This document shows, piece after piece, positions 1 through 54,132 of a stretch of DNA of 54,132 nt. The notes under the pieces are model-generated. The model saw only the letters and a list, made by a program, of their open reading frames with translations, made no database searches and had not been told where the DNA came from. The stretch is from Thermoflexibacter ruber (lineage in GTDB: Bacteria > Bacteroidota > Bacteroidia > Cytophagales > Thermoflexibacteraceae): NCBI RefSeq assembly GCF_900113045.1, contig NZ_FONY01000037.1, forward strand, positions 1 through 54,132, given 5' to 3'. How positions within the stretch are numbered: position 1 is the stretch's first letter; each line of letters opens with the position of its first letter. Made by a program: the position numbers and the translations under genes.

Positions 1-1
1 A

Positions 2-337
2 GATAAGGGTTATATTACTGCACTAAAAGAAGAATTTGCAGAAAGAAACTTGCACTTAATCACTAAGTTAAGAGCTAATATGAAGAAAAATCAAGTATTA
101 ACAGAACCACAAGCCTATTATTTAAGGCATAGAGGATTGATAGAAACTGCTTTCGATGTACTTAAAAATCAACTAAATATAGAACATTCAAGGCACAGAA
201 GCCCTAAAAATTTTCTTATTAATTTGCTGGCAGGCTTAATTGCTTATACATTTTTGGAAAAAACACCAAACATAAAAGCATATCCACAAAAATTAGAGGA
301 CAAACAAATTGTATTTATTCAAGAAAATGTAAAATAA
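2..337 (+). mobile_element. IS982-family transposase, 3' end only (cut by window edge)
   Basis: The frame is open from base 2 to the TAA at 335-337, so the gene starts outside the window. The visible part opens with DKGYI and runs through LITKLRANMK, then IEHSRHRSPKNF and NLLAGLIAYTF. These are the C-terminal blocks of IS982-type DDE transposases: the GDKGY block, and the final helix after the catalytic glutamate in RGLIETAFDVLKN. A TTG at 50 is sometimes taken as a start but lies inside the domain. The right end of the element should fall within about 30-40 bases after the stop (340-372 contains AATTCACGTTAAATT and ends near CGGTGGT). I cannot fix the terminal inverted repeat without the left end. 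Family call is firm; completeness of the copy is unknown. Confidence 0.85.
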
Positions 338-405
338 TTCACGTTAAATTAAGCAATATGAAAATCGGTGGTAAATAATCAACTGTAAATACCAATCTAA
401 GCAAA

Positions 406-1266
406 ATGACAACACAACTAATCAGCAAAGAAGAAATTATACAAGGCATCGGTCTGAAAAAATATCATTTGGCATGGATGGCAGACTTTATTATGCAAGC
501 ATTGGGTTTGCATCAAATCAATCAATTTTATGCCGCCCTACCTTCGCAGACTGATGGACTATCATTTTTAGCGACAGCTATGAAAAATCTGAAAGTGAAC
601 TTTCCTGTGCCAGAAAACGATTGGGCAAATATTCCAAGAGAAGGTGCGTTTATTAGTGTATCTAATCACCCTTTTGGAATGTTAGACGGGATTCTATTAA
701 TCATGATTTTGGGGAAAATACGCCCTGATGCCAAAGTGATGGCAAATTTTCTTTTGCAAAGGATAGAACCTATCAAGCATTTTTTTATCTCTGTCGACCC
801 TTTTGAAACAGCCAATCAAACCACCAGAAGTTTGGCAGGGACAAAACTTACTTTGCAACACCTTAAAGATGGACACCCTGTGGGGATTTTTCCCGCAGGT
901 GAAGTTTCATCGTATCAAAAAAAGAAAGATTTATTAGAGAATATTCCCTTTAAAATCCAAGACCGTACTTGGCAACTTCCTGTCATGAAAATCATTAGAA
1001 AAGCCCAAGTGCCCGTATTGCCCGTGTACTTTCATGGGCAAAACAGCCCGCTTTTCCACTTTTTGGGAAGGATACATCCACTTCTACGCACTACTCGCCT
1101 CATCAATGAGTTTCTCAATAAACGCAATAAGACTATCCCTATCCGCATAGGTAGTCCTATTTCAGTAGAAAATCAAAATGAGTTTGAGAAGTTAGAAGAC
1201 TTAGCTGCCTTCTTGAAAAAAGAAACTTACAGTTTATCAAAAACAATTAAAAATATGGTTGCATAA
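406..1266 (+). CDS. Lysophospholipid/1-acylglycerol-phosphate-type acyltransferase
   Basis: A 286-residue PlsC-superfamily O-acyltransferase, expected at the inner face of the cytoplasmic membrane, moving an acyl chain onto a lyso-lipid. The catalytic block is SNHPFGMLDG (His88, Asp94). It has one residue more between His and Asp than the usual HX4D, a spacing I associate with hemolysin-like/OlsA/GlsA acyltransferases of Bacteroidota. The second block is FPAGEVSS (162-169), the counterpart of FPEGTRS. From the family alone it could acylate lysophosphatidate or complete an amino-acid lipid (ornithine or glycine lipid). No partner N-acyltransferase gene is in the window, so the substrate is open. 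It stands alone between the IS remnant and a lipoprotein gene. Confidence 0.8.
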   Translation: MTTQLISKEEIIQGIGLKKYHLAWMADFIMQALGLHQINQFYAALPSQTDGLSFLATAMKNLKVNFPVPENDWANIPREGAFISVSNHPFGMLDGILLIMILGKIRPDAKVMANFLLQRIEPIKHFFISVDPFETANQTTRSLAGTKLTLQHLKDGHPVGIFPAGEVSSYQKKKDLLENIPFKIQDRTWQLPVMKIIRKAQVPVLPVYFHGQNSPLFHFLGRIHPLLRTTRLINEFLNKRNKTIPIRIGSPISVENQNEFEKLEDLAAFLKKETYSLSKTIKNMVA

Positions 1267-1293
1267 AAGTTAAAGACCAATTCTTAGCACTAA

Positions 1294-1325
1294 TTTGTAA
1301 AATAGATTCTAATTTATGATATTTG
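1294..1325 (+). promoter_or_regulatory. Candidate Bacteroidota-type promoter
   Basis: TTTG at 1294-1297 and GATATTTG at 1318-1325 are separated by 20 bases. This resembles the TTTG (-33) / TAnnTTTG (-7) pattern with one mismatch in the -7 box. It sits 37 bases before the ATG at 1363. Read by eye only. Confidence 0.4.
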
Positions 1326-1362
1326 CTTAGCGATATTTTGCTTAACCTCACTTATGCCCTTG

Positions 1363-1884
1363 ATGGTAAAAACATATATATTTGTCTTGTTGGCAACGCT
1401 TATAACGGTAGTATCTTGTACGCCTGCCGAGGATATTTTCCCCAAAGAAATTAAAGCTAAAATTGTAGGTAAATGGACATTAGAAAGAATCTTAGTGTTA
1501 CAAGAAAACCGTATGCAGAACAAATGGGACACTATTACCAACCTGCCCAATAGAAATGAAGCAGTTGTACCAGCTACCTTTTCTTTTTTCGAGGATTTTA
1601 GTTACAGGGTCATAGACCCTTCTTTAGACCTAAGTCAAGGGCGTGGTTTATTTTTAAGCAGATTTGATTTTGTAACGGGCTGGGGACCAAGTTTCCCTTA
1701 CGGAGGTGTATGGGAGTTTGATGCGAACTACACCGTCATTTATATTTCCAGAGGCGTATATGAGGCATTAGGGCTTCCTGCGGAGCGTTGGCGAATCGAG
1801 GAGTTAGGCACAAATCGTCTTATTCTTTACAAAGAAACCTCTTTCCCTGCCAATCAGAGAGTTTGGTTTACCCTAAGAAAGTAA
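1363..1884 (+). CDS. Lipoprotein, lipocalin-like small outer-layer protein
   Basis: The protein begins MVKTYIFVLLATLITVVSC, a lipoprotein signal with lipobox VVSC. I therefore start at ATG 1363 rather than ATG 1354, three codons upstream. The mature part starts with a KIVGKWTLERI segment and then alternates short hydrophobic strands ending in a basic tail. This is the layout of lipocalin-like lipoproteins common in Bacteroidota, but no family signature is strong enough to name. About 170 residues. It is followed after 32 bases by a receiver-domain gene on the same strand, so co-transcription is possible. Function unknown. Confidence 0.7.
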   Translation: MVKTYIFVLLATLITVVSCTPAEDIFPKEIKAKIVGKWTLERILVLQENRMQNKWDTITNLPNRNEAVVPATFSFFEDFSYRVIDPSLDLSQGRGLFLSRFDFVTGWGPSFPYGGVWEFDANYTVIYISRGVYEALGLPAERWRIEELGTNRLILYKETSFPANQRVWFTLRK

Positions 1885-1916
1885 TAGAAATATCCAACAA
1901 AAAATTCTTATGTTTT

Positions 1917-2309
1917 ATGAAAGTATATGAACTCGCCATCATCATTGACGATGATATTACTAACAATATCATCTGTGAGAGTATGATGCTTAACACGCAG
2001 TTAGCTAAAAAAGTAAAAAGCTTTATATCTTTAAAAGAGGGATACGAGTTTTTGGTAAATTGTACAGAGCAAAAAGAATCCCCAGATTTGATACTATTAG
2101 ATTTGCGATTTCCAGAGGAGAAATCAGGTTGGGATTTTTTGAATAAAATTGGGGACGTTATGAAAAAATTTGCTAAACTTCCAGACTTATATATACTTAC
2201 CTCCTCTATTGCAGGCAGAGATATAGAGCGTGCCAAGAACGAACCTCTCGTTAAAGGTTTTATTAGTAAACCGCTCAATACAGAAAAAATAAAGACAATT
2301 TTTAGTTAA
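1917..2309 (+). CDS. Stand-alone response-regulator receiver domain
   Basis: A 130-residue CheY-like protein with no output domain. The acidic pair sits in IIIDDD (residues 8-13), the phospho-acceptor is Asp62 in LILLDLRFP, the switch Thr is in ILTSS (about 95), and the conserved Lys is Lys118 in SKPL. A longer reading of the frame from 1788 would add 43 residues overlapping the upstream lipoprotein; they have no receiver character, so ATG 1917 is the likely start. The next gene, 27 bases on, is a SpoIIE-type phosphatase. The receiver probably relays a histidine-kinase signal to it or to a shared partner. No kinase is next door. Confidence 0.85.
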   Translation: MKVYELAIIIDDDITNNIICESMMLNTQLAKKVKSFISLKEGYEFLVNCTEQKESPDLILLDLRFPEEKSGWDFLNKIGDVMKKFAKLPDLYILTSSIAGRDIERAKNEPLVKGFISKPLNTEKIKTIFS

Positions 2310-2336
2310 ATCCAATAAGCCGCCCTACTTACTGAT

Positions 2337-3680
2337 ATGGATACACATATTCAAATCGCAGCAGAAAACTTAGTTATGGCTTATCTGAAGCATGACACCT
2401 CCCAAGAGAACACTGATTTTCACTCTTGGAGCGAAACATTCATGCACTTTTTTAACCAATATTTTGGCAATGCTTATTTTTACTTATTCTCTGTTAATTC
2501 AAAAAAAGAGCATTTGACGGTAGAATATACTAATCAGCCTCACTGTGAGTTTAAAACAATTTCTTATAAAAATGACGACATTTTATCCTATTTGTCAAAA
2601 GATACTCCCTCCTTTTTTGCGCTGCCTTCTACAAGTAATTTACTGAATACTTGTACCGCCAATCTTAATTCTTTGCGAGCAGGAATATTTTTCCCTTTGT
2701 ATGAAAAAAATAGTTTAGTCGGGGTCTTGTGTATATTCTCAGATATTTTATTTGCTGATAATCAAATTAAAATCTTGTATCCACTCATTAATCACAGTTT
2801 TCTTAGAACTTATCAATTACATCAACTAAAAAAGGAAATCAGCAAACTGGAATCTATGAATAGGGCTTTGGAGGCGTCCCAAGAGGCAATGCACGAAAAT
2901 GCGATTAATTTTATCAAAATTCATAAAAAACTTACAGATAGCTTAGCGTATGCCAAAAGAATACAACATGCTATTCTTCCTTCTACCCAACTTTTAGACA
3001 ATATCTTTAATGAACACTTTATTATCTACCTACCCAAAGATATAGTTTCAGGAGATTTTTATTGGTGCAGTCAGGTCGATTATACCTTTTTGGCAGTAGT
3101 GGACTGCACGGGGCATGGCGTACCGGGTGCCTTTATGTCCATGATAGGGCATACTTTGCTAAACGAAATTATCAATACTAAACGACAAACCGACCCTGCT
3201 ACCATTTTAAAACTCTTGCACAAAGGAATCAAAGAAGTACTCAAGCAGGAAGAATCCAACAACAAAGACGGTATGGACATCAGCCTTTGCCGCTTAGAGC
3301 GCAATGCCAATTTCCAACTTAAACTTACCTTTGCAGGTGCAAAAAGTACTCTATTTATCTATCAAAATGGCACTTTGACAAAAATAAATGGAAATCGCAA
3401 AAACATAGGAGGCATACACTATAAAGAGCAGATGGACTTTGATAACCAAGAATTTGACTTGCAAGATGGAGCTATCTTGTACCTAATGACTGACGGATTT
3501 GTAGATACTGCTAACCAAGAGCGAGCAAGAATAGGTATGGAGAAGTTTCAAAATCTTCTCAAGGAATTTGCAAATTTACCGCTTACCCTACAAAAAGAAA
3601 AACTATTACAATATTTATCAGATTATCAAGGGCAGGAGCCTCAAAGAGATGATATTACTATATTAGCAGTCAGGGTATAA
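2337..3680 (+). CDS. GAF-like domain plus SpoIIE/PP2C-type serine phosphatase
   Basis: 447 residues, with no signal peptide or membrane segment. Residues 1-160 look like a GAF sensor fold, 160-200 form a coiled coil, and 203-216 carry the SLAYAKRIQHAILP linker typical of Bacteroidota SpoIIE proteins. The rest is the PPM phosphatase domain. Metal-binding acids include Asp240 (SGDFYW) and Asp256 (VVDCTGHG), with a late DDIT block near residue 440. Proteins of this kind dephosphorylate STAS-type anti-anti-sigma factors or similar partners. None is in the window, so the target is unknown. The stand-alone receiver immediately upstream suggests a two-gene signalling unit. A paralogue with TPRs lies at 11908. 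Confidence 0.9.
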   Translation: MDTHIQIAAENLVMAYLKHDTSQENTDFHSWSETFMHFFNQYFGNAYFYLFSVNSKKEHLTVEYTNQPHCEFKTISYKNDDILSYLSKDTPSFFALPSTSNLLNTCTANLNSLRAGIFFPLYEKNSLVGVLCIFSDILFADNQIKILYPLINHSFLRTYQLHQLKKEISKLESMNRALEASQEAMHENAINFIKIHKKLTDSLAYAKRIQHAILPSTQLLDNIFNEHFIIYLPKDIVSGDFYWCSQVDYTFLAVVDCTGHGVPGAFMSMIGHTLLNEIINTKRQTDPATILKLLHKGIKEVLKQEESNNKDGMDISLCRLERNANFQLKLTFAGAKSTLFIYQNGTLTKINGNRKNIGGIHYKEQMDFDNQEFDLQDGAILYLMTDGFVDTANQERARIGMEKFQNLLKEFANLPLTLQKEKLLQYLSDYQGQEPQRDDITILAVRV

Positions 3681-3701
3681 TAAGGTACATTGCTAATCAA
3701 G

Positions 3702-3920
3702 CTAAAAATCTTTCACAAAATCGTTTTGGCGACGGAGATATTTGCGAATATTAAGCCAAAAAGCTAATACCAAGTAAACAAGGATAGGCGAGCCAAAAGT
3801 AAGAAAAGAAGTATAAATGAAGTACATACGAATAACGCCACTGGAAATGCCCAGCCTTTCGCCTAATTTAGAACACACACCGAATGCTCTCTCTTCCAAG
3901 AAATTATGCAAAAACTTCAT
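3702..3920 (-). CDS. PspC-domain small membrane protein
   Basis: A 72-residue protein matching the PspC fold: FGVCSKLGERLGISSGVIRMYFIY is followed by a membrane helix around residues 34-56 (FLTFGSPILVYLVLAFWL) and a basic tail NIRKYLRR. PspC proteins are linked to membrane-stress responses; the short single-domain form is common in Bacteroidota. Its stop is only 22 bases from the stop of the converging phosphatase gene, and I see no strong hairpin between them. Upstream on its strand is about 150 bases of AT-rich spacer. Confidence 0.85.
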   Translation of the reverse strand: MKFLHNFLEERAFGVCSKLGERLGISSGVIRMYFIYTSFLTFGSPILVYLVLAFWLNIRKYLRRQNDFVKDF

Positions 3921-4070
3921 CTATAATAAAATATTGATTTTCCAAAAAGTCTAAAAGAATAAAAAATTTGCCGCAAAGACTATGTTCTGCAAATATAACA
4001 ATTTATTGAGATTTATTGTTTACCTTATTATTAACTTTTTATCAATCTATTTTTAAAGGCTTTACTTTGC

Positions 4071-4442
4071 TTATCTAAGTGCCTTCTTATCTACATACTC
4101 GCAGATTTCTCCGATAGTAGTAAACTTATTGGCTTCATTGTCTGGAATTTCTATTTCAAATTCAGCTTCTACGTGCATTACCAATTCCATGTAGCTAATG
4201 TCTTCTATGCCTTTTTTTACTCCAATATCTACTAATTTAGTTTCAGGTTTAATACTGTCCAATTCAATATCAAGTACTTCGCTGGCAATTTTTTTTACCT
4301 CAGGAAAAGAAGCATGATGGTCATACTTGACTTTGGCACTACGTTCATTTTGAGAAATAGAAATACGCTCACTCTTATTAGGTCTATCACAACCCAACAG
4401 TAATAAAAAAATAGGCAAGAGATGATAAACAAAAGTTTTCAT
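4071..4442 (-). CDS. Lipoprotein with acyl-carrier-protein-like domain lacking the carrier serine
   Basis: Starts at ATG 4442 with a lipoprotein signal, MKTFVYHLLPIFLLLLGC; a TTG five codons earlier would only lengthen the signal. After a charged linker, roughly the last 75 residues align with acyl carrier proteins: VKKIASEVLDIE, IKPETKLVD, ELVMHVEAEFEIEIPDNEA, then FTTIGEICEYV, close to the ELVMALEEEF...EIPDEEAEK...TT pattern of AcpP. At the position of the DSL motif the sequence reads EDI, so the phosphopantetheine-bearing Ser is Asp, and three residues are inserted before it. It should be exported and lipid-anchored, where no holo-ACP chemistry is expected. Function unknown; a binding or scaffold role is a guess. 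Confidence 0.8.
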   Translation of the reverse strand: MKTFVYHLLPIFLLLLGCDRPNKSERISISQNERSAKVKYDHHASFPEVKKIASEVLDIELDSIKPETKLVDIGVKKGIEDISYMELVMHVEAEFEIEIPDNEANKFTTIGEICEYVDKKALR

Positions 4443-4494
4443 GGTAAAAAAACTCAACAGTGAAATGAATTAAATTCGTTAAGCTATATAACGA

Positions 4495-4591
4495 AAAGGA
4501 GGTAAGTTTTGGTATAAAATGTAAGATATGTATGTAAGGAAGTCTAAACAATACTAATAAGTATCATTTAGACTTTAAGTAAAGGAGGTAA
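4495..4591. repeat. Direct 11-mer repeats flanking a 36-nt hairpin
   Basis: AAAGGAGGTAA occurs at 4495-4505 and again at 4581-4591. Between them, 4540-4575 forms a hairpin: AAGTCTAAA pairs with TTTAGACTT, then a CA/CA internal loop, then ATACT pairs with AGTAT around AATA. The 11-mer resembles a strong Shine-Dalgarno sequence but no convincing gene follows either copy. The rest of 4443-4700 is AT-rich spacer between divergent genes. Confidence 0.6.
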
Positions 4592-4700
4592 ATTGATACA
4601 GTCTTTTCTTTTATTAATTGCAAATATACAATTTTGTTTTGATAAAAAGCAAACATAGTCTTGATTTTAAAGATTTTATTCTTAATTTTCGTTGTTAAAA

Positions 4701-6026
4701 ATGTACAATTTTTCTCAAACTTATATTCCCATGTGGTCGCACCTCAAAGGTTCAGACAGATTCAAAGAAGAAATAGACTGGTGGCAAAAGCAGGGCTGGA
4801 TTTCCCCAGAGCAAGCTAACCTATTCATAGACAGTTACGAACTCAATCAAGCACCACCTTGGTACAAGCAATCTGGGGTATGGATTAAGGCGGTGAGTAT
4901 CCTAATTGTAGTGATGGGCATTTTTTTGCTTATCTCAGCAAATTGGCAAAATTTGCCAATGCCCATGCAAGTATTAGCGGGTCTGCTTCCTTTGGGAATA
5001 GCTTATGGTTTAGCTATTTGGCATTATCAAAAAAATAATATCAATGGGGCGCATCTATCCATGATATTTGCCTCGCTTATGCTTGGCGCGAACATAGCTT
5101 TGCAAGCACAGATTTTTCACATTTCTGCGTACTTTCCTGATGGCATACTTTGGTGGATTATAGGTACTATGCCCGTGATTTTCTTTTTCCGAAGTACTTT
5201 TTTAGCCATAGTTTTCCAAGCACTTTTTTTGATGTGGCTGTTTTTCCAAAATGAGTATTTTCAGTTTTCTCTTTGGAGTCCTATCTTACTCATCGCTTTT
5301 GCTTATTTTGTCTATCGCCATCCTCACTGGTTGGATTTACTGTTTATGTTGGGCAGCTTTTATATGTTCTTAGTAAACTTAATCATTGCCGTAGAGGAGA
5401 AACGATTAGAACGCATTTATGATTTTGAATTGATGCCTTTGTTTTTTGGTGCGTATATTTTGCTTTTTCTCACTATTTTCAACTTTGTGAAGCAAGATTA
5501 CTCAGGTAGATTTGCAGGTAGCCTCCAAACCGCTTTGCTCACGGTTTTGGTGTTTTTCTTCTATATTTTCACCTTCAAAGATGCCACAGAAGCCATCGTA
5601 AGAGAAATTGCTACCAAAGGCGTTCCTGCAAGTTTCTATGCCATGATTATCATTGCCGTAGTGCTATACTGGCAACAACCCAAACAAGCTAAAATGAATG
5701 TTGCCTTTGGTATTATTGCTTTAGTATTTATTCCCGCGCTGTTACTTTCGCTTGTCAAAGTGAGTGATACACAAGTTTATACTGACATTCTCTTCATGCT
5801 GATGAATGTGTTATTCTTTGCTTATTGTGTATGGAAAATTTACTACGGCATTAAGCAAAAGGAAAAAGGCGACTTTATGCGCGGAATTTTCTACTTACTT
5901 GTTTGGCTAATAGGTCGTTATATCATCTTGTTTGAGGACTATTTGACTACTTCTATTATTTTTATTTTGGCAGGCGTGGGTTTGTATTACTTGAATAATT
6001 ATTGGAACAAACGCATTGCTCACTAA
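4701..6026 (+). CDS. DUF2157 polytopic membrane protein
   Basis: About 441 residues. The start is set at ATG 4701; a TTG three codons upstream is possible but less likely. The N-terminal cytoplasmic part (DWWQKQGWISPEQANLF) is the DUF2157 signature. About twelve hydrophobic helices follow, from the first (SILIVVMGIFLLISANW) to the last near the C terminus (SIIFILAGVGLYYL). The family has no known activity; it looks like an inner-membrane protein. The next gene, an OmpR-type regulator, starts 10 bases after this stop, so the two are probably co-transcribed. That could mean the regulator controls or senses a membrane process, which is inference. Confidence 0.85.
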   Translation: MYNFSQTYIPMWSHLKGSDRFKEEIDWWQKQGWISPEQANLFIDSYELNQAPPWYKQSGVWIKAVSILIVVMGIFLLISANWQNLPMPMQVLAGLLPLGIAYGLAIWHYQKNNINGAHLSMIFASLMLGANIALQAQIFHISAYFPDGILWWIIGTMPVIFFFRSTFLAIVFQALFLMWLFFQNEYFQFSLWSPILLIAFAYFVYRHPHWLDLLFMLGSFYMFLVNLIIAVEEKRLERIYDFELMPLFFGAYILLFLTIFNFVKQDYSGRFAGSLQTALLTVLVFFFYIFTFKDATEAIVREIATKGVPASFYAMIIIAVVLYWQQPKQAKMNVAFGIIALVFIPALLLSLVKVSDTQVYTDILFMLMNVLFFAYCVWKIYYGIKQKEKGDFMRGIFYLLVWLIGRYIILFEDYLTTSIIFILAGVGLYYLNNYWNKRIAH

Positions 6027-6036
6027 GGAAATATTT

Positions 6037-6735
6037 ATGGAAAAAAAACAGCAAATCCTTCTTGCAGAAGACGATGCTAACTTTGGTATGATGCTCAAGT
6101 TTTTCTTGGAAAGCGGCGGTTTCCAAGTTACGCTTTGCGAGAACGGTAATTTAGCTGTCAATGCCTTTAAGGACAATCACTTTGATTTGTGTATTTTAGA
6201 CATAATGATGCCCTATTTAGATGGCTTTACCGTAGCCGAACACATTGTCAAGAGCCAGAGAAATATACCTTTTGTTTTTCTTACTGCCAAAGCTCTCAAA
6301 GATGACCAAATCAGAGGTTACAAAATAGGAGCATCTGACTACCTCATCAAACCTTTTGACCCAGAGATTTTATTGCTCAAGGTACAAGTCTTACTCAAAA
6401 ATGCAGGAAGTTTTCCTAAGGCAAATGCGGTATTCCAAATAGGTAACTTTGAGTTTGACTATGAGAAGCGACTACTTACTCTTGATAAGAAGATAACAAA
6501 ACTTAGCCCGAAGGAAGCAGACTTGCTCAAACTGCTCTGTGAGAAACAAGAAGAAATACTGACTCACGAAGAGGCGTTGATAAAAATATGGAACAATGAT
6601 GACTACTTTACCAAACAAAGCATGAATGTTTTTATCACTAAACTGAGAAAATACTTATCTCAAGACGCTAATTATCAAATAGAAATAGAAAATTTGCATA
6701 GTAAAGGTTTTATCCTGAAAGTGAAGCAAGTCTGA
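6037..6735 (+). CDS. OmpR/PhoB-family response regulator
   Basis: About 232 residues from ATG 6037, which gives the usual MEKKQQILLAEDD opening. A TTG at 6016 would overlap the upstream gene. The receiver domain has the acidic cluster EDD (11-13), phospho-acceptor Asp55 in CILDIMMP, Thr83 in FLTAK and Lys105 in IKPF. Residues from about 135 on form a winged-helix DNA-binding domain (LSPKEADLLKLLCEK...MNVFITKLRKYL). It should act as a phosphorylation-controlled transcription factor in the cytoplasm. No histidine kinase is adjacent; its closest partner by position is the DUF2157 membrane protein, 10 bases upstream. Confidence 0.92.
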   Translation: MEKKQQILLAEDDANFGMMLKFFLESGGFQVTLCENGNLAVNAFKDNHFDLCILDIMMPYLDGFTVAEHIVKSQRNIPFVFLTAKALKDDQIRGYKIGASDYLIKPFDPEILLLKVQVLLKNAGSFPKANAVFQIGNFEFDYEKRLLTLDKKITKLSPKEADLLKLLCEKQEEILTHEEALIKIWNNDDYFTKQSMNVFITKLRKYLSQDANYQIEIENLHSKGFILKVKQV

Positions 6736-6810
6736 GAGAAAGTTTTTTACAAACTCAATATATAACTTTTTTATATAGACTTTCATTTTTTTTCGTTGTA
6801 GATAATCACA

Positions 6811-6818
6811 TAATTTTG
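6811..6818 (+). promoter_or_regulatory. Candidate -7 box upstream of the HMG-CoA reductase gene
   Basis: TAATTTTG matches the TAnnTTTG -7 consensus and lies 78 bases before the ATG at 6897. I see no well-spaced -33 TTG, so this is only a candidate. Confidence 0.3.
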
Positions 6819-6896
6819 AAGGTCTATTCAAACAATTACAAGACTTTTTTAGTATATACAAAGTACATCTAAACTCATTTTTTAATATCAAATCAC

Positions 6897-8222
6897 ATGG
6901 AAATCATTTCTGGCTTCTCCAAACTCTCCAAAAGTCAAAAATTAGCATGGCTTGCCGAGCAGGTAGCTGATAACAAAGAAGAATTTATTGCTGAATTTGA
7001 AAGCTATCTACATAGAGATACGCAGGTACAAAAACTCTACGATGAGTTTAGCGAAAATACCTTGACTAATTTTTACATGCCTTACGGCTTAGTCCCTAAT
7101 GTAATGATTAACGGGAAATTATATGCTGTACCAATGGTTATAGAAGAAAGTTCTGTAGTGGCAGCCGCAGCAGGTAGTGCAAAGTTTTGGTTAGAAAGAG
7201 GAGGATTCAAGGCTAAAGTCATAGATACCAAAAAAATCGGGCAAGTACATTTCTTATGGGAAGGAGATTTTAAAAAGTTAGACGTACTCTTTGACGAATT
7301 GAGGGAAGTGATGCTTGACAATACAGCACTGATTACTTCTAATATGAGAGCCAGAGGTGGTGGCATTATTGACATAGACTTAGTGAATATGACGCATATA
7401 GAGCCTCATTATTACCAAATCAAAGCGACTTTTGAAACTTGTGAGTCTATGGGTGCAAACTTTATCAACACTTGTTTGGAAGAGTTTGCGCGTAGTTTGA
7501 AAGACTGGATGGCAAATAGTGAACATTTTGTAGGCAAGGAAAAAGAACCTTTGGTTATTATGTCTATCTTGTCCAATTATACTCCTGAGTGCTTGGTTAG
7601 GGCTTGGGTAGAATGTCCTGTAGCTGAGTTAGGATACTTTGACGATATGCCTCCAGAATTGTTTGCTTACAAGTTTAGCAAAGCCTTAATGATAGCCAAA
7701 AACGACCCACATCGCGCTACCACTCACAATAAAGGTATTTTTAACGGCATAGATGCGGTTACATTGGCAACAGGCAATGATTTTAGAGCGATAGAGGCAT
7801 GTGGACATACCTACGCATGTCGTAATGGCAAGTACCAGAGTCTAACAGATTGTAGTATAGAAGATGGAATGTTTAAGTTTTGGATAGAAGTCCCCATAGC
7901 AGTAGGGACAGTAGGCGGACTTACTTCTTTGCATCCTTTGGTGAAAAAATCTTTTGAAATTTTGGACAGCCCTAATGCCCAAGAACTCATGCAGATTATG
8001 GCAGTAATAGGTTTAGCACAAAACTTTGGTGCTGTGAAGTCATTAATTACCACAGGAATCCAAAAAGGACACATGAAAATGCACCTACTGAATATCCTTA
8101 AACACTTTGATGCAAGCGAAACTGAGGTGAAGTACGCTATTGAGCATTTTAAAACCAATGTAGTTTCCTTCCGCGCTGTCAGAGATGTATTAGATAGTAT
8201 CAGAGTAAAAGTCAAAGAATAA
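6897..8222 (+). CDS. mvaA: Hydroxymethylglutaryl-CoA reductase, class II
   Basis: 441 residues, with the layout of the class II ('degradative') HMG-CoA reductases. The catalytic set fits the Pseudomonas mevalonii enzyme with a consistent offset: Glu83/84 in VIEESSVVAAA, Lys279 in HNKGIF, Asp295 in TGNDF, and His392 in the C-terminal GHMKMH flap. It interconverts HMG-CoA and mevalonate with NAD(P)H. Despite the family name, in Bacteroidota it most likely works in the synthetic direction, feeding the mevalonate route to isoprenoids. No other mevalonate gene is in the window. It appears monocistronic, with its own upstream region and a long hairpin after its stop. Confidence 0.93.
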   Translation: MEIISGFSKLSKSQKLAWLAEQVADNKEEFIAEFESYLHRDTQVQKLYDEFSENTLTNFYMPYGLVPNVMINGKLYAVPMVIEESSVVAAAAGSAKFWLERGGFKAKVIDTKKIGQVHFLWEGDFKKLDVLFDELREVMLDNTALITSNMRARGGGIIDIDLVNMTHIEPHYYQIKATFETCESMGANFINTCLEEFARSLKDWMANSEHFVGKEKEPLVIMSILSNYTPECLVRAWVECPVAELGYFDDMPPELFAYKFSKALMIAKNDPHRATTHNKGIFNGIDAVTLATGNDFRAIEACGHTYACRNGKYQSLTDCSIEDGMFKFWIEVPIAVGTVGGLTSLHPLVKKSFEILDSPNAQELMQIMAVIGLAQNFGAVKSLITTGIQKGHMKMHLLNILKHFDASETEVKYAIEHFKTNVVSFRAVRDVLDSIRVKVKE

Positions 8223-8255
8223 GCTCTTTCCCCAAATATTCTTGCTTTCTGACGA

Positions 8256-8308
8256 ATTTGGCACTTAAATTGACTATTGATAAAAGGCAGTAGTCAAAAG
8301 TGCCAAAT
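8256..8308 (+). other. Long intergenic hairpin after the HMG-CoA reductase gene
   Basis: ATTTGGCACTT (8256-8266), a three-base bulge, then TTGACTA (8270-8276) pair with the continuous TAGTCAA (8291-8297) and AAGTGCCAAAT (8298-8308), giving 18 base pairs around a 14-base loop. It starts 34 bases after the stop. No T-run follows, so it is not a textbook terminator; mRNA 3'-end protection or a dispersed repeat are alternatives. Confidence 0.6.
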
Positions 8309-8342
8309 ACTTATCCCTTACCTCCTTATTAGTAAGTAATAT

Positions 8343-8360
8343 AGTTGCTACTCAGCAACT
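8343..8360 (+). other. Short hairpin in the HMG-CoA reductase/TonB spacer
   Basis: AGTTGCT (8343-8349) pairs with AGCAACT (8354-8360) around a four-base ACTC loop. It lies in the 243-base spacer. Role unclear; it could assist termination together with the larger hairpin upstream. Confidence 0.4.
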
Positions 8361-8465
8361 TAAAATTGCTTTAATAAATTTTCTCAAAACCCTTAATTTT
8401 TATATCAAAGTAGGTTTTAGTTTTCTTAATCATTTCCTTTTATCATTAAAAATGAGTAACTGACT

Positions 8466-9140
8466 ATGGGCAAAGATAAATACCAACCAAAAAACTATGA
8501 TACATCAGAGAAAATGCGTCTTTGGGTGATAGTTGTTGCATTTCTTATTTTGACAGGCATCATTTATTGGGTATTGCAACCTCCCACTTCCTCTACTGCT
8601 ATTGAAACTGTGATAGAAGAACCTATTTTAGCAGTAAATGATAAAAAAGTTACCAAAGTAGATAATGCAGAGCCAGCGCCAGTACCTTCTACAGAGGAAA
8701 AAGTAGAAACAGAGCAAAAAACAGAAGCTAAAAAAGAAAAAAAGCCTTTAGAAACGAAGAAAATAGAGAAAAAAGAAGTAACTAAACCCTCTATCAATGA
8801 GGCAGAAGCACTTGTATTGGTAGATGAAATGGCTACTCCTTTGAGCGGGTACGAATCCTATTATCGCTACATCAGAAACAATATGAAATATCCAAGCGAG
8901 GCGATTAAACAAGGCACACAAGGTAATGTAACCGTAGAGTTTATCGTAGACAAAGAGGGTAATTTGCACAATATCAGAATTAAAAAAGGAATAGGGCATG
9001 GCTGTGATGAGGAAGCAATCAGAGTAGTAAAGGCAGGAGAAAAGTGGAAGCCCGCTAAAAACAAGGGAAAAATAGTCATGCAAAAAATCACACTTCCGAT
9101 TTCTTTCAGGCTAAATGATAGCGATAAAATGAAAAATTAA
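8466..9140 (+). CDS. TonB-like energy-transducing periplasmic protein
   Basis: 224 residues. There is a short cytoplasmic N terminus, one membrane anchor at about 18-37 (RLWVIVVAFLILTGIIYWVL), and a Lys/Glu/Pro-rich periplasmic linker (about 55-112). A C-terminal TonB domain follows: YIRNNMKYPSEAIKQGTQGNVTVEFIVDKEG, then IKKGIGHGCDEEAIRVVK and IVMQKITLPISF. It should span the periplasm and energise outer-membrane TonB-dependent receptors, or act as a stand-alone TonB-C protein. No ExbB/ExbD or receptor genes are nearby. The stop overlaps the stop of the convergent lipB gene by 4 bases, the two sharing TTAA. Confidence 0.88.
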   Translation: MGKDKYQPKNYDTSEKMRLWVIVVAFLILTGIIYWVLQPPTSSTAIETVIEEPILAVNDKKVTKVDNAEPAPVPSTEEKVETEQKTEAKKEKKPLETKKIEKKEVTKPSINEAEALVLVDEMATPLSGYESYYRYIRNNMKYPSEAIKQGTQGNVTVEFIVDKEGNLHNIRIKKGIGHGCDEEAIRVVKAGEKWKPAKNKGKIVMQKITLPISFRLNDSDKMKN

Positions 9141-9856
9141 GAGAAATGTTCTATTAGCTCTAAATCAAATAGTTCCACCAAATACTTTAACAGCGTATTT
9201 TCTACTTCCCGAAGGCTGACCTCTCTGCCAAGTTCCTGAGCCAGAGAGGTAACTGCTTTATCAGCAATCCCACAAGGGACGATATTTTTAAAGTAATCTA
9301 AATCTGTATTGATATTCAGAGCAAATCCGTGCATAGTTACCCAACGGCTCGCCCGCACTCCAATCGCACAGATTTTTCTTGGATTTTTCTGCTCCTCAAA
9401 GTCTATCCATACCCCTGTGAGTTTTTCTATTCTCCCTGCGGTTACGCCATACTCCGCCAAAGTTAGGATTACGGCTTCTTCTATGGTTCTCAGGTACTTA
9501 CCAATATCAGTAAAAAAATTGTCCAAATCAAAAATAGGATAACCCACAATCTGCCCGAAGCCGTGATAGGTAATATCTCCACCCCTATTGGTATGAAAAT
9601 AGTCTATATTGCGTTCTTTTAGTACTGCTTCGCTTAAAAGTAAATTTTGCTCATCGCCACTTTTCCCCAAAGTATAGACGTGGGAATGTTCACAAAAAAT
9701 CAAATAGTTAGTCGTAGGTATCTGTTCGCTTTCAAGCTTTTGTCTATTACTAACCTTCTGAGCAATGACCTTTTGAAACAAACTTTCTTGCTTTTCCCAT
9801 GCTTCTTTGTAAGGAATGATTCCCCAATGCTGGAATATGGTCTGGTGATTTTTCAT
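9137..9856 (-). CDS. lipB: Octanoyl-[acyl-carrier-protein]:protein N-octanoyltransferase
   Basis: 239 residues with all LipB landmarks: HVYTLGKSG, the RGGDITYHGFGQIVGYP block (91-107), catalytic Lys161 in RKICAIGVR, and the acyl-thioester Cys195 in IVPCGI. It moves octanoate from ACP to lipoyl domains of 2-oxoacid dehydrogenases and the glycine-cleavage H protein, the first step of lipoate synthesis; lipA is not in the window. The ATG overlaps the stop of the esterase gene upstream by four bases (ATGA), a sign of translational coupling in a three-gene minus-strand operon. Confidence 0.95.
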   Translation of the reverse strand: MKNHQTIFQHWGIIPYKEAWEKQESLFQKVIAQKVSNRQKLESEQIPTTNYLIFCEHSHVYTLGKSGDEQNLLLSEAVLKERNIDYFHTNRGGDITYHGFGQIVGYPIFDLDNFFTDIGKYLRTIEEAVILTLAEYGVTAGRIEKLTGVWIDFEEQKNPRKICAIGVRASRWVTMHGFALNINTDLDYFKNIVPCGIADKAVTSLAQELGREVSLREVENTLLKYLVELFDLELIEHFS

Positions 9857-10629
9857 CTTAAAAACTCTATGACTACCTCATAAAACTCCTCAGGTTTTTC
9901 TGCATGTACCCAATGCCCTGCATCTTCTATTATTTGAATGGTACTTTGAGGAAAAATCTGTTTAATTTCTTCATAATCAATTACTTGTATATAGTTGGAC
10001 TTTCCTCCTCCTACAAATAGTGTAGGTTTTTGGATAACTTGCTGATAGCGTAGTTTTTCTCCTACCTTCTCTATTTTGGCAGTAAGTACTTCCAGATTCA
10101 TACGCCACGCAAAGGTGCCTTCTTCTGTACGATATAAGTTCTTCATTAGAAACTGTCGCGTGCCTATGTCCAGTCCATACTGAGTCATTACATCTTCTGC
10201 TTGATTGCGATTAGTTAGCGTAGATAAGTCAATGCTATTCAGTGCTTCTAAAATAGTTCCATGATGCACAGGGTAGGCTCTTGGAGCAATATCGACAACG
10301 ATGAGTTTATCAAATGCCTCAGCATAGTCCGCCGCAAATTGCATTGCTACCTTTCCTCCCATAGAGTGTCCCAAAAGAAACAAAGGGGTGCTAATAGACT
10401 GATTTCTAATAAATTCATATAAATCTAATGCCATAATCTCATAGGAAAACTCCTCGTCCCATTCACTTCGTCCATGGTTGCGAAGGTCTAAAAGATAAAT
10501 ATGATAGTGCTGAGCAAACTTTTTTCCCAAAGTTATCCAATTATCCAACATTCCAAAAAGTCCATGCAAAATAATAAGTGAGCCTTGATAAGTGTTATCT
10601 TCCCCTAATTCTTTAAAATTTAGATTCAT
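9853..10629 (-). CDS. Alpha/beta hydrolase, YbfF-type esterase
   Basis: I start at ATG 10629 (MNLNFKELG), where YbfF homologues begin; ATG 10650 and TTG 10653 are alternatives that would overlap the upstream gene. The triad numbering matches E. coli YbfF closely: nucleophile Ser89 in GHSMGG, Asp113 in VVDIAP, and His239 in AGHWVH. HGLFG near residue 22 supplies the oxyanion hole. It is a cytoplasmic esterase or thioesterase acting on short acyl esters or acyl-CoA; the substrate is not evident. It sits between the LRR gene (4-base gap) and lipB (4-base overlap). Confidence 0.88.
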   Translation of the reverse strand: MNLNFKELGEDNTYQGSLIILHGLFGMLDNWITLGKKFAQHYHIYLLDLRNHGRSEWDEEFSYEIMALDLYEFIRNQSISTPLFLLGHSMGGKVAMQFAADYAEAFDKLIVVDIAPRAYPVHHGTILEALNSIDLSTLTNRNQAEDVMTQYGLDIGTRQFLMKNLYRTEEGTFAWRMNLEVLTAKIEKVGEKLRYQQVIQKPTLFVGGGKSNYIQVIDYEEIKQIFPQSTIQIIEDAGHWVHAEKPEEFYEVVIEFLR

Positions 10630-10633
10630 GCGA

Positions 10634-11710
10634 TTATTTTTTTCTATCATCAAAACTTATCTCTGTCATAGGAAGTGCTTCTATGATTCTCTCCTGCTCA
10701 TTTCCCGGAATCTTGGTATAGCCTAAGTCCAAACGCTGTAAATTAGAGAGCTTCCCTATAGCCTTAGGCATCGCAGTAAGGTCGTTGTAGCGAAGTTCCA
10801 ATACTTCTAAATTACTTAATTCGGTAATTTCATTGGGCAGGGAAGTAAGTTTATTGCTTACCAAAGACAAGAACTTTAATTTTTTCAACTTCCCAATCTC
10901 AGCAGGAATAGTCTGAATCTGATTCGTCCAAAGAGAAAGTTCTTCTAAGTTTTGCCAATTAGCAATGCCCACTGGCAGTTCTTTAATCTGGTTATCTTGG
11001 AGGTTCAACTGTACTAATTGGTTAAGTTGAACTATAGAAACGGGCAATGCTTTTATTTCGTTACCTTGCAACTGCAAAGACTTTAATTTTTTCAAATTAC
11101 CTAATTCATTAGGCAGGCTTGTTAGTTGATTATTGTAAAATAGTAGAGCCTCCAAATTAGATAGTTTACCTACTTCAGGATTGATAGCTGTAATATGGTT
11201 TTCTGATAAAGACAAGAATTTTAATTTTTGCAAGGCAGCAATTTCATTAGGCAGACTTGATAATTCATTATTTCTTAGTTCTAACTCTTCTAAAGCTGTT
11301 AGTCGGGCGATATCAGCTGAAAGGTGATTTTTCAATAAGTTATGTGATAAGTCTAATACCCTCAAATTGGGCAAACTGATGATTTCCTTTGGCAATTGGG
11401 AAAACTGATTGCGATAGAGTTTGAGTTTTTGTAAATTTTTAAGTTGGCTTATCTCGGCAGGGAGTGAAGAAAGCTGATTTTCGGATAAATCCAACGCCTG
11501 TAAGTTTTTTAAGTTCCCAATACTTGCAGGCAGAGAGCTAAGCTTCTGACCAACAAGCGATAGCTTTACTACCTTATCGGCTTGTTTGAGTGCCTGCTCC
11601 AAAGAAGAAAACTCCTGCGCCGCTTCTAATTGACTATCAGATAATAATGCCTGCGCAAATATGAATGACGGAAAAAGGGTAATCAGAAAAAGAAATACTA
11701 ATTTTTTCAT
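10634..11710 (-). CDS. Secreted leucine-rich-repeat protein
   Basis: 358 residues with a signal peptide (MKKLVFLFLITLFPSFIFAQ). From about residue 47 to 340 there are roughly 13 tandem 23-residue repeats of the form LxxLxLxxNxLxxLPxEIxxL, the pattern of bacterial plant-type/Leptospira-like LRR proteins. There is no transmembrane segment or enzymatic domain, so a binding role in the periplasm or at the surface is likely. It is the first gene of the operon with the esterase and lipB. That link may only reflect shared transcription. The repeats make this gene prone to length change by recombination. Confidence 0.88.
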   Translation of the reverse strand: MKKLVFLFLITLFPSFIFAQALLSDSQLEAAQEFSSLEQALKQADKVVKLSLVGQKLSSLPASIGNLKNLQALDLSENQLSSLPAEISQLKNLQKLKLYRNQFSQLPKEIISLPNLRVLDLSHNLLKNHLSADIARLTALEELELRNNELSSLPNEIAALQKLKFLSLSENHITAINPEVGKLSNLEALLFYNNQLTSLPNELGNLKKLKSLQLQGNEIKALPVSIVQLNQLVQLNLQDNQIKELPVGIANWQNLEELSLWTNQIQTIPAEIGKLKKLKFLSLVSNKLTSLPNEITELSNLEVLELRYNDLTAMPKAIGKLSNLQRLDLGYTKIPGNEQERIIEALPMTEISFDDRKK

Positions 11711-11907
11711 TTTTATTAAGGTAGTTTACTCGTTTAAGATTGATATTGTATATTTATGCAAGAAATAAAAACTATGGTATGTGCAACAAATCTGTCTTTG
11801 ATAAAAAAAACTACTAAATGGTATAAAAGTACCTAATTTTTAAGAATTATAAAAATATTGCTATCTTTAATTTCTTTAAGCAAAAATAAACCCAAAATTT
11901 TGACTTT

Positions 11908-14124
11908 GTGCGCACACTTTTATTCTTACTATGGTCGATATGGCTATATCTCCTATGTGTACAATCTACCTTTGCACAAGGGAGTTTATTACTTCGCATA
12001 GATAGTGTAAAAATTTTACTAAAAAATGCCCAAGAAGATACAAATAAAGTCATTCTGCTGTCCGAACTTTCCTATCTGCTACGAGGAGAAAAAGTTGACT
12101 CCGCCTTAGCTATTGCTCAACAAGCCCTCCAACTTTCTAATCACCTTAGCTTCGTCAAAGGCAGAGCCTTAGCTATGCACGATTTAGCCGCCACTTATTT
12201 TTTCAAAGATGAGTACGCCAAAGCCTTAGAATGGTGCAACCAAGCCCAAGATATAGTAAAAAATGGGAAAACCTACAATGAAAAGTGGGTTTTAGGCATG
12301 GTACTCAATACCTTTGGAAGAATTTATTTGGCTAAAAATAACTTTCCAAAATCTTTAGAGTATCTATTGGAGGCTCTCAGAATCAGGGAAGAAATCAATG
12401 ATAAGTTAGGTATTGCTCAAAGTCATAACTATATCGCCTCGGTGTATTTTAACCAAGGGAACAACGAGCAGGCACTTATTTATCACTTAAAAGCTCTACA
12501 AGCGCGAGAGCAAGAAAACGATAAGCAAGGAATGGGGCAGAGTTACAACAATATAGGAGCGGTCTATCGGAAACTCCAAGACTACTCCAAAGCTCTTGAA
12601 TATCATTTTAAAGCTTTACAGATAGATACAGAGTTGGGGAATCAGTATGGAATAGCCTACGACCTGTCCAATATTGCAAGTGTGTATAATAGGTTAAAGG
12701 AATACGATAAAGTCTTAAGCTATCATACTCAGGCTCTTGAAATTAGAAAAAAAATAGACGATAAGCAAGGCATTATCTATAACCTGAACCGCATTGCAGA
12801 GCTTTATCAAAAGCAAAAGAACCTAAAAGAAAGTACAAAATTTGCCCAACAAGCCTTTGATTTGGCTAAAAGATACGAAACCCTACGCGAACTACAAGAA
12901 TCCGCATTTATTCTTGCGAATAACTATGAAATTCAAAAAAATTTGCCCAAAGCATACGAGTATCAAAAAATAGTTATTGCACTCAAAGACAGTATTTTTA
13001 ACTTAGATAAGGAAAAAGAGATTGCCAACTTGCAGGCAAACTATGAGTTAGAAAAAAAGCAAGACGAAATAGATATTCTCAATAGAGATAAAATTATCCA
13101 AGAAGAAGAACTGAAAATCAAAGAGTTGTATAATTATCTTTACATTGCAGGCTTGCTAATTTTAGGGGGAGGCGCAGGCATATTAATTAGAAATAATCAA
13201 AAAGAGCGAAAGATGAACCTTGTGCTTGCAGAGCAGAAAAGACAGATAGATGAGAGAAATGAAGAACTCAAACAAGCTAACGAGGAACTGCAATCGACTT
13301 TGGAACTTGCCGAAGACCAGAAAAAAGAAATATTAAAAAAGAATGAGGATATTACTGCGAGCATTGTCTATGCTCAAAGAATACAAAATGCTATGTTGCC
13401 TTTGCAAGAGCGTATTAGTAATTGTTTTGGCGAGGGCAACTTTTTTATTTTCTATAAGCCCAGAGATATTGTAAGTGGGGATTTCTACTGGTTTGCAGAG
13501 GTAGAAGATGAAAATTTGCCACAAAAGCAGAAAGTAATTTTTGCGGTAGCGGACTGCACTGGGCATGGAGTTCCTGGTGCGTTTATGTCCATGATTGGCA
13601 ATGAGTTACTGAATGAAATAGTTATAGAGAAAGGCATTACTTCCCCTGAGCTTATTCTTAATCAATTGCACAAAGGCATACGCCAAGCCCTTAAACAAGG
13701 GCAAACCAATAGCAATGACGGCATGGATATTTCTGTATGTGTAATTGATAAAAACAATGCCAATATAGAGTATGCAGGTGCAAATAACCCTATTTATATC
13801 GTACATAATCAACAACTTACAGATATAAAAGCAGATAAAATGCCTGTAGGAGGCGAGCAGAGAGGCAGGGAAAGATTTTTTACTAAGCATAATTTCCCTC
13901 TGGTCGAAGGCACTACTATTTACCTATTTTCCGATGGTTTCCAAGACCAATTTGGGGGACCTGAAAATAAAAAATTCATGGTTAAGCATTTTAGAAATCT
14001 GCTATTCTCAATGCACAACGATAGTATGGCAAAACAAGTACAGATTTTAGAAGAAAAATTGGCATCTTGGAAAGGCGAGGAGAAACAAACTGATGATATT
14101 ACAGTGGTTGGTATTAGGCTGTAA
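11908..14124 (+). CDS. TPR sensor, membrane-anchored SpoIIE-type serine phosphatase
   Basis: 738 residues from a GTG start that gives a clean signal peptide (to about residue 24). Residues 80-360 hold about seven tetratricopeptide repeats, each with the GIAQSHNYIASVY-like pattern, lying in the periplasm. A coiled coil leads to one membrane helix (409-427), then a second coiled coil and the IVYAQRIQNAMLP linker (486-498). The cytoplasmic PPM domain follows, with Asp525 in SGDFYW, Asp549 in VADCTGHG and a final DDIT block. The TPRs probably sense a protein or envelope state and set phosphatase activity. This layout recurs in Bacteroidota; targets are unknown. It appears to be monocistronic. Confidence 0.92.
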   Translation: MRTLLFLLWSIWLYLLCVQSTFAQGSLLLRIDSVKILLKNAQEDTNKVILLSELSYLLRGEKVDSALAIAQQALQLSNHLSFVKGRALAMHDLAATYFFKDEYAKALEWCNQAQDIVKNGKTYNEKWVLGMVLNTFGRIYLAKNNFPKSLEYLLEALRIREEINDKLGIAQSHNYIASVYFNQGNNEQALIYHLKALQAREQENDKQGMGQSYNNIGAVYRKLQDYSKALEYHFKALQIDTELGNQYGIAYDLSNIASVYNRLKEYDKVLSYHTQALEIRKKIDDKQGIIYNLNRIAELYQKQKNLKESTKFAQQAFDLAKRYETLRELQESAFILANNYEIQKNLPKAYEYQKIVIALKDSIFNLDKEKEIANLQANYELEKKQDEIDILNRDKIIQEEELKIKELYNYLYIAGLLILGGGAGILIRNNQKERKMNLVLAEQKRQIDERNEELKQANEELQSTLELAEDQKKEILKKNEDITASIVYAQRIQNAMLPLQERISNCFGEGNFFIFYKPRDIVSGDFYWFAEVEDENLPQKQKVIFAVADCTGHGVPGAFMSMIGNELLNEIVIEKGITSPELILNQLHKGIRQALKQGQTNSNDGMDISVCVIDKNNANIEYAGANNPIYIVHNQQLTDIKADKMPVGGEQRGRERFFTKHNFPLVEGTTIYLFSDGFQDQFGGPENKKFMVKHFRNLLFSMHNDSMAKQVQILEEKLASWKGEEKQTDDITVVGIRL

Positions 14125-14178
14125 ATACCTATTTTTTTATAATTTTAGATGTAACGTTTTTTAACTAATTTATAAACT

Positions 14179-16032
14179 ATGCAATTCGTATTTGTATTTC
14201 AAACCAATTCTTATTATAAAAATTTCATATTGGCATTTCTGTTGATTTTATATCCTTTTAGCTTATCTGCACAAAATCAAGCTGTTTCAGATAGCATCTG
14301 GGGCTATCGCCAAGCAGTAGAAAATAGAATTACACTGTTAAAAAACAAAGAAAGCATTTTACCTATCAGAGAATTAGCACGGCAAGAAATCGCTGTCATA
14401 GAAAAAAATACAAGTTTTAGCCAGTTATGCCAAAGATATACCCAACTTACCGCTATTGAATTAAGCCCTAATGTAAGTTTAATAAATAAAAAAAATAATA
14501 TAGCTATTTTGACCATTAGCGAAGATATACCTGTCCAATTAGTTGAATCGCTCATAGAAAAGCATCAATCAATCACCATGATAGGTGTTTTTTTTACTTC
14601 GCCTTCTTATCTTATAAATATTAAAAACTTGGACAAATTAAGTGCTATTGTTCTTAGTTATACCAATGATGTTCACTATCAAGACCTTACTTCACAAGCT
14701 GTTTTCGGGGCAGTTCCCTTCAAGGGCAAGTTAGCGGACGACCTTGCGGCATATTTCAAAAAAGGAGAAGGTATAGAAACTCTATCTTTAAAAAGACTGA
14801 AATACACTGTACCGGAGGAAGTAGGGATAAAGTCAGATTACTTGAAAAAAGTAGATTCCATAGCGACCTCAGCTATTCAAAAAAAGACAACTCCAAGTAT
14901 TCAGCTTTTAGTCGCTAAAGATGGTAAAGTATTCTATCACAAGGCTTTTGGCTATCATACTTACGATAGTACCCAAGCCGCAAGCATAGAAGATATGTAT
15001 GACTTAGCTTCAGTAAGCAAAATTTCTACTGCTATCCCTGCTTTGATGAAACTTACCGACGAAAGAAAATTTAGTGTGGACAAAACTTTGGGAGATTACT
15101 ACCCCAAAGCCCGCAAAAGTAATAAAAAGGACATGGTTATTCGTCAAGTTCTTACGCACCAAGCAGGGCTAAGGGCTTGGATTCCCTTTTGGCAAAATGC
15201 CACTGTCCCAACAGCAAGCAATTCCAGCGGAGGAGCAAACAATACCCCTAAAATCTTAGACCCTAAAGTTTTCCAAGTCCAAAAATCCAGACGCTTCCCT
15301 TATCAAGTTGCTGAAAACTTGTTTGTTCGCAAGAAATACTATCAAAAAAGTATCGTCAAACAAATTTTAGAGTCGCCCGTAGCTGAGAAAAAAGACTATG
15401 TTTATAGCGACTTGTCCTACTATCTTTACCCTGAGGTTATTAAGAGAATCACTAAAAAAGATGTAGTAAGCTATTTAGATGAAAACTTTTATAAACCTTT
15501 GGGAGCAGTTACCCTTACTTACAATCCCTTACAAAAATTTGATAAGCGAAAGATAGTGCCTACTGAGTACGATTCGCTGTTCCGCAAGCAACTCATTCAT
15601 GGCTATGTACATGATGAAGGAGCGGCAATGTTAGGAGGAATTTCTACTCACGCAGGACTTTTTGGCAATGCCAACGACTTAGCCAAACTCTTGCAAATGT
15701 ACTTGCAAAATGGCTATTATGGTGGTAAACAGTATATTAGCTCAGAAACTTTAGCAGAGTTTACGCGTTGTCAATTTTGCCCTACCAACTTGCGAGGCAT
15801 TGGTTTTGACCGACAAAGAGGTACGAATGCCACAAAAAGCGTTTCAGAGCAAAGCTATGGACACTCGGGCTTTACAGGAAACTTGGTTTGGATAGACCCT
15901 GCAAACAGCTTGCTGTATATCTTTTTAAGCAATCGAGTCTATCCTACAAGGAACAATACTTCTTTGTACGATTTGAATATCCGCACCAATATCCAAGAGG
16001 TATTTTATGAGGCTTTGAAGGCAAATCAATAG
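14179..16032 (+). CDS. Serine hydrolase (class C beta-lactamase family) with GH3 C-terminal-type N domain
   Basis: 617 residues with a signal peptide (to about residue 31). Residues 48-205 resemble the C-terminal domain of GH3 enzymes (ITLLKNKESILPI, ARQEIAVI, AVFGAVPFKGKL...GEGIE) but no GH3 catalytic barrel precedes it. Residues 215-610 are a beta-lactamase/transpeptidase-like serine hydrolase: nucleophile Ser278 in SVSK (SxxK), Tyr409 in YSD (YxN position), and HSG at 562-564. It likely acts in the periplasm on peptidoglycan peptides or esters. In many Bacteroidota I know this module fused to a full GH3 enzyme. Here a full GH3 gene lies at 50253, with matching GH3C motifs. Confidence 0.85.
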   Translation: MQFVFVFQTNSYYKNFILAFLLILYPFSLSAQNQAVSDSIWGYRQAVENRITLLKNKESILPIRELARQEIAVIEKNTSFSQLCQRYTQLTAIELSPNVSLINKKNNIAILTISEDIPVQLVESLIEKHQSITMIGVFFTSPSYLINIKNLDKLSAIVLSYTNDVHYQDLTSQAVFGAVPFKGKLADDLAAYFKKGEGIETLSLKRLKYTVPEEVGIKSDYLKKVDSIATSAIQKKTTPSIQLLVAKDGKVFYHKAFGYHTYDSTQAASIEDMYDLASVSKISTAIPALMKLTDERKFSVDKTLGDYYPKARKSNKKDMVIRQVLTHQAGLRAWIPFWQNATVPTASNSSGGANNTPKILDPKVFQVQKSRRFPYQVAENLFVRKKYYQKSIVKQILESPVAEKKDYVYSDLSYYLYPEVIKRITKKDVVSYLDENFYKPLGAVTLTYNPLQKFDKRKIVPTEYDSLFRKQLIHGYVHDEGAAMLGGISTHAGLFGNANDLAKLLQMYLQNGYYGGKQYISSETLAEFTRCQFCPTNLRGIGFDRQRGTNATKSVSEQSYGHSGFTGNLVWIDPANSLLYIFLSNRVYPTRNNTSLYDLNIRTNIQEVFYEALKANQ

Positions 16033-16056
16033 TCTTTGTTGAGGATAAAAAAATTT

Positions 16057-17301
16057 TTACGCCGCTTTCAGATAAGTTACAGTTCTCTCTTTGGTTAGTT
16101 GCTTTTCTATGTAAGTTTTGTCCAAAGTAAACTCTTTTACATTGGGCATAGACGGCAGTTCGTACATAGCATCTGTCATAATAGATTCACAGATAGCACG
16201 CAAGCCCCTTGCGCCTACTTTCAGTTCTATGGCTCTATCTACAATCGCATCTAAGGCATCTTCGGTAATGTGTAGCTTGATTTTTTCCATTTCAAAAAGT
16301 TTCTTGAACTGCTTGATAATGGCATTTTTTGGCTCGGTTAAGATGCGTTTGAGAGCCTCCCTATCCAAAGGATCTAAATGGCAAACTATGGGCAGCCTGC
16401 CAATAAGCTCAGGGATTAATCCGTAGTTTTTCAGGTCTTGTGGGGTGATGTATTGTAAGAGATTTTCTCTTTGAAACTCTATGTTTTTCCCAATACTATG
16501 TTGAGAGCTTGTAAAACCTAAGGTTCTGGTATTGAGGCGTGAGGCTACTTTTTTGTCTATTCCTTCAAAAGCACCTCCACAGATAAATAGTATGTTTTCC
16601 GTGTTTACAGCTACAAGACGCTGGTCGGGGTGCTTTCTGCCTCCTTGTGGAGGTACATGCACGATTGTACCCTCCAACAATTTAAGTAAACCTTGCTGTA
16701 CTCCTTCACCGCTTACATCTCTGGTGATAGAGGGATTATCAGATTTGCGGGAAATTTTATCTATTTCATCTATGTAAACAATTCCTCTCTCGGCTAAATC
16801 TACATCGTAGTTTGCCGCTTGCAAAAGGCGGGAAATTACTGTTTCCACGTCCTCGCCTACATAGCCCGCCTCAGTGAGTACAGTAGCATCAGCAATACAA
16901 AAAGGCACTTCTAATTGTTTGGCTAATGTTCTTGCTATCAGGGTTTTTCCTGTACCTGTTTCTCCTATTAAGATAATATTAGATTTTTCTATACTTACCT
17001 CGTCTTCTTTTACCCTTTGCATAAGTCGCTTGTAGTGGTTATATACCGCTACAGCAATCACCTTCTTTGCCTTATCCTGCCCGATGATGTATTGGTCTAA
17101 ATACTTTTTCATCTCTGTTGGCTTGATAAGATTGAGATGAGGCTTAGATTTCTTTTTGGGTTGTTGTTCTTGCACCCAGATTTCGTGAGCTTGCAGAATA
17201 CAGCTATCACAGATATGCGCCTCCATGCCCGACACCATCAAACTAACGCTTGACTTATCTGCGCCGCAAAAAGAACAGGTAATATTACTTGACTTAAACA
17301 T
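16057..17301 (-). CDS. clpX: ATP-dependent Clp protease ATP-binding subunit ClpX
   Basis: 414 residues from ATG 17301; a TTG 16 codons upstream would add a non-conserved leader. The N-terminal zinc domain has Cys9, Cys12, Cys31 and Cys34. The AAA+ core has Walker A GETGTGKT (113-120), the GYVG pore loop (146-149), Walker B with Asp178-Glu179 in VYIDEID, the GGRKHP loop, and LGF in place of the IGF tripeptide that docks on ClpP. It unfolds tagged proteins and feeds them to ClpP. clpP lies 105 bases upstream on the same strand, so the usual clpP-clpX order is kept. The stop lies 24 bases from the convergent serine-hydrolase stop. Confidence 0.97.
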
Positions 17302-17406
17302 TGGGGTATGAATAAATAAAAATAAATAGGTTGCAAAAACATCATGCAATTTAAATAAAAGTTACCTAAAAAACGCTTACAACCTAATAAATTATTCTCA
17401 AACCTT

Positions 17407-18108
17407 CTATCGTGGTTGTTTTTCTAAGACCTCATCTATCAGACCGTAGCCTTTTGCCTCTTGGGCGGTAAGCCAATAGTCGCGGTCAGAATCTTCCCAT
17501 ACTTTCTCATAGTCTTGCCCGCTGTGCTTAGAAATAATATCGTACAATTCTTTTTTTACTTTAGTAATTTCTTTGTAAGTAATCTCAATATCAGAGGCTT
17601 GCCCTTGCGCCCCGCCGAGCGGTTGGTGAATCATGATACGGGAGTGAGGCAAGGCGGCACGCTTGCCATTTTGACCTGCACAAAGCAGTACAGCTCCCAT
17701 AGAAGCAGCTAAGCCTGTGCAAATAGTAGCTACATCGGGTTTTACGTATTGCATACAATCATAGATACCAAAACCTGCATAAACCGAACCACCGGGGCTA
17801 TTGATATACATAATTACATCTTGCTTAGCATCTACGGATTCTAAGAAAAGCAACTGAGCCACCACAATATTAGAAACGTAATCATCAATAGGAACGCCCA
17901 AAAATATAATTCTATCCATCATCAAGCGAGAGAAAACGTCCATAGCCACTGCATTCATACGGCGTTCTTCTATGATATTTGGGGTAAGGTTGGTAATCGT
18001 GTGTAAATTCGCAATACTTTGAAAGTGATTGGCATATTTATCATAGCTTAGGCTACTAATTCCCTGCCCTTTGGTAGCAAACTTTCTAAATTCTTCTGAG
18101 TAGTTCAT
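17407..18108 (-). CDS. clpP: ATP-dependent Clp protease proteolytic subunit ClpP
   Basis: 233 residues, somewhat longer at the N terminus than E. coli ClpP (about 39 residues upstream of the common core, of which part would be a propeptide). The triad is complete with a constant offset from the E. coli numbering: Ser136 (GLAASMGA), His161 (IMIHQPLGG) and Asp210 (SDRDYW). It forms the tetradecameric protease chamber served by ClpX, encoded immediately downstream. No trigger factor gene (tig), a frequent upstream neighbour, is present. An intergenic hairpin lies upstream, after the preceding small gene. Confidence 0.97.
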   Translation of the reverse strand: MNYSEEFRKFATKGQGISSLSYDKYANHFQSIANLHTITNLTPNIIEERRMNAVAMDVFSRLMMDRIIFLGVPIDDYVSNIVVAQLLFLESVDAKQDVIMYINSPGGSVYAGFGIYDCMQYVKPDVATICTGLAASMGAVLLCAGQNGKRAALPHSRIMIHQPLGGAQGQASDIEITYKEITKVKKELYDIISKHSGQDYEKVWEDSDRDYWLTAQEAKGYGLIDEVLEKQPR

Positions 18109-18189
18109 AAGTATATTTTTATTATTAAAAATTAAAAAGAGAAGAATACTTTTCTTAAACTCCCTTATCTAAAATTAATCCAAAAAAAT

Positions 18190-18239
18190 GGCTATGCAAA
18201 AAACTGCCAATTCGTCAGTAAAAACTATGACGAGTTGGC
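18190..18239 (-). terminator. Rho-independent terminator of the membrane winged-helix gene
   Basis: On the minus strand GCCAACTCGTCA pairs with TGACGAATTGGC (plus-strand positions 18228-18239 and 18206-18217, one G-T pair) around a 10-base loop. AGTTTTTTG follows directly, just 6 bases beyond the stop of the 18246-18650 gene. Confidence 0.75.
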
Positions 18240-18245
18240 TTAGGG

Positions 18246-18650
18246 TTATTTTAATAAACCTATAAATTCATATACTACTGCTCCGTCTGGTGTAACGGTA
18301 ATGTGTGCATGACCTCTTTCTTGCATTTTATTGAGCCATATCTCGGCTTCTTGGGTTGTAATGTGGGTTTGCAGAGCCAATTGTGCAACAGAAAGTCTGC
18401 CTCCGTTTAGTGCAGCAGCCTGCAAAACTTTATTCTCTAAGTCATGGTACTTACGCCTATTACTACTTTGCCTCGCACTATATACCAGCCAAAAGCCTCC
18501 TCCCGCCATGAGCGAAGTTAAGATAAATAGAACAATCGTTGTCTGCAAATCATCTTTGTTGTGATTTAGTAAAGTGCCAGCTACTGCAAACAACCCAAAT
18601 ATACCTATCCCAAGTCCAATAAATGTTTTGATAATCTCAGTGATGTTCAT
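18246..18650 (-). CDS. Small membrane protein with C-terminal winged-helix-like domain
   Basis: 134 residues. Two membrane helices (about 8-28 and 38-58) are joined by a short loop (NHNKDDLQT). A basic stretch SSNRRKYHDLE follows, then about 60 residues with the profile of a winged helix: VLQAAALNGGRLSVAQLALQTHITTQEAEIWLNKMQERG, ending in a wing-like VTPDGAVVYEF. The cytoplasmic domain could bind DNA from the membrane or serve as a protein-binding module. I do not recognise a named family. It is divergent from alaS and has its own terminator. Confidence 0.65.
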   Translation of the reverse strand: MNITEIIKTFIGLGIGIFGLFAVAGTLLNHNKDDLQTTIVLFILTSLMAGGGFWLVYSARQSSNRRKYHDLENKVLQAAALNGGRLSVAQLALQTHITTQEAEIWLNKMQERGHAHITVTPDGAVVYEFIGLLK

Positions 18651-18728
18651 AGATGTGTTATTTTCTAATCAAATATCAAAATAAAACTTTAAATTTGAAA
18701 GTTATGAGCAAAATATAGTCGTTTTTCC

Positions 18729-18736
18729 TATCTTTG
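18729..18736 (+). promoter_or_regulatory. Candidate -7 box of the alaS promoter
   Basis: TATCTTTG is a perfect TAnnTTTG match, 94 bases before the alaS ATG. A -33 TTG at the usual spacing is not evident. It leaves a long AT-rich leader containing the ATTAGTAATTA repeats. Confidence 0.5.
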
Positions 18737-18749
18737 CCACCCAAAAATA

Positions 18750-18821
18750 ATTACTAATTACGAATGACTAATCATCAATCATTCCCGCAATTAGTAATTA
18801 GTAATTAAAAATTAGTAATTA
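18750..18821. repeat. ATTAGTAATTA repeats in the alaS leader
   Basis: ATTAGTAATTA occurs at 18790-18800, 18797-18807 (overlapping) and 18811-18821; an inverted copy of its core (ATTACTAAT) is at 18750-18758. The stretch is nearly pure A/T and lies between the alaS -7 box and its start codon. Confidence 0.6.
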
Positions 18822-18830
18822 ATTAAACCC

Positions 18831-21518
18831 ATGACTTCCAACGAAATACGCCAACAGTTTTTAGACTATTTTACAAAGAAAAGAGGACATACTTACGTTC
18901 ACTCTGCCCCTTTGGTCTTAAAAAATGACCCTACCCTCATGTTCACCAATGCGGGCATGAATCAATTTAAGGACTATTTTTTAGGTAATAAAGTAGCTGA
19001 TTTCAAGCGAGTTGCCAATTCCCAAAAATGTTTGCGTGTTACGGGGAAGCACAACGACCTCGAGGACGTAGGGCATGATACTTATCACCATACCATGTTT
19101 GAGATGCTGGGCAACTGGTCTTTTGGCGATTATTTCAAAAAAGAAGCGATTGCATGGTCTTGGGAACTTTTGACGGAGGTTTACAAACTGCCCAAAGATA
19201 GGCTTTACGCTACCGTTTTTGGAGGTGATGAAAAAGAAGGGCTTGAGCCAGACAATGAGGCAAGAGAAATTTGGCTGCAATATCTTCCTGAAAGCCAAAT
19301 ACTTTATGGTTCTAAAAAAGATAATTTCTGGGAAATGGGAGACCAAGGTCCTTGCGGTCCCTGCTCTGAAATTCACATAGACATTCGCGATGCAGAAGAG
19401 GTCGCCAAGGTTTCTGGACGAGAGTTGGTAAATAATGATAATCCCTTAGTCATAGAAATCTGGAACAACGTATTTATCCAGTTTAATAGAAAAGCAGACG
19501 GAAGTTTAGAGCAACTTCCTGATAAGCATGTAGATACAGGTATGGGGTTTGAACGCTTGTGCATGGTAGTACAAGGCAAAAAGTCTAACTACGACACTGA
19601 CGTTTTCCAACCTACTATTCAGTTTATAGCAAGTGAAGCAAGCAAAATAAGTGGAAAAACCATAAAATATGGACAAGACCACAAGCAAGACATCGCCATG
19701 AGAGTCATTGCCGACCACATCAGGGCAATTTCCTTTGCTATCGCAGACGGTCAGTTACCCTCAAATAACAAAGCGGGCTACGTAATCCGCCGTATTTTAA
19801 GACGTGCAGTGCGTTACGGCTACACTTTCTTAGGTTTCAGACAACCATTTTTGCACTCTTTGGTAAAACTTTTGGCTGTTCAGTTTGAAAATATTTTTCC
19901 TGAAATCAAAGCACAGCAAACTTTTATTGAAAACGTGATTAGAGAGGAAGAGAATGCCTTTTTGAAAACCTTAGAAAACGGTCTGAAAATGTTAGAAAGC
20001 ATTTTCCCAACGGTTAAACAATCCAATAACCTAACAATAGAAGGAAAAATAGTTTTTGAACTTTACGATACTTTTGGTTTCCCAATGGATTTGACTGCTT
20101 TGATAGCTCGCGAAAATGGCTTGAAAATAGACGAAGAAGGCTTCAAAGTAGCTATGCAAGAGCAAAAAGACCGCTCTCGTCAAGCCTCTGCCAGCGAAAA
20201 ATCGGATTGGATTACTTTGAACGAAGGCGATGAGGTAGAGTTTGTTGGCTACGAATTTTTAGAGTCAGAAACCAAAATCTTGCGTTATAGAAAACTCACT
20301 GATAAAAAGAAAACTTCTTACCAACTTGTGTTGGAAAGAACCCCTTTTTATGCAGAAAGTGGTGGACAAGTGGGAGATACAGGCTTTTTAGAAGTACCTA
20401 TTGCGAATGACAAATTAGTAAAAATCCATATTACAGATACTAAAAAAGAAAATGATTTAATCGTTCACTTTACTGAAGATAACTTTGAGGAAATCCTTAA
20501 ACACCTAACAACAAACCATAGGCAATCAACAACTATCAAAGCAGTTGTGAACAAAACGAAACGTTCTTTGACTGAAAATAATCACTCTGCAACGCACCTG
20601 ATGCACGCCGCCTTGCGAAAAGTTTTAGGTACTCACGTAGCCCAAAAAGGTTCTTTGGTCAATGATGAAATCTTGCGTTTTGATTTTTCGCACTTTGCTA
20701 AACTATCAGAGCAAGAAATAGCAGAAGTAGAAAATATTGTAAATCAAAAAATTAGAGAAAATATTGCCTTAGAAGAAAGACGCAACGTACCCATAGAAGA
20801 GGCAAAAGCTATGGGGGCAATGGCACTCTTTGGCGAAAAATATGGCGACTTTGTAAGGGTAATTGTTTTTGATAAAAACTATTCTGTCGAGCTTTGTGGA
20901 GGCACACACGTTCCTTCTACAGGCAAAATTGGCACTTTCAAAATTATTTCTGAAAGTTCCTCCTCCGCAGGAGTAAGGCGTATAGAAGCGATTACCGCAG
21001 AAAAAGCAGAGCGGTACATCAATGAGCAATTAGCAATGATGAATCAAATCAGTGAATTGCTCAAAAATCCCAAAGACTTGGTAAAGGCAGTAGAAAATTT
21101 GATTGAAGAAAAAAGTGCTTTGCAAAAGGAAATAGAAAAATACCAAGCCAAAGAAATTCAAGCAGTTAAAAACGATTTGCTTAAAAATATCCAACAAAAA
21201 GGAGAAATTTCTTTCCTTGCTCAAGAGGTAAATGTACCTAACGCTGAGAGTTTACGCCAAATTTCCTTTGAGTTAAGAAGTCAAATTCCTAATTTATTTT
21301 TAGTGCTTGCGGCGAATATTGATGGCAAGCCACAAATTTCTGTGATGATTGCTGATAACTTAGTAAAAGACAAAGGTTTAGACGCTTCCAAAATCGTCAG
21401 AGAACTTGCCAAAGAAATTCAAGGTGGCGGCGGTGGTCAGCCCTTCTTTGCAACTGCAGGAGGAAAAGATGTAAGTGGCTTGAGAAAAGTGGTGGAGAAA
21501 GCGACAAGTTTGGGGTAA
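18831..21518 (+). CDS. alaS: Alanyl-tRNA synthetase
   Basis: 895 residues, full length for AlaRS. The class II core has motif 1 (MFTNAGMNQFKD, 37-48) and motif 2 (MFEMLGNWSFGDYF, 89-102). The editing domain keeps all four zinc ligands: His585 and His589 (NHSATH), Cys689 and His693 (CGGTH). The C-Ala end has the GGGGGQPFFATAGG glycine-rich block. It charges tRNA-Ala and clears Ser/Gly mischarged tRNA. It is transcribed alone, divergent from the small membrane protein and convergent with the sugar operon. Confidence 0.98.
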   Translation: MTSNEIRQQFLDYFTKKRGHTYVHSAPLVLKNDPTLMFTNAGMNQFKDYFLGNKVADFKRVANSQKCLRVTGKHNDLEDVGHDTYHHTMFEMLGNWSFGDYFKKEAIAWSWELLTEVYKLPKDRLYATVFGGDEKEGLEPDNEAREIWLQYLPESQILYGSKKDNFWEMGDQGPCGPCSEIHIDIRDAEEVAKVSGRELVNNDNPLVIEIWNNVFIQFNRKADGSLEQLPDKHVDTGMGFERLCMVVQGKKSNYDTDVFQPTIQFIASEASKISGKTIKYGQDHKQDIAMRVIADHIRAISFAIADGQLPSNNKAGYVIRRILRRAVRYGYTFLGFRQPFLHSLVKLLAVQFENIFPEIKAQQTFIENVIREEENAFLKTLENGLKMLESIFPTVKQSNNLTIEGKIVFELYDTFGFPMDLTALIARENGLKIDEEGFKVAMQEQKDRSRQASASEKSDWITLNEGDEVEFVGYEFLESETKILRYRKLTDKKKTSYQLVLERTPFYAESGGQVGDTGFLEVPIANDKLVKIHITDTKKENDLIVHFTEDNFEEILKHLTTNHRQSTTIKAVVNKTKRSLTENNHSATHLMHAALRKVLGTHVAQKGSLVNDEILRFDFSHFAKLSEQEIAEVENIVNQKIRENIALEERRNVPIEEAKAMGAMALFGEKYGDFVRVIVFDKNYSVELCGGTHVPSTGKIGTFKIISESSSSAGVRRIEAITAEKAERYINEQLAMMNQISELLKNPKDLVKAVENLIEEKSALQKEIEKYQAKEIQAVKNDLLKNIQQKGEISFLAQEVNVPNAESLRQISFELRSQIPNLFLVLAANIDGKPQISVMIADNLVKDKGLDASKIVRELAKEIQGGGGGQPFFATAGGKDVSGLRKVVEKATSLG

Positions 21519-21629
21519 AAATGCCGTACTTGGAAACCTTTTGTTCAGATAATTTATCTGTGCTCTTAGGAACTTTGCGAGGATGGTTGATTCTTAAAAA
21601 GACATGGATTAAATAACTTACTTGCCATG

Positions 21630-22562
21630 TTATGGAATAATATGTCCTTTTTTGATAATAGTTTGTCCTTGGTAAAATCTTAAAATTTTTCCCAGCACTT
21701 GCCAAAATTCTTTCCTTTTTATATCTGTAGGAATGAAGTACAAATCTTTGAGAAGGTAAGAAAGACGTTTTAAAATCCCTTCTGGTAGGTTATGCTCGGC
21801 TTGGTAAAGGCAATAGTAGCGTAAATAATAACGCATTTCGTCTTTACTAAGGTTAATGAAGCCTATTTTTTTGCGTCTTTGGTAGGCATCGTACATTGCC
21901 ATAATGTGGAACATGCGTGCTTTTTCGCTATTGCCTTCTTGGGAGATACCTGCGGAATGTCTGCGGTAGTAGTAGAGAGGTTTATCCACAAAGACTACTT
22001 GCCCGACTTCTTCTAATTTGAGGAAAAGGTCTTGGTCGACGGCTCGCTTGAGTTTAGGATTAAAACCTGATGTTTTTAAATAAGCCTGCTTTTTAAAAGT
22101 AGCAAAATTGGTGGCATAAATCTGATGAATCTGGCTTTTGCCTTCGGGAATAGCTTGCCCAAAGAATCCTTTTTCATCTATCACCTGCAATTCACTATCA
22201 CATTCAAAATGAGTACTGTAAATAAAACTTGCTTGGGGGTACGCCAAATGGGCATTGACCATTTCCGCTATTGCATTGGGCGGAAGGGCATCATCAGCCC
22301 CTAATAGCCCTATGAGTTCGCCTGTGGCATTTTCCGTAGCGGTACGAAAGGCAGCACCTGCACCTTGGTTTTGCTTGTGGCTAACCAGTCTAATTCTCTC
22401 ATCGTTTAAAAATGAAGCAATGATTTCTAAGGAATTATCTGTAGAGCAGTCGTCAGCAATGATTAGTTCCCAATTTGCATAGGTCTGTTTTTGCACGCTT
22501 TCAATGAGTGCAGGCAGGTATTTTCCGTTGTTATAGTTGGCTACTACGACCGAAAATTTCAT
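21630..22562 (-). CDS. Family 2 glycosyltransferase
   Basis: 310 residues of GT2 (GT-A fold). The N terminus FSVVVANYNNGKYLPALIESVQ binds the nucleotide; IIADDCSTDNS supplies the first acidic motif, and LLGADDAL (about 97) is the metal-binding DxD-like motif. The C-terminal part has YYYRRHSAGIS and an amphipathic, basic region suited to membrane contact. It is the last gene of the minus-strand sugar operon, so it probably adds the sugar made by its neighbours, or another residue, to a lipid-linked surface glycan. Acceptor and donor are not known. Confidence 0.88.
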   Translation of the reverse strand: MKFSVVVANYNNGKYLPALIESVQKQTYANWELIIADDCSTDNSLEIIASFLNDERIRLVSHKQNQGAGAAFRTATENATGELIGLLGADDALPPNAIAEMVNAHLAYPQASFIYSTHFECDSELQVIDEKGFFGQAIPEGKSQIHQIYATNFATFKKQAYLKTSGFNPKLKRAVDQDLFLKLEEVGQVVFVDKPLYYYRRHSAGISQEGNSEKARMFHIMAMYDAYQRRKKIGFINLSKDEMRYYLRYYCLYQAEHNLPEGILKRLSYLLKDLYFIPTDIKRKEFWQVLGKILRFYQGQTIIKKGHIIP

Positions 22563-22618
22563 TTGCTCATTTGATTAATTGACAACAAAGACACAAGAAA
22601 CACAAGTTTTATAAAAAA

Positions 22619-22639
22619 CTCATAACTCATAACTCATAA
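22619..22639. repeat. Triple heptamer repeat at the 3' end of the aminotransferase gene
   Basis: CTCATAA is repeated three times in tandem. Read on the minus strand (TTATGAG) it encodes the last codons and stop of the aminotransferase, giving the tail VMSYEL. Loss or gain of one 7-base unit shifts the frame and moves the stop. Confidence 0.75.
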
Positions 22640-23720
22640 CTTTCTCTACTACATAGTTTTGCATATCTTTCGTCAATTCTGCATACATAGGCAAGGAAAG
22701 AATCTCATGCTGGTACTGACTTGCTATGGGAAACTCGCTTGCTCGGTGCTTGTAATGTGCATAACAAGGCAAAAAAGGCAAAGCAGTAGGATAGTGAATC
22801 GCCGTTTGTATGCCTTCTTTTTTCAAAAACTGCATTAATTCATTTCTTTGCTTAGTCCTGATGACGTAAAGGTGAAAAACATGATTACTATTGGGACGGA
22901 TAGCAGGCGTATGAATCGCTGAGTTTTTTAATAGTTCATTATAATAAATGGCATGATTGAGTCTTTGGTCGTTCCAAGTAGTCAAGTAGGGAAGTTTGGC
23001 AGATAAAATTGCTGCTTGCAAGGTATCTAATCGGCTATTTCTTCCTTCTATTTGGTGGTCGTGTTTGCTCAGTTGCCCGTGATTGCAAATTCTTCTTGCT
23101 TTCTCGGCTAAGGCATCATCATTGGTAGCAATAGCCCCTGCATCTCCGTAAGCTCCTAAATTTTTCCCTGGATAAAAGCTAAAAGTGGCTATATCTCCCC
23201 AAGAACCCGCTTGTTTCCCTTGTAAATTCGCTCCATGTGCTTGGGCGCAGTCCTCTATGACTTTAAGTTGGTATTTTTTTGCAATTTCTACGATTTGAGG
23301 CATATCTGCCATTTGTCCGTACAAATGTACAGGAATGATTGCTTTAGTATGAGGAGTAATTTTTTCTTTTATCAGTTCAGGATTAAGCGTATAAAAATCC
23401 TTGTCAATGTCTATAAAAATAGGTTTTGCCCCTACATTGCTCACAGCCTCAGAGGTAGAAATCCAAGAAATGGCAGGGACAAGCACCTCATCGCTTTTAC
23501 CGATTCCTAAGACCTGTAAAGCGATTTCTATAGCATCAGTTCCGTTGGCACAGGAAATAATGTGTTTGATGCCTGTCCATTCGCTAAATTGTCTTTCAAA
23601 TAGCTTTACAGGCTCTCCTCCTATGAAAGTAGCTTGCTCAATAATGGTTTGAATGGTGCTATCTATTTCTTTTTTAATACTTTGGTACTGTGCTTTTAAA
23701 TCTACAAAGGGGACTTGCAT
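22620..23720 (-). CDS. DegT/DnrJ/EryC1-family sugar aminotransferase, WbpE/WlbC-like
   Basis: 366 residues. The PLP lysine is Lys186 in SFYPGKNLGAYGDAGA; EDCAQAHGA (156-164) holds the Asp/Gln contacts of the cofactor. The opening VPFVDLKAQYQSIKKEID is typical of the WbpE/WlbC group. It should aminate C3 of UDP-3-keto-GlcNAc-uronate using glutamate. The dehydrogenase that makes the keto sugar and the acetyltransferase that caps the new amine are the next two genes upstream in the same operon. The substrate assignment is from this context; other 3- or 4-keto sugars remain possible. Confidence 0.88.
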   Translation of the reverse strand: MQVPFVDLKAQYQSIKKEIDSTIQTIIEQATFIGGEPVKLFERQFSEWTGIKHIISCANGTDAIEIALQVLGIGKSDEVLVPAISWISTSEAVSNVGAKPIFIDIDKDFYTLNPELIKEKITPHTKAIIPVHLYGQMADMPQIVEIAKKYQLKVIEDCAQAHGANLQGKQAGSWGDIATFSFYPGKNLGAYGDAGAIATNDDALAEKARRICNHGQLSKHDHQIEGRNSRLDTLQAAILSAKLPYLTTWNDQRLNHAIYYNELLKNSAIHTPAIRPNSNHVFHLYVIRTKQRNELMQFLKKEGIQTAIHYPTALPFLPCYAHYKHRASEFPIASQYQHEILSLPMYAELTKDMQNYVVEKVMSYEL

Positions 23721-23742
23721 TTTTGTTTTGGTGGTTTTAAGG

Positions 23743-24207
23743 TTAGGCTAAATTTCTAATTTTGCGTGCAGGATTTCCTGCATACACACCTGATTCCGTA
23801 ATGTCTTTGGTAACTACGCTTCCTGCACCGATGACTACATTATCGCAAATACTGACAGGTAAGATAGTAGCATTTGAGCCTATGTACACATGATTGCCGA
23901 TATTGGTTCGTTTCCATTTGGTCTTATCGCCTTGTGCTGGCTTGCCGTCTTGGAACAGGTCATTGATAAACATAACGCCATGTGCCACTACACAGTCGTC
24001 GCCTATGCTTACTAACTCGCAGATGAAAGAATGAGATTGGATTTTGCAACGTTTGCCAATGACTACTTCTTTTTGAATTTCTACAAAGGGACCTATGAAA
24101 GTATCATCTCCTATTTTACAGCCGTAGAGATTGACAGGTTGCACTACTTTTACATTCTCTCCCCACTGCACATCTACAATTTGTATGTGTTTTTCTATGT
24201 ACGCCAT
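23743..24207 (-). CDS. Left-handed beta-helix N-acetyltransferase, WbpD/WlbB-like
   Basis: 154 residues built of hexapeptide repeats (IGDDTFIGPFVEI, IGKRCKIQSHSFI, IGDDCVVAHGVMF, IGNHVYIGSNATI). The block SHSFICELVSIGDDCVVAHG and the following FINDLFQDGKPA match the WbpD/WlbB group that acetylates the 3-amine of UDP-2-acetamido-3-amino-glucuronate with acetyl-CoA. It lies 22 bases after the aminotransferase start side and 9 bases after the dehydrogenase stop, in operon order. Substrate by context. Confidence 0.88.
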   Translation of the reverse strand: MAYIEKHIQIVDVQWGENVKVVQPVNLYGCKIGDDTFIGPFVEIQKEVVIGKRCKIQSHSFICELVSIGDDCVVAHGVMFINDLFQDGKPAQGDKTKWKRTNIGNHVYIGSNATILPVSICDNVVIGAGSVVTKDITESGVYAGNPARKIRNLA

Positions 24208-24216
24208 GTATTAAGA

Positions 24217-25242
24217 TTAGTTTTTAGCACTAACCGCCTGATAGATTTTATCAATAATTTCTACTGTTTTCAAGCCCTCGAAACCATTAGTAGCAATAAT
24301 GCCTTGCTTAGTCAATACTTCTACTACGTTTTCATATACTTTATCATGGTTGGACATAGAGCCTTGATAAGTTCCGTAGTTATTGGCGGTGTTGCCTTTG
24401 GGCAAGTGCTGAATCTCAAAGTTTTCTATTTGTTGATATTCAAGTTCATTCAGGTACTGCCCACCTATTTTCACTGTGCCTTTTTCTGCAAAAATAGTCA
24501 GCGAACCTTCCATATTTTTTTTGTAAGCATTAACTGTATAATTAATAGTGCCTATTACGCCGTTGTAAAACTCCAAAGCAACTACCCCTGCATCCTCGAA
24601 CTCTACTATACCTTGGTGGGCATAATTTGCTGTAAAAGCATGAACTCTTCGCACATCGCCAATGAGCCAATAAAGCAAGTCTATGAAATGACTAAATTGA
24701 GTGTAAAGCGTTCCTCCGTCTAAGTTTTTCTTTCCCTTCCAGTCTGATGTAGTATAATAATCGTTATTTCTGTTCCAAAAACAAGAAAGTTGGATACTAT
24801 AAATTTTACCTAATTTGCCTTCGTCTATTAGCTTTTTTACTGCCTCTACGGGAGGATTAAAACGGTTTTGCTTGACTATGAACAATCTACGATTTGCTCT
24901 TTCTGCTTCTTTTATCATTTCTCCGCAATCATAAACCGAAGTAGCCATAGGTTTTTCGCAAAGCACATGGAAGCCAGCCTTCAAGGCAGCAATAGTATGC
25001 GAAGCATGCAAAAAGTTAGGAGAACAAATAGAAATGACATCTATGTTTTTTTCATTGGCTAATAAATCTTTGATGTCTGTATATTTATTGACTGTCCAAG
25101 GCTGGAGTTTTTCTTCTTTATTATCACAAACGGCTACTAATTCTCCTACTTTATTAATATGTTCTATATGCCTTTTGCCTATATTTCCACACCCTACGAC
25201 TGCAAATCTAACTGAGCGATTTCCTGTTTTTTTATCTGCCAT
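24217..25242 (-). CDS. Gfo/Idh/MocA-type oxidoreductase, WbpB/WlbA-like
   Basis: 341 residues from ATG 25242, which places the Rossmann motif VVGCGNIGKRH at residues 15-25; a start further upstream would add an unrelated leader. EKPMATS carries the catalytic Lys of the family, and the C-terminal beta-sheet domain follows. In the Wbp/Wlb pathway it oxidises C3 of UDP-GlcNAc-uronate, passing hydride through bound NAD to 2-oxoglutarate. The first 49 bases lie inside the 3' end of the asparagine-synthase-like gene, in another frame, so translation may be coupled. Confidence 0.87.
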   Translation of the reverse strand: MADKKTGNRSVRFAVVGCGNIGKRHIEHINKVGELVAVCDNKEEKLQPWTVNKYTDIKDLLANEKNIDVISICSPNFLHASHTIAALKAGFHVLCEKPMATSVYDCGEMIKEAERANRRLFIVKQNRFNPPVEAVKKLIDEGKLGKIYSIQLSCFWNRNNDYYTTSDWKGKKNLDGGTLYTQFSHFIDLLYWLIGDVRRVHAFTANYAHQGIVEFEDAGVVALEFYNGVIGTINYTVNAYKKNMEGSLTIFAEKGTVKIGGQYLNELEYQQIENFEIQHLPKGNTANNYGTYQGSMSNHDKVYENVVEVLTKQGIIATNGFEGLKTVEIIDKIYQAVSAKN

Positions 25243-27230
25243 GATTGTTGGTTCATCAAGATATGGGCATTGAGGTACTTCCAAATCTGTGTACATTCGT
25301 ACCTGTCCCAAGTATTATTTTTTACTCTTTGTGCTACAAAATTAGCAATTAGCTTGCCATTCCAAAGAGGGCTTTGTAAAAAAGATTGGGAACAGACTGT
25401 ATCTAAGAGATATTCTTTGAGTTCGCCACTAAACCATTCATACAAGGGAGCAGAGAAGCCTATTTTCAAAGTCCTCTGTCTAATGCCTTCTGGAATAATG
25501 CCTTGCATGGCATCGCGGAGGATTTTTTTGGTAAAACCACCACCTATTTTGCTTTCCAAAGGCAAAGAAAAAATATAAGTAACTAACCGCCAATCCATAA
25601 AAGGCATTCGGATTTCTACTCCATGAGCAAGCGAGGTACGGTCAAAATTCCTTAGAATAGTAGGCAAAGTTGTTTCATGAAAAGTCTGATACAATACTTG
25701 GTCGGCAAGGGGAAGGTGTCCCGTTTCTACAGGTTTGTCTGTAAGACTTTCTAAATATAGTATTTGAAAATCAGGTAGCCATCTGGTATTTTCTATGTAT
25801 AAGACTTCATTAATTTCTTTTTTTAGTATCTTATTTTTCCAATCTTTATAAATACTTCTCAAGAAATGAGGTGTTAAGTTCTCGTATAAGAAGGTTTTGA
25901 GTTTGAAAGGAACTTTGTGGTTTTCTAATAATCTTTGTTTTGCTTTTTCTCTCTCTGCTATGGAGAACATTTGCAAATAAGTGGTTTCTATGTCTTGGGC
26001 AAATTGGGAATTACCTGCTTGCGTAGCTTGTTTGTAAGCCATTTTAACCAAATGAGGATAGCCTAAGAGCATTTCATCTACTCCATGCCCATCAAGGGAA
26101 ACCCTAATTCCGTCTTGCCTCATGGCTTTGTAAACAGCAGAGGAGGAGAATATAGGCGAGTCATAAATATGGTCAAACAACAAAGTACTTTCTATCAAAT
26201 TTTTGGAGATATTCTCTGCATCAGGGTATATGTACCTTGCCTCTCCCTGTGTATAATCTATTACTTGGTCTGCAAAGTGCTTTTCGTCTTGGGAAGTATT
26301 AGGAAAAACAGCAATGTATGCCCTTTGCCAATTTGTAGGTACTCTTTCAAAGCTGGTTTTTATGGCTTTTCGCAATTGATGTATGTTGCAGTAAATAGAC
26401 GAAGAGTCCAAGCCACCACTGAGGGCAGTACCAATAGGCACATCGCTACGTAGCCTTAGTAAGCAAGAATTATCAAAAATTTCCTTAAATTGGGTAACTT
26501 GGTCTTCGTATTTTTCTGGTACGCTTACCAAATTGTCTAAAGTATTCCACCACCTTTTTTGTTGGATAGAGTTTTGGTTAGGTCTGATAAAGAGATAATG
26601 CCCGCCAATGACTTGGTAAATATTCTCAAAAATAGTATGCCCTAAACTGTCCAAGTGCTGATTTTCTACGATTTCATGTTGAACTTTCTGATAATCAAAT
26701 CTTCTCTCAAAGCCTTCTAAATACTTGAAAGCAATAGTTTCGGAGGCAAAAGCAAAAAGTTGGTGAGGAATAAAGGTGTAATAAAGAGGAGAAATAGCAA
26801 ATCTATCTCTGGCTAAGAATAAAGATTTTTCCCAGCTATCCCAAATAGCAAAAGCCCACATTCCGTTGAATTTCATCAAGCAATCTACTCCCCAGTAATC
26901 CCATGCAGCCAAGATAATCTCTGTATCTGTATCGCTCAGAAATTTATAACCTTTGCCGATTAGCTCTTTGCGAAGCTCAATAAAATTGAAAATTTCTCCA
27001 TTGAAAGTAATCCAATACCTACCATTAGCATAGGTCATGGGCTGCTTGCCTCTCTCGCTCAAATCCAAAATAGATAAGCGACGATGCCCTAAAGCTAAGT
27101 GTGCTTCATTATCTATGTAAATTCCCTGCCCGTCAGGACCTCTATGCGACAACGAATTAGTAAAATCGACGATTTTTTCTTCAAAAATTGGCTGTTTGTC
27201 TAAATGCCAAACCCCCGTGATACCGCACAT
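25194..27230 (-). CDS. asnB: Glutamine-dependent asparagine-synthase-like amidotransferase
   Basis: 678 residues. Cys2 (MCGITG) is the glutaminase nucleophile, supported by SHRGPDGQG, FNGEIFNF and the TDTE block. The synthetase half has the ATP-pyrophosphatase loop ALSGGLDSS and a later SLDGHGVDEML. It is longer than housekeeping AsnB (about 550) and heads a glycan operon. Members in such clusters often amidate uronic acids rather than make asparagine, so conversion of the diacetamido-uronate to its uronamide is plausible. The sequence alone cannot separate the two roles; the gene symbol is by family. Confidence 0.85.
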   Translation of the reverse strand: MCGITGVWHLDKQPIFEEKIVDFTNSLSHRGPDGQGIYIDNEAHLALGHRRLSILDLSERGKQPMTYANGRYWITFNGEIFNFIELRKELIGKGYKFLSDTDTEIILAAWDYWGVDCLMKFNGMWAFAIWDSWEKSLFLARDRFAISPLYYTFIPHQLFAFASETIAFKYLEGFERRFDYQKVQHEIVENQHLDSLGHTIFENIYQVIGGHYLFIRPNQNSIQQKRWWNTLDNLVSVPEKYEDQVTQFKEIFDNSCLLRLRSDVPIGTALSGGLDSSSIYCNIHQLRKAIKTSFERVPTNWQRAYIAVFPNTSQDEKHFADQVIDYTQGEARYIYPDAENISKNLIESTLLFDHIYDSPIFSSSAVYKAMRQDGIRVSLDGHGVDEMLLGYPHLVKMAYKQATQAGNSQFAQDIETTYLQMFSIAEREKAKQRLLENHKVPFKLKTFLYENLTPHFLRSIYKDWKNKILKKEINEVLYIENTRWLPDFQILYLESLTDKPVETGHLPLADQVLYQTFHETTLPTILRNFDRTSLAHGVEIRMPFMDWRLVTYIFSLPLESKIGGGFTKKILRDAMQGIIPEGIRQRTLKIGFSAPLYEWFSGELKEYLLDTVCSQSFLQSPLWNGKLIANFVAQRVKNNTWDRYECTQIWKYLNAHILMNQQSWQIKKQEIAQLDLQS

Positions 27231-27416
27231 AAAAAGGGTATAAAGTTGTCTAATAAATAAATAGGGAAGTAGTAGCTGTGAGATTGATTTGTAGTTGAAT
27301 TTTTTTTGACAAAAATAATAAGGAAAACTTGTAAATTCAAAAGAAAAAATGATTCTAATGTATTTCTAATTTGTATGAAATCACATTACATTCTCTGTAC
27401 AGACAAAAAAAATGTG

Positions 27417-27424
27417 TATTTTTG
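27417..27424 (+). promoter_or_regulatory. Candidate -7 box before the DNA methyltransferase
   Basis: TATTTTTG fits TAnnTTTG and lies 23 bases before the ATG at 27448. It falls inside the extended reading frame that begins at 27412, which favours the later start. No -33 TTG at normal spacing. Confidence 0.4.
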
Positions 27425-27447
27425 ACAAAAAATTCAAAAGTGAAAGT

Positions 27448-28563
27448 ATGGATTTTACAGAAGTTTATCCTGAACAGGTGAAAACAGAAACACAGTGTGG
27501 ATTGTCTATTGCTTTCTTTCCTGACCTTCCTAATGAGTGGCAAATTAACTTAGAAAGTCGAAGGTACATAGGCAATAAAGCCAAGCTAAGCACATGGTTG
27601 TCTGATATTCTTCTTGAAAGCACCAATTATTACAAAGATTGTGATACCTTTTTTGATGTATTTGCTGGCACGGGTTGCATAGCAAAATCTATGTTTGCAA
27701 GTTTTAAAAAGGTGATTGTCAATGACATTCTGCACTCCAATCAAGTAATTTACAAAGCCTTTTTTCTAAAAACTGCATGGGACAAAGCAAAGGTTTTTAA
27801 TCTTTTAGATACTTATAATACGTTAAATACCAACAAACTGCCTGAAAATTATTTTTCTGAAAATTTTGGTGGAAAATTTTTTGACCATAAAAATGCAAAA
27901 TTGATTGGATACATTCGTGAAGACTTGGAGCAGAGAAAGCGAGAAGGCGAACTGAATGAAAAAGAGTTCTGTGTTTTGCTTGCTACACTTATTTATAATA
28001 TAGACAAAATAGCAAATACCTTAGGTCATTTTGACGCTTACATTAAAAAGCCAATTAGACATCAAACTTTGTACCTAAAATCCATACAACCAATTGAATT
28101 TGAAGGAATTGAAATTTATAGGGAAGATGCAAATGACTTGGTGCGAAAAGTGAAAGCAGACATTGCCTACATAGACCCACCCTACAATTCCCGACAGTAC
28201 AACCGCTTTTACCATATTTACGAAAACCTCACCGAATGGAAAAAACCTGAACTTTTTGGTGTAGCTTTGAAGCCAAAACCAGAGAACAGTAGTGTGTATT
28301 GCACCACCAAAGCAAAAGAGGCTTTTCAAGACTTGGTAGAAAACCTTGATGCCAAATACTTAGCAGTATCTTACAACAATACCTATAATGCAAAAAGCCA
28401 GTCTTCTGAAAATAAGATTAAATTAGTGGAAATTGAGGAAATTTTGAAAGCAAAAGGAGAAACAAAGGTTTTTGAGTGCGACCACCCTTATTTTAATACA
28501 GGAAAAACAGAATTTAATGAGCATAAGGAATTATTATTTATTTGTCAATCAATTAGAAACTAA
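27448..28563 (+). CDS. D12-class N6-adenine DNA methyltransferase
   Basis: About 371 residues from ATG 27448; ATG 27412 is the alternative and would place a -7-like box inside the gene. The order of motifs is that of D12 (Dam-like) enzymes: RRYIGNK (38-44, the RYxGxK block), SAM-binding DVFAGTG (70-76), a target-recognition region, then catalytic DPPY (243-246) with YNSRQYNRFYH after it. It methylates adenine N6; the recognition sequence cannot be read from the protein. No restriction gene adjoins it. The flanking genes (sugar operon, epimerase) are unrelated, which fits an acquired orphan or solitary methylase. Confidence 0.88.
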   Translation: MDFTEVYPEQVKTETQCGLSIAFFPDLPNEWQINLESRRYIGNKAKLSTWLSDILLESTNYYKDCDTFFDVFAGTGCIAKSMFASFKKVIVNDILHSNQVIYKAFFLKTAWDKAKVFNLLDTYNTLNTNKLPENYFSENFGGKFFDHKNAKLIGYIREDLEQRKREGELNEKEFCVLLATLIYNIDKIANTLGHFDAYIKKPIRHQTLYLKSIQPIEFEGIEIYREDANDLVRKVKADIAYIDPPYNSRQYNRFYHIYENLTEWKKPELFGVALKPKPENSSVYCTTKAKEAFQDLVENLDAKYLAVSYNNTYNAKSQSSENKIKLVEIEEILKAKGETKVFECDHPYFNTGKTEFNEHKELLFICQSIRN

Positions 28564-28618
28564 TCTCACATTGCGAAGCGTAGCCTATTCCCAAAGTAGC
28601 TATCAATAAAACTTAACA

Positions 28619-29689
28619 ATGAAAATCACTCATATTCGCATCATTAAGGAAAACTTAGCCCTCAGCCGCCCCTATTCCATTGCTTATCAGACAGTAAGCG
28701 AAGTAGAAAATATTTTGCTTGTCTTAGAAACAGATACAGGAGAGGTGGGCATAGGCAGTTCGGCTCCTTCTGAGCAGGTAGTAGGAGAGTCAGTAGAGCA
28801 AGCCTACCACACCTTGCAAACTCACGACTTTTCTTGGCTTATTGGCAAGGAAATCAAGTATTTCCAACAACTTTGCTACGAAGTATATCAGCGATTCCCC
28901 CAGAGCAAGGGAAGCCAAGTGGCTTTGGATATTGCCTTGCACGACCTTTATGCCAAGTTTGTAGGTAAACCTTTGGTAAAAATTTGGGGACAGAAAATCA
29001 TGTCTTTGCCGACATCTGTTACTATTGGCATCAAAAATATTCAAGAAACCATAGCAGAAGCTGAGGAGTATTTGGAAAAAGGTTTTCAAATCTTGAAAGT
29101 CAAATTAGGACTGGATGTAGAAGAAGACATAGAACGCTTGGTAAAGTTAAGGCGATGGGTAGGGAAAAGAATCAAAATTCGCATAGACCCTAATCAAGGA
29201 TATTCCTTACCACAATTTCTCGACTTTTATGAGAAAACAAAAAAGTTAGGCTTGGAACTCATAGAGCAGCCCCTTCCTGCAAATGCCATACAAGAAATGA
29301 GGAGTTTACCTCTTAAAATCAAAGCCAAGATTGCCGCTGACGAATCTTTGAAAGATGAGCTTAGTGCCTTTACCCTTGCCCAAAGACCTGTGGCTTGTGG
29401 GATTTTCAATATCAAATTGATGAAAAGTGGAGGGCTAACCGAAGCAAGAAAAATCATGCAAGTAGCTCGCCGCTCCTCTATGCAACTGATGTGGGGGTGC
29501 AACGATGAGAGTGTTATCAGTATCTCAGCCGCCTTGCACTTGGCTTTCTCCTCGGAACTTACGCATTACATAGACTTGGATGGCAGTTTTGACCTTGCCC
29601 ATGACATGGCAGTAGGGGGCTTTGTGCTTGACAAAGGACAAATGTTTTTAACTGAAGCAAAGGGTTTAGGAGTGCGATTAGTTTCATAA
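28619..29689 (+). CDS. Dipeptide epimerase of the enolase superfamily (L-Ala-D/L-Glu type)
   Basis: 356 residues. The KxK pair is Lys160/Lys162 (ILKVKLG); metal ligands are Asp190 (IDPNQGY), Glu216 (LIEQPLP) and Asp241 (AADES). Lys266 (NIKLMKSGG) is the opposite base, and the IDLDGSFDL block near the C terminus binds the dipeptide amino group in the epimerase group. It interconverts L-Ala-D-Glu and L-Ala-L-Glu in muropeptide recycling, although specificity varies in Bacteroidota. It follows the methyltransferase by 55 bases and converges on the membrane patatin gene. Confidence 0.88.
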   Translation: MKITHIRIIKENLALSRPYSIAYQTVSEVENILLVLETDTGEVGIGSSAPSEQVVGESVEQAYHTLQTHDFSWLIGKEIKYFQQLCYEVYQRFPQSKGSQVALDIALHDLYAKFVGKPLVKIWGQKIMSLPTSVTIGIKNIQETIAEAEEYLEKGFQILKVKLGLDVEEDIERLVKLRRWVGKRIKIRIDPNQGYSLPQFLDFYEKTKKLGLELIEQPLPANAIQEMRSLPLKIKAKIAADESLKDELSAFTLAQRPVACGIFNIKLMKSGGLTEARKIMQVARRSSMQLMWGCNDESVISISAALHLAFSSELTHYIDLDGSFDLAHDMAVGGFVLDKGQMFLTEAKGLGVRLVS

Positions 29690-29696
29690 GACTACC

Positions 29697-31940
29697 TCAC
29701 TGCTCCAGTAATTTCTTCAGTTTTTCCATAGAGGCTTTGTTATACTTGCAATGTATCATTTGGTTTATGCCTTCCTTTTCTTTGGCAGTTAGTCGCCAAC
29801 TCAAAGAAGCAGGTTGAGCAGACGGCGGGAGGTCTGCATTAGTCGGTTGCGCAAGCAGTTCTTCTAAATATTGAAACTCTACTAAACTCAACTTCCCTTC
29901 AAACCAAGTTGTAGCATATTCTAAATCAATCTCATTGCGCACATTTTGGATACGTGTTAAGTTGCCTAATACATCTTGTAAAGGACTAAATAAATAGTTC
30001 AAAAAGGTACGCTCTTGGTGCTTAGGGCTTATTTCTTTTTGTGTATCTCTGATAGAGAGAAAAATTACCCCAGAGGTATTGGCACTAATCCATTCTCTAA
30101 AAACATAAAGAAAACGTACTGCATTGTCTATCCCAAAATTGTCGATGAGTCCAGCGTCCATTATCTCCATTAGAGGCGAAGAGGGTAACAAGACATTAGG
30201 CGTAATATAAGGGAAGGTTGCATTCATTCGTAAAGCAGTTACAAAATGCAGGCTATCAGCATCTTGTTTTTCAAAAAATCGCCTAAACTCTATGCCTTTG
30301 ATGTTAGTAGGCAGCTCTTTTTTATCAAAACCTCCTACGGAAGTAAGGTAAGAAATATTTTGAGGAGAAATCAATAACTTTCTGCCATCATTGATGATAC
30401 AAGGGGAAATAATCATCATAGGAATCTTTGCTTGAGCCTCTGGCAACTGATAGTCTATCAGTCGTTTATCTAAAATATTTTCTGTGTCTGTGATGATTTT
30501 TCTTTCAAAAAAATAACTGCGGTCTTTGAAGTACGACTTGTCGCCATAGCTGACTTGTTGGAATCTAAAACCTAAGTCGCCCGTAAGTAAGGCAAAAATA
30601 AGAGGATTTAGGCGGTCTTTGGCGATGTTGTCCAAATATTTTCTGTTACTTATATTAATAGCTTGATTCTGTTGCTTTTGTAAGTACAACTCTCTAAAAT
30701 AGGCCGCTCCTATCATGCCTCCAGAAGCCCCTGTCATCAGCATAGTTTGATTTATTACTTTCTCTCCAAAGGCACTGTCTAAGGCTTGTAAGCATCGCAA
30801 AGTCCAGACGGAAGCTCGCTGCCCGCCTCCGCTACTACAAATGAAAATCATTTTAGGTTTTTGAGAGGCAGGAAATTTTGCCCGCCAATTTTCCAGTATT
30901 TGTGTAGTCGCTTTGAAGTCAGCTAAGTAGTTTTCTTCATTGGCTAAGTCTTTGATTCTTTTGAGCGAGTAATCTGCTTTTTTTCTGTAATCCAAACCAA
31001 ATGCTTGATTATAAGGTTTTTCTTTTCCTACTCTTAACAAACTTGTATTTAAAATAATCAGAATAAGAATAATAACAAAGCCCGACCAGCCCCTAAACCA
31101 ATACGAGATAGCCCCTACCAGCATCATTAACACTGAAATGAGAATCATACTACTTGCCGCTACGGGAATTTGCATATATTCCACATCTCTGAAAATGCCT
31201 AAGACCACCAAAAAAGCAAAAGAAACTGCCTGAATTACAAGAGCATTGAGTTGATTTTGGTCAAAAATTTTTAACAAATCTTCTTTGTTATAAGAATAAT
31301 TATAGCGAATTTTTTTCAAGTAAAAAGGCAGTTGAAAATAAGACTTTACTGTAATTCTATGGGTTTGTGTATAGGCTAATCTTTGCATGAGAAAAAAGCG
31401 ATTTACTTTATTGCGACGCAACCGCTTGTCCACATTCTCAGCTAAATGCTTGAAAATGTCTTTATTGGTATAGCGAAAATAAGTAAAAAATACCAAAAGC
31501 ATTCCTACTAAGCCTGAAACTAAACCCGCTACTTTGAACCAAACTTCGCCATAGCCATAGTCGTATTGGTATTTGATGAAGTTATATAGGTAAATCAGGG
31601 TAAAAAGCAAAGGAATCAGGCTGTTGTTGACACAAAACTTGGTAAAAGGTCGCCTAAGCGATGCCAAAAAGCCAAAGCGATGCCCTATCAGTATATAGCA
31701 GGTAATATGAAAAGACATGGACAAAATGCCCAAACCTGCTCCTACCAAGAAAAAACTGAAAAAATCTACTTTGCCTAAGTATTCCGCATCTAAAAAAAGA
31801 TAGGGAATCCCTAAGTCTTTGCCAAAATAGCCCATGACAATAGCTGTAAGCATTGCCCAGAGTAAAAGAAGCACTTGGCTCTTTTTCAAGTGATAAATAA
31901 GCAGTTGGATGGGGAAAGAATAAAAAAGTAAATGAAGCAT
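29697..31940 (-). CDS. Polytopic membrane protein with patatin-like lipase domain
   Basis: 747 residues. The first 300 hold about seven hydrophobic helices (for example 22-40, 60-88, 107-125, 137-155, 233-250, 260-280, 284-302). After a soluble linker, residues 362-605 carry the patatin set: the glycine-rich oxyanion stretch SSGGGQRAS (369-377), nucleophile Ser406 in TGASGG, and the catalytic Asp595 in DAGLIDNFG. It should be an inner-membrane lipid acyl hydrolase with the active domain in the cytoplasm. The substrate, probably phospholipid, is not known. It stands alone; the convergent epimerase gene ends 7 bases away. Confidence 0.82.
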   Translation of the reverse strand: MLHLLFYSFPIQLLIYHLKKSQVLLLLWAMLTAIVMGYFGKDLGIPYLFLDAEYLGKVDFFSFFLVGAGLGILSMSFHITCYILIGHRFGFLASLRRPFTKFCVNNSLIPLLFTLIYLYNFIKYQYDYGYGEVWFKVAGLVSGLVGMLLVFFTYFRYTNKDIFKHLAENVDKRLRRNKVNRFFLMQRLAYTQTHRITVKSYFQLPFYLKKIRYNYSYNKEDLLKIFDQNQLNALVIQAVSFAFLVVLGIFRDVEYMQIPVAASSMILISVLMMLVGAISYWFRGWSGFVIILILIILNTSLLRVGKEKPYNQAFGLDYRKKADYSLKRIKDLANEENYLADFKATTQILENWRAKFPASQKPKMIFICSSGGGQRASVWTLRCLQALDSAFGEKVINQTMLMTGASGGMIGAAYFRELYLQKQQNQAINISNRKYLDNIAKDRLNPLIFALLTGDLGFRFQQVSYGDKSYFKDRSYFFERKIITDTENILDKRLIDYQLPEAQAKIPMMIISPCIINDGRKLLISPQNISYLTSVGGFDKKELPTNIKGIEFRRFFEKQDADSLHFVTALRMNATFPYITPNVLLPSSPLMEIMDAGLIDNFGIDNAVRFLYVFREWISANTSGVIFLSIRDTQKEISPKHQERTFLNYLFSPLQDVLGNLTRIQNVRNEIDLEYATTWFEGKLSLVEFQYLEELLAQPTNADLPPSAQPASLSWRLTAKEKEGINQMIHCKYNKASMEKLKKLLEQ

Positions 31941-32017
31941 TGCGTATTGGTTATAGTATTAACAAGTCCTTAACAAAGTTTGAAAATTCATTAACAGCGA
32001 ATTTCGCCGTAGTACGT

Positions 32018-32025
32018 TATCTTTG
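32018..32025 (+). promoter_or_regulatory. Candidate -7 box of the DUF1573 gene
   Basis: TATCTTTG matches TAnnTTTG exactly, 80 bases before the ATG at 32106. No TTG at the standard -33 distance, so strength is uncertain. Confidence 0.5.
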
Positions 32026-32105
32026 TAGTATTCAAAATAAACATATTTTAAACCTAAAACAAATCTTGTACTTAATCTCTTAAATTTTTAAACAATTATT
32101 TTATC

Positions 32106-32528
32106 ATGAAAAAGTCAATGCTATTCACTTTCATTTTTGCACTTTTATTCAGTGCTGTAAGTTTTGCACAAACTAACAATGCACAAACTAAACCTGCTAA
32201 TGTTGCTGCTTTCCAATGGTTACAACCAGAAACTAAGGATTTTGGCAAGATTCCGCAAGGCACACCAGTAACTGCTACATTCAAGTTCAAAAATGCAGGT
32301 AAAATACCATTAGTGATTTCTAACGTACAGGCGTCTTGCGGTTGTACTACACCAGACTATAGCAAAGCTCCCATTGCTCCAGGGGAAACAGGCTTCGTGA
32401 TGGCTACTTACAATGCGGCAAGTCCTGGTTCTTTCTACAAAAATGTTACTGTAACTGCAAATGTAGAAGGTGGCTCTGTGGTATTGTACCTCAAAGGCGA
32501 AGTAGAGGCAAGGTCTGCTAATCAATAA
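32106..32528 (+). CDS. DUF1573 secreted protein
   Basis: 140 residues with a signal peptide ending at SFAQ (about 21). The mature part is a DUF1573 domain: FGKIPQGTPVTATFKFKNAG, then VISNVQASCGCTTPDYSKAPIAPGETG and a beta-rich end (YLKGEV). The Cys-Gly-Cys in ASCGCT is the hallmark of the family, which adopts an Ig/ASH-like fold in exported Bacteroidota proteins. No enzyme activity is known. It is monocistronic, bounded by a -7 box upstream and a strong palindrome downstream. Confidence 0.9.
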   Translation: MKKSMLFTFIFALLFSAVSFAQTNNAQTKPANVAAFQWLQPETKDFGKIPQGTPVTATFKFKNAGKIPLVISNVQASCGCTTPDYSKAPIAPGETGFVMATYNAASPGSFYKNVTVTANVEGGSVVLYLKGEVEARSANQ

Positions 32529-32554
32529 ACTTTGACCTGATAAAGAAATATACG

Positions 32555-32588
32555 TAAACCCTAAGGATTTATAAATCCTTAGGGTTTA
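32555..32588. terminator. Bidirectional terminator-like perfect palindrome
   Basis: TAAACCCTAAGGATTTA and its exact reverse complement abut, forming a 34-base perfect palindrome (up to 17 pairs, fewer with a loop). It lies 26 bases after the DUF1573 stop and 56 bases past the hemF stop, so it can end transcripts from both sides. Confidence 0.7.
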
Positions 32589-32644
32589 TGCTTTGGATTG
32601 TAAAATAGTTATACTTATTGGCTTACTTTTGTTTTCAAAGAGTG

Positions 32645-33553
32645 TTATATACTTAGCCAATCTATTCCTTTCCTTAATAAGGATTGTGTTTCTGCTTCAT
32701 TAGAATTAGGCTCAGGCTGATAGTTATACACCCAGTTGGCTTGAGGAGGAAGGCTCATCAAGATAGATTCCGTTCTGCCGTCAGTTTCTAAGCCAAACTT
32801 TGTCCCTCTATCCCATACCAAGTTAAATTCCACATATCTACCCCTACGTACCCGCTGCCAATGCAATTCTGCTGTGCTATATGGTAAGTCCTTGTTCTTG
32901 TGCATGAAGTAAGTGTAAATTGGAGCGAATGCAAGCCCTACTTCTTTGACAAAATCAAAAAGTTGTTTTTTGGAAAAGCCTGTTTTCCCCTCATTCAAGT
33001 AGTCAAAAAATATCCCTCCTACTCCTCGGGTTTCGTTGCGATGTTTGAGAAAGAAATAATCGTCTGCCCATTTTTTGTACTCAGGATAAAAGTTTGTGTG
33101 GTACTTATCGCAAACTGCCTTTAACTGCTCGTGAAACCAGCGTGCATCAGCCTTGTCTATATAGTGCGGAGTGAGGTCTATGCCTCCTCCAAACCACCAA
33201 GTACCATGGCTCATCTCAAAGTACCTGACGTTCATGTGGATAATAGGTATCATAGGGCTGACGGGGTGCAAGACAATAGAAACCCCTGTGGCAAAGAAAG
33301 TAATTTTGTCATTTGTTGGCAGATTCATCATTTGCAGGAGCTTTTCAGACATTTCTCCGTACACTGCGGAGAAGTTTACGCCTCCTTTCTCTAAAATATG
33401 TCCATTTTGAATGATGCGAGAGCGTCCTCCACCGCCGCCTTGTCTTTCCCAAAGGTCTTCTTGGAATTGGGCTTTGCCGTCTGCTTTTTCCAATGCTTGA
33501 CAAATCTGGTCTTGTAGTCCTTGAAACCAAGTGGCTATTTGATTTTTATTCAT
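32645..33553 (-). CDS. hemF: Oxygen-dependent coproporphyrinogen III oxidase
   Basis: 302 residues, the normal HemF length. Diagnostic blocks are GGGGGRSRI (39-47), GVNFSAVYG, the HMNVRYFE strand, TWWFGGGIDLTP, GGIFFDYL and the late RRGRYVEFNLVWDRGTKFGL. It decarboxylates two propionates of coproporphyrinogen III to vinyls with O2 in heme synthesis. Presence of the O2-dependent form agrees with an aerobic or microaerobic organism with the cbb3 oxidase further along. It is transcribed alone; no other heme gene adjoins it. Confidence 0.97.
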   Translation of the reverse strand: MNKNQIATWFQGLQDQICQALEKADGKAQFQEDLWERQGGGGGRSRIIQNGHILEKGGVNFSAVYGEMSEKLLQMMNLPTNDKITFFATGVSIVLHPVSPMIPIIHMNVRYFEMSHGTWWFGGGIDLTPHYIDKADARWFHEQLKAVCDKYHTNFYPEYKKWADDYFFLKHRNETRGVGGIFFDYLNEGKTGFSKKQLFDFVKEVGLAFAPIYTYFMHKNKDLPYSTAELHWQRVRRGRYVEFNLVWDRGTKFGLETDGRTESILMSLPPQANWVYNYQPEPNSNEAETQSLLRKGIDWLSI

Positions 33554-33661
33554 AAAATTGGGTATGTGTGCAAATTTTCAATTATGCAAAACTATTCATT
33601 TTTTTCATATCAAAGTATTTGATTTTATTCTCAGTGTGCCAAACTTTCATGCACATTTTTA

Positions 33662-33669
33662 TATATTTG
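33662..33669 (+). promoter_or_regulatory. Candidate -7 box for the 33715 membrane protein gene
   Basis: TATATTTG is an exact TAnnTTTG match, 45 bases before the ATG. The matching -33 element is not clear. Confidence 0.45.
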
Positions 33670-33714
33670 TAAAAGTGCAGTTTTACCAATTCAATTTTTT
33701 AACATTATACGACT

Positions 33715-34278
33715 ATGAAAGAAGAACAAATTTTGCCTATCCCTGCCAATATGGAAGTAGAGGAATTTAGAAACTCCTTGACTATCAAGTACAAATGGAG
33801 CAAACTCATGGGTTATGCCTTATTAGTTTTCTCAGTAATATGGAACAGCTTTATCTTTTTTGGCTTCATTATGAATATGATACAAGACGGATTGCCGTTT
33901 TTTGTCTATATATTTATGTTGCCTTTTATAGGGGTAGGTGTCTTTATGTTCTATTACGGCTTAGCAGGTATTATGAACCAAACTATTATCACGGTTTCTT
34001 TTGATAGTGTCAATGTAAAACATACTCCTCTACCTTGGGTAGGAAATAAAGAGATTTTCAAGTACGATATAAAACAACTTTATGTAAAACAGCACATTCA
34101 CAGAGGGAAAAATGGCACTTCTTATACTTACAGTGTCAATATCATAGATAAAGCCAATAAAGACATCAAATTGGTAGATAATTTGCAAAACCCTTCCGAA
34201 GCAAGTTTTATTGAGAAGAAAATGGAGCAGTTTCTGAAAATAGAAGATAAGCCTGTAAGTGGGGAATACAAAGGCTAA
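33715..34278 (+). CDS. Uncharacterised membrane protein with two helices
   Basis: 187 residues. There is a short cytoplasmic N terminus, two membrane helices (about 32-54 and 61-83), then a C-terminal beta-rich soluble part. ITVSFDSVNVKHTPLPWVGNKEIFKYDIKQLYVKQH reads like the strands of a small PH/bPH-like fold, and the end is helical and acidic (EASFIEKKMEQFL). I do not recognise a named family. It is a single gene with its own -7 box and a strong terminator shared with dnaK. Confidence 0.65.
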   Translation: MKEEQILPIPANMEVEEFRNSLTIKYKWSKLMGYALLVFSVIWNSFIFFGFIMNMIQDGLPFFVYIFMLPFIGVGVFMFYYGLAGIMNQTIITVSFDSVNVKHTPLPWVGNKEIFKYDIKQLYVKQHIHRGKNGTSYTYSVNIIDKANKDIKLVDNLQNPSEASFIEKKMEQFLKIEDKPVSGEYKG

Positions 34279-34284
34279 AAATAA

Positions 34285-34324
34285 AAGAAAATCGCTTTGG
34301 CAGAAATGCCAAAGCGATTTTCTT
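34285..34324. terminator. Bidirectional terminator between the membrane protein gene and dnaK
   Basis: An 18-base-pair perfect stem with a GAAA loop (34303-34306); the stem core is TCGCTTTGGCA / TGCCAAAGCGA. A-rich and T-rich flanks on both sides give U-rich tails in both directions. It starts 7 bases after the plus-strand stop and 21 bases past the dnaK stop. Confidence 0.85.
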
Positions 34325-34344
34325 ATTTTAAATTTCAGTAATGC

Positions 34345-36252
34345 TTACTTTTTCACTTCTTCATACTCTACATCGGTGTATTCTGCCCCGCTTTGATTAT
34401 TGCCTCCTTCATTAGGGTTTTGTCCTGTTTGTCCGTTGCTTGAGTTTGCCCCTGCATTCTTGTAGAGGTCTTGAGAAGCTGCCTGCCAAGCACCATTCAA
34501 GGCTTCCATAGCACGGTCTATGCCAGCAATGTCTTTTTCCGCATGAGATTTTCTCAAATCCATGAGTGCTGCCTCAATCGCAGATTTGTGCCCTTCTGAG
34601 AGGTTTTCGCCATATTCTTTCAACTGTTTTTCAGTATTGAAAATCATGGCATCTGCCGCATTGATTTTCTCTATTTTTTCTCTTTCCTCTCTGTCTGCTG
34701 CTTCGTTGGCTTTAGCTTCGTCTTTCATACGTTGGATTTCTGCATCGCTTAAGCCTGAAGAAGCCTCAATACGGATTTTTTGTTGTTTCTTTGTACCTAA
34801 ATCCATCGCAGAAACGTGCAAAATACCGTTAGCATCTATGTCAAAGGTTACTTCTATTTGTGGTATGCCCCTTGGTGCAGGCGGAATACCATCCAAGTGG
34901 AAGCGTCCTAAGGAACGATTGTCCTTAGCCATAGGTCGTTCTCCTTGCAAAATATGGATTTCCACAGAAGGCTGATTGTCTGCGGCAGTAGAGAAAGTTT
35001 GAGATTTCTTTGTCGGGATAGTTGTATTGGCATCTATCAATTTGGTAAATACGCCACCCAAAGTTTCAATACCCAAAGAAAGAGGAATGACGTCTAACAA
35101 CAATACGTCTTTCACCTCACCAGTCAATACTCCACCTTGTATAGCCGCACCTATTGCCACTACTTCATCAGGATTTACACCCTTAGAAGGTTTTTTGCCA
35201 AAGAATTTCTCTACTTCCTCTTGAATTTTGGGAATACGAGTAGAGCCTCCGACCAAAATTACTTCATCTATATCTTTTAACTCTAAGCCTGAATTTTTCA
35301 AAGCACGTTTGCAAGGCTCAAGCGTTCTTTGTATCAAGCTATCTGCCATCTGCTCAAATTTAGACCTTGAGAGTGTGCGAACTAAGTGCTTAGGAATACC
35401 ATTGACGGGCATGATATAAGGCAGGTTGATGTCTGTTACCATAGAACTTGACAGCTCAATTTTTGCCTTTTCTGCTGCCTCTTTCAATCTTTGTAAAGCC
35501 ATAGGGTCTTTGCGCAAGTCCACACCTTCATCTTTTTGGAACTCATCTGCCAACCAATTGATAATCACTTGGTCAAAATCATCTCCCCCAAGGTGAATAT
35601 CGCCGTCTGTAGATTTTACTTCAAATACACCATCGCCCAATTCCAAAATAGAAATATCAAAAGTTCCACCTCCTAAGTCGAAAACAGCAATTTTCATGTC
35701 TTTGTGCTTCTTATCCAAGCCGTAAGCTAAAGCAGCCGCTGTAGGTTCGTTAATGATACGTTTTACGTCCAAACCTGCAATCTGTCCTGCTTCTTTGGTT
35801 GCTTGGCGTTCTGCATCGTTGAAGTAAGCAGGAACAGTAATGACTGCTTCTGTTACGGTAGTCCCTAAGAAATCTTCTGCGGTTGCTTTCATTTTTTGCA
35901 AAATCATCGCTGAGATTTCTTGAGGAGTATAAAGTCTATCCCCAATACGTACACGCGCTGTATCGTTCGGACCGCTTTCTACTTTGTAGGAGATAGTTTC
36001 CAGTTCTTTTGTTACATCTTTATATTTTTTACCCATGAAACGTTTGATAGACATTACCGTTTTGTTTGGATTGGTAATTGCCTGACGTTTGGCAGGGTCG
36101 CCTACTTTGCGTTCACCGTTATCCATAAAAGCTACTACTGATGGTGTAGTTCTCTTGCCTTCGCTATTGGCGATAACAACAGGCTCGTTACCTTCCATGA
36201 CGGCTACGCAGGAGTTCGTTGTTCCTAAGTCAATGCCTATAATTTTTCCCAT
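34345..36252 (-). CDS. dnaK: Hsp70 chaperone DnaK
   Basis: 635 residues. The ATPase domain starts [20 protein letters not shown] and has [44 protein letters not shown] and [11 protein letters not shown]. The hydrophobic linker is [14 protein letters not shown]. The substrate-binding domain and helical lid follow, with a Gly/Asn/Gln-rich tail before the EEVKK end, close to the canonical EEV(D/K)-type terminus. General protein-folding chaperone. grpE and dnaJ are not adjacent. An inverted repeat lies 120 bases upstream of the start codon. Confidence 0.98.
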
Positions 36253-36370
36253 GATGTTTTATTGTTTTTATATTTAAAATTATTTGATATTCAAATACTT
36301 GTGTTGTTATTGGCTTGTTATCAATCTTAATTCATAACACTTTTAACAATCTATATGCCAAGAGGTTTTA

Positions 36371-36385
36371 CTGTCATTTTGACAG
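36371..36385. promoter_or_regulatory. CTGTCA-TTT-TGACAG inverted repeat upstream of dnaK
   Basis: Six-base perfect arms around a three-base spacer, in the 220-base region between dnaK and the DUF368 gene, with a further TGACA half-site at 36393-36397. The position and symmetry suit an operator or a stress-responsive promoter element for dnaK. No regulator is identified. Confidence 0.45.
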
Positions 36386-36472
36386 CAAATTTCTGACAAA
36401 TAAGCGTTTTAATTTCTTATTTTGTGGCTTAAACTGTATAAAAACAAGACATTCTTGCTTAATATGCTTTTC

Positions 36473-37426
36473 TTACACTTCTTGATTTTTATTTGCTGAC
36501 CATTTTTCTATCAGATATACGATAGCAAAACCTAAGATAATAAGAACGAAAGCAAAGAAAAGTTCAGCATCTTTACCCGTAACCTGTTCATAGACATTAG
36601 GTAAAACACTTTTGTCCAACAAAGTTTTTTCATTTCCTTTGCTGTCTATGTAGGTTTGCGTAACTTGTCGCCAAGGCCAGACCTTGTTTAGTGAACCTAC
36701 CATAAAACCTGTAAGCAGGGCAATAGTCAAATTGTGGTATTTTTTGAGCATCCAATTCAAGACATGAGAAAAAGACAAAAGCCCCACTACGCAACCTACT
36801 AAGAAAGTAAGTAAAGTACTTATATTCTCAAAAGTAAATTTCAAACCTGTAATTTCCTTAATGACAGAAAAAATATAGTGGTACTTGCCCATGAGCAAAA
36901 GAATAAAACTCCCAGAAATCCCCGGTAGAATCATCGCACAGATAGCCACAGCACCAGAAAGGAAAATAAACCACAGGGCAGTGGGCGTGTCCACAGGCAC
37001 AGCTACCGTAACATAAAAAGCCACAGCAATTCCTACTAATAAAGCTAAAATAGTTCCTATACTCCATTGGGTAATTTTTCTGCCTACTGTAACTGCGGAC
37101 GCAAGTACCAAACCCAAAAAGAAAGACCACAACAAAATAGGGTGGTTTTCCATGAGGTACAAAACCAGTCGCGACAAAGACAGCAAAGAAGTGAATATGC
37201 CTGCAAATAAGGTAATTAAGAAGTTAGCATCTATTTGCGACCATAAACCTTTGAAATCGAACTTGAAAAGGTACTGTAAGGCTTTGCCATTGATAGAGCG
37301 AATGGCATTGATGAGCCTTTCATAAATTCCTGAAATAAAAGCGATTGTCCCGCCTGAAACACCTGGCACTACATCTGCCGCTCCCATAGCGATTCCTTTG
37401 AGGTAAATAAAGAAATATTTTTGCAT
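36473..37426 (-). CDS. popT: DUF368 undecaprenyl-phosphate transporter, PopT-like
   Basis: 317 residues with about ten membrane helices. The DUF368 signature appears twice, once per half: GAADVVPGVSGGTIAF (15-30) and MILPGISGSFILLLMGKY in the middle. DUF368 proteins were shown to recycle undecaprenyl phosphate across the cytoplasmic membrane, returning the lipid carrier used for peptidoglycan and surface-glycan export. That fits the glycan-building genes elsewhere in the window. It lies 44 bases downstream of rsgA on the same strand and is probably in one transcript with rsgA and the aldo/keto reductase. Confidence 0.88.
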   Translation of the reverse strand: MQKYFFIYLKGIAMGAADVVPGVSGGTIAFISGIYERLINAIRSINGKALQYLFKFDFKGLWSQIDANFLITLFAGIFTSLLSLSRLVLYLMENHPILLWSFFLGLVLASAVTVGRKITQWSIGTILALLVGIAVAFYVTVAVPVDTPTALWFIFLSGAVAICAMILPGISGSFILLLMGKYHYIFSVIKEITGLKFTFENISTLLTFLVGCVVGLLSFSHVLNWMLKKYHNLTIALLTGFMVGSLNKVWPWRQVTQTYIDSKGNEKTLLDKSVLPNVYEQVTGKDAELFFAFVLIILGFAIVYLIEKWSANKNQEV

Positions 37427-37470
37427 TTTGATTGGTTTAATTTTTGCCTCAAAGATAAAGATAAAATTTT

Positions 37471-38394
37471 CTATTTTCTATTATCTTCTCCCATGACCAT
37501 ACTTAGGTAGCTTTCATAGCGACTTTGGGCGATTTCTCCATTTTCTACTGCCTTGACTATGGCGCAGTCTGGCTCGTGTAAGTGGGTACAGTTGTAGTAC
37601 TTACACTGTCCAAAACGCTCACGCATTTCAGGAAAAAAATGACTGATTTCTTCTGCTTCTATGTCTATCAACCCCAATTCTTTAATTCCGGGAGTATCTA
37701 TGAGGTAGGTTTTAGGGCGAATCTCAAACATTTCTGCAAAAGTAGTAGTATGCGTACCTTTGAGGGAATAATCAGAAATATCTCCTGTTTCTAAACCCAA
37801 ATAAGGGGCTATATGGTTAATAATTGTAGATTTGCCTACGCCTGAATGTCCCGAGATAAGTGTTTTTTTCCCTTCTAAAAGTGCATTGATTTTTTGAATG
37901 TCATTTTTGTCCAATGCAGAAATTGCCAAGGATTCATAGCCAATTTTTTTATACATCTCTACTAATTCTTCTTGGAAAACTAAGCCATCACCTTCTAAAA
38001 GGTCTTTTTTGTTGAAAATCACCAAAGTAGGAATCCGGTATGCCTCTGCACTTACTAAAAATCTATCTATAAAACCCAAAGAAGTACGCGGAAAAACCAA
38101 AGTAGCTATGAGCATGGCTTGGTCTATGTTCGCCGCAATGATGTGTGCTTGATTTTTGCGATGAGTAGATTGCCTGATGAGGTAGTTTTCTCTTTCTAAA
38201 ATATCATTGATAAGCACGGTATTTTGCTCTACGTTTTCTATCTCAAAATCCACATAATCCCCTACAGCAATAGGATTGTTGCTTTTCATCTCCTCCTGTT
38301 TCAGTTTTCCGCGTAGTCTTCCTATGTATTTGTTGCCCTGCTCGTCTGCAATATCGTACCAAGAACCCGTAGAGCGCATGATTAATCCTTTCAT
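37471..38394 (-). CDS. rsgA: Ribosome small-subunit-dependent GTPase RsgA
   Basis: 307 residues. The N-terminal OB fold is followed by a circularly permuted GTPase domain: G4 NKKD (128-131) comes before G1 SGHSGVGKST (181-190), then KGTHTTTF and DTPGIKELGL. The C-terminal zinc finger has CKYYNCTHLHEPDC. It acts late in 30S maturation. The gene starts 2 bases after the stop of the aldo/keto reductase, so the two are co-transcribed; the reason for that pairing is not evident. Confidence 0.97.
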   Translation of the reverse strand: MKGLIMRSTGSWYDIADEQGNKYIGRLRGKLKQEEMKSNNPIAVGDYVDFEIENVEQNTVLINDILERENYLIRQSTHRKNQAHIIAANIDQAMLIATLVFPRTSLGFIDRFLVSAEAYRIPTLVIFNKKDLLEGDGLVFQEELVEMYKKIGYESLAISALDKNDIQKINALLEGKKTLISGHSGVGKSTIINHIAPYLGLETGDISDYSLKGTHTTTFAEMFEIRPKTYLIDTPGIKELGLIDIEAEEISHFFPEMRERFGQCKYYNCTHLHEPDCAIVKAVENGEIAQSRYESYLSMVMGEDNRK

Positions 38395-38396
38395 TT

Positions 38397-39434
38397 TTAA
38401 GTATTTCTATGATAAATCAATTTTTCCTCATTATCTCCAAATACATTCACCCTGACCGTAGGCAAGTTCAGAAAATCATGAGGGAAACCCAGTTCAATAG
38501 CACTAATTTCTGTCAATCGTTTCATCTGCTCTTGGGGAATGGTGAAATTCAGACAGCCTAAACAATCTTCTATTTGGCTTGCTTTTCGCCCTCCGATAAT
38601 GGGAATTACTTGCGAATGTTGTTGTCTTAGCCAATTCAAAGCGACTTGGGCAGGACTTACTCCTAATTCTTGGGCTACCGCGCTTACCTCTTTGGCGATT
38701 GCTCTATTGCGTTCATTGATTTTCAGGCTTTTTTCTGTTAGCCTGACTCCACTGCTTGGAATGCTGTCGTTGTATTTTCCTGTCAGCATTCCTGCCCCCA
38801 AAGGCGACCAAGGCGTAATCGTCATGCCAAAGTGATGTGCCATAGGGATTAACTCTCGCTCTGCAGTACGCTGAATAAGGCTGTACTCTATCTGCAAGCC
38901 TACAAAAGCCGACCATCCTCGCAATTCAGCTAAGGTATTTGCCTTGCTGACTACCCAAGCAGGCGTATCCGAAATTCCGATATAATGCACTTTTCCTGAG
39001 CTAACTAAGTCTTCCAATCCTTTCATCACTTCCTCCACAGGCGTAGTTTCGTCCCACATGTGTACCCAAAGCAAGTCTATATATTCTGTATTGAGCCTTT
39101 TCAAACTACTTTCCACAGAGCGCATCATGTTTTTTCTGTGATTCCCAGAGGCATTGATGTCATCTCGCCTATCATAAAGCGTATATTTAGTAGCTACTAC
39201 GAACCTATCTCTATCGTATGCGATGAACTCTCCTATGTATTTCTCACTTGTTCCTTCGGTGTAGCGGTTGGCAGTATCTATGAAGTTGCCCCCTTGATTT
39301 GCATAGCTATCAAACATTTTTTTACTCTCTTCCTTGTCCGCTCCTGTTCCCCATTCTTGTCCAAAGGTCATAGTTCCAAGGCAGATTTCTGATACCCTAA
39401 GTCCACTTTTACCAAAAAGTTTGTATTTCATCAT
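38397..39434 (-). CDS. Aldo/keto reductase
   Basis: About 345 residues from ATG 39434 (MMKYKLFGKSGLRVSE); the next codon is also ATG, and a TTG further up is unlikely. The catalytic tetrad is present in order: Asp in NFIDTANRY, Tyr in that same block, Lys in VVATKYT and His in LLWVHMWD. The NADP site has the late IIGGRKASQIEDCLGCL. It reduces aldehydes or ketones with NADPH; the substrate is not inferable. First gene of a transcript with rsgA and popT. Confidence 0.9.
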   Translation of the reverse strand: MMKYKLFGKSGLRVSEICLGTMTFGQEWGTGADKEESKKMFDSYANQGGNFIDTANRYTEGTSEKYIGEFIAYDRDRFVVATKYTLYDRRDDINASGNHRKNMMRSVESSLKRLNTEYIDLLWVHMWDETTPVEEVMKGLEDLVSSGKVHYIGISDTPAWVVSKANTLAELRGWSAFVGLQIEYSLIQRTAERELIPMAHHFGMTITPWSPLGAGMLTGKYNDSIPSSGVRLTEKSLKINERNRAIAKEVSAVAQELGVSPAQVALNWLRQQHSQVIPIIGGRKASQIEDCLGCLNFTIPQEQMKRLTEISAIELGFPHDFLNLPTVRVNVFGDNEEKLIYHRNT

Positions 39435-39553
39435 GGTTAAATTTGTTGAATGTGATTTGAGTTTTATTTTCAAAATTAAGCATTTTGCTTACCATTATCA
39501 AAATTTGCAATTAATTCCTAATTTTACATTTTGATAATCCAAATAATTGAGAA

Positions 39554-40249
39554 ATGAAGAAATTGTTTTTAGCTGTATGTATTTTCTTTTTTGCTTTACC
39601 CTCACAAAGCCTTGCCCAGTTTTCTATTTTGCGAAAAATTCCCGTCAAGCCTGTCTTAGATGTAGGATTTAGTACGTATGGCAATCCCCCTCCTAACATG
39701 GAACTGAAGCTGTTAGGTTCTCGTGCTTTTAATTTAGCCATGCTGTATGAGGTGTATATTAGCGATTACTTTACTTTTAACACGGGTTTAGGTGTATCCG
39801 TAGAGCGGTATAGTTTTGACAAAAATGTTACACTAAGAGAAACCATAAATAGTCAAAATAGTAAAATTGTTGGGATTTTCCCACTGCCTTACAGTGATAT
39901 TCGCAAGTCCTTACTTTCTCCTACTTACTTAGACCTACCTGTAGAATTTCGTGCTGTAACTTCTACGGGGAGAGAAACTTTCAGATTTATCGTAGGTTTT
40001 AAAGCAGGGGTATTGGTTTCAGCAAAAACGAAAATAAAGTATGGTACAGGCGATGATATAAGAAAAGAAAAATTACACGATGATTTCTTTTTAAACCGCT
40101 TTCGCTACGGCATATACGGCAGGGTAGGGTATAAAAATTTGCACCTGTTTACTTATTATAGCTTGTCAGATTTGTTTCAAAGCGGGAAACTAAGCCCTAA
40201 TCAAGAAGTAATGCCGCTGACCTTTGGTTTAAGTTTTTTGATGTTTTGA
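39554..40249 (+). CDS. Outer-membrane beta-barrel protein
   Basis: 231 residues with a signal peptide (cleavage after about residue 22, SLAQ). The mature part alternates short strands with aromatic ends (YFTFNTGLGVSVERYSF, TFRFIVGFKAGVLVS, RYGIYGRVGYKNLHLFTYYSL) and ends in GLSFLMF, a C-terminal Phe as in outer-membrane barrels. It resembles the PorT-like or general 'porin family' barrels of Bacteroidota; no specific function is visible. Divergent from the aldo/keto reductase gene. Confidence 0.75.
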   Translation: MKKLFLAVCIFFFALPSQSLAQFSILRKIPVKPVLDVGFSTYGNPPPNMELKLLGSRAFNLAMLYEVYISDYFTFNTGLGVSVERYSFDKNVTLRETINSQNSKIVGIFPLPYSDIRKSLLSPTYLDLPVEFRAVTSTGRETFRFIVGFKAGVLVSAKTKIKYGTGDDIRKEKLHDDFFLNRFRYGIYGRVGYKNLHLFTYYSLSDLFQSGKLSPNQEVMPLTFGLSFLMF

Positions 40250-40559
40250 TGGACATAAAAAAACTATAAGCCATACAATAGGTATAAAAAAAACCTTCCC
40301 CTCTCCCCCTCTTGCGGTTTGGAGAAATCGCTCTTTCAGTTTAGGAAACTGACTGCACGAAACTTTTTTAGATAATGATTTATGGATTGGGTTAGTGCGT
40401 TACTACTTTCTCTCGTATCTATCCTGCGTTCCTGAGCAGGAGATTTTTTGATTAATCAGAAAAGATGATAAAAGTCATCTTTTTACTGCAACAAAAGTCA
40501 TTTTTTCTTAGCCTTCTAATACTCATTTTTGTAGTGTAGAATTAACCAAAATTCAAACA
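40250..40559. other. 310-base intergenic region upstream of the cbb3 locus
   Basis: No gene seen. It holds a C-rich run (40301-40313), two small hairpins (TCAGTTT/AAACTGA at 40336-40352; TCCTG/CAGGA near 40429-40442), a 9-base-pair hairpin at 40460-40483 and the AAAAGTCA direct repeats. A weak -7-like CATTTTTG is at 40524-40531, 28 bases before ccoS. Confidence 0.5.
40460..40506. repeat. AAAAGTCA direct repeats and hairpin before ccoS
   Basis: AAAAGATGA pairs with TCATCTTTT (40460-40468 and 40475-40483). AAAAGTCA occurs at 40470-40477 and 40493-40500, 23 bases apart (about two helical turns), each followed by a T-rich run. The place suits a regulator site for the oxidase genes. Confidence 0.4.
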
Positions 40560-40709
40560 ATGAGTGTCATTTTTATTCTTATCGGAATAAGCATCTCTGT
40601 AGCTCTTGTGTTTTTAGGGCTTTTTTTGTGGGCTGTCAGAAGCAAGCAGTACGAAGACGATTACACGCCATCGGTGCGTATGCTTTTTGATGACGAGTTG
40701 AAAAAATAG
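40560..40709 (+). CDS. ccoS: cbb3-type cytochrome oxidase assembly protein CcoS
   Basis: A 49-residue protein, MSVIFILIGISISV... then FLGLFLWAVRSKQYEDDY and ending LFDDELKK. One membrane helix (about 3-25) with the FxWAVxSxQYDD segment is diagnostic of CcoS, needed for cofactor insertion into cbb3 oxidase. It is placed directly before ccoNO, the usual order in Bacteroidota. The gap to ccoNO is 90 bases. Confidence 0.92.
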   Translation: MSVIFILIGISISVALVFLGLFLWAVRSKQYEDDYTPSVRMLFDDELKK

Positions 40710-40799
40710 AGATTATCGCTAAGACAATGCTTAATAATAATAAGAAAGCAAAGCATTTATAATCAATAATTTATAATATATTAATTCATAACTAAACAC

Positions 40800-42983
40800 A
40801 TGACATCAGAAGTATTAGACAAACCTATTGAAAAAACGACATCGCAAGTCTTGGAAGCATTTGATTATGATAATGTTACACCAAGAAATTTTGCGATTGC
40901 GAGCATAGTTTTCGGGGTAGTCGGAATGTTGGTCGGTGTAATTGTTGCCTTCCAATTAGTCTATCCAGAGTTAAATTTTAATTTGCAGTTTACTACATTT
41001 GGCAGAATTCGTCCTTTACATACCAACGCCGTCATTTTTGCCTTTGTGGGAAATGCTATCTTTGCAGGTATTTACTATTCGCTCCAAAGACTTTGCAAAA
41101 CCAGAATGTTCAATGACACATTGAGCCAGATTCACTTCTGGGGGTGGCAGTTGATTATTCTTGCGGCGGCTATCACGCTTCCTTTGGGGATTACTACTTC
41201 AAAGGAATACGCTGAGTTGGAGTGGCCGATTGATATTGCGATTACCTTGATTTGGGTAGTATTTGGTATCAATATGATAGGCACGGTCATTAAAAGACGC
41301 GAACAGCATATCTATGTAGCTATTTGGTTTTACATTGCTACTTTTGTAACAGTGGCAGTTTTACACGTAGTCAATTCTTTTGAATTACCTGTTAGTTTTT
41401 TAAAAAGTTATTCTTGGTATGCAGGTGTGCAAGATGCCTTAGTACAGTGGTGGTATGGACATAATGCTGTAGCCTTTTTCTTGACTACGCCTTACTTAGG
41501 CTTGATGTACTATTACTTGCCTAAGGCGGCGCAGCGACCTGTCTATTCGTATCGCCTCTCAATTGTTCACTTTTGGTCTTTGATTTTCATTTACATCTGG
41601 GCGGGGCCTCACCACTTATTGTACTCTGCTTTGCCTGATTGGGCGCAGTCCTTAGGGACAGTATTTTCTGTTATGCTGATTGCACCTTCTTGGGGGGGGA
41701 TGGTCAATGGTCTTTTAACTATGAGAGGTGTTTGGGACAGGGTCAGGGAAGATGCTATCTTGAAATTCATGGTCGTTGCATTGACAGGTTACGGTATGGC
41801 TACCTTTGAAGGTCCGATGCTTTCCTTGAAAAATGTTAATGCTATCGGACACTTCACCGACTGGATTGTGGCTCACGTACATATTGGGGCGTTGGCGTGG
41901 AATGGATTTTTCACCTTTGCAATGTTCTACTGGATGTTCCCAAGAATGTTCAATACCAAACTTTATTCTACTAAACTGGCAAATGTGCATTTCTGGATAG
42001 GTACATTAGGCATCTTGTTCTATGCCATCCCCATGTATTGGTCTGGATTTACCCAAGGGCTGATGTGGAAGCAATTTAATGCAGAGGGTTCTTTGCAGTA
42101 TCCTAATTTCTTGGAAACTGTCAATGCGATTATTCCCATGTATGCGATGAGAGGTTTAGGAGGCTTGTTGTACTTAGTGGGTGTATTCATCATGATTTAC
42201 AACCTTTGGAAAACTGTAGCAAGTGGCAAGTTTACTGCCAATGAACCTGCTCAAGCGATGTCTTTAGCCAAAAATGTAGTAAATCACGGCGACCATGTTC
42301 ATGGCGACCATGTTCATGGCGACCATTGGCATAGAAAATTGGAGAGAAAACCAGTCAAATTAGCAGTTTTTGCCTTAATAGCTATTTTGATAGGTACTGC
42401 CATAGAGCTTATTCCTACTTTCTTAGTAAAATCTAATATCCCTACGATTTCAAGCGTAAAACCTTATACACCGTTGGAATTACAGGGGAGAGATTTGTAC
42501 ATCAAAGAAGGGTGTGTAGGCTGTCATTCACAAATGATTCGTCCATTCCGCTCTGAAACAGAACGTTATGGCGAATATGCCAAAGCAGGCGAATATGTCT
42601 ATGACCATCCCTTCTTATGGGGTTCTAAGCGTACTGGTCCTGATTTGCTCAGGTTAGGTGGCAAATACCCAGACTCTTGGCACTATAACCACATGCTTGA
42701 CCCTACTTCTATGTCCCCCGGTTCTATTATGCCTGCTTATCCTTGGTTGTTTGAGCAAGAGTTAGACAATACCAATTTAGAGGCTAAAATCAGTGCTATG
42801 CGAACTTTGGGAGTGCCTTATCCTCTGGGTTATGAGCAGCAAGCCTTAGCAGACTTAAAGGCACAGTCCGAGCAGATTGTGAAAAATTTGAAGGAAGCTG
42901 GCATAGAAGCCAAACCAGAACAGGAAATCATTGCTTTGATAGCTTACTTACAGCGCTTAGGTACAGATATTAAAGTAAAATAA
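40800..42983 (+). CDS. ccoNO: Fused cbb3-type cytochrome c oxidase subunits I and II (CcoN-CcoO)
   Basis: 727 residues. Residues 1-490 are CcoN, with 12 or so helices and the histidine ligands of the hemes and CuB (RIRPLHTNAV, WYGHNAVAFF, AGPHHLLYSALPDW, VAHVHIGALAWNG). A His-rich linker follows at 496-511, then a membrane helix and the CcoO domain with heme c site Cys572-Cys575-His576 (CVGCH) and the axial Met in SIMPAYP. This N-O fusion is characteristic of Bacteroidota. It is the catalytic core of a high-affinity terminal oxidase. First large gene of the ccoS-NO-Q-P locus. Confidence 0.96.
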   Translation: MTSEVLDKPIEKTTSQVLEAFDYDNVTPRNFAIASIVFGVVGMLVGVIVAFQLVYPELNFNLQFTTFGRIRPLHTNAVIFAFVGNAIFAGIYYSLQRLCKTRMFNDTLSQIHFWGWQLIILAAAITLPLGITTSKEYAELEWPIDIAITLIWVVFGINMIGTVIKRREQHIYVAIWFYIATFVTVAVLHVVNSFELPVSFLKSYSWYAGVQDALVQWWYGHNAVAFFLTTPYLGLMYYYLPKAAQRPVYSYRLSIVHFWSLIFIYIWAGPHHLLYSALPDWAQSLGTVFSVMLIAPSWGGMVNGLLTMRGVWDRVREDAILKFMVVALTGYGMATFEGPMLSLKNVNAIGHFTDWIVAHVHIGALAWNGFFTFAMFYWMFPRMFNTKLYSTKLANVHFWIGTLGILFYAIPMYWSGFTQGLMWKQFNAEGSLQYPNFLETVNAIIPMYAMRGLGGLLYLVGVFIMIYNLWKTVASGKFTANEPAQAMSLAKNVVNHGDHVHGDHVHGDHWHRKLERKPVKLAVFALIAILIGTAIELIPTFLVKSNIPTISSVKPYTPLELQGRDLYIKEGCVGCHSQMIRPFRSETERYGEYAKAGEYVYDHPFLWGSKRTGPDLLRLGGKYPDSWHYNHMLDPTSMSPGSIMPAYPWLFEQELDNTNLEAKISAMRTLGVPYPLGYEQQALADLKAQSEQIVKNLKEAGIEAKPEQEIIALIAYLQRLGTDIKVK
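42288..42332 (+). repeat. Three 15-base repeats encoding the His-rich CcoNO linker
   Basis: GGCGACCATGTTCAT is repeated exactly at 42288-42302 and 42303-42317, and in variant form (GGCGACCATTGGCAT) at 42318-42332. Each unit encodes Gly-Asp-His-Val/Trp-His, so the linker carries a run of metal-binding-type histidines at the junction of the CcoN and CcoO parts. Confidence 0.85.
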
Positions 42984-43076
42984 CATAAAAATCTGGAATG
43001 AATATAAAATCTGGAGTCTGAAATAAAAATGTAAGATTTAAAATTCCAGATTAAAAAAACTAACATATTTAAAACT

Positions 43077-43235
43077 ATGATACGCAACGTTTTAGAATCC
43101 ATACAAGGCATAGATATTTTCCCAATCATCTCCTTGACTATTTTCTTTGTCAGCTTTACACTCATGTTGATTTGGGTACTAAAAGCAGATAAAAAATACA
43201 TTAAGAAAATGTCTGAAATGCCCTTAGAAAAATAA
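43077..43235 (+). CDS. ccoQ: Small CcoQ/FixQ-like subunit of cbb3 oxidase
   Basis: A 52-residue protein, MIRNVLESIQGIDIFPIISL then a membrane helix (about 14-36) and a short basic/acidic tail (KADKKYIKKMSEMPLEK). It lies between ccoNO and ccoP, where CcoQ is expected, and has the right size and single-helix form. Sequence conservation in CcoQ is weak, so position carries much of the call. Confidence 0.8.
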   Translation: MIRNVLESIQGIDIFPIISLTIFFVSFTLMLIWVLKADKKYIKKMSEMPLEK

Positions 43236-43359
43236 AATCAATGTTTGGAAACATGGTTTGTGTTGTATGTAATAGCACATGAAACAATGCCAAGACCATT
43301 GAGTACTTGTTATTACGTACTAAACGCAATACAGACAATAACAAAATAAAATAAAAAAA

Positions 43360-44199
43360 ATGAAAAAATATAAATTTAAACTTATTGGTATTGTACTTCT
43401 GCTTTTGTTTGTAATCATGCAAGCAAACGCACAAGACGCAGCAGTAACAAAAGCAAGTGGAGTTTCGCATGACGAGGTAATATGGCTAACCCTAATGGGC
43501 GCACTCGTCATGCTTGTCGTAGCCCCACTTATTGCCTTGGCAAGCCAGCTCTATGGCATGATTCAAGGACTGGAAGCACAAAAAGGAATCAAAAGAAAAA
43601 TTCCTGCTCTTGGTTCTGGCAATCTGTTCCGAGAATTGCAATCCCTGTTCGCAGGCGGAGGCGACAATGAACTCATGGAAGGACATATTTACGATGGTAT
43701 TCAAGAAATGGATAATGGTATGCCTCGCTGGTTATCTGCTATTTTCTATGTAACTATTATTTTTAGTATTATATACCTTCTTAATTACGAAGTATTTAAG
43801 TGGAGTCCTTCCTCAGCAGAGGAGTATAAAATAGAAGTAGCTGAGGCTAATATCAAATACAATTTGTCAGACAAAGTGAAAATCAAAATTGAGGCTTTGA
43901 AAGATAAAGATGCCTTAGATGCAGGTTTAGCAATTTTTCAGAAGAACTGTGCAGTTTGTCATGGAAAATTAGGCGAAGGTGGGGTAGGTCCCAATCTCAC
44001 TGACAACTACTGGCTGCATGGAGGTAGCATAGAAAATATTTTTAATGTGATTCGCTCTGGCGTACCTGAAAAAGGCATGATTGCTTGGAAAGCACAACTC
44101 AAAGACGAGCAGATTTTACAAGTTGCCAGCTATATCACAACTTTGAAGGGAACAAATCCGCCCAATGCGAAAGCACCACAAGGCACAGAAGAAAAATAA
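43360..44199 (+). CDS. ccoP: cbb3-type oxidase subunit III (CcoP), single heme
   Basis: 279 residues. A signal-like N terminus (to about ANAQ, residue 25) is followed by one helix (about 42-65), a basic loop, and the CcoP N-domain helix at 125-145 preceded by the GIQEMDNGMPRW motif. A cytochrome c domain follows with CAVCH and an axial Met in KGMIAW. Typical proteobacterial CcoP has two hemes; here only one CXXCH is present. It delivers electrons to ccoNO. A rho-independent terminator follows, so ccoG and ccoH are not part of this transcript. Confidence 0.93.
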   Translation: MKKYKFKLIGIVLLLLFVIMQANAQDAAVTKASGVSHDEVIWLTLMGALVMLVVAPLIALASQLYGMIQGLEAQKGIKRKIPALGSGNLFRELQSLFAGGGDNELMEGHIYDGIQEMDNGMPRWLSAIFYVTIIFSIIYLLNYEVFKWSPSSAEEYKIEVAEANIKYNLSDKVKIKIEALKDKDALDAGLAIFQKNCAVCHGKLGEGGVGPNLTDNYWLHGGSIENIFNVIRSGVPEKGMIAWKAQLKDEQILQVASYITTLKGTNPPNAKAPQGTEEK

Positions 44200-44216
44200 A
44201 AATACATTTATCATTG

Positions 44217-44249
44217 AATCCCGCTAATATATCTTTGGCGGGATTTTTT
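44217..44249 (+). terminator. Terminator after ccoP
   Basis: AATCCCGC (44217-44224) pairs with GCGGGATT (44238-44245) around a 13-base loop and runs into TTTTTT. It lies 18 bases after the ccoP stop and marks the end of the oxidase transcript. Confidence 0.85.
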
Positions 44250-44398
44250 GTTTCTTATAACAAGCAGTACGTTTCTTAAAGAGAGTAGTATCAATAGGCA
44301 ACAAAACTTAGTAGGGTTTTCTCTCGTTTAAACTTATCAAGCCACCTATCGTAAACTACACAACGTACTGACAAATTTTTACTTAAAAACTATCCCAC

Positions 44399-44833
44399 AT
44401 GAACACTAAAAATTGTTTTTATTTTTGTTTATTCGTTTTTGTTTTGCTGACGGCTTGCAAAAAAGATACAGCACCTACAAAAACTGATTTGCTTGCACGT
44501 ACTTGGCAAGCAGACGAAGCTACCATACAGCAAGGTGCAGTTAGTATTACTGCCTATAAAAAAGGAGGGAGCAGCAATCTGGCTGATTTCTCTAAATTTC
44601 GTTTGATTTTTAAGAAAGATGGCACTTTCAATAGTACGGACACTGACGGAGCAGCTGCCCAAGGAACTTGGAAATTCGTAAACAATGAAACACAGCTTGA
44701 GATAAAAGAAGGAAGCGACCCTATCCAACTCATCAATATTCTCAAACTAACTTCTACTAACTTTGACCTTTCCTTTGCTGAAACAGAGCAAGGCATTACT
44801 ACTACAGTTACCTTGAAACTAATACCTTTGTAA
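44399..44833 (+). CDS. Small lipocalin-like lipoprotein
   Basis: 144 residues. The lipoprotein signal MNTKNCFYFCLFVFVLLTAC has lipobox LTAC, followed by KKDT. The mature part has LLARTWQADEATIQ, LIFKKDGTFNSTD, AAQGTWKFVNNETQLEI and TLKLIPL: the W-based strands of lipocalin-like (DUF4923/DUF5004-type) lipoproteins of Bacteroidota. Function unknown. A strong hairpin follows 10 bases after the stop. Not obviously linked to the oxidase genes, from which it is separated by a terminator. Confidence 0.75.
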   Translation: MNTKNCFYFCLFVFVLLTACKKDTAPTKTDLLARTWQADEATIQQGAVSITAYKKGGSSNLADFSKFRLIFKKDGTFNSTDTDGAAAQGTWKFVNNETQLEIKEGSDPIQLINILKLTSTNFDLSFAETEQGITTTVTLKLIPL

Positions 44834-44842
44834 AAAGGTTAC

Positions 44843-44887
44843 AACTTTGGCAAATATGCTACTTCAGATTAGCACTTTGCCAAAGTT
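44843..44887 (+). terminator. Hairpin after the 44399 lipoprotein gene
   Basis: AACTTTGGCAAA (44843-44854) pairs exactly with TTTGCCAAAGTT (44876-44887); inside, TGCTA pairs with TAGCA. It starts 10 bases after the stop. No long T-run follows, so termination is likely but not certain. It shares a TTTGGCA core with other hairpins in the window. Confidence 0.6.
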
Positions 44888-44916
44888 ATCTATGTACGTT
44901 AAAATGGATTCTGACA

Positions 44917-46311
44917 ATGCCTAAACATTTCTGCAAGTTACTGTTAAGTTCTTTTTTATTAGCTTGGTTTACCAATCTTTACGCACAAAAGCCTCAACGT
45001 TTGATGCCAGAGAAAACACGCATACTGTTTGTCTTAGATGCTTCTGGGAGTATGCTATCTAAGTGGGACGGCGATTTGCGAATCAATATCGCCAAAGACA
45101 AATTGGCTCTACTCATAGACTCACTCAAAGTAAACAAAAATGTAGAATTTGCCTTGCGGGTGTACGGTCATCAGTTTGACAGTAAACTCAAAAACTGTAA
45201 AGATTCCAAATTAGAAATAGGCTTTGAGCCTAATAACCACGCCAAAATCAAACAAATATTGGGCAGAATAGCTCCCAAAGGTACTACCCCTATTGCCTAT
45301 TCTTTAGAACAAGCCACTATGGATTTCCCTGATGATAAAAACTACCGCAACGTGATTATCATGATTACTGACGGCATAGAAGCCTGCAACGGCGACCCTT
45401 GCGCCATCTCTTTGGGCTTACAGCGAAAGGGCGTGATTCTCAGACCTTTCATTATTGGTTTAGGAGTAGGAAAAGACTTTACGCAGGCTTTTGAGTGCAT
45501 AGGTAAGGCAATAGATGCAAAGAACATCAGCGAATTTACTCAAGCCTTATCCTCCATAGCTACGCAAACACTTGGCAAGACTACTGTAGCTGTCGAACTC
45601 TTAGACGATAACAACCAACCTTTGGAAAAAGATGTAAACATGACTTTCATCAATCATGTTACCAAAGAAGGTGTGTATGACTTGGTACATTTTCGCGATA
45701 GACAAGGGAAAACCGACCTGCTGGAGATAGACCCAGTACTCACTTATGACTTAGTAGTCAATACTATTCCACCTGTCCGCAAAGAAAAAATCGAGATACA
45801 AGGCGGAAAGCACAATGTTATCAGAGTAAATACCCCTCAAGGCACACTCAAATTCAATATGAAAACCAGCAAAGAATATGGCAGTTTGCAGGCAGTTATC
45901 AGAAAAAGTGGTGATGTTCAGACTCTTCATCATCAGCCCGTTGATTTGTTAGAAAAGTATTTGATAGGAAAATATGACATAGAAGTCTTGACACGTCCAA
46001 GATTATATTTTAAGAATATAGAAATCAAAGCAGGACAGATAACAGAACTTTCCATAGCCAACCCAGGTATTCTCAATGTAGTCAATATGATTGATGGCTT
46101 TGCAAGTCTTTATGCGATAGATAGCCAAGGGCAGCCTACTTTTGTAGAAAATATTGCTCCATCAAGAGAAAAAAGCGAAAATATCATCATGCAACCCGGG
46201 AACTATAAACTTGTTTTTCGCGCTAAAACCGCAGTAAGCAGTGCCTATACAGCAGTCAAAACTTTTACTATCAACTCAGGAAAAACTACTTACATTGATA
46301 TTTTGAAATAA
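44917..46311 (+). CDS. Secreted von Willebrand factor A domain protein
   Basis: 464 residues with a signal peptide (to about residue 23, LYAQ). The VWA domain spans about 33-215: MIDAS motif DASGSM (about 41-46), the second MIDAS Thr in PKGTTPI, and the third Asp in MITDGIEAC. The remaining 250 residues are beta-rich repeats of an Ig- or carboxypeptidase-regulatory-like type (VRVNTPQGTLKFNM, IEIKAGQITEL). It likely binds another protein or a matrix component in a Mg-dependent manner in the periplasm or at the surface. It converges on tdk; no secretion-tail domain is visible. Confidence 0.85.
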   Translation: MPKHFCKLLLSSFLLAWFTNLYAQKPQRLMPEKTRILFVLDASGSMLSKWDGDLRINIAKDKLALLIDSLKVNKNVEFALRVYGHQFDSKLKNCKDSKLEIGFEPNNHAKIKQILGRIAPKGTTPIAYSLEQATMDFPDDKNYRNVIIMITDGIEACNGDPCAISLGLQRKGVILRPFIIGLGVGKDFTQAFECIGKAIDAKNISEFTQALSSIATQTLGKTTVAVELLDDNNQPLEKDVNMTFINHVTKEGVYDLVHFRDRQGKTDLLEIDPVLTYDLVVNTIPPVRKEKIEIQGGKHNVIRVNTPQGTLKFNMKTSKEYGSLQAVIRKSGDVQTLHHQPVDLLEKYLIGKYDIEVLTRPRLYFKNIEIKAGQITELSIANPGILNVVNMIDGFASLYAIDSQGQPTFVENIAPSREKSENIIMQPGNYKLVFRAKTAVSSAYTAVKTFTINSGKTTYIDILK

Positions 46312-46317
46312 TCGAGC

Positions 46318-46926
46318 TTAGTAAGACTTTTCTTGCTCTAAAACCATTTCAGGAAACATAGCCTTGTAATAACAGTAGCGACAGCGAGGCTCATAGATGT
46401 CTTTTTCACCAAGTAGTACCTGTTTTTTGGAAGGACTAAGCCTGAAAGAGTAAGAAGCAAGACCTCCACAACAGACACAAATAGCATGTACTTTGGTAAC
46501 AAACTCTGCAATAGCGATTAAATGAGGCATCACGCCAAAGGGCTTGCCCTGAAAATCCATGTCTAAACCAGAAACTATAACTCTGATTCCTCTAAAAGCC
46601 AAAGTATTGCAGACCTCTACTATATGATTATCAAAAAACTGTGCTTCGTCTATGGCTACCACCTGACAGTTTTCTACGAGGGATAGCATCTGGTAAGCAT
46701 TTTCAACGGGATAGGCGTGGACATGATTGCGGTCATGGGAAACTACCTTGATTTCATCATAACGCTTATCTAATGCAGGTTTGAAAATCTTTACTTCCTG
46801 CTTAGCAATCAAGGCTCTGTTTACCCTACGTATAAGTTCTTCCGTTTTCCCAGAAAACATAGAGCCACAAATTACTTCTATCCACCCTGTTTGTGGGTGA
46901 GGTGTCCATTGAGGTTCTAAAAACAT
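46318..46926 (-). CDS. tdk: Thymidine kinase
   Basis: 202 residues of the type II thymidine kinase family. Walker A is GSMFSGKTEE (21-30); the Walker B/lasso acidic residue lies in IDEAQFF (92-98). Zinc ligands include Cys150/Cys153 (CVCCG) and Cys182/Cys185 (RCRYC). The substrate strand is YEPRCRYC preceded by a GEKD segment. It phosphorylates thymidine in the salvage route. Its stop is 6 bases from the stop of the convergent VWA gene. Confidence 0.96.
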   Translation of the reverse strand: MFLEPQWTPHPQTGWIEVICGSMFSGKTEELIRRVNRALIAKQEVKIFKPALDKRYDEIKVVSHDRNHVHAYPVENAYQMLSLVENCQVVAIDEAQFFDNHIVEVCNTLAFRGIRVIVSGLDMDFQGKPFGVMPHLIAIAEFVTKVHAICVCCGGLASYSFRLSPSKKQVLLGEKDIYEPRCRYCYYKAMFPEMVLEQEKSY

Positions 46927-47224
46927 GATATTGAGATGCTTATGCTTTTAAAATAAAATATTTACTTCTCCAATTTCTAAGATAATATCTGACTTAGATT
47001 GATATTCAAGAAAAAACCGTTCTTTGGTTTTGCCCCTCAATTGCATCGCGCCCCTTGTCCTTTCCCATTGGGCAGGGTTGGGTGGGGCAGTAAAAAGTAG
47101 GAACGTTTATTTGTTGAAACCTAATGCAAGTCAGACCTACAAGGAAATAATATTTATTAAAAACTAATTAAAATTGGCAAAAGAATAAAATACAAAGTTA
47201 GCCTTCTTAGAACAGAGAAGCAAA
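46927..47224. other. 298-base intergenic region with GC-rich patch
   Basis: No gene seen. 47028-47100 is unusually G/C-rich for this DNA (CCCCTCAATTGCATCGCGCC, then CCCATTGGGCAGGGTTGGGTGGGGC), with a GCCCC/GGGGC pairing possible. The flanks are ordinary AT-rich spacer. It may be a remnant of an inserted element or a structured RNA. Confidence 0.4.
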
Positions 47225-47917
47225 TCATTGGTATAAAAAACCCTCAAAGGTAGTTCCTACGATGTTATTGTGTTGGATATTGCCCTTGTCCAATTCATGT
47301 TGAAAATAGCGTAAATAATGAGAAGTATAAATCCCAAAGCCATTAGGTAGAAACCTAAGGGAATTAAAACGATTACTTTTCAGTGAATAGGGAAGGTTTA
47401 CATGCCAGCCTACTGTTTTCTCCACTGATTTGTTTTCAGTTTTAAATTGGCGAAATGCCCACGCTCTTGGCGTATCTACAAAAATATGTATGTTGTAGAT
47501 TTGATTTTTGTAGAATAACTGAAAATCTACCCCAGCCTTGTCTAATTCCTTGTTTCTTTTGAGGTTTTCTGTGCCAAAGATACACTTGCAAGCAAAGTAG
47601 GCGTGATATTCGGTCAGCAAGCCAAATTGGGTGCGATAAAGGCGTGCCTCCAAGCCTTTTTTGAAATCTTCCCAACTGATATGCGAAAAAGTTTCTTTCA
47701 ACAGTGATTCGTTTTCAGATAAGTAGTATTCATAAAATTCTCTGAAGTTAAGCCATCGCTTTTGTTCAAAAAATAGAACTTGCATGAGGTTGGTAGGATT
47801 GAGCCTGCCTTTCAAATCCATTTCTATCGTCTTGGTATGAGCAAGTTGTGGGTTTAACTGTAAAGTTTCCAAAAAACTTTGATAATATTTTATCTCCTCT
47901 ATTGCTTGCTTATCCAT
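47225..47917 (-). CDS. Uncharacterised nuclease-like protein, possible TaqI-type restriction endonuclease
   Basis: 230 residues from ATG 47917; a TTG nine codons upstream is less likely. It is mostly helical to residue 115 with a conserved-looking EARLYRTQFGLLTEYHAYFA. Then comes ELDKAGVDFQLFYKNQIYNIHIFVDTPRAW (124-153). An acid pair four residues apart (Asp126, Asp131) before a beta-strand is the layout of PD-(D/E)XK nucleases, and the whole recalls TaqI-like restriction enzymes. Where an E/D-x-K is expected the strand reads NIHIF, so catalysis is uncertain. No methyltransferase adjoins it. It diverges from the rhamnose mutarotase gene. Confidence 0.4.
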   Translation of the reverse strand: MDKQAIEEIKYYQSFLETLQLNPQLAHTKTIEMDLKGRLNPTNLMQVLFFEQKRWLNFREFYEYYLSENESLLKETFSHISWEDFKKGLEARLYRTQFGLLTEYHAYFACKCIFGTENLKRNKELDKAGVDFQLFYKNQIYNIHIFVDTPRAWAFRQFKTENKSVEKTVGWHVNLPYSLKSNRFNSLRFLPNGFGIYTSHYLRYFQHELDKGNIQHNNIVGTTFEGFLYQ

Positions 47918-48016
47918 ACAGCCCAAAAGGTTGAGGTACAACAAAAAATATACATAAAGTTAGGTGTTGGCAATAAAAAATCACTATTTTTACCTAAAAA
48001 ACATACGAAAGTGAAC

Positions 48017-48340
48017 ATGAAAAGATATGGACACCTTATCAAACTCAAAGATGAAAAAGTAGAGGAATACAAAAAATTACATGAAGCAGTATGGAAAGGA
48101 GTACTGGAGCGAATCTATCAATCTAACATTCGCAACTATTCCATTTTTTATCGCGATGGATTTTTGTTTAGCTACTACGAATACGTAGGTATGGATTACG
48201 AGGCAGATATGGCGGCTATTGCCGCAGACCCTACTACCCAACAGTGGTGGGAACTTACTATTCCATGCCAAGAACCACTCAACACTTGCCAAGAAGGTGA
48301 GTGGTGGGCAAAAATGGAAGAAGTTTTCCACGTGGACTAA
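48017..48340 (+). CDS. rhaM: L-rhamnose mutarotase
   Basis: 107 residues from ATG 48017, giving MKRYGHLIKLKDEKVEEYKKLHEAVW. A longer frame from 47879 would add 46 residues that overlap the divergent gene and are not conserved. Tyr18 and His22 match the active-site pair of E. coli RhaM, and the C-terminal TTQQWWELT block holds the Trp residues. It speeds alpha/beta anomer exchange of L-rhamnose or a similar deoxysugar. No other rhamnose catabolic gene is in the window, so it may serve other L-sugars. The stop overlaps the next gene's stop by four bases. Confidence 0.88.
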   Translation: MKRYGHLIKLKDEKVEEYKKLHEAVWKGVLERIYQSNIRNYSIFYRDGFLFSYYEYVGMDYEADMAAIAADPTTQQWWELTIPCQEPLNTCQEGEWWAKMEEVFHVD

Positions 48341-48846
48341 TTTATCGCTAACTTTTTGATTTTTTTGATAGGACCTGGACAGTAGTTCTGATGACAAGCT
48401 ACACAAGCATTCACCACTAAGTTGAAGTTTTCTACTTGGTTTTCTTTTTCCGCATAAAACTTATCTAAGGTGGCTAAAAAAGCCTTTGCCGAAGTATCAA
48501 AAACTTCACCTTTCACACTTGCATCAGTGGGAGTGGCAGTATGAATATTTTTAAATTTTTCTCTAAAATCTTCGGGCAGCTGTTTGTTCAGTACGGCTGA
48601 CTTTATTTTTTCCCCGTCTTCGTACATCTGACGCATGAGCCAAGCCAGTTCGCTGTCATCATTGGGGTAAAGGGTCTTGTCCACGTTTTGTGGCTTTAAA
48701 GAACTAACAGAGGTACTGTCTTTTTGGGTGTCGTTTTCTGCACTTGTATTTTGTTGATGAGAGCAGTTGTAAAAGATACTACTTAAAAACAAGCAAGCAG
48801 AAAATATCAAAGATGTGTGCAAATGATTTTTAAATGCTTTGTTCAT
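48337..48846 (-). CDS. Cytochrome c'-like lipoprotein
   Basis: About 169 residues from ATG 48846. There is a signal with a possible lipobox (FYNC, with an unusual Asn at -1), then a low-complexity Ser/Asp linker and a helical body. The heme c site is CVACH followed by QNYC, placed about 20 residues from the C terminus. A C-terminal CxxCHxxY in a four-helix protein is the arrangement of class II cytochromes (c', c-556). It should be periplasmic, anchored to a membrane. Role in electron transfer or NO/O2 binding is open. Confidence 0.78.
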   Translation of the reverse strand: MNKAFKNHLHTSLIFSACLFLSSIFYNCSHQQNTSAENDTQKDSTSVSSLKPQNVDKTLYPNDDSELAWLMRQMYEDGEKIKSAVLNKQLPEDFREKFKNIHTATPTDASVKGEVFDTSAKAFLATLDKFYAEKENQVENFNLVVNACVACHQNYCPGPIKKIKKLAIN

Positions 48847-48878
48847 GGTTACTGTCAAATATTTAGTTTTAATTAATG

Positions 48879-50096
48879 CTATCTGTATCTGATAAATGGG
48901 TATTTTTCTCCTGCTTTAAAGTGCGTTTTTTCTGCGGGGAGTTCCAAAAAACCATCACACTCCAACAAGTTAGCAAAATCTCCTGAACCTCCACCTTCTA
49001 TAGGGGTAGCTAAAAGTTGCTGATTTTCATAATTCAATTTTACTTGCAAAAAATAAGTCAGTGAAGGTTTGAAAGAAAAGTCTTCCTTTAAAATAGCTTG
49101 TGGCAAATCCAAAGAATTAGACTCAAACAGACTTGCCTTGAGCCAAGGCACCACGTACTTATGAAAACAAACAAAAGTAGAAACAGGGTTGCCCGGTAAG
49201 GCAAAAACCATTTTATTCGCTTTCGTTTTGCCAAACCAAAAAGGTTTACCCGGACGCTGAGCGACTTGATGAAAAAGTTTTTCAACTCCTAAATTTTCCA
49301 ACACCTGCGGAACAAAATCTGCCTTACCCGCAGATACGCCTCCTGTGAGTAAAATTACATCAAATACGCTTTTAGGAGAAAGAATATTAGCGAGTTTTCG
49401 TTCTATAATTGCTTTATTATCAGGAAGGTGAAAAGTATCTGCCTTCATTCTCAAATTTTCCAAAGCCGCAAGCAACATATAGGTATTAGAGCGGCGGATT
49501 TGATGCATCAAGGGGGTACTTTCTATGTCCACCAATTCATCTCCGTTAGAAATAATCGCAAAAAGCGGCTTTTGACTTACCCAAAGGGCAGATTTGCCCA
49601 CTGCTGCCGCTACAGCTATCTCCGCCGAGCTGATTTTAGTACTGCTCTGAACTAAGATTTCTCCCTCTTTGCTATCACTTCCTTGATGATGCACATTTTG
49701 TTGGTATTTGACTTCTACATTTTTAAGTTTAAAATATACCTTACCCTCCTTTTCTTCCTTTTCCAAATCCTCGTACCTAATGACTGTATCCGTCCCGATA
49801 GGCAAAACTGCTCCTGTCATTACCTCTATGCAATGATTCATAGAAGAAAGTTGAGTAGGCAACATTCCTGCAAACTGCGTACGTTCTACAAAAAAACTAC
49901 TTATCCCTTTATTAATAGCTTGATAATCAATGGCTATTCCGTCCATGGTTACTCTGTCGTAAGGAGGTAAATCTCTGTCTGCCCTGATTTCTTCTCGGAG
50001 AACCCTTCCGAGAGTTTTCATCAATTTTACTTCCACAGGTTTAGACAGAAAAAGGTGTTGTTGAATAATTTGTGTTGCCTCTTCGGAAGAAATCAT
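48879..50096 (-). CDS. moeA: Molybdopterin molybdotransferase MoeA
   Basis: 405 residues from ATG 50096 (MISSEEATQII); an upstream extension to 50210 is not conserved. Family blocks in order: LPPYDRVTMDGIAI, TGAVLPIGTDTVIRYED, HHQGSDSKEGE, ISNGDELV, IRRSNTYML, LTGGVSAGKADFV, RPGKPFWFG and FALPGNPVSTFVCF. It inserts molybdate into molybdopterin-AMP to give molybdenum cofactor. No other moa/moe/mob gene is in the window. Divergent from the GH3 gene, with about 155 bases between starts. Confidence 0.96.
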   Translation of the reverse strand: MISSEEATQIIQQHLFLSKPVEVKLMKTLGRVLREEIRADRDLPPYDRVTMDGIAIDYQAINKGISSFFVERTQFAGMLPTQLSSMNHCIEVMTGAVLPIGTDTVIRYEDLEKEEKEGKVYFKLKNVEVKYQQNVHHQGSDSKEGEILVQSSTKISSAEIAVAAAVGKSALWVSQKPLFAIISNGDELVDIESTPLMHQIRRSNTYMLLAALENLRMKADTFHLPDNKAIIERKLANILSPKSVFDVILLTGGVSAGKADFVPQVLENLGVEKLFHQVAQRPGKPFWFGKTKANKMVFALPGNPVSTFVCFHKYVVPWLKASLFESNSLDLPQAILKEDFSFKPSLTYFLQVKLNYENQQLLATPIEGGGSGDFANLLECDGFLELPAEKTHFKAGEKYPFIRYR

Positions 50097-50196
50097 ACTC
50101 TTGATAATAAACTTTCTACAATCCTGCAAAGATAGCAAATAAAAATTTGCTTTGAAAAATGGTAGAGAGAAATGTAGAGAATCGCAGAGAACAAAG

Positions 50197-50228
50197 TTGG
50201 ATTTTGCCAAAGATACTTTATATATTTG
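50197..50228 (+). promoter_or_regulatory. Promoter of the GH3 gene
   Basis: TTG at 50197-50199, 21 bases, then TATATTTG at 50221-50228. Both elements and the spacing match the Bacteroidota TTG-N17-23-TAnnTTTG pattern. The ATG is 25 bases downstream. This is the best promoter in the window. Confidence 0.65.
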
Positions 50229-50252
50229 CTACTTACTAATCAGGAAATTACC

Positions 50253-51989
50253 ATGAAAAAACGCAACCTCTTTTTGTTTATTCCTCTGACTTTTACCTTG
50301 TTAGGATTGACTTCGGTAGAAACCAAAGATGAAAAAACTAATGTAACTGCTTATTTGAACCGCATCAAAAAAGAAATTTGGGTAGATTCAGTTTTCAATA
50401 CTTTCTCCGAAGAGGATAAAATTGCCCAGCTTTTCTTTGCCGCTGCCTACTCCAATCGCTCAAAGGCAGAAGAAGACGCAGTAAGCAATTTGATAAAAAA
50501 ACACCACATTGGAGGTTTAGTTTTCTTTCAGGGAAGTCCTACTAAGCAGGCAGAACTCACCAATCGCTATCAAACTGAATCAAACGTGCCACTGATGATA
50601 GCTATGGATGCAGAATGGGGCTTGGGTATGCGTTTGGACAGCACGATTAGTTTTCCCTATCAGATGGCACTGGGAGCCACAGCAGAGGACAATTTGATAT
50701 ACGAAATGGGGGCAGAAATTGCCCAACAGTTCAAAAGAATAGGTATGCACATCAATTTTGCTCCTGTGGCAGATGTTAATAACAATGCAAACAACCCTGT
50801 CATCAACTATCGCTCTTTTGGCGAAGACAAAGTAAAAGTAGTACAAAAGGCGTATGCCTATATGAAAGGAATGCAAGACAATGGATTGATTACCAGTGCC
50901 AAGCATTTCCCAGGGCATGGAGATACAGACGTAGATTCTCATTATGGCTTGCCCGTGATTAAGCATAGCAGAGAAAGATTGGAAGATATAGAACTTTACC
51001 CCTTCAAAGAACTGATAAACAAGGGATTAAACGGGATAATGGTAGCACACATGAATATTCCTGCCTTAGACAATACGCCCAATCTCCCCACTACGCTTTC
51101 CCAACCTGTCATTACTAATTTACTTCGCAACGATTTGGGCTTCAAAGGGTTAATTTTTACTGATGCTATGAATATGAAAGGAGTAACTGCCTACCACCCT
51201 GCGGGAGAGGCAGAGGTCAAAGCACTTCTGGCAGGAAACGACATCATGGAACTTTCAGAGAACATTCCCAAAGCCATTGAGGCGATTAAAAGTGCTGTCA
51301 AACAGGGAGTTATTCAGCAAGAATCTATCAATGAAAAATGCAAGAAAGTACTGACCGCTAAGTATGATTTAGGACTTGCTAAGTGGGAAAAAATAAATTT
51401 GAATAACCTTACCCAAGACCTGAACAATGAGAAAGCAAAGACCCTAAACCGCCAACTTTCTGCCGCTACTTTGACTTTATTGAAAAATGAAGCAAACTTA
51501 CTTCCACTCAAAAACATTGAAAAACAAGAGATTGCGGTAATTTCTATTGGTTCAGGCTCAAATACATCTTTACAAAACAAAGCGAATGAGTTGGCGAAAA
51601 TAGAGAGTTTTTCTTTGCCGATTACTGCCAATAGTCAGTCTATCCAAAAGGTAAAAAGTAAGTTGAGAAAGTTTGATGTAGTGATTGTGGGTTTGCACGA
51701 TACACAAAAACGACCTAATAACAAGGTAGAGTATTCTGCTGATTTGCAAAGCTTTATTGGAGAGTTAGCCCAAAATCCTAAGTCAGTAATCGTAGTTTTG
51801 AAAAATCCTTATACTTTGGCAAGGTTTAAAAACATAGAAAAGACAAAGCAGTTAATCATGATGTATTATGACTGCGAGAATGCTCAAGAGGCAGCAATCA
51901 ATTTTATTTTTGGAAAAGGTTTTGCCACAGGAAAAATGCCTGTTTCAGTAGGTAATTTTAAAGCAGGTGAAGGGATAGAAGTAAAGTAA
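50253..51989 (+). CDS. GH3 beta-N-acetylhexosaminidase, NagZ-like
   Basis: 578 residues from ATG 50253, with a signal-type N terminus. The GH3 barrel has KHFPGHGDTDVDSH (217-230), including the Asp228-His230 acid/base dyad of NagZ enzymes, and nucleophile Asp304 in FTDAMNMKG. A C-terminal GH3C domain follows (LTLLKNEANLLPL, KQEIAVIS, FIFGKGFATGKMPVSV). It should remove N-acetylglucosamine from peptidoglycan fragments or glycans in the periplasm. In many Bacteroidota this unit is fused to a serine hydrolase; that domain is missing here and a GH3C-hydrolase gene exists at 14179. It precedes truA by 5 bases. Confidence 0.9.
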   Translation: MKKRNLFLFIPLTFTLLGLTSVETKDEKTNVTAYLNRIKKEIWVDSVFNTFSEEDKIAQLFFAAAYSNRSKAEEDAVSNLIKKHHIGGLVFFQGSPTKQAELTNRYQTESNVPLMIAMDAEWGLGMRLDSTISFPYQMALGATAEDNLIYEMGAEIAQQFKRIGMHINFAPVADVNNNANNPVINYRSFGEDKVKVVQKAYAYMKGMQDNGLITSAKHFPGHGDTDVDSHYGLPVIKHSRERLEDIELYPFKELINKGLNGIMVAHMNIPALDNTPNLPTTLSQPVITNLLRNDLGFKGLIFTDAMNMKGVTAYHPAGEAEVKALLAGNDIMELSENIPKAIEAIKSAVKQGVIQQESINEKCKKVLTAKYDLGLAKWEKINLNNLTQDLNNEKAKTLNRQLSAATLTLLKNEANLLPLKNIEKQEIAVISIGSGSNTSLQNKANELAKIESFSLPITANSQSIQKVKSKLRKFDVVIVGLHDTQKRPNNKVEYSADLQSFIGELAQNPKSVIVVLKNPYTLARFKNIEKTKQLIMMYYDCENAQEAAINFIFGKGFATGKMPVSVGNFKAGEGIEVK

Positions 51990-51994
51990 AAATC

Positions 51995-52747
51995 ATGCGT
52001 TATTTTTTAGAAATAGCTTACAAAGGCACCCACTTTCACGGCTTTCAAGAGCAAGAAGGCGTGCCTACTATACAAGGAGAAATTAATAAAACTTTGGCTT
52101 CTCTATTAGGGCATCAGGTTGATTCTGTGGGAAGTGGACGGACAGACACAGGAGTACATTGCCTCAAACAATTCATGCACTTTGATACAGATAAAGAAAT
52201 TTCTGATAAAGGAAACTTTATCTATCGCATGAATCGTATTTTGCCTTCAGATATTTTAATCAAAGATATTTTTCCTGTTAGAGAAGAACTAAGTGCCAGA
52301 TTTTCAGCTAATAGTAGAAGCTATGAATACCACATTACCCGAGTAAAAAATCCTTTCCTCAATGAACTTGCTTACTTTTTCCCAATGCCTCGCTTAGACG
52401 TAGAAAAAATGATAGAAGCTACTCCTATATTATTTCATTATACTGATTTTGAGGCTTTCAGCAAAGTGCATACAGAAGTGATGCACTTTATCTGTCATAT
52501 CAAAAAGGCAGAGTGGAAAGAAGAAGCCAACGGGAAGTTAGTTTTTTATATTACTGCAGACCGATTTTTAAGGGGTATGGTCAGGGCAATCGTAGGTACA
52601 TTTTTAGAAGTAGGCTGTGGCAGACTAAGCGTTCAGGGTTTTGAGCAAGTCATACAAAGCAAGGACAGAAGAAAAGCAGGGCGGGCAGTGCCTCCGCAAG
52701 GCTTATATTTAGTAGATGTTAGCTATCCCTCGAGTATTTTTATGTAA
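51995..52747 (+). CDS. truA: tRNA pseudouridine synthase A
   Basis: 250 residues. The catalytic Asp51 lies in GSGRTDTGVHCLKQ; the N-terminal YFLEIAYKGTHFHGFQEQ and C-terminal FLRGMVRAIVGTFLEVGCGR blocks are standard. It forms pseudouridine at positions 38-40 of many tRNAs. It starts 5 bases after the GH3 stop and is followed after 6 bases by a GT4 gene, so the three form one transcript. Confidence 0.96.
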   Translation: MRYFLEIAYKGTHFHGFQEQEGVPTIQGEINKTLASLLGHQVDSVGSGRTDTGVHCLKQFMHFDTDKEISDKGNFIYRMNRILPSDILIKDIFPVREELSARFSANSRSYEYHITRVKNPFLNELAYFFPMPRLDVEKMIEATPILFHYTDFEAFSKVHTEVMHFICHIKKAEWKEEANGKLVFYITADRFLRGMVRAIVGTFLEVGCGRLSVQGFEQVIQSKDRRKAGRAVPPQGLYLVDVSYPSSIFM

Positions 52748-52753
52748 GAGCAA

Positions 52754-53860
52754 ATGCGAATAGGAATTATTATCAATTCATCTTGGAATATTTACAATTT
52801 TAGGTGGGGCTTGATAGAGGCTTTTATCAAAGACGGTCATCAAGTAGTGGCGATTGCTCCTGATGATGGATTTGTAGAAGAACTAAAAGCCAAAGGTTGT
52901 GAGTTTTACGAAGTAAATATGGAAAGAAAAGGAGTGAATCCATTGAAAGACTTAGGTTTAGTTTGGGAACTCTATCAGACCTATAAAAAAGCCAATATCC
53001 AAATCGCTCTACATTTCACTATTAAACCTAATATCTACGGCACTTTGGCAGCTCGCATGTTGAATATCCCTTCCATTAACAATGTTACAGGTTTAGGCAC
53101 AGTTTTCATTCGCAACAACCTCACTTCCAAAATAGCTCAAGTCCTTTATCGCTTTGCTTTTCAGTTTCCTAAAAAAGTTTTTTTCCAAAATCAAGATGAT
53201 TTAGCCTTATTTTTACAAAAAAAACTCATTTCAAAAAAAATTACCGATTTGCTTCCCGGTTCGGGTATTGATATTGAAAAATTTAAGCCTACGCTCCCCA
53301 ATGGTAGAAATGCTACTTTTACTTTTTTACTCATCGCTCGTTTGCTCTATGACAAGGGAATTGTGGAGTACATAGAAGCAATAAAAATACTAAAAAAACA
53401 AAACTTACCGCTTCATTTCCAACTGCTTGGAAAAATAGAAACTGACAAAGGCTTAGGAATTACCCAAGAACAGTTGAGCCAATGGACAGAACAGGGCATA
53501 GTAACTTACTTAGGAACAGCAAATGATGTACGCTCTTTTATACAAAATGCTGATTGTGTGGTGCTTCCTTCGTACAGAGAAGGCACACCGAGAACCCTTT
53601 TGGAGGCAGCAAGCATGGGTAAGCCCTTGATAGCTACTGATGTAGCAGGTTGTAGGGAAACTATCGTGGAAGGAGTAAACGGGTTTCTTTGCAAAGTAAA
53701 AAATGCGATGGACTTAGCCGAGAAAATGAAAAAGATGAGCCTAATGAGCGAGCCTGAACTCGAGAAAATGAGTAAACAAAGTCGGAAGTTGGCAGTAGAA
53801 AAATTTGACCAAGCTATCGTAATTCAAAAGTATAGAGAAGCTATCAGAAGAACAAACTGA
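52754..53860 (+). CDS. Family 4 (GT-B) glycosyltransferase
   Basis: 368 residues. The N-terminal Rossmann half opens MRIGIIINSSWNIYNFRWGL with HFTIKPNIYG and NVTGLGTVF near residue 100-120, as in undecaprenyl-sugar-dependent GT4 enzymes of O-antigen loci. The C-terminal half has LLPGSGID, FLLIARLLYDKG, then VLPSYREGTPRTLLEAASMGKPLIATDVAGCRE, the E-x7-E nucleotide-sugar site. It transfers a sugar during surface-glycan assembly. It is co-transcribed with truA rather than with the sugar operon at 21630-27230, but could work in the same pathway. Confidence 0.9.
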   Translation: MRIGIIINSSWNIYNFRWGLIEAFIKDGHQVVAIAPDDGFVEELKAKGCEFYEVNMERKGVNPLKDLGLVWELYQTYKKANIQIALHFTIKPNIYGTLAARMLNIPSINNVTGLGTVFIRNNLTSKIAQVLYRFAFQFPKKVFFQNQDDLALFLQKKLISKKITDLLPGSGIDIEKFKPTLPNGRNATFTFLLIARLLYDKGIVEYIEAIKILKKQNLPLHFQLLGKIETDKGLGITQEQLSQWTEQGIVTYLGTANDVRSFIQNADCVVLPSYREGTPRTLLEAASMGKPLIATDVAGCRETIVEGVNGFLCKVKNAMDLAEKMKKMSLMSEPELEKMSKQSRKLAVEKFDQAIVIQKYREAIRRTN

Positions 53861-54045
53861 TGTTTTACTTATTGTTCTTATCGCTATAGTTTATCCCACC
53901 AGAGGTTAGATAATTTATTTATTTTTATGGAGATTTAATAAGCATTTTTCAATAAGAAGTATTAATTTCAAGACTATATGGACAAGAACCTCGATAATAT
54001 TATCATTTACCAAAGATTTTTTAGCCTATGATGAATAAGTTATAC

Positions 54046-54132
54046 TCAATAAAAATTGGTTTTGGTTTTAGGGATATGAAAATTCCAAGAAATTAAGGTT
54101 TCTAATTCCTGCTTATATTGGGCAATATGGGT
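54046..54132 (-). CDS. Possible 3' end of a gene running off the window
   Basis: On the minus strand the frame is open from the window edge for 28 codons to a TGA at 54046-54048. The residues THIAQYKQELETLISW and the remainder look like an ordinary protein tail, but the stretch is too short to prove coding or to name. 53861-54045 has no other feature that I can support. Confidence 0.3.
   Translation of the reverse strand, partial: THIAQYKQELETLISWNFHIPKTKTNFY

Follow-up and report, generated by a model that had tools for sequence, protein, structure and literature searches.

Results

The gene and its surroundings

The window, the whole stretch of 54,132 nucleotides analysed here, corresponds to contig C32 in a genome of 5.5 Mb, 99.64% complete. 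It contains a small gene whose product, here called the ACP-like lipoprotein, is composed of a signal peptide with the lipobox LLLLGC, a linker and, over residues 46-121, a domain resembling acyl carrier proteins (ACPs) (Table 1). The ORF begins with the ATG at 4442 and ends with the stop codon at 4071-4073. An alternative TTG start at 4457 was also found in the ORF listing, but the ATG is the point from which both relatives in the genus align.

Table 1. Features of the ACP-like lipoprotein gene and its upstream region
Feature	Position	Strand	Basis
CDS of the 123-aa ACP-like lipoprotein, stop included	4071..4442	minus	ORF listing and genus alignment
Predicted signal peptide and lipobox, residues 1-18, last residue lipobox Cys18	4389..4442	minus	pattern match, shuffles; Cys18 invariant in 3 genus copies
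Variable linker, residues 19-45, 3-4/27 identical between copies	4308..4388	minus	pairwise identity; low pLDDT
PF00550 ACP domain, residues 48-117	4092..4301	minus	profile matches and model
Additional loop residues 75-78, ahead of helix 2	4209..4220	minus	spacing count
Asp81, at the place of the phosphopantetheine-bearing serine (Ser36, E. coli AcpP)	4200..4202	minus	alignments; Asp in 3/3 genus copies
Helix 2, residues 82-95, ACP recognition helix	4158..4199	minus	DSSP on model; conservation
Possible Bacteroidota-type -7 element TATATTTG	4621..4628	minus	motif scan; weak, motif common in window

Downstream on the same strand lies the gene for a small PspC-domain protein (3702-3920), and a divergent gene for a DUF2157 membrane protein (PF09925) lies upstream. 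The DUF2157 gene adjoins the ACP-like gene in this genome (G000) and in one relative in the genus (G002), and it is on another contig in the other relative (G001), where the ACP-like gene stands between genes for a prolyl-oligopeptidase-like lipoprotein and a sigma-factor-like protein. In G008, which has one divergent same-family protein, the neighbours are a RecJ-like gene and a gene for an amidohydrolase-like lipoprotein (names in G001 and G008 given by eye). A conserved operon was looked for and not found: no neighbourhood is common to the three genus copies, the context in G008 differs too, and no partner for the ACP-like lipoprotein emerges from these four neighbourhoods. The sigma-factor-like gene in G001 is split over two overlapping frames (L100, about 8598-9145), perhaps by an assembly error or a frameshift. 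At the start of the window, the ORF at 50-337 resembles, on reading, the final part of a transposase.

The possible -7 element was scored against what we take to be the Bacteroidota-type consensus, and TTTG is found by eye at 4650-4653, with a spacer of 21. Over both strands of the window TANNTTTG occurs 96 times, with 74 expected and 94 as the largest count in 100 shuffles, and this excess is in line with a promoter element of the Bacteroidota type. When promoter and terminator consensus sequences were scanned for, matches were fewer than in shuffles.

PF00550 matches three proteins of this genome: the ACP-like lipoprotein on C32, a protein with DSL on C77 and, on C28, the canonical ACP. Since the cell has a normal carrier ACP on a separate gene, the ACP-like lipoprotein gene is a spare copy.

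ACP domain and predicted fold

The ACP-like domain proposed in the preliminary description was recovered by PF00550 at 38.7 bits (cut-off 20.8) on the protein, and separately at 37.8 bits from the genome DNA. The AcpP equivalog TIGR00517 scored 49.5 bits, below its cut-off of 70.45. Of the 19 NCBIfam matches almost all are to acyl carrier proteins, and each falls short of its own cut-off; DUF1493, presumably another ACP-like family, is absent from the Pfam matches at E values up to 0.1. The best sequence match in the PDB is an Aquifex ACP (3.3e-10). The mature domain of the window copy has a net charge of -9.

The AlphaFold2 model of the window copy, built from only three sequences, has a mean pLDDT of 74.6, with 62 residues at 90 or above. 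For most of residues 51-120 the block means lie at 92-94; they drop to 78 in block 71-80, which holds the loop, and to 72 over the last residues, and the signal and linker stay below 50. DSSP assigns helices to residues 46-57, 70-73, 82-95, 101-104 and 110-121 of the model. The 50 Foldseek matches listed are by title all ACP chains or complexes with an ACP inside, and the best match in a second structure comparison is a Thermus ACP (Z 14.7, rmsd 1.9, 78 residues aligned). For helical bundles a Z value below about 13 can be uninformative, but many ACP matches here exceed it and the sequence match agrees. The preliminary description had named a structure other than the ACP four-helix bundle as evidence against its reading, and the predicted structure is such a bundle. 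Homology of the ACP-like lipoprotein to ACPs is well supported by sequence and predicted fold. A chance match is ruled out by the profile score, the modelled structure and conservation in the genus.

Loss of the carrier serine

At the DSL position the window copy reads E80-D81-I82, as had been read from the letters at first. The equivalence of Asp81 with Ser36 comes from an alignment to the Aquifex ACP and from numbering on E. coli AcpP. The carrier serine expected of PF00550 and the ACP superfamily is replaced by Asp in the window copy and in both genus relatives. Homologues retaining a DSL serine, which the preliminary description considered would point to a mutation in one strain, were not found in the genus, and with Asp in all three copies such a mutation is ruled out. 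Of the other ACP sequences in the loci compared, 62 have the usual spacing, and by script these comprise 59 with DSL, two with SSL and one with EES. G009 has two near-identical ACP-like copies with SSL for DSL (L024 1777-2046 and L025 1255-1524).

Asp has no hydroxyl for the phosphodiester. The S36T form of E. coli ACP is described as refractory to modification (PMC3340395). The exchange of the carrier serine for Asp in this genus is well supported by the alignments, and so the ACP-like lipoprotein is predicted not to be a carrier protein. Residue 81 lies directly before helix 2 in the model, and it is reasonable to suppose that Asp81 may cap helix 2 as Ser would.

Between the conserved Gly and the helix-2 Glu (Gly74 and Glu86 in the window copy) the spacing is 12 residues in four lipoprotein-type sequences and 8 in the 62 others. 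The loop before helix 2 gains four residues after the Gly and loses one ahead of it, and this net gain of three agrees with the three-residue insertion reported earlier. Eleven further matches gave no Gly-Glu spacing; on reading, nine are reverse-frame and two (L028 and L041) are other ACP-like proteins.

Signal peptide and predicted export

The N-terminal segment LLPIFLLLLGC fits a PS51257-like lipobox pattern, in the form that we take it to have, and when these residues were shuffled 10,000 times, 5 shuffles gave the pattern together with an early Lys or Arg, which bears out the lipoprotein signal first noticed there. The pattern is found in the window copy, G002 and G008 and fails in G001, which has Arg at -1; Cys18 is aligned in all three genus copies. 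The ACP-like lipoprotein is likely to be exported and lipidated.

Starting at the lipobox Cys, the window copy reads C-D-R-P-N-K, and the other two genus copies read C-G-K-K-E-A and C-E-S-K-N-T. A surface export signal (LES), C-X-K-(D/E)2, is described for Capnocytophaga lipoproteins (PMC5080379). Compared by eye with that description, the signal is absent from all three genus copies, although no surface signal is established for the order of Thermoflexibacter. Because of this absence, a periplasm-facing form appears likelier than one exposed at the cell surface.

A cytoplasmic carrier would fit the good ACP profile match and the Ser at the carrier position in G008, if the N-terminus were unexported or if Asp81 were a local change with the cofactor on another residue. 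This is very improbable, however, as the signal and Cys18 are retained across the genus, Ser is absent from all three copies and the AcpP equivalog cut-off is missed.

Relatives and distribution

The three-row profile matches all 13 genomes of the family, but only the three genomes of the genus match along the full length. A four-row profile was applied to 291 genomes of the order, with at most 15 candidates scored per genome, and the full-length matches among those listed are in G000, G001, G002 and G008. In a class draw of 395 genomes three match at E 1e-12, two of them (G030 and G518) over the ACP domain only, and in a phylum draw of 395 genomes the one match at E 1e-13 is this genome itself. 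No further full-length relatives were found in these two draws, which evidently did not include G001, G002 and G008. A named genome collection gave 29 stretches with two relatives, both Cytophagales MAGs.

Twenty further loci, 19 chosen for a long open frame around the ACP match and one (G518) for its class-search score, have no lipobox ahead of the ACP domain, by script and by reading of the listed stretches. A scan for a lipobox ahead of the ACP match flagged only G008 among 98 loci; the three genus copies were unflagged because their ACP match already spanned the signal.

The G001 copy is without seven residues near helix 4, matches PF00550 at 28.0 bits over residues 48-104, and gave a model with a mean pLDDT of 45.3, which is not confident. 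The G001 genome is 62% complete. At least one lineage may, judging from this copy, have given up the anchored fold.

The G008 protein has Ser at the aligned carrier position, in S-S-P-E and not in DSL. It has L-I-V where the genus copies have L-V-M, and M, S and A at the positions of E96, E98 and D101. It scores 31.6 bits with the three-row profile, less than the 38.3 bits of that genome's canonical ACP. A tree groups it with the three genus copies (88/87) but flags a branch of 3.2. The shared 12-residue Gly-Glu spacing favours a common origin of the G008 and genus copies. G008 may represent a serine being lost after export, or it may be an independent case.

In seven of the nine loci viewed from Cytophagales genomes (L007, L008, L055, L057, L063, L068 and L072), a sensor histidine kinase of about 451 aa is directly followed by another type of ACP (DSLDYAE), and Pfam HATPase_c was checked on two of these kinases. 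C77 of this genome carries both a kinase relative and a DSL ACP, with about 6 kb between them. An origin of the ACP-like lipoprotein from the kinase-linked type has no support in the tree.

Conservation of helix 2

Over residues 79-101, which comprise helix 2 and its flanks, three pairs of genus copies are identical at 18/23, 18/23 and 19/23 positions, and over the linker at 3/27, 4/27 and 4/27. The codons of the identical helix-2 residues have changed synonymously at 12/17, 8/17 and 9/18 positions in the three pairs. Conservation of residues 79-101 despite codon change indicates that constraint acts on the recognition helix at the protein level. The three genomes' canonical ACPs have two or three differences over the stretch listed (by eye), and the DUF2157 neighbour is 72-75% identical within the genus, whereas the ACP-like lipoprotein is 45-47% identical. 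As both the canonical ACP and DUF2157 are far more alike, the ACP-like lipoprotein as a whole evolves fast around a fixed helix 2.

A decaying relic is the main rival to a docking role. An ACP paralogue would have gained a signal peptide and lost its serine, no modification being possible outside the cytoplasm, and would now drift under weak constraint with no present function. The narrow distribution, the low overall identity and the G001 copy, with its poor lipobox, seven-residue deletion and lack of a confident model, are all consistent with this. On the other hand, the open frame is kept in three species, Asp81 is invariant, and the helix-2 block is preserved through many synonymous changes, so that we consider a relic unlikely.

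All three genus copies have L87, V88, M89, F95 and I99, which correspond to L42, V43, M44, F50 and I54 of E. coli ACP. According to PMC3340395, mutation at these five E. coli positions breaks SpoT binding, and V43, M44 and L42 sit in the helix used by fatty acid enzymes. The acidic residues E92, E96, E98 and D101 are also kept in all three copies. ACPs bind divalent cations. A binder or sensor in which these acids of helix 2 bind Ca2+ or Mg2+ in the periplasm, altering conformation or contacts, would fit their retention and the strongly negative domain. Acidic residues at these places are common among ACPs, however, and call for no new role, and three of them are exchanged in G008, which makes cation binding decidedly improbable.

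Small size, fast evolution, narrow distribution and the lack of a fixed neighbourhood would also suit a lineage-specific immunity or competition lipoprotein, in which the ACP fold binds an incoming toxin or enzyme. No toxin gene was recognised beside the ACP-like gene in the ORFs listed, and it is the linker that changes fast, not the exposed helix 2. We give such a role very little credence.

Discussion

Proposed function

Our data are best explained by an ACP paralogue that is exported and lipid-anchored, carries nothing, and is kept as a docking module acting through helix 2, probably facing the periplasm; we give this about an even chance. Docking through helix 2 is preferred because selection has kept this helix. 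A type II signal peptide would direct export, acylation of Cys18 and the flexible linker would hold the ACP domain at the membrane, and the domain would lie at the outer or inner membrane, on its periplasmic side. With Asp81 in place of Ser the attachment site would be gone and the fold kept through capping of helix 2. Helix 2, acidic and with an L-V-M core, would be retained as a surface for ACP recognition and would dock on a basic and hydrophobic patch of an envelope partner. The docked module might then be an adaptor, an assembly factor or a regulator.

The preliminary description had suggested recognition of an ACP-binding partner. The preservation of helix 2 fits this suggestion. The Ser of G008, in SSP, and the shortened C-terminus of the G001 copy do not, and the export and lipidation on which it depends are predictions. 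The failed lipobox, seven-residue gap and pLDDT of 45 in G001 also count against the docking module, as do the low identity within the genus compared with DUF2157 and the lack of a common neighbourhood, with no partner found.

A bolder proposal is that these proteins form a dedicated family of extracytoplasmic ACP mimics, lipid-anchored and never acylated, whose helix 2 recruits or regulates an envelope enzyme or assembly machine. This is possible but doubtful. ACP recognition through helix 2 has so far been understood as cytoplasmic or organellar and tied to the phosphopantetheine arm. If the proposal is true, the recognition code of fatty acid synthesis has moved to the periplasm, and an exported ACP fold with Asp and a kept helix 2 separates docking from carrier function in nature. 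It would be a compact example, open to experiment, in which a metabolic carrier has become an envelope docking protein. Even as a relic, the ACP-like lipoprotein shows what stays when an ACP leaves the cytoplasm.

Comparison with known systems

No described ACP-fold lipoprotein was found in the titles and opening lines of abstracts in the literature searched. The ACP-like lipoprotein resembles AcpP (PF00550; TIGR00517) in its predicted four-helix fold, its acidic helix 2 with ELVM, the positions of F50 and I54, and the length of the domain. Unlike AcpP, it has an N-terminal lipoprotein signal and a linker, Asp for the carrier serine, a loop longer by a net three residues, and a score under the AcpP equivalog cut-off. 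In its signal it is similar to periplasm-facing lipoproteins of Bacteroidota, which have a type II signal with lipobox and no C-X-K-(D/E)2 after the Cys. ACP complexes in which the ACP is a bound structural or docking subunit occur among the structure matches, and the ACP fold as a bound partner is shared with AcpM and MmpL5, the ACP in MukBEF, and the ACP with ISD11/Nfs1. As far as is known, these ACPs keep the carrier serine. Unlike the ACP-like lipoprotein, whose predicted place is the periplasm, they are cytoplasmic or mitochondrial, and the abstract on MmpL5-AcpM terms AcpM cytosolic.
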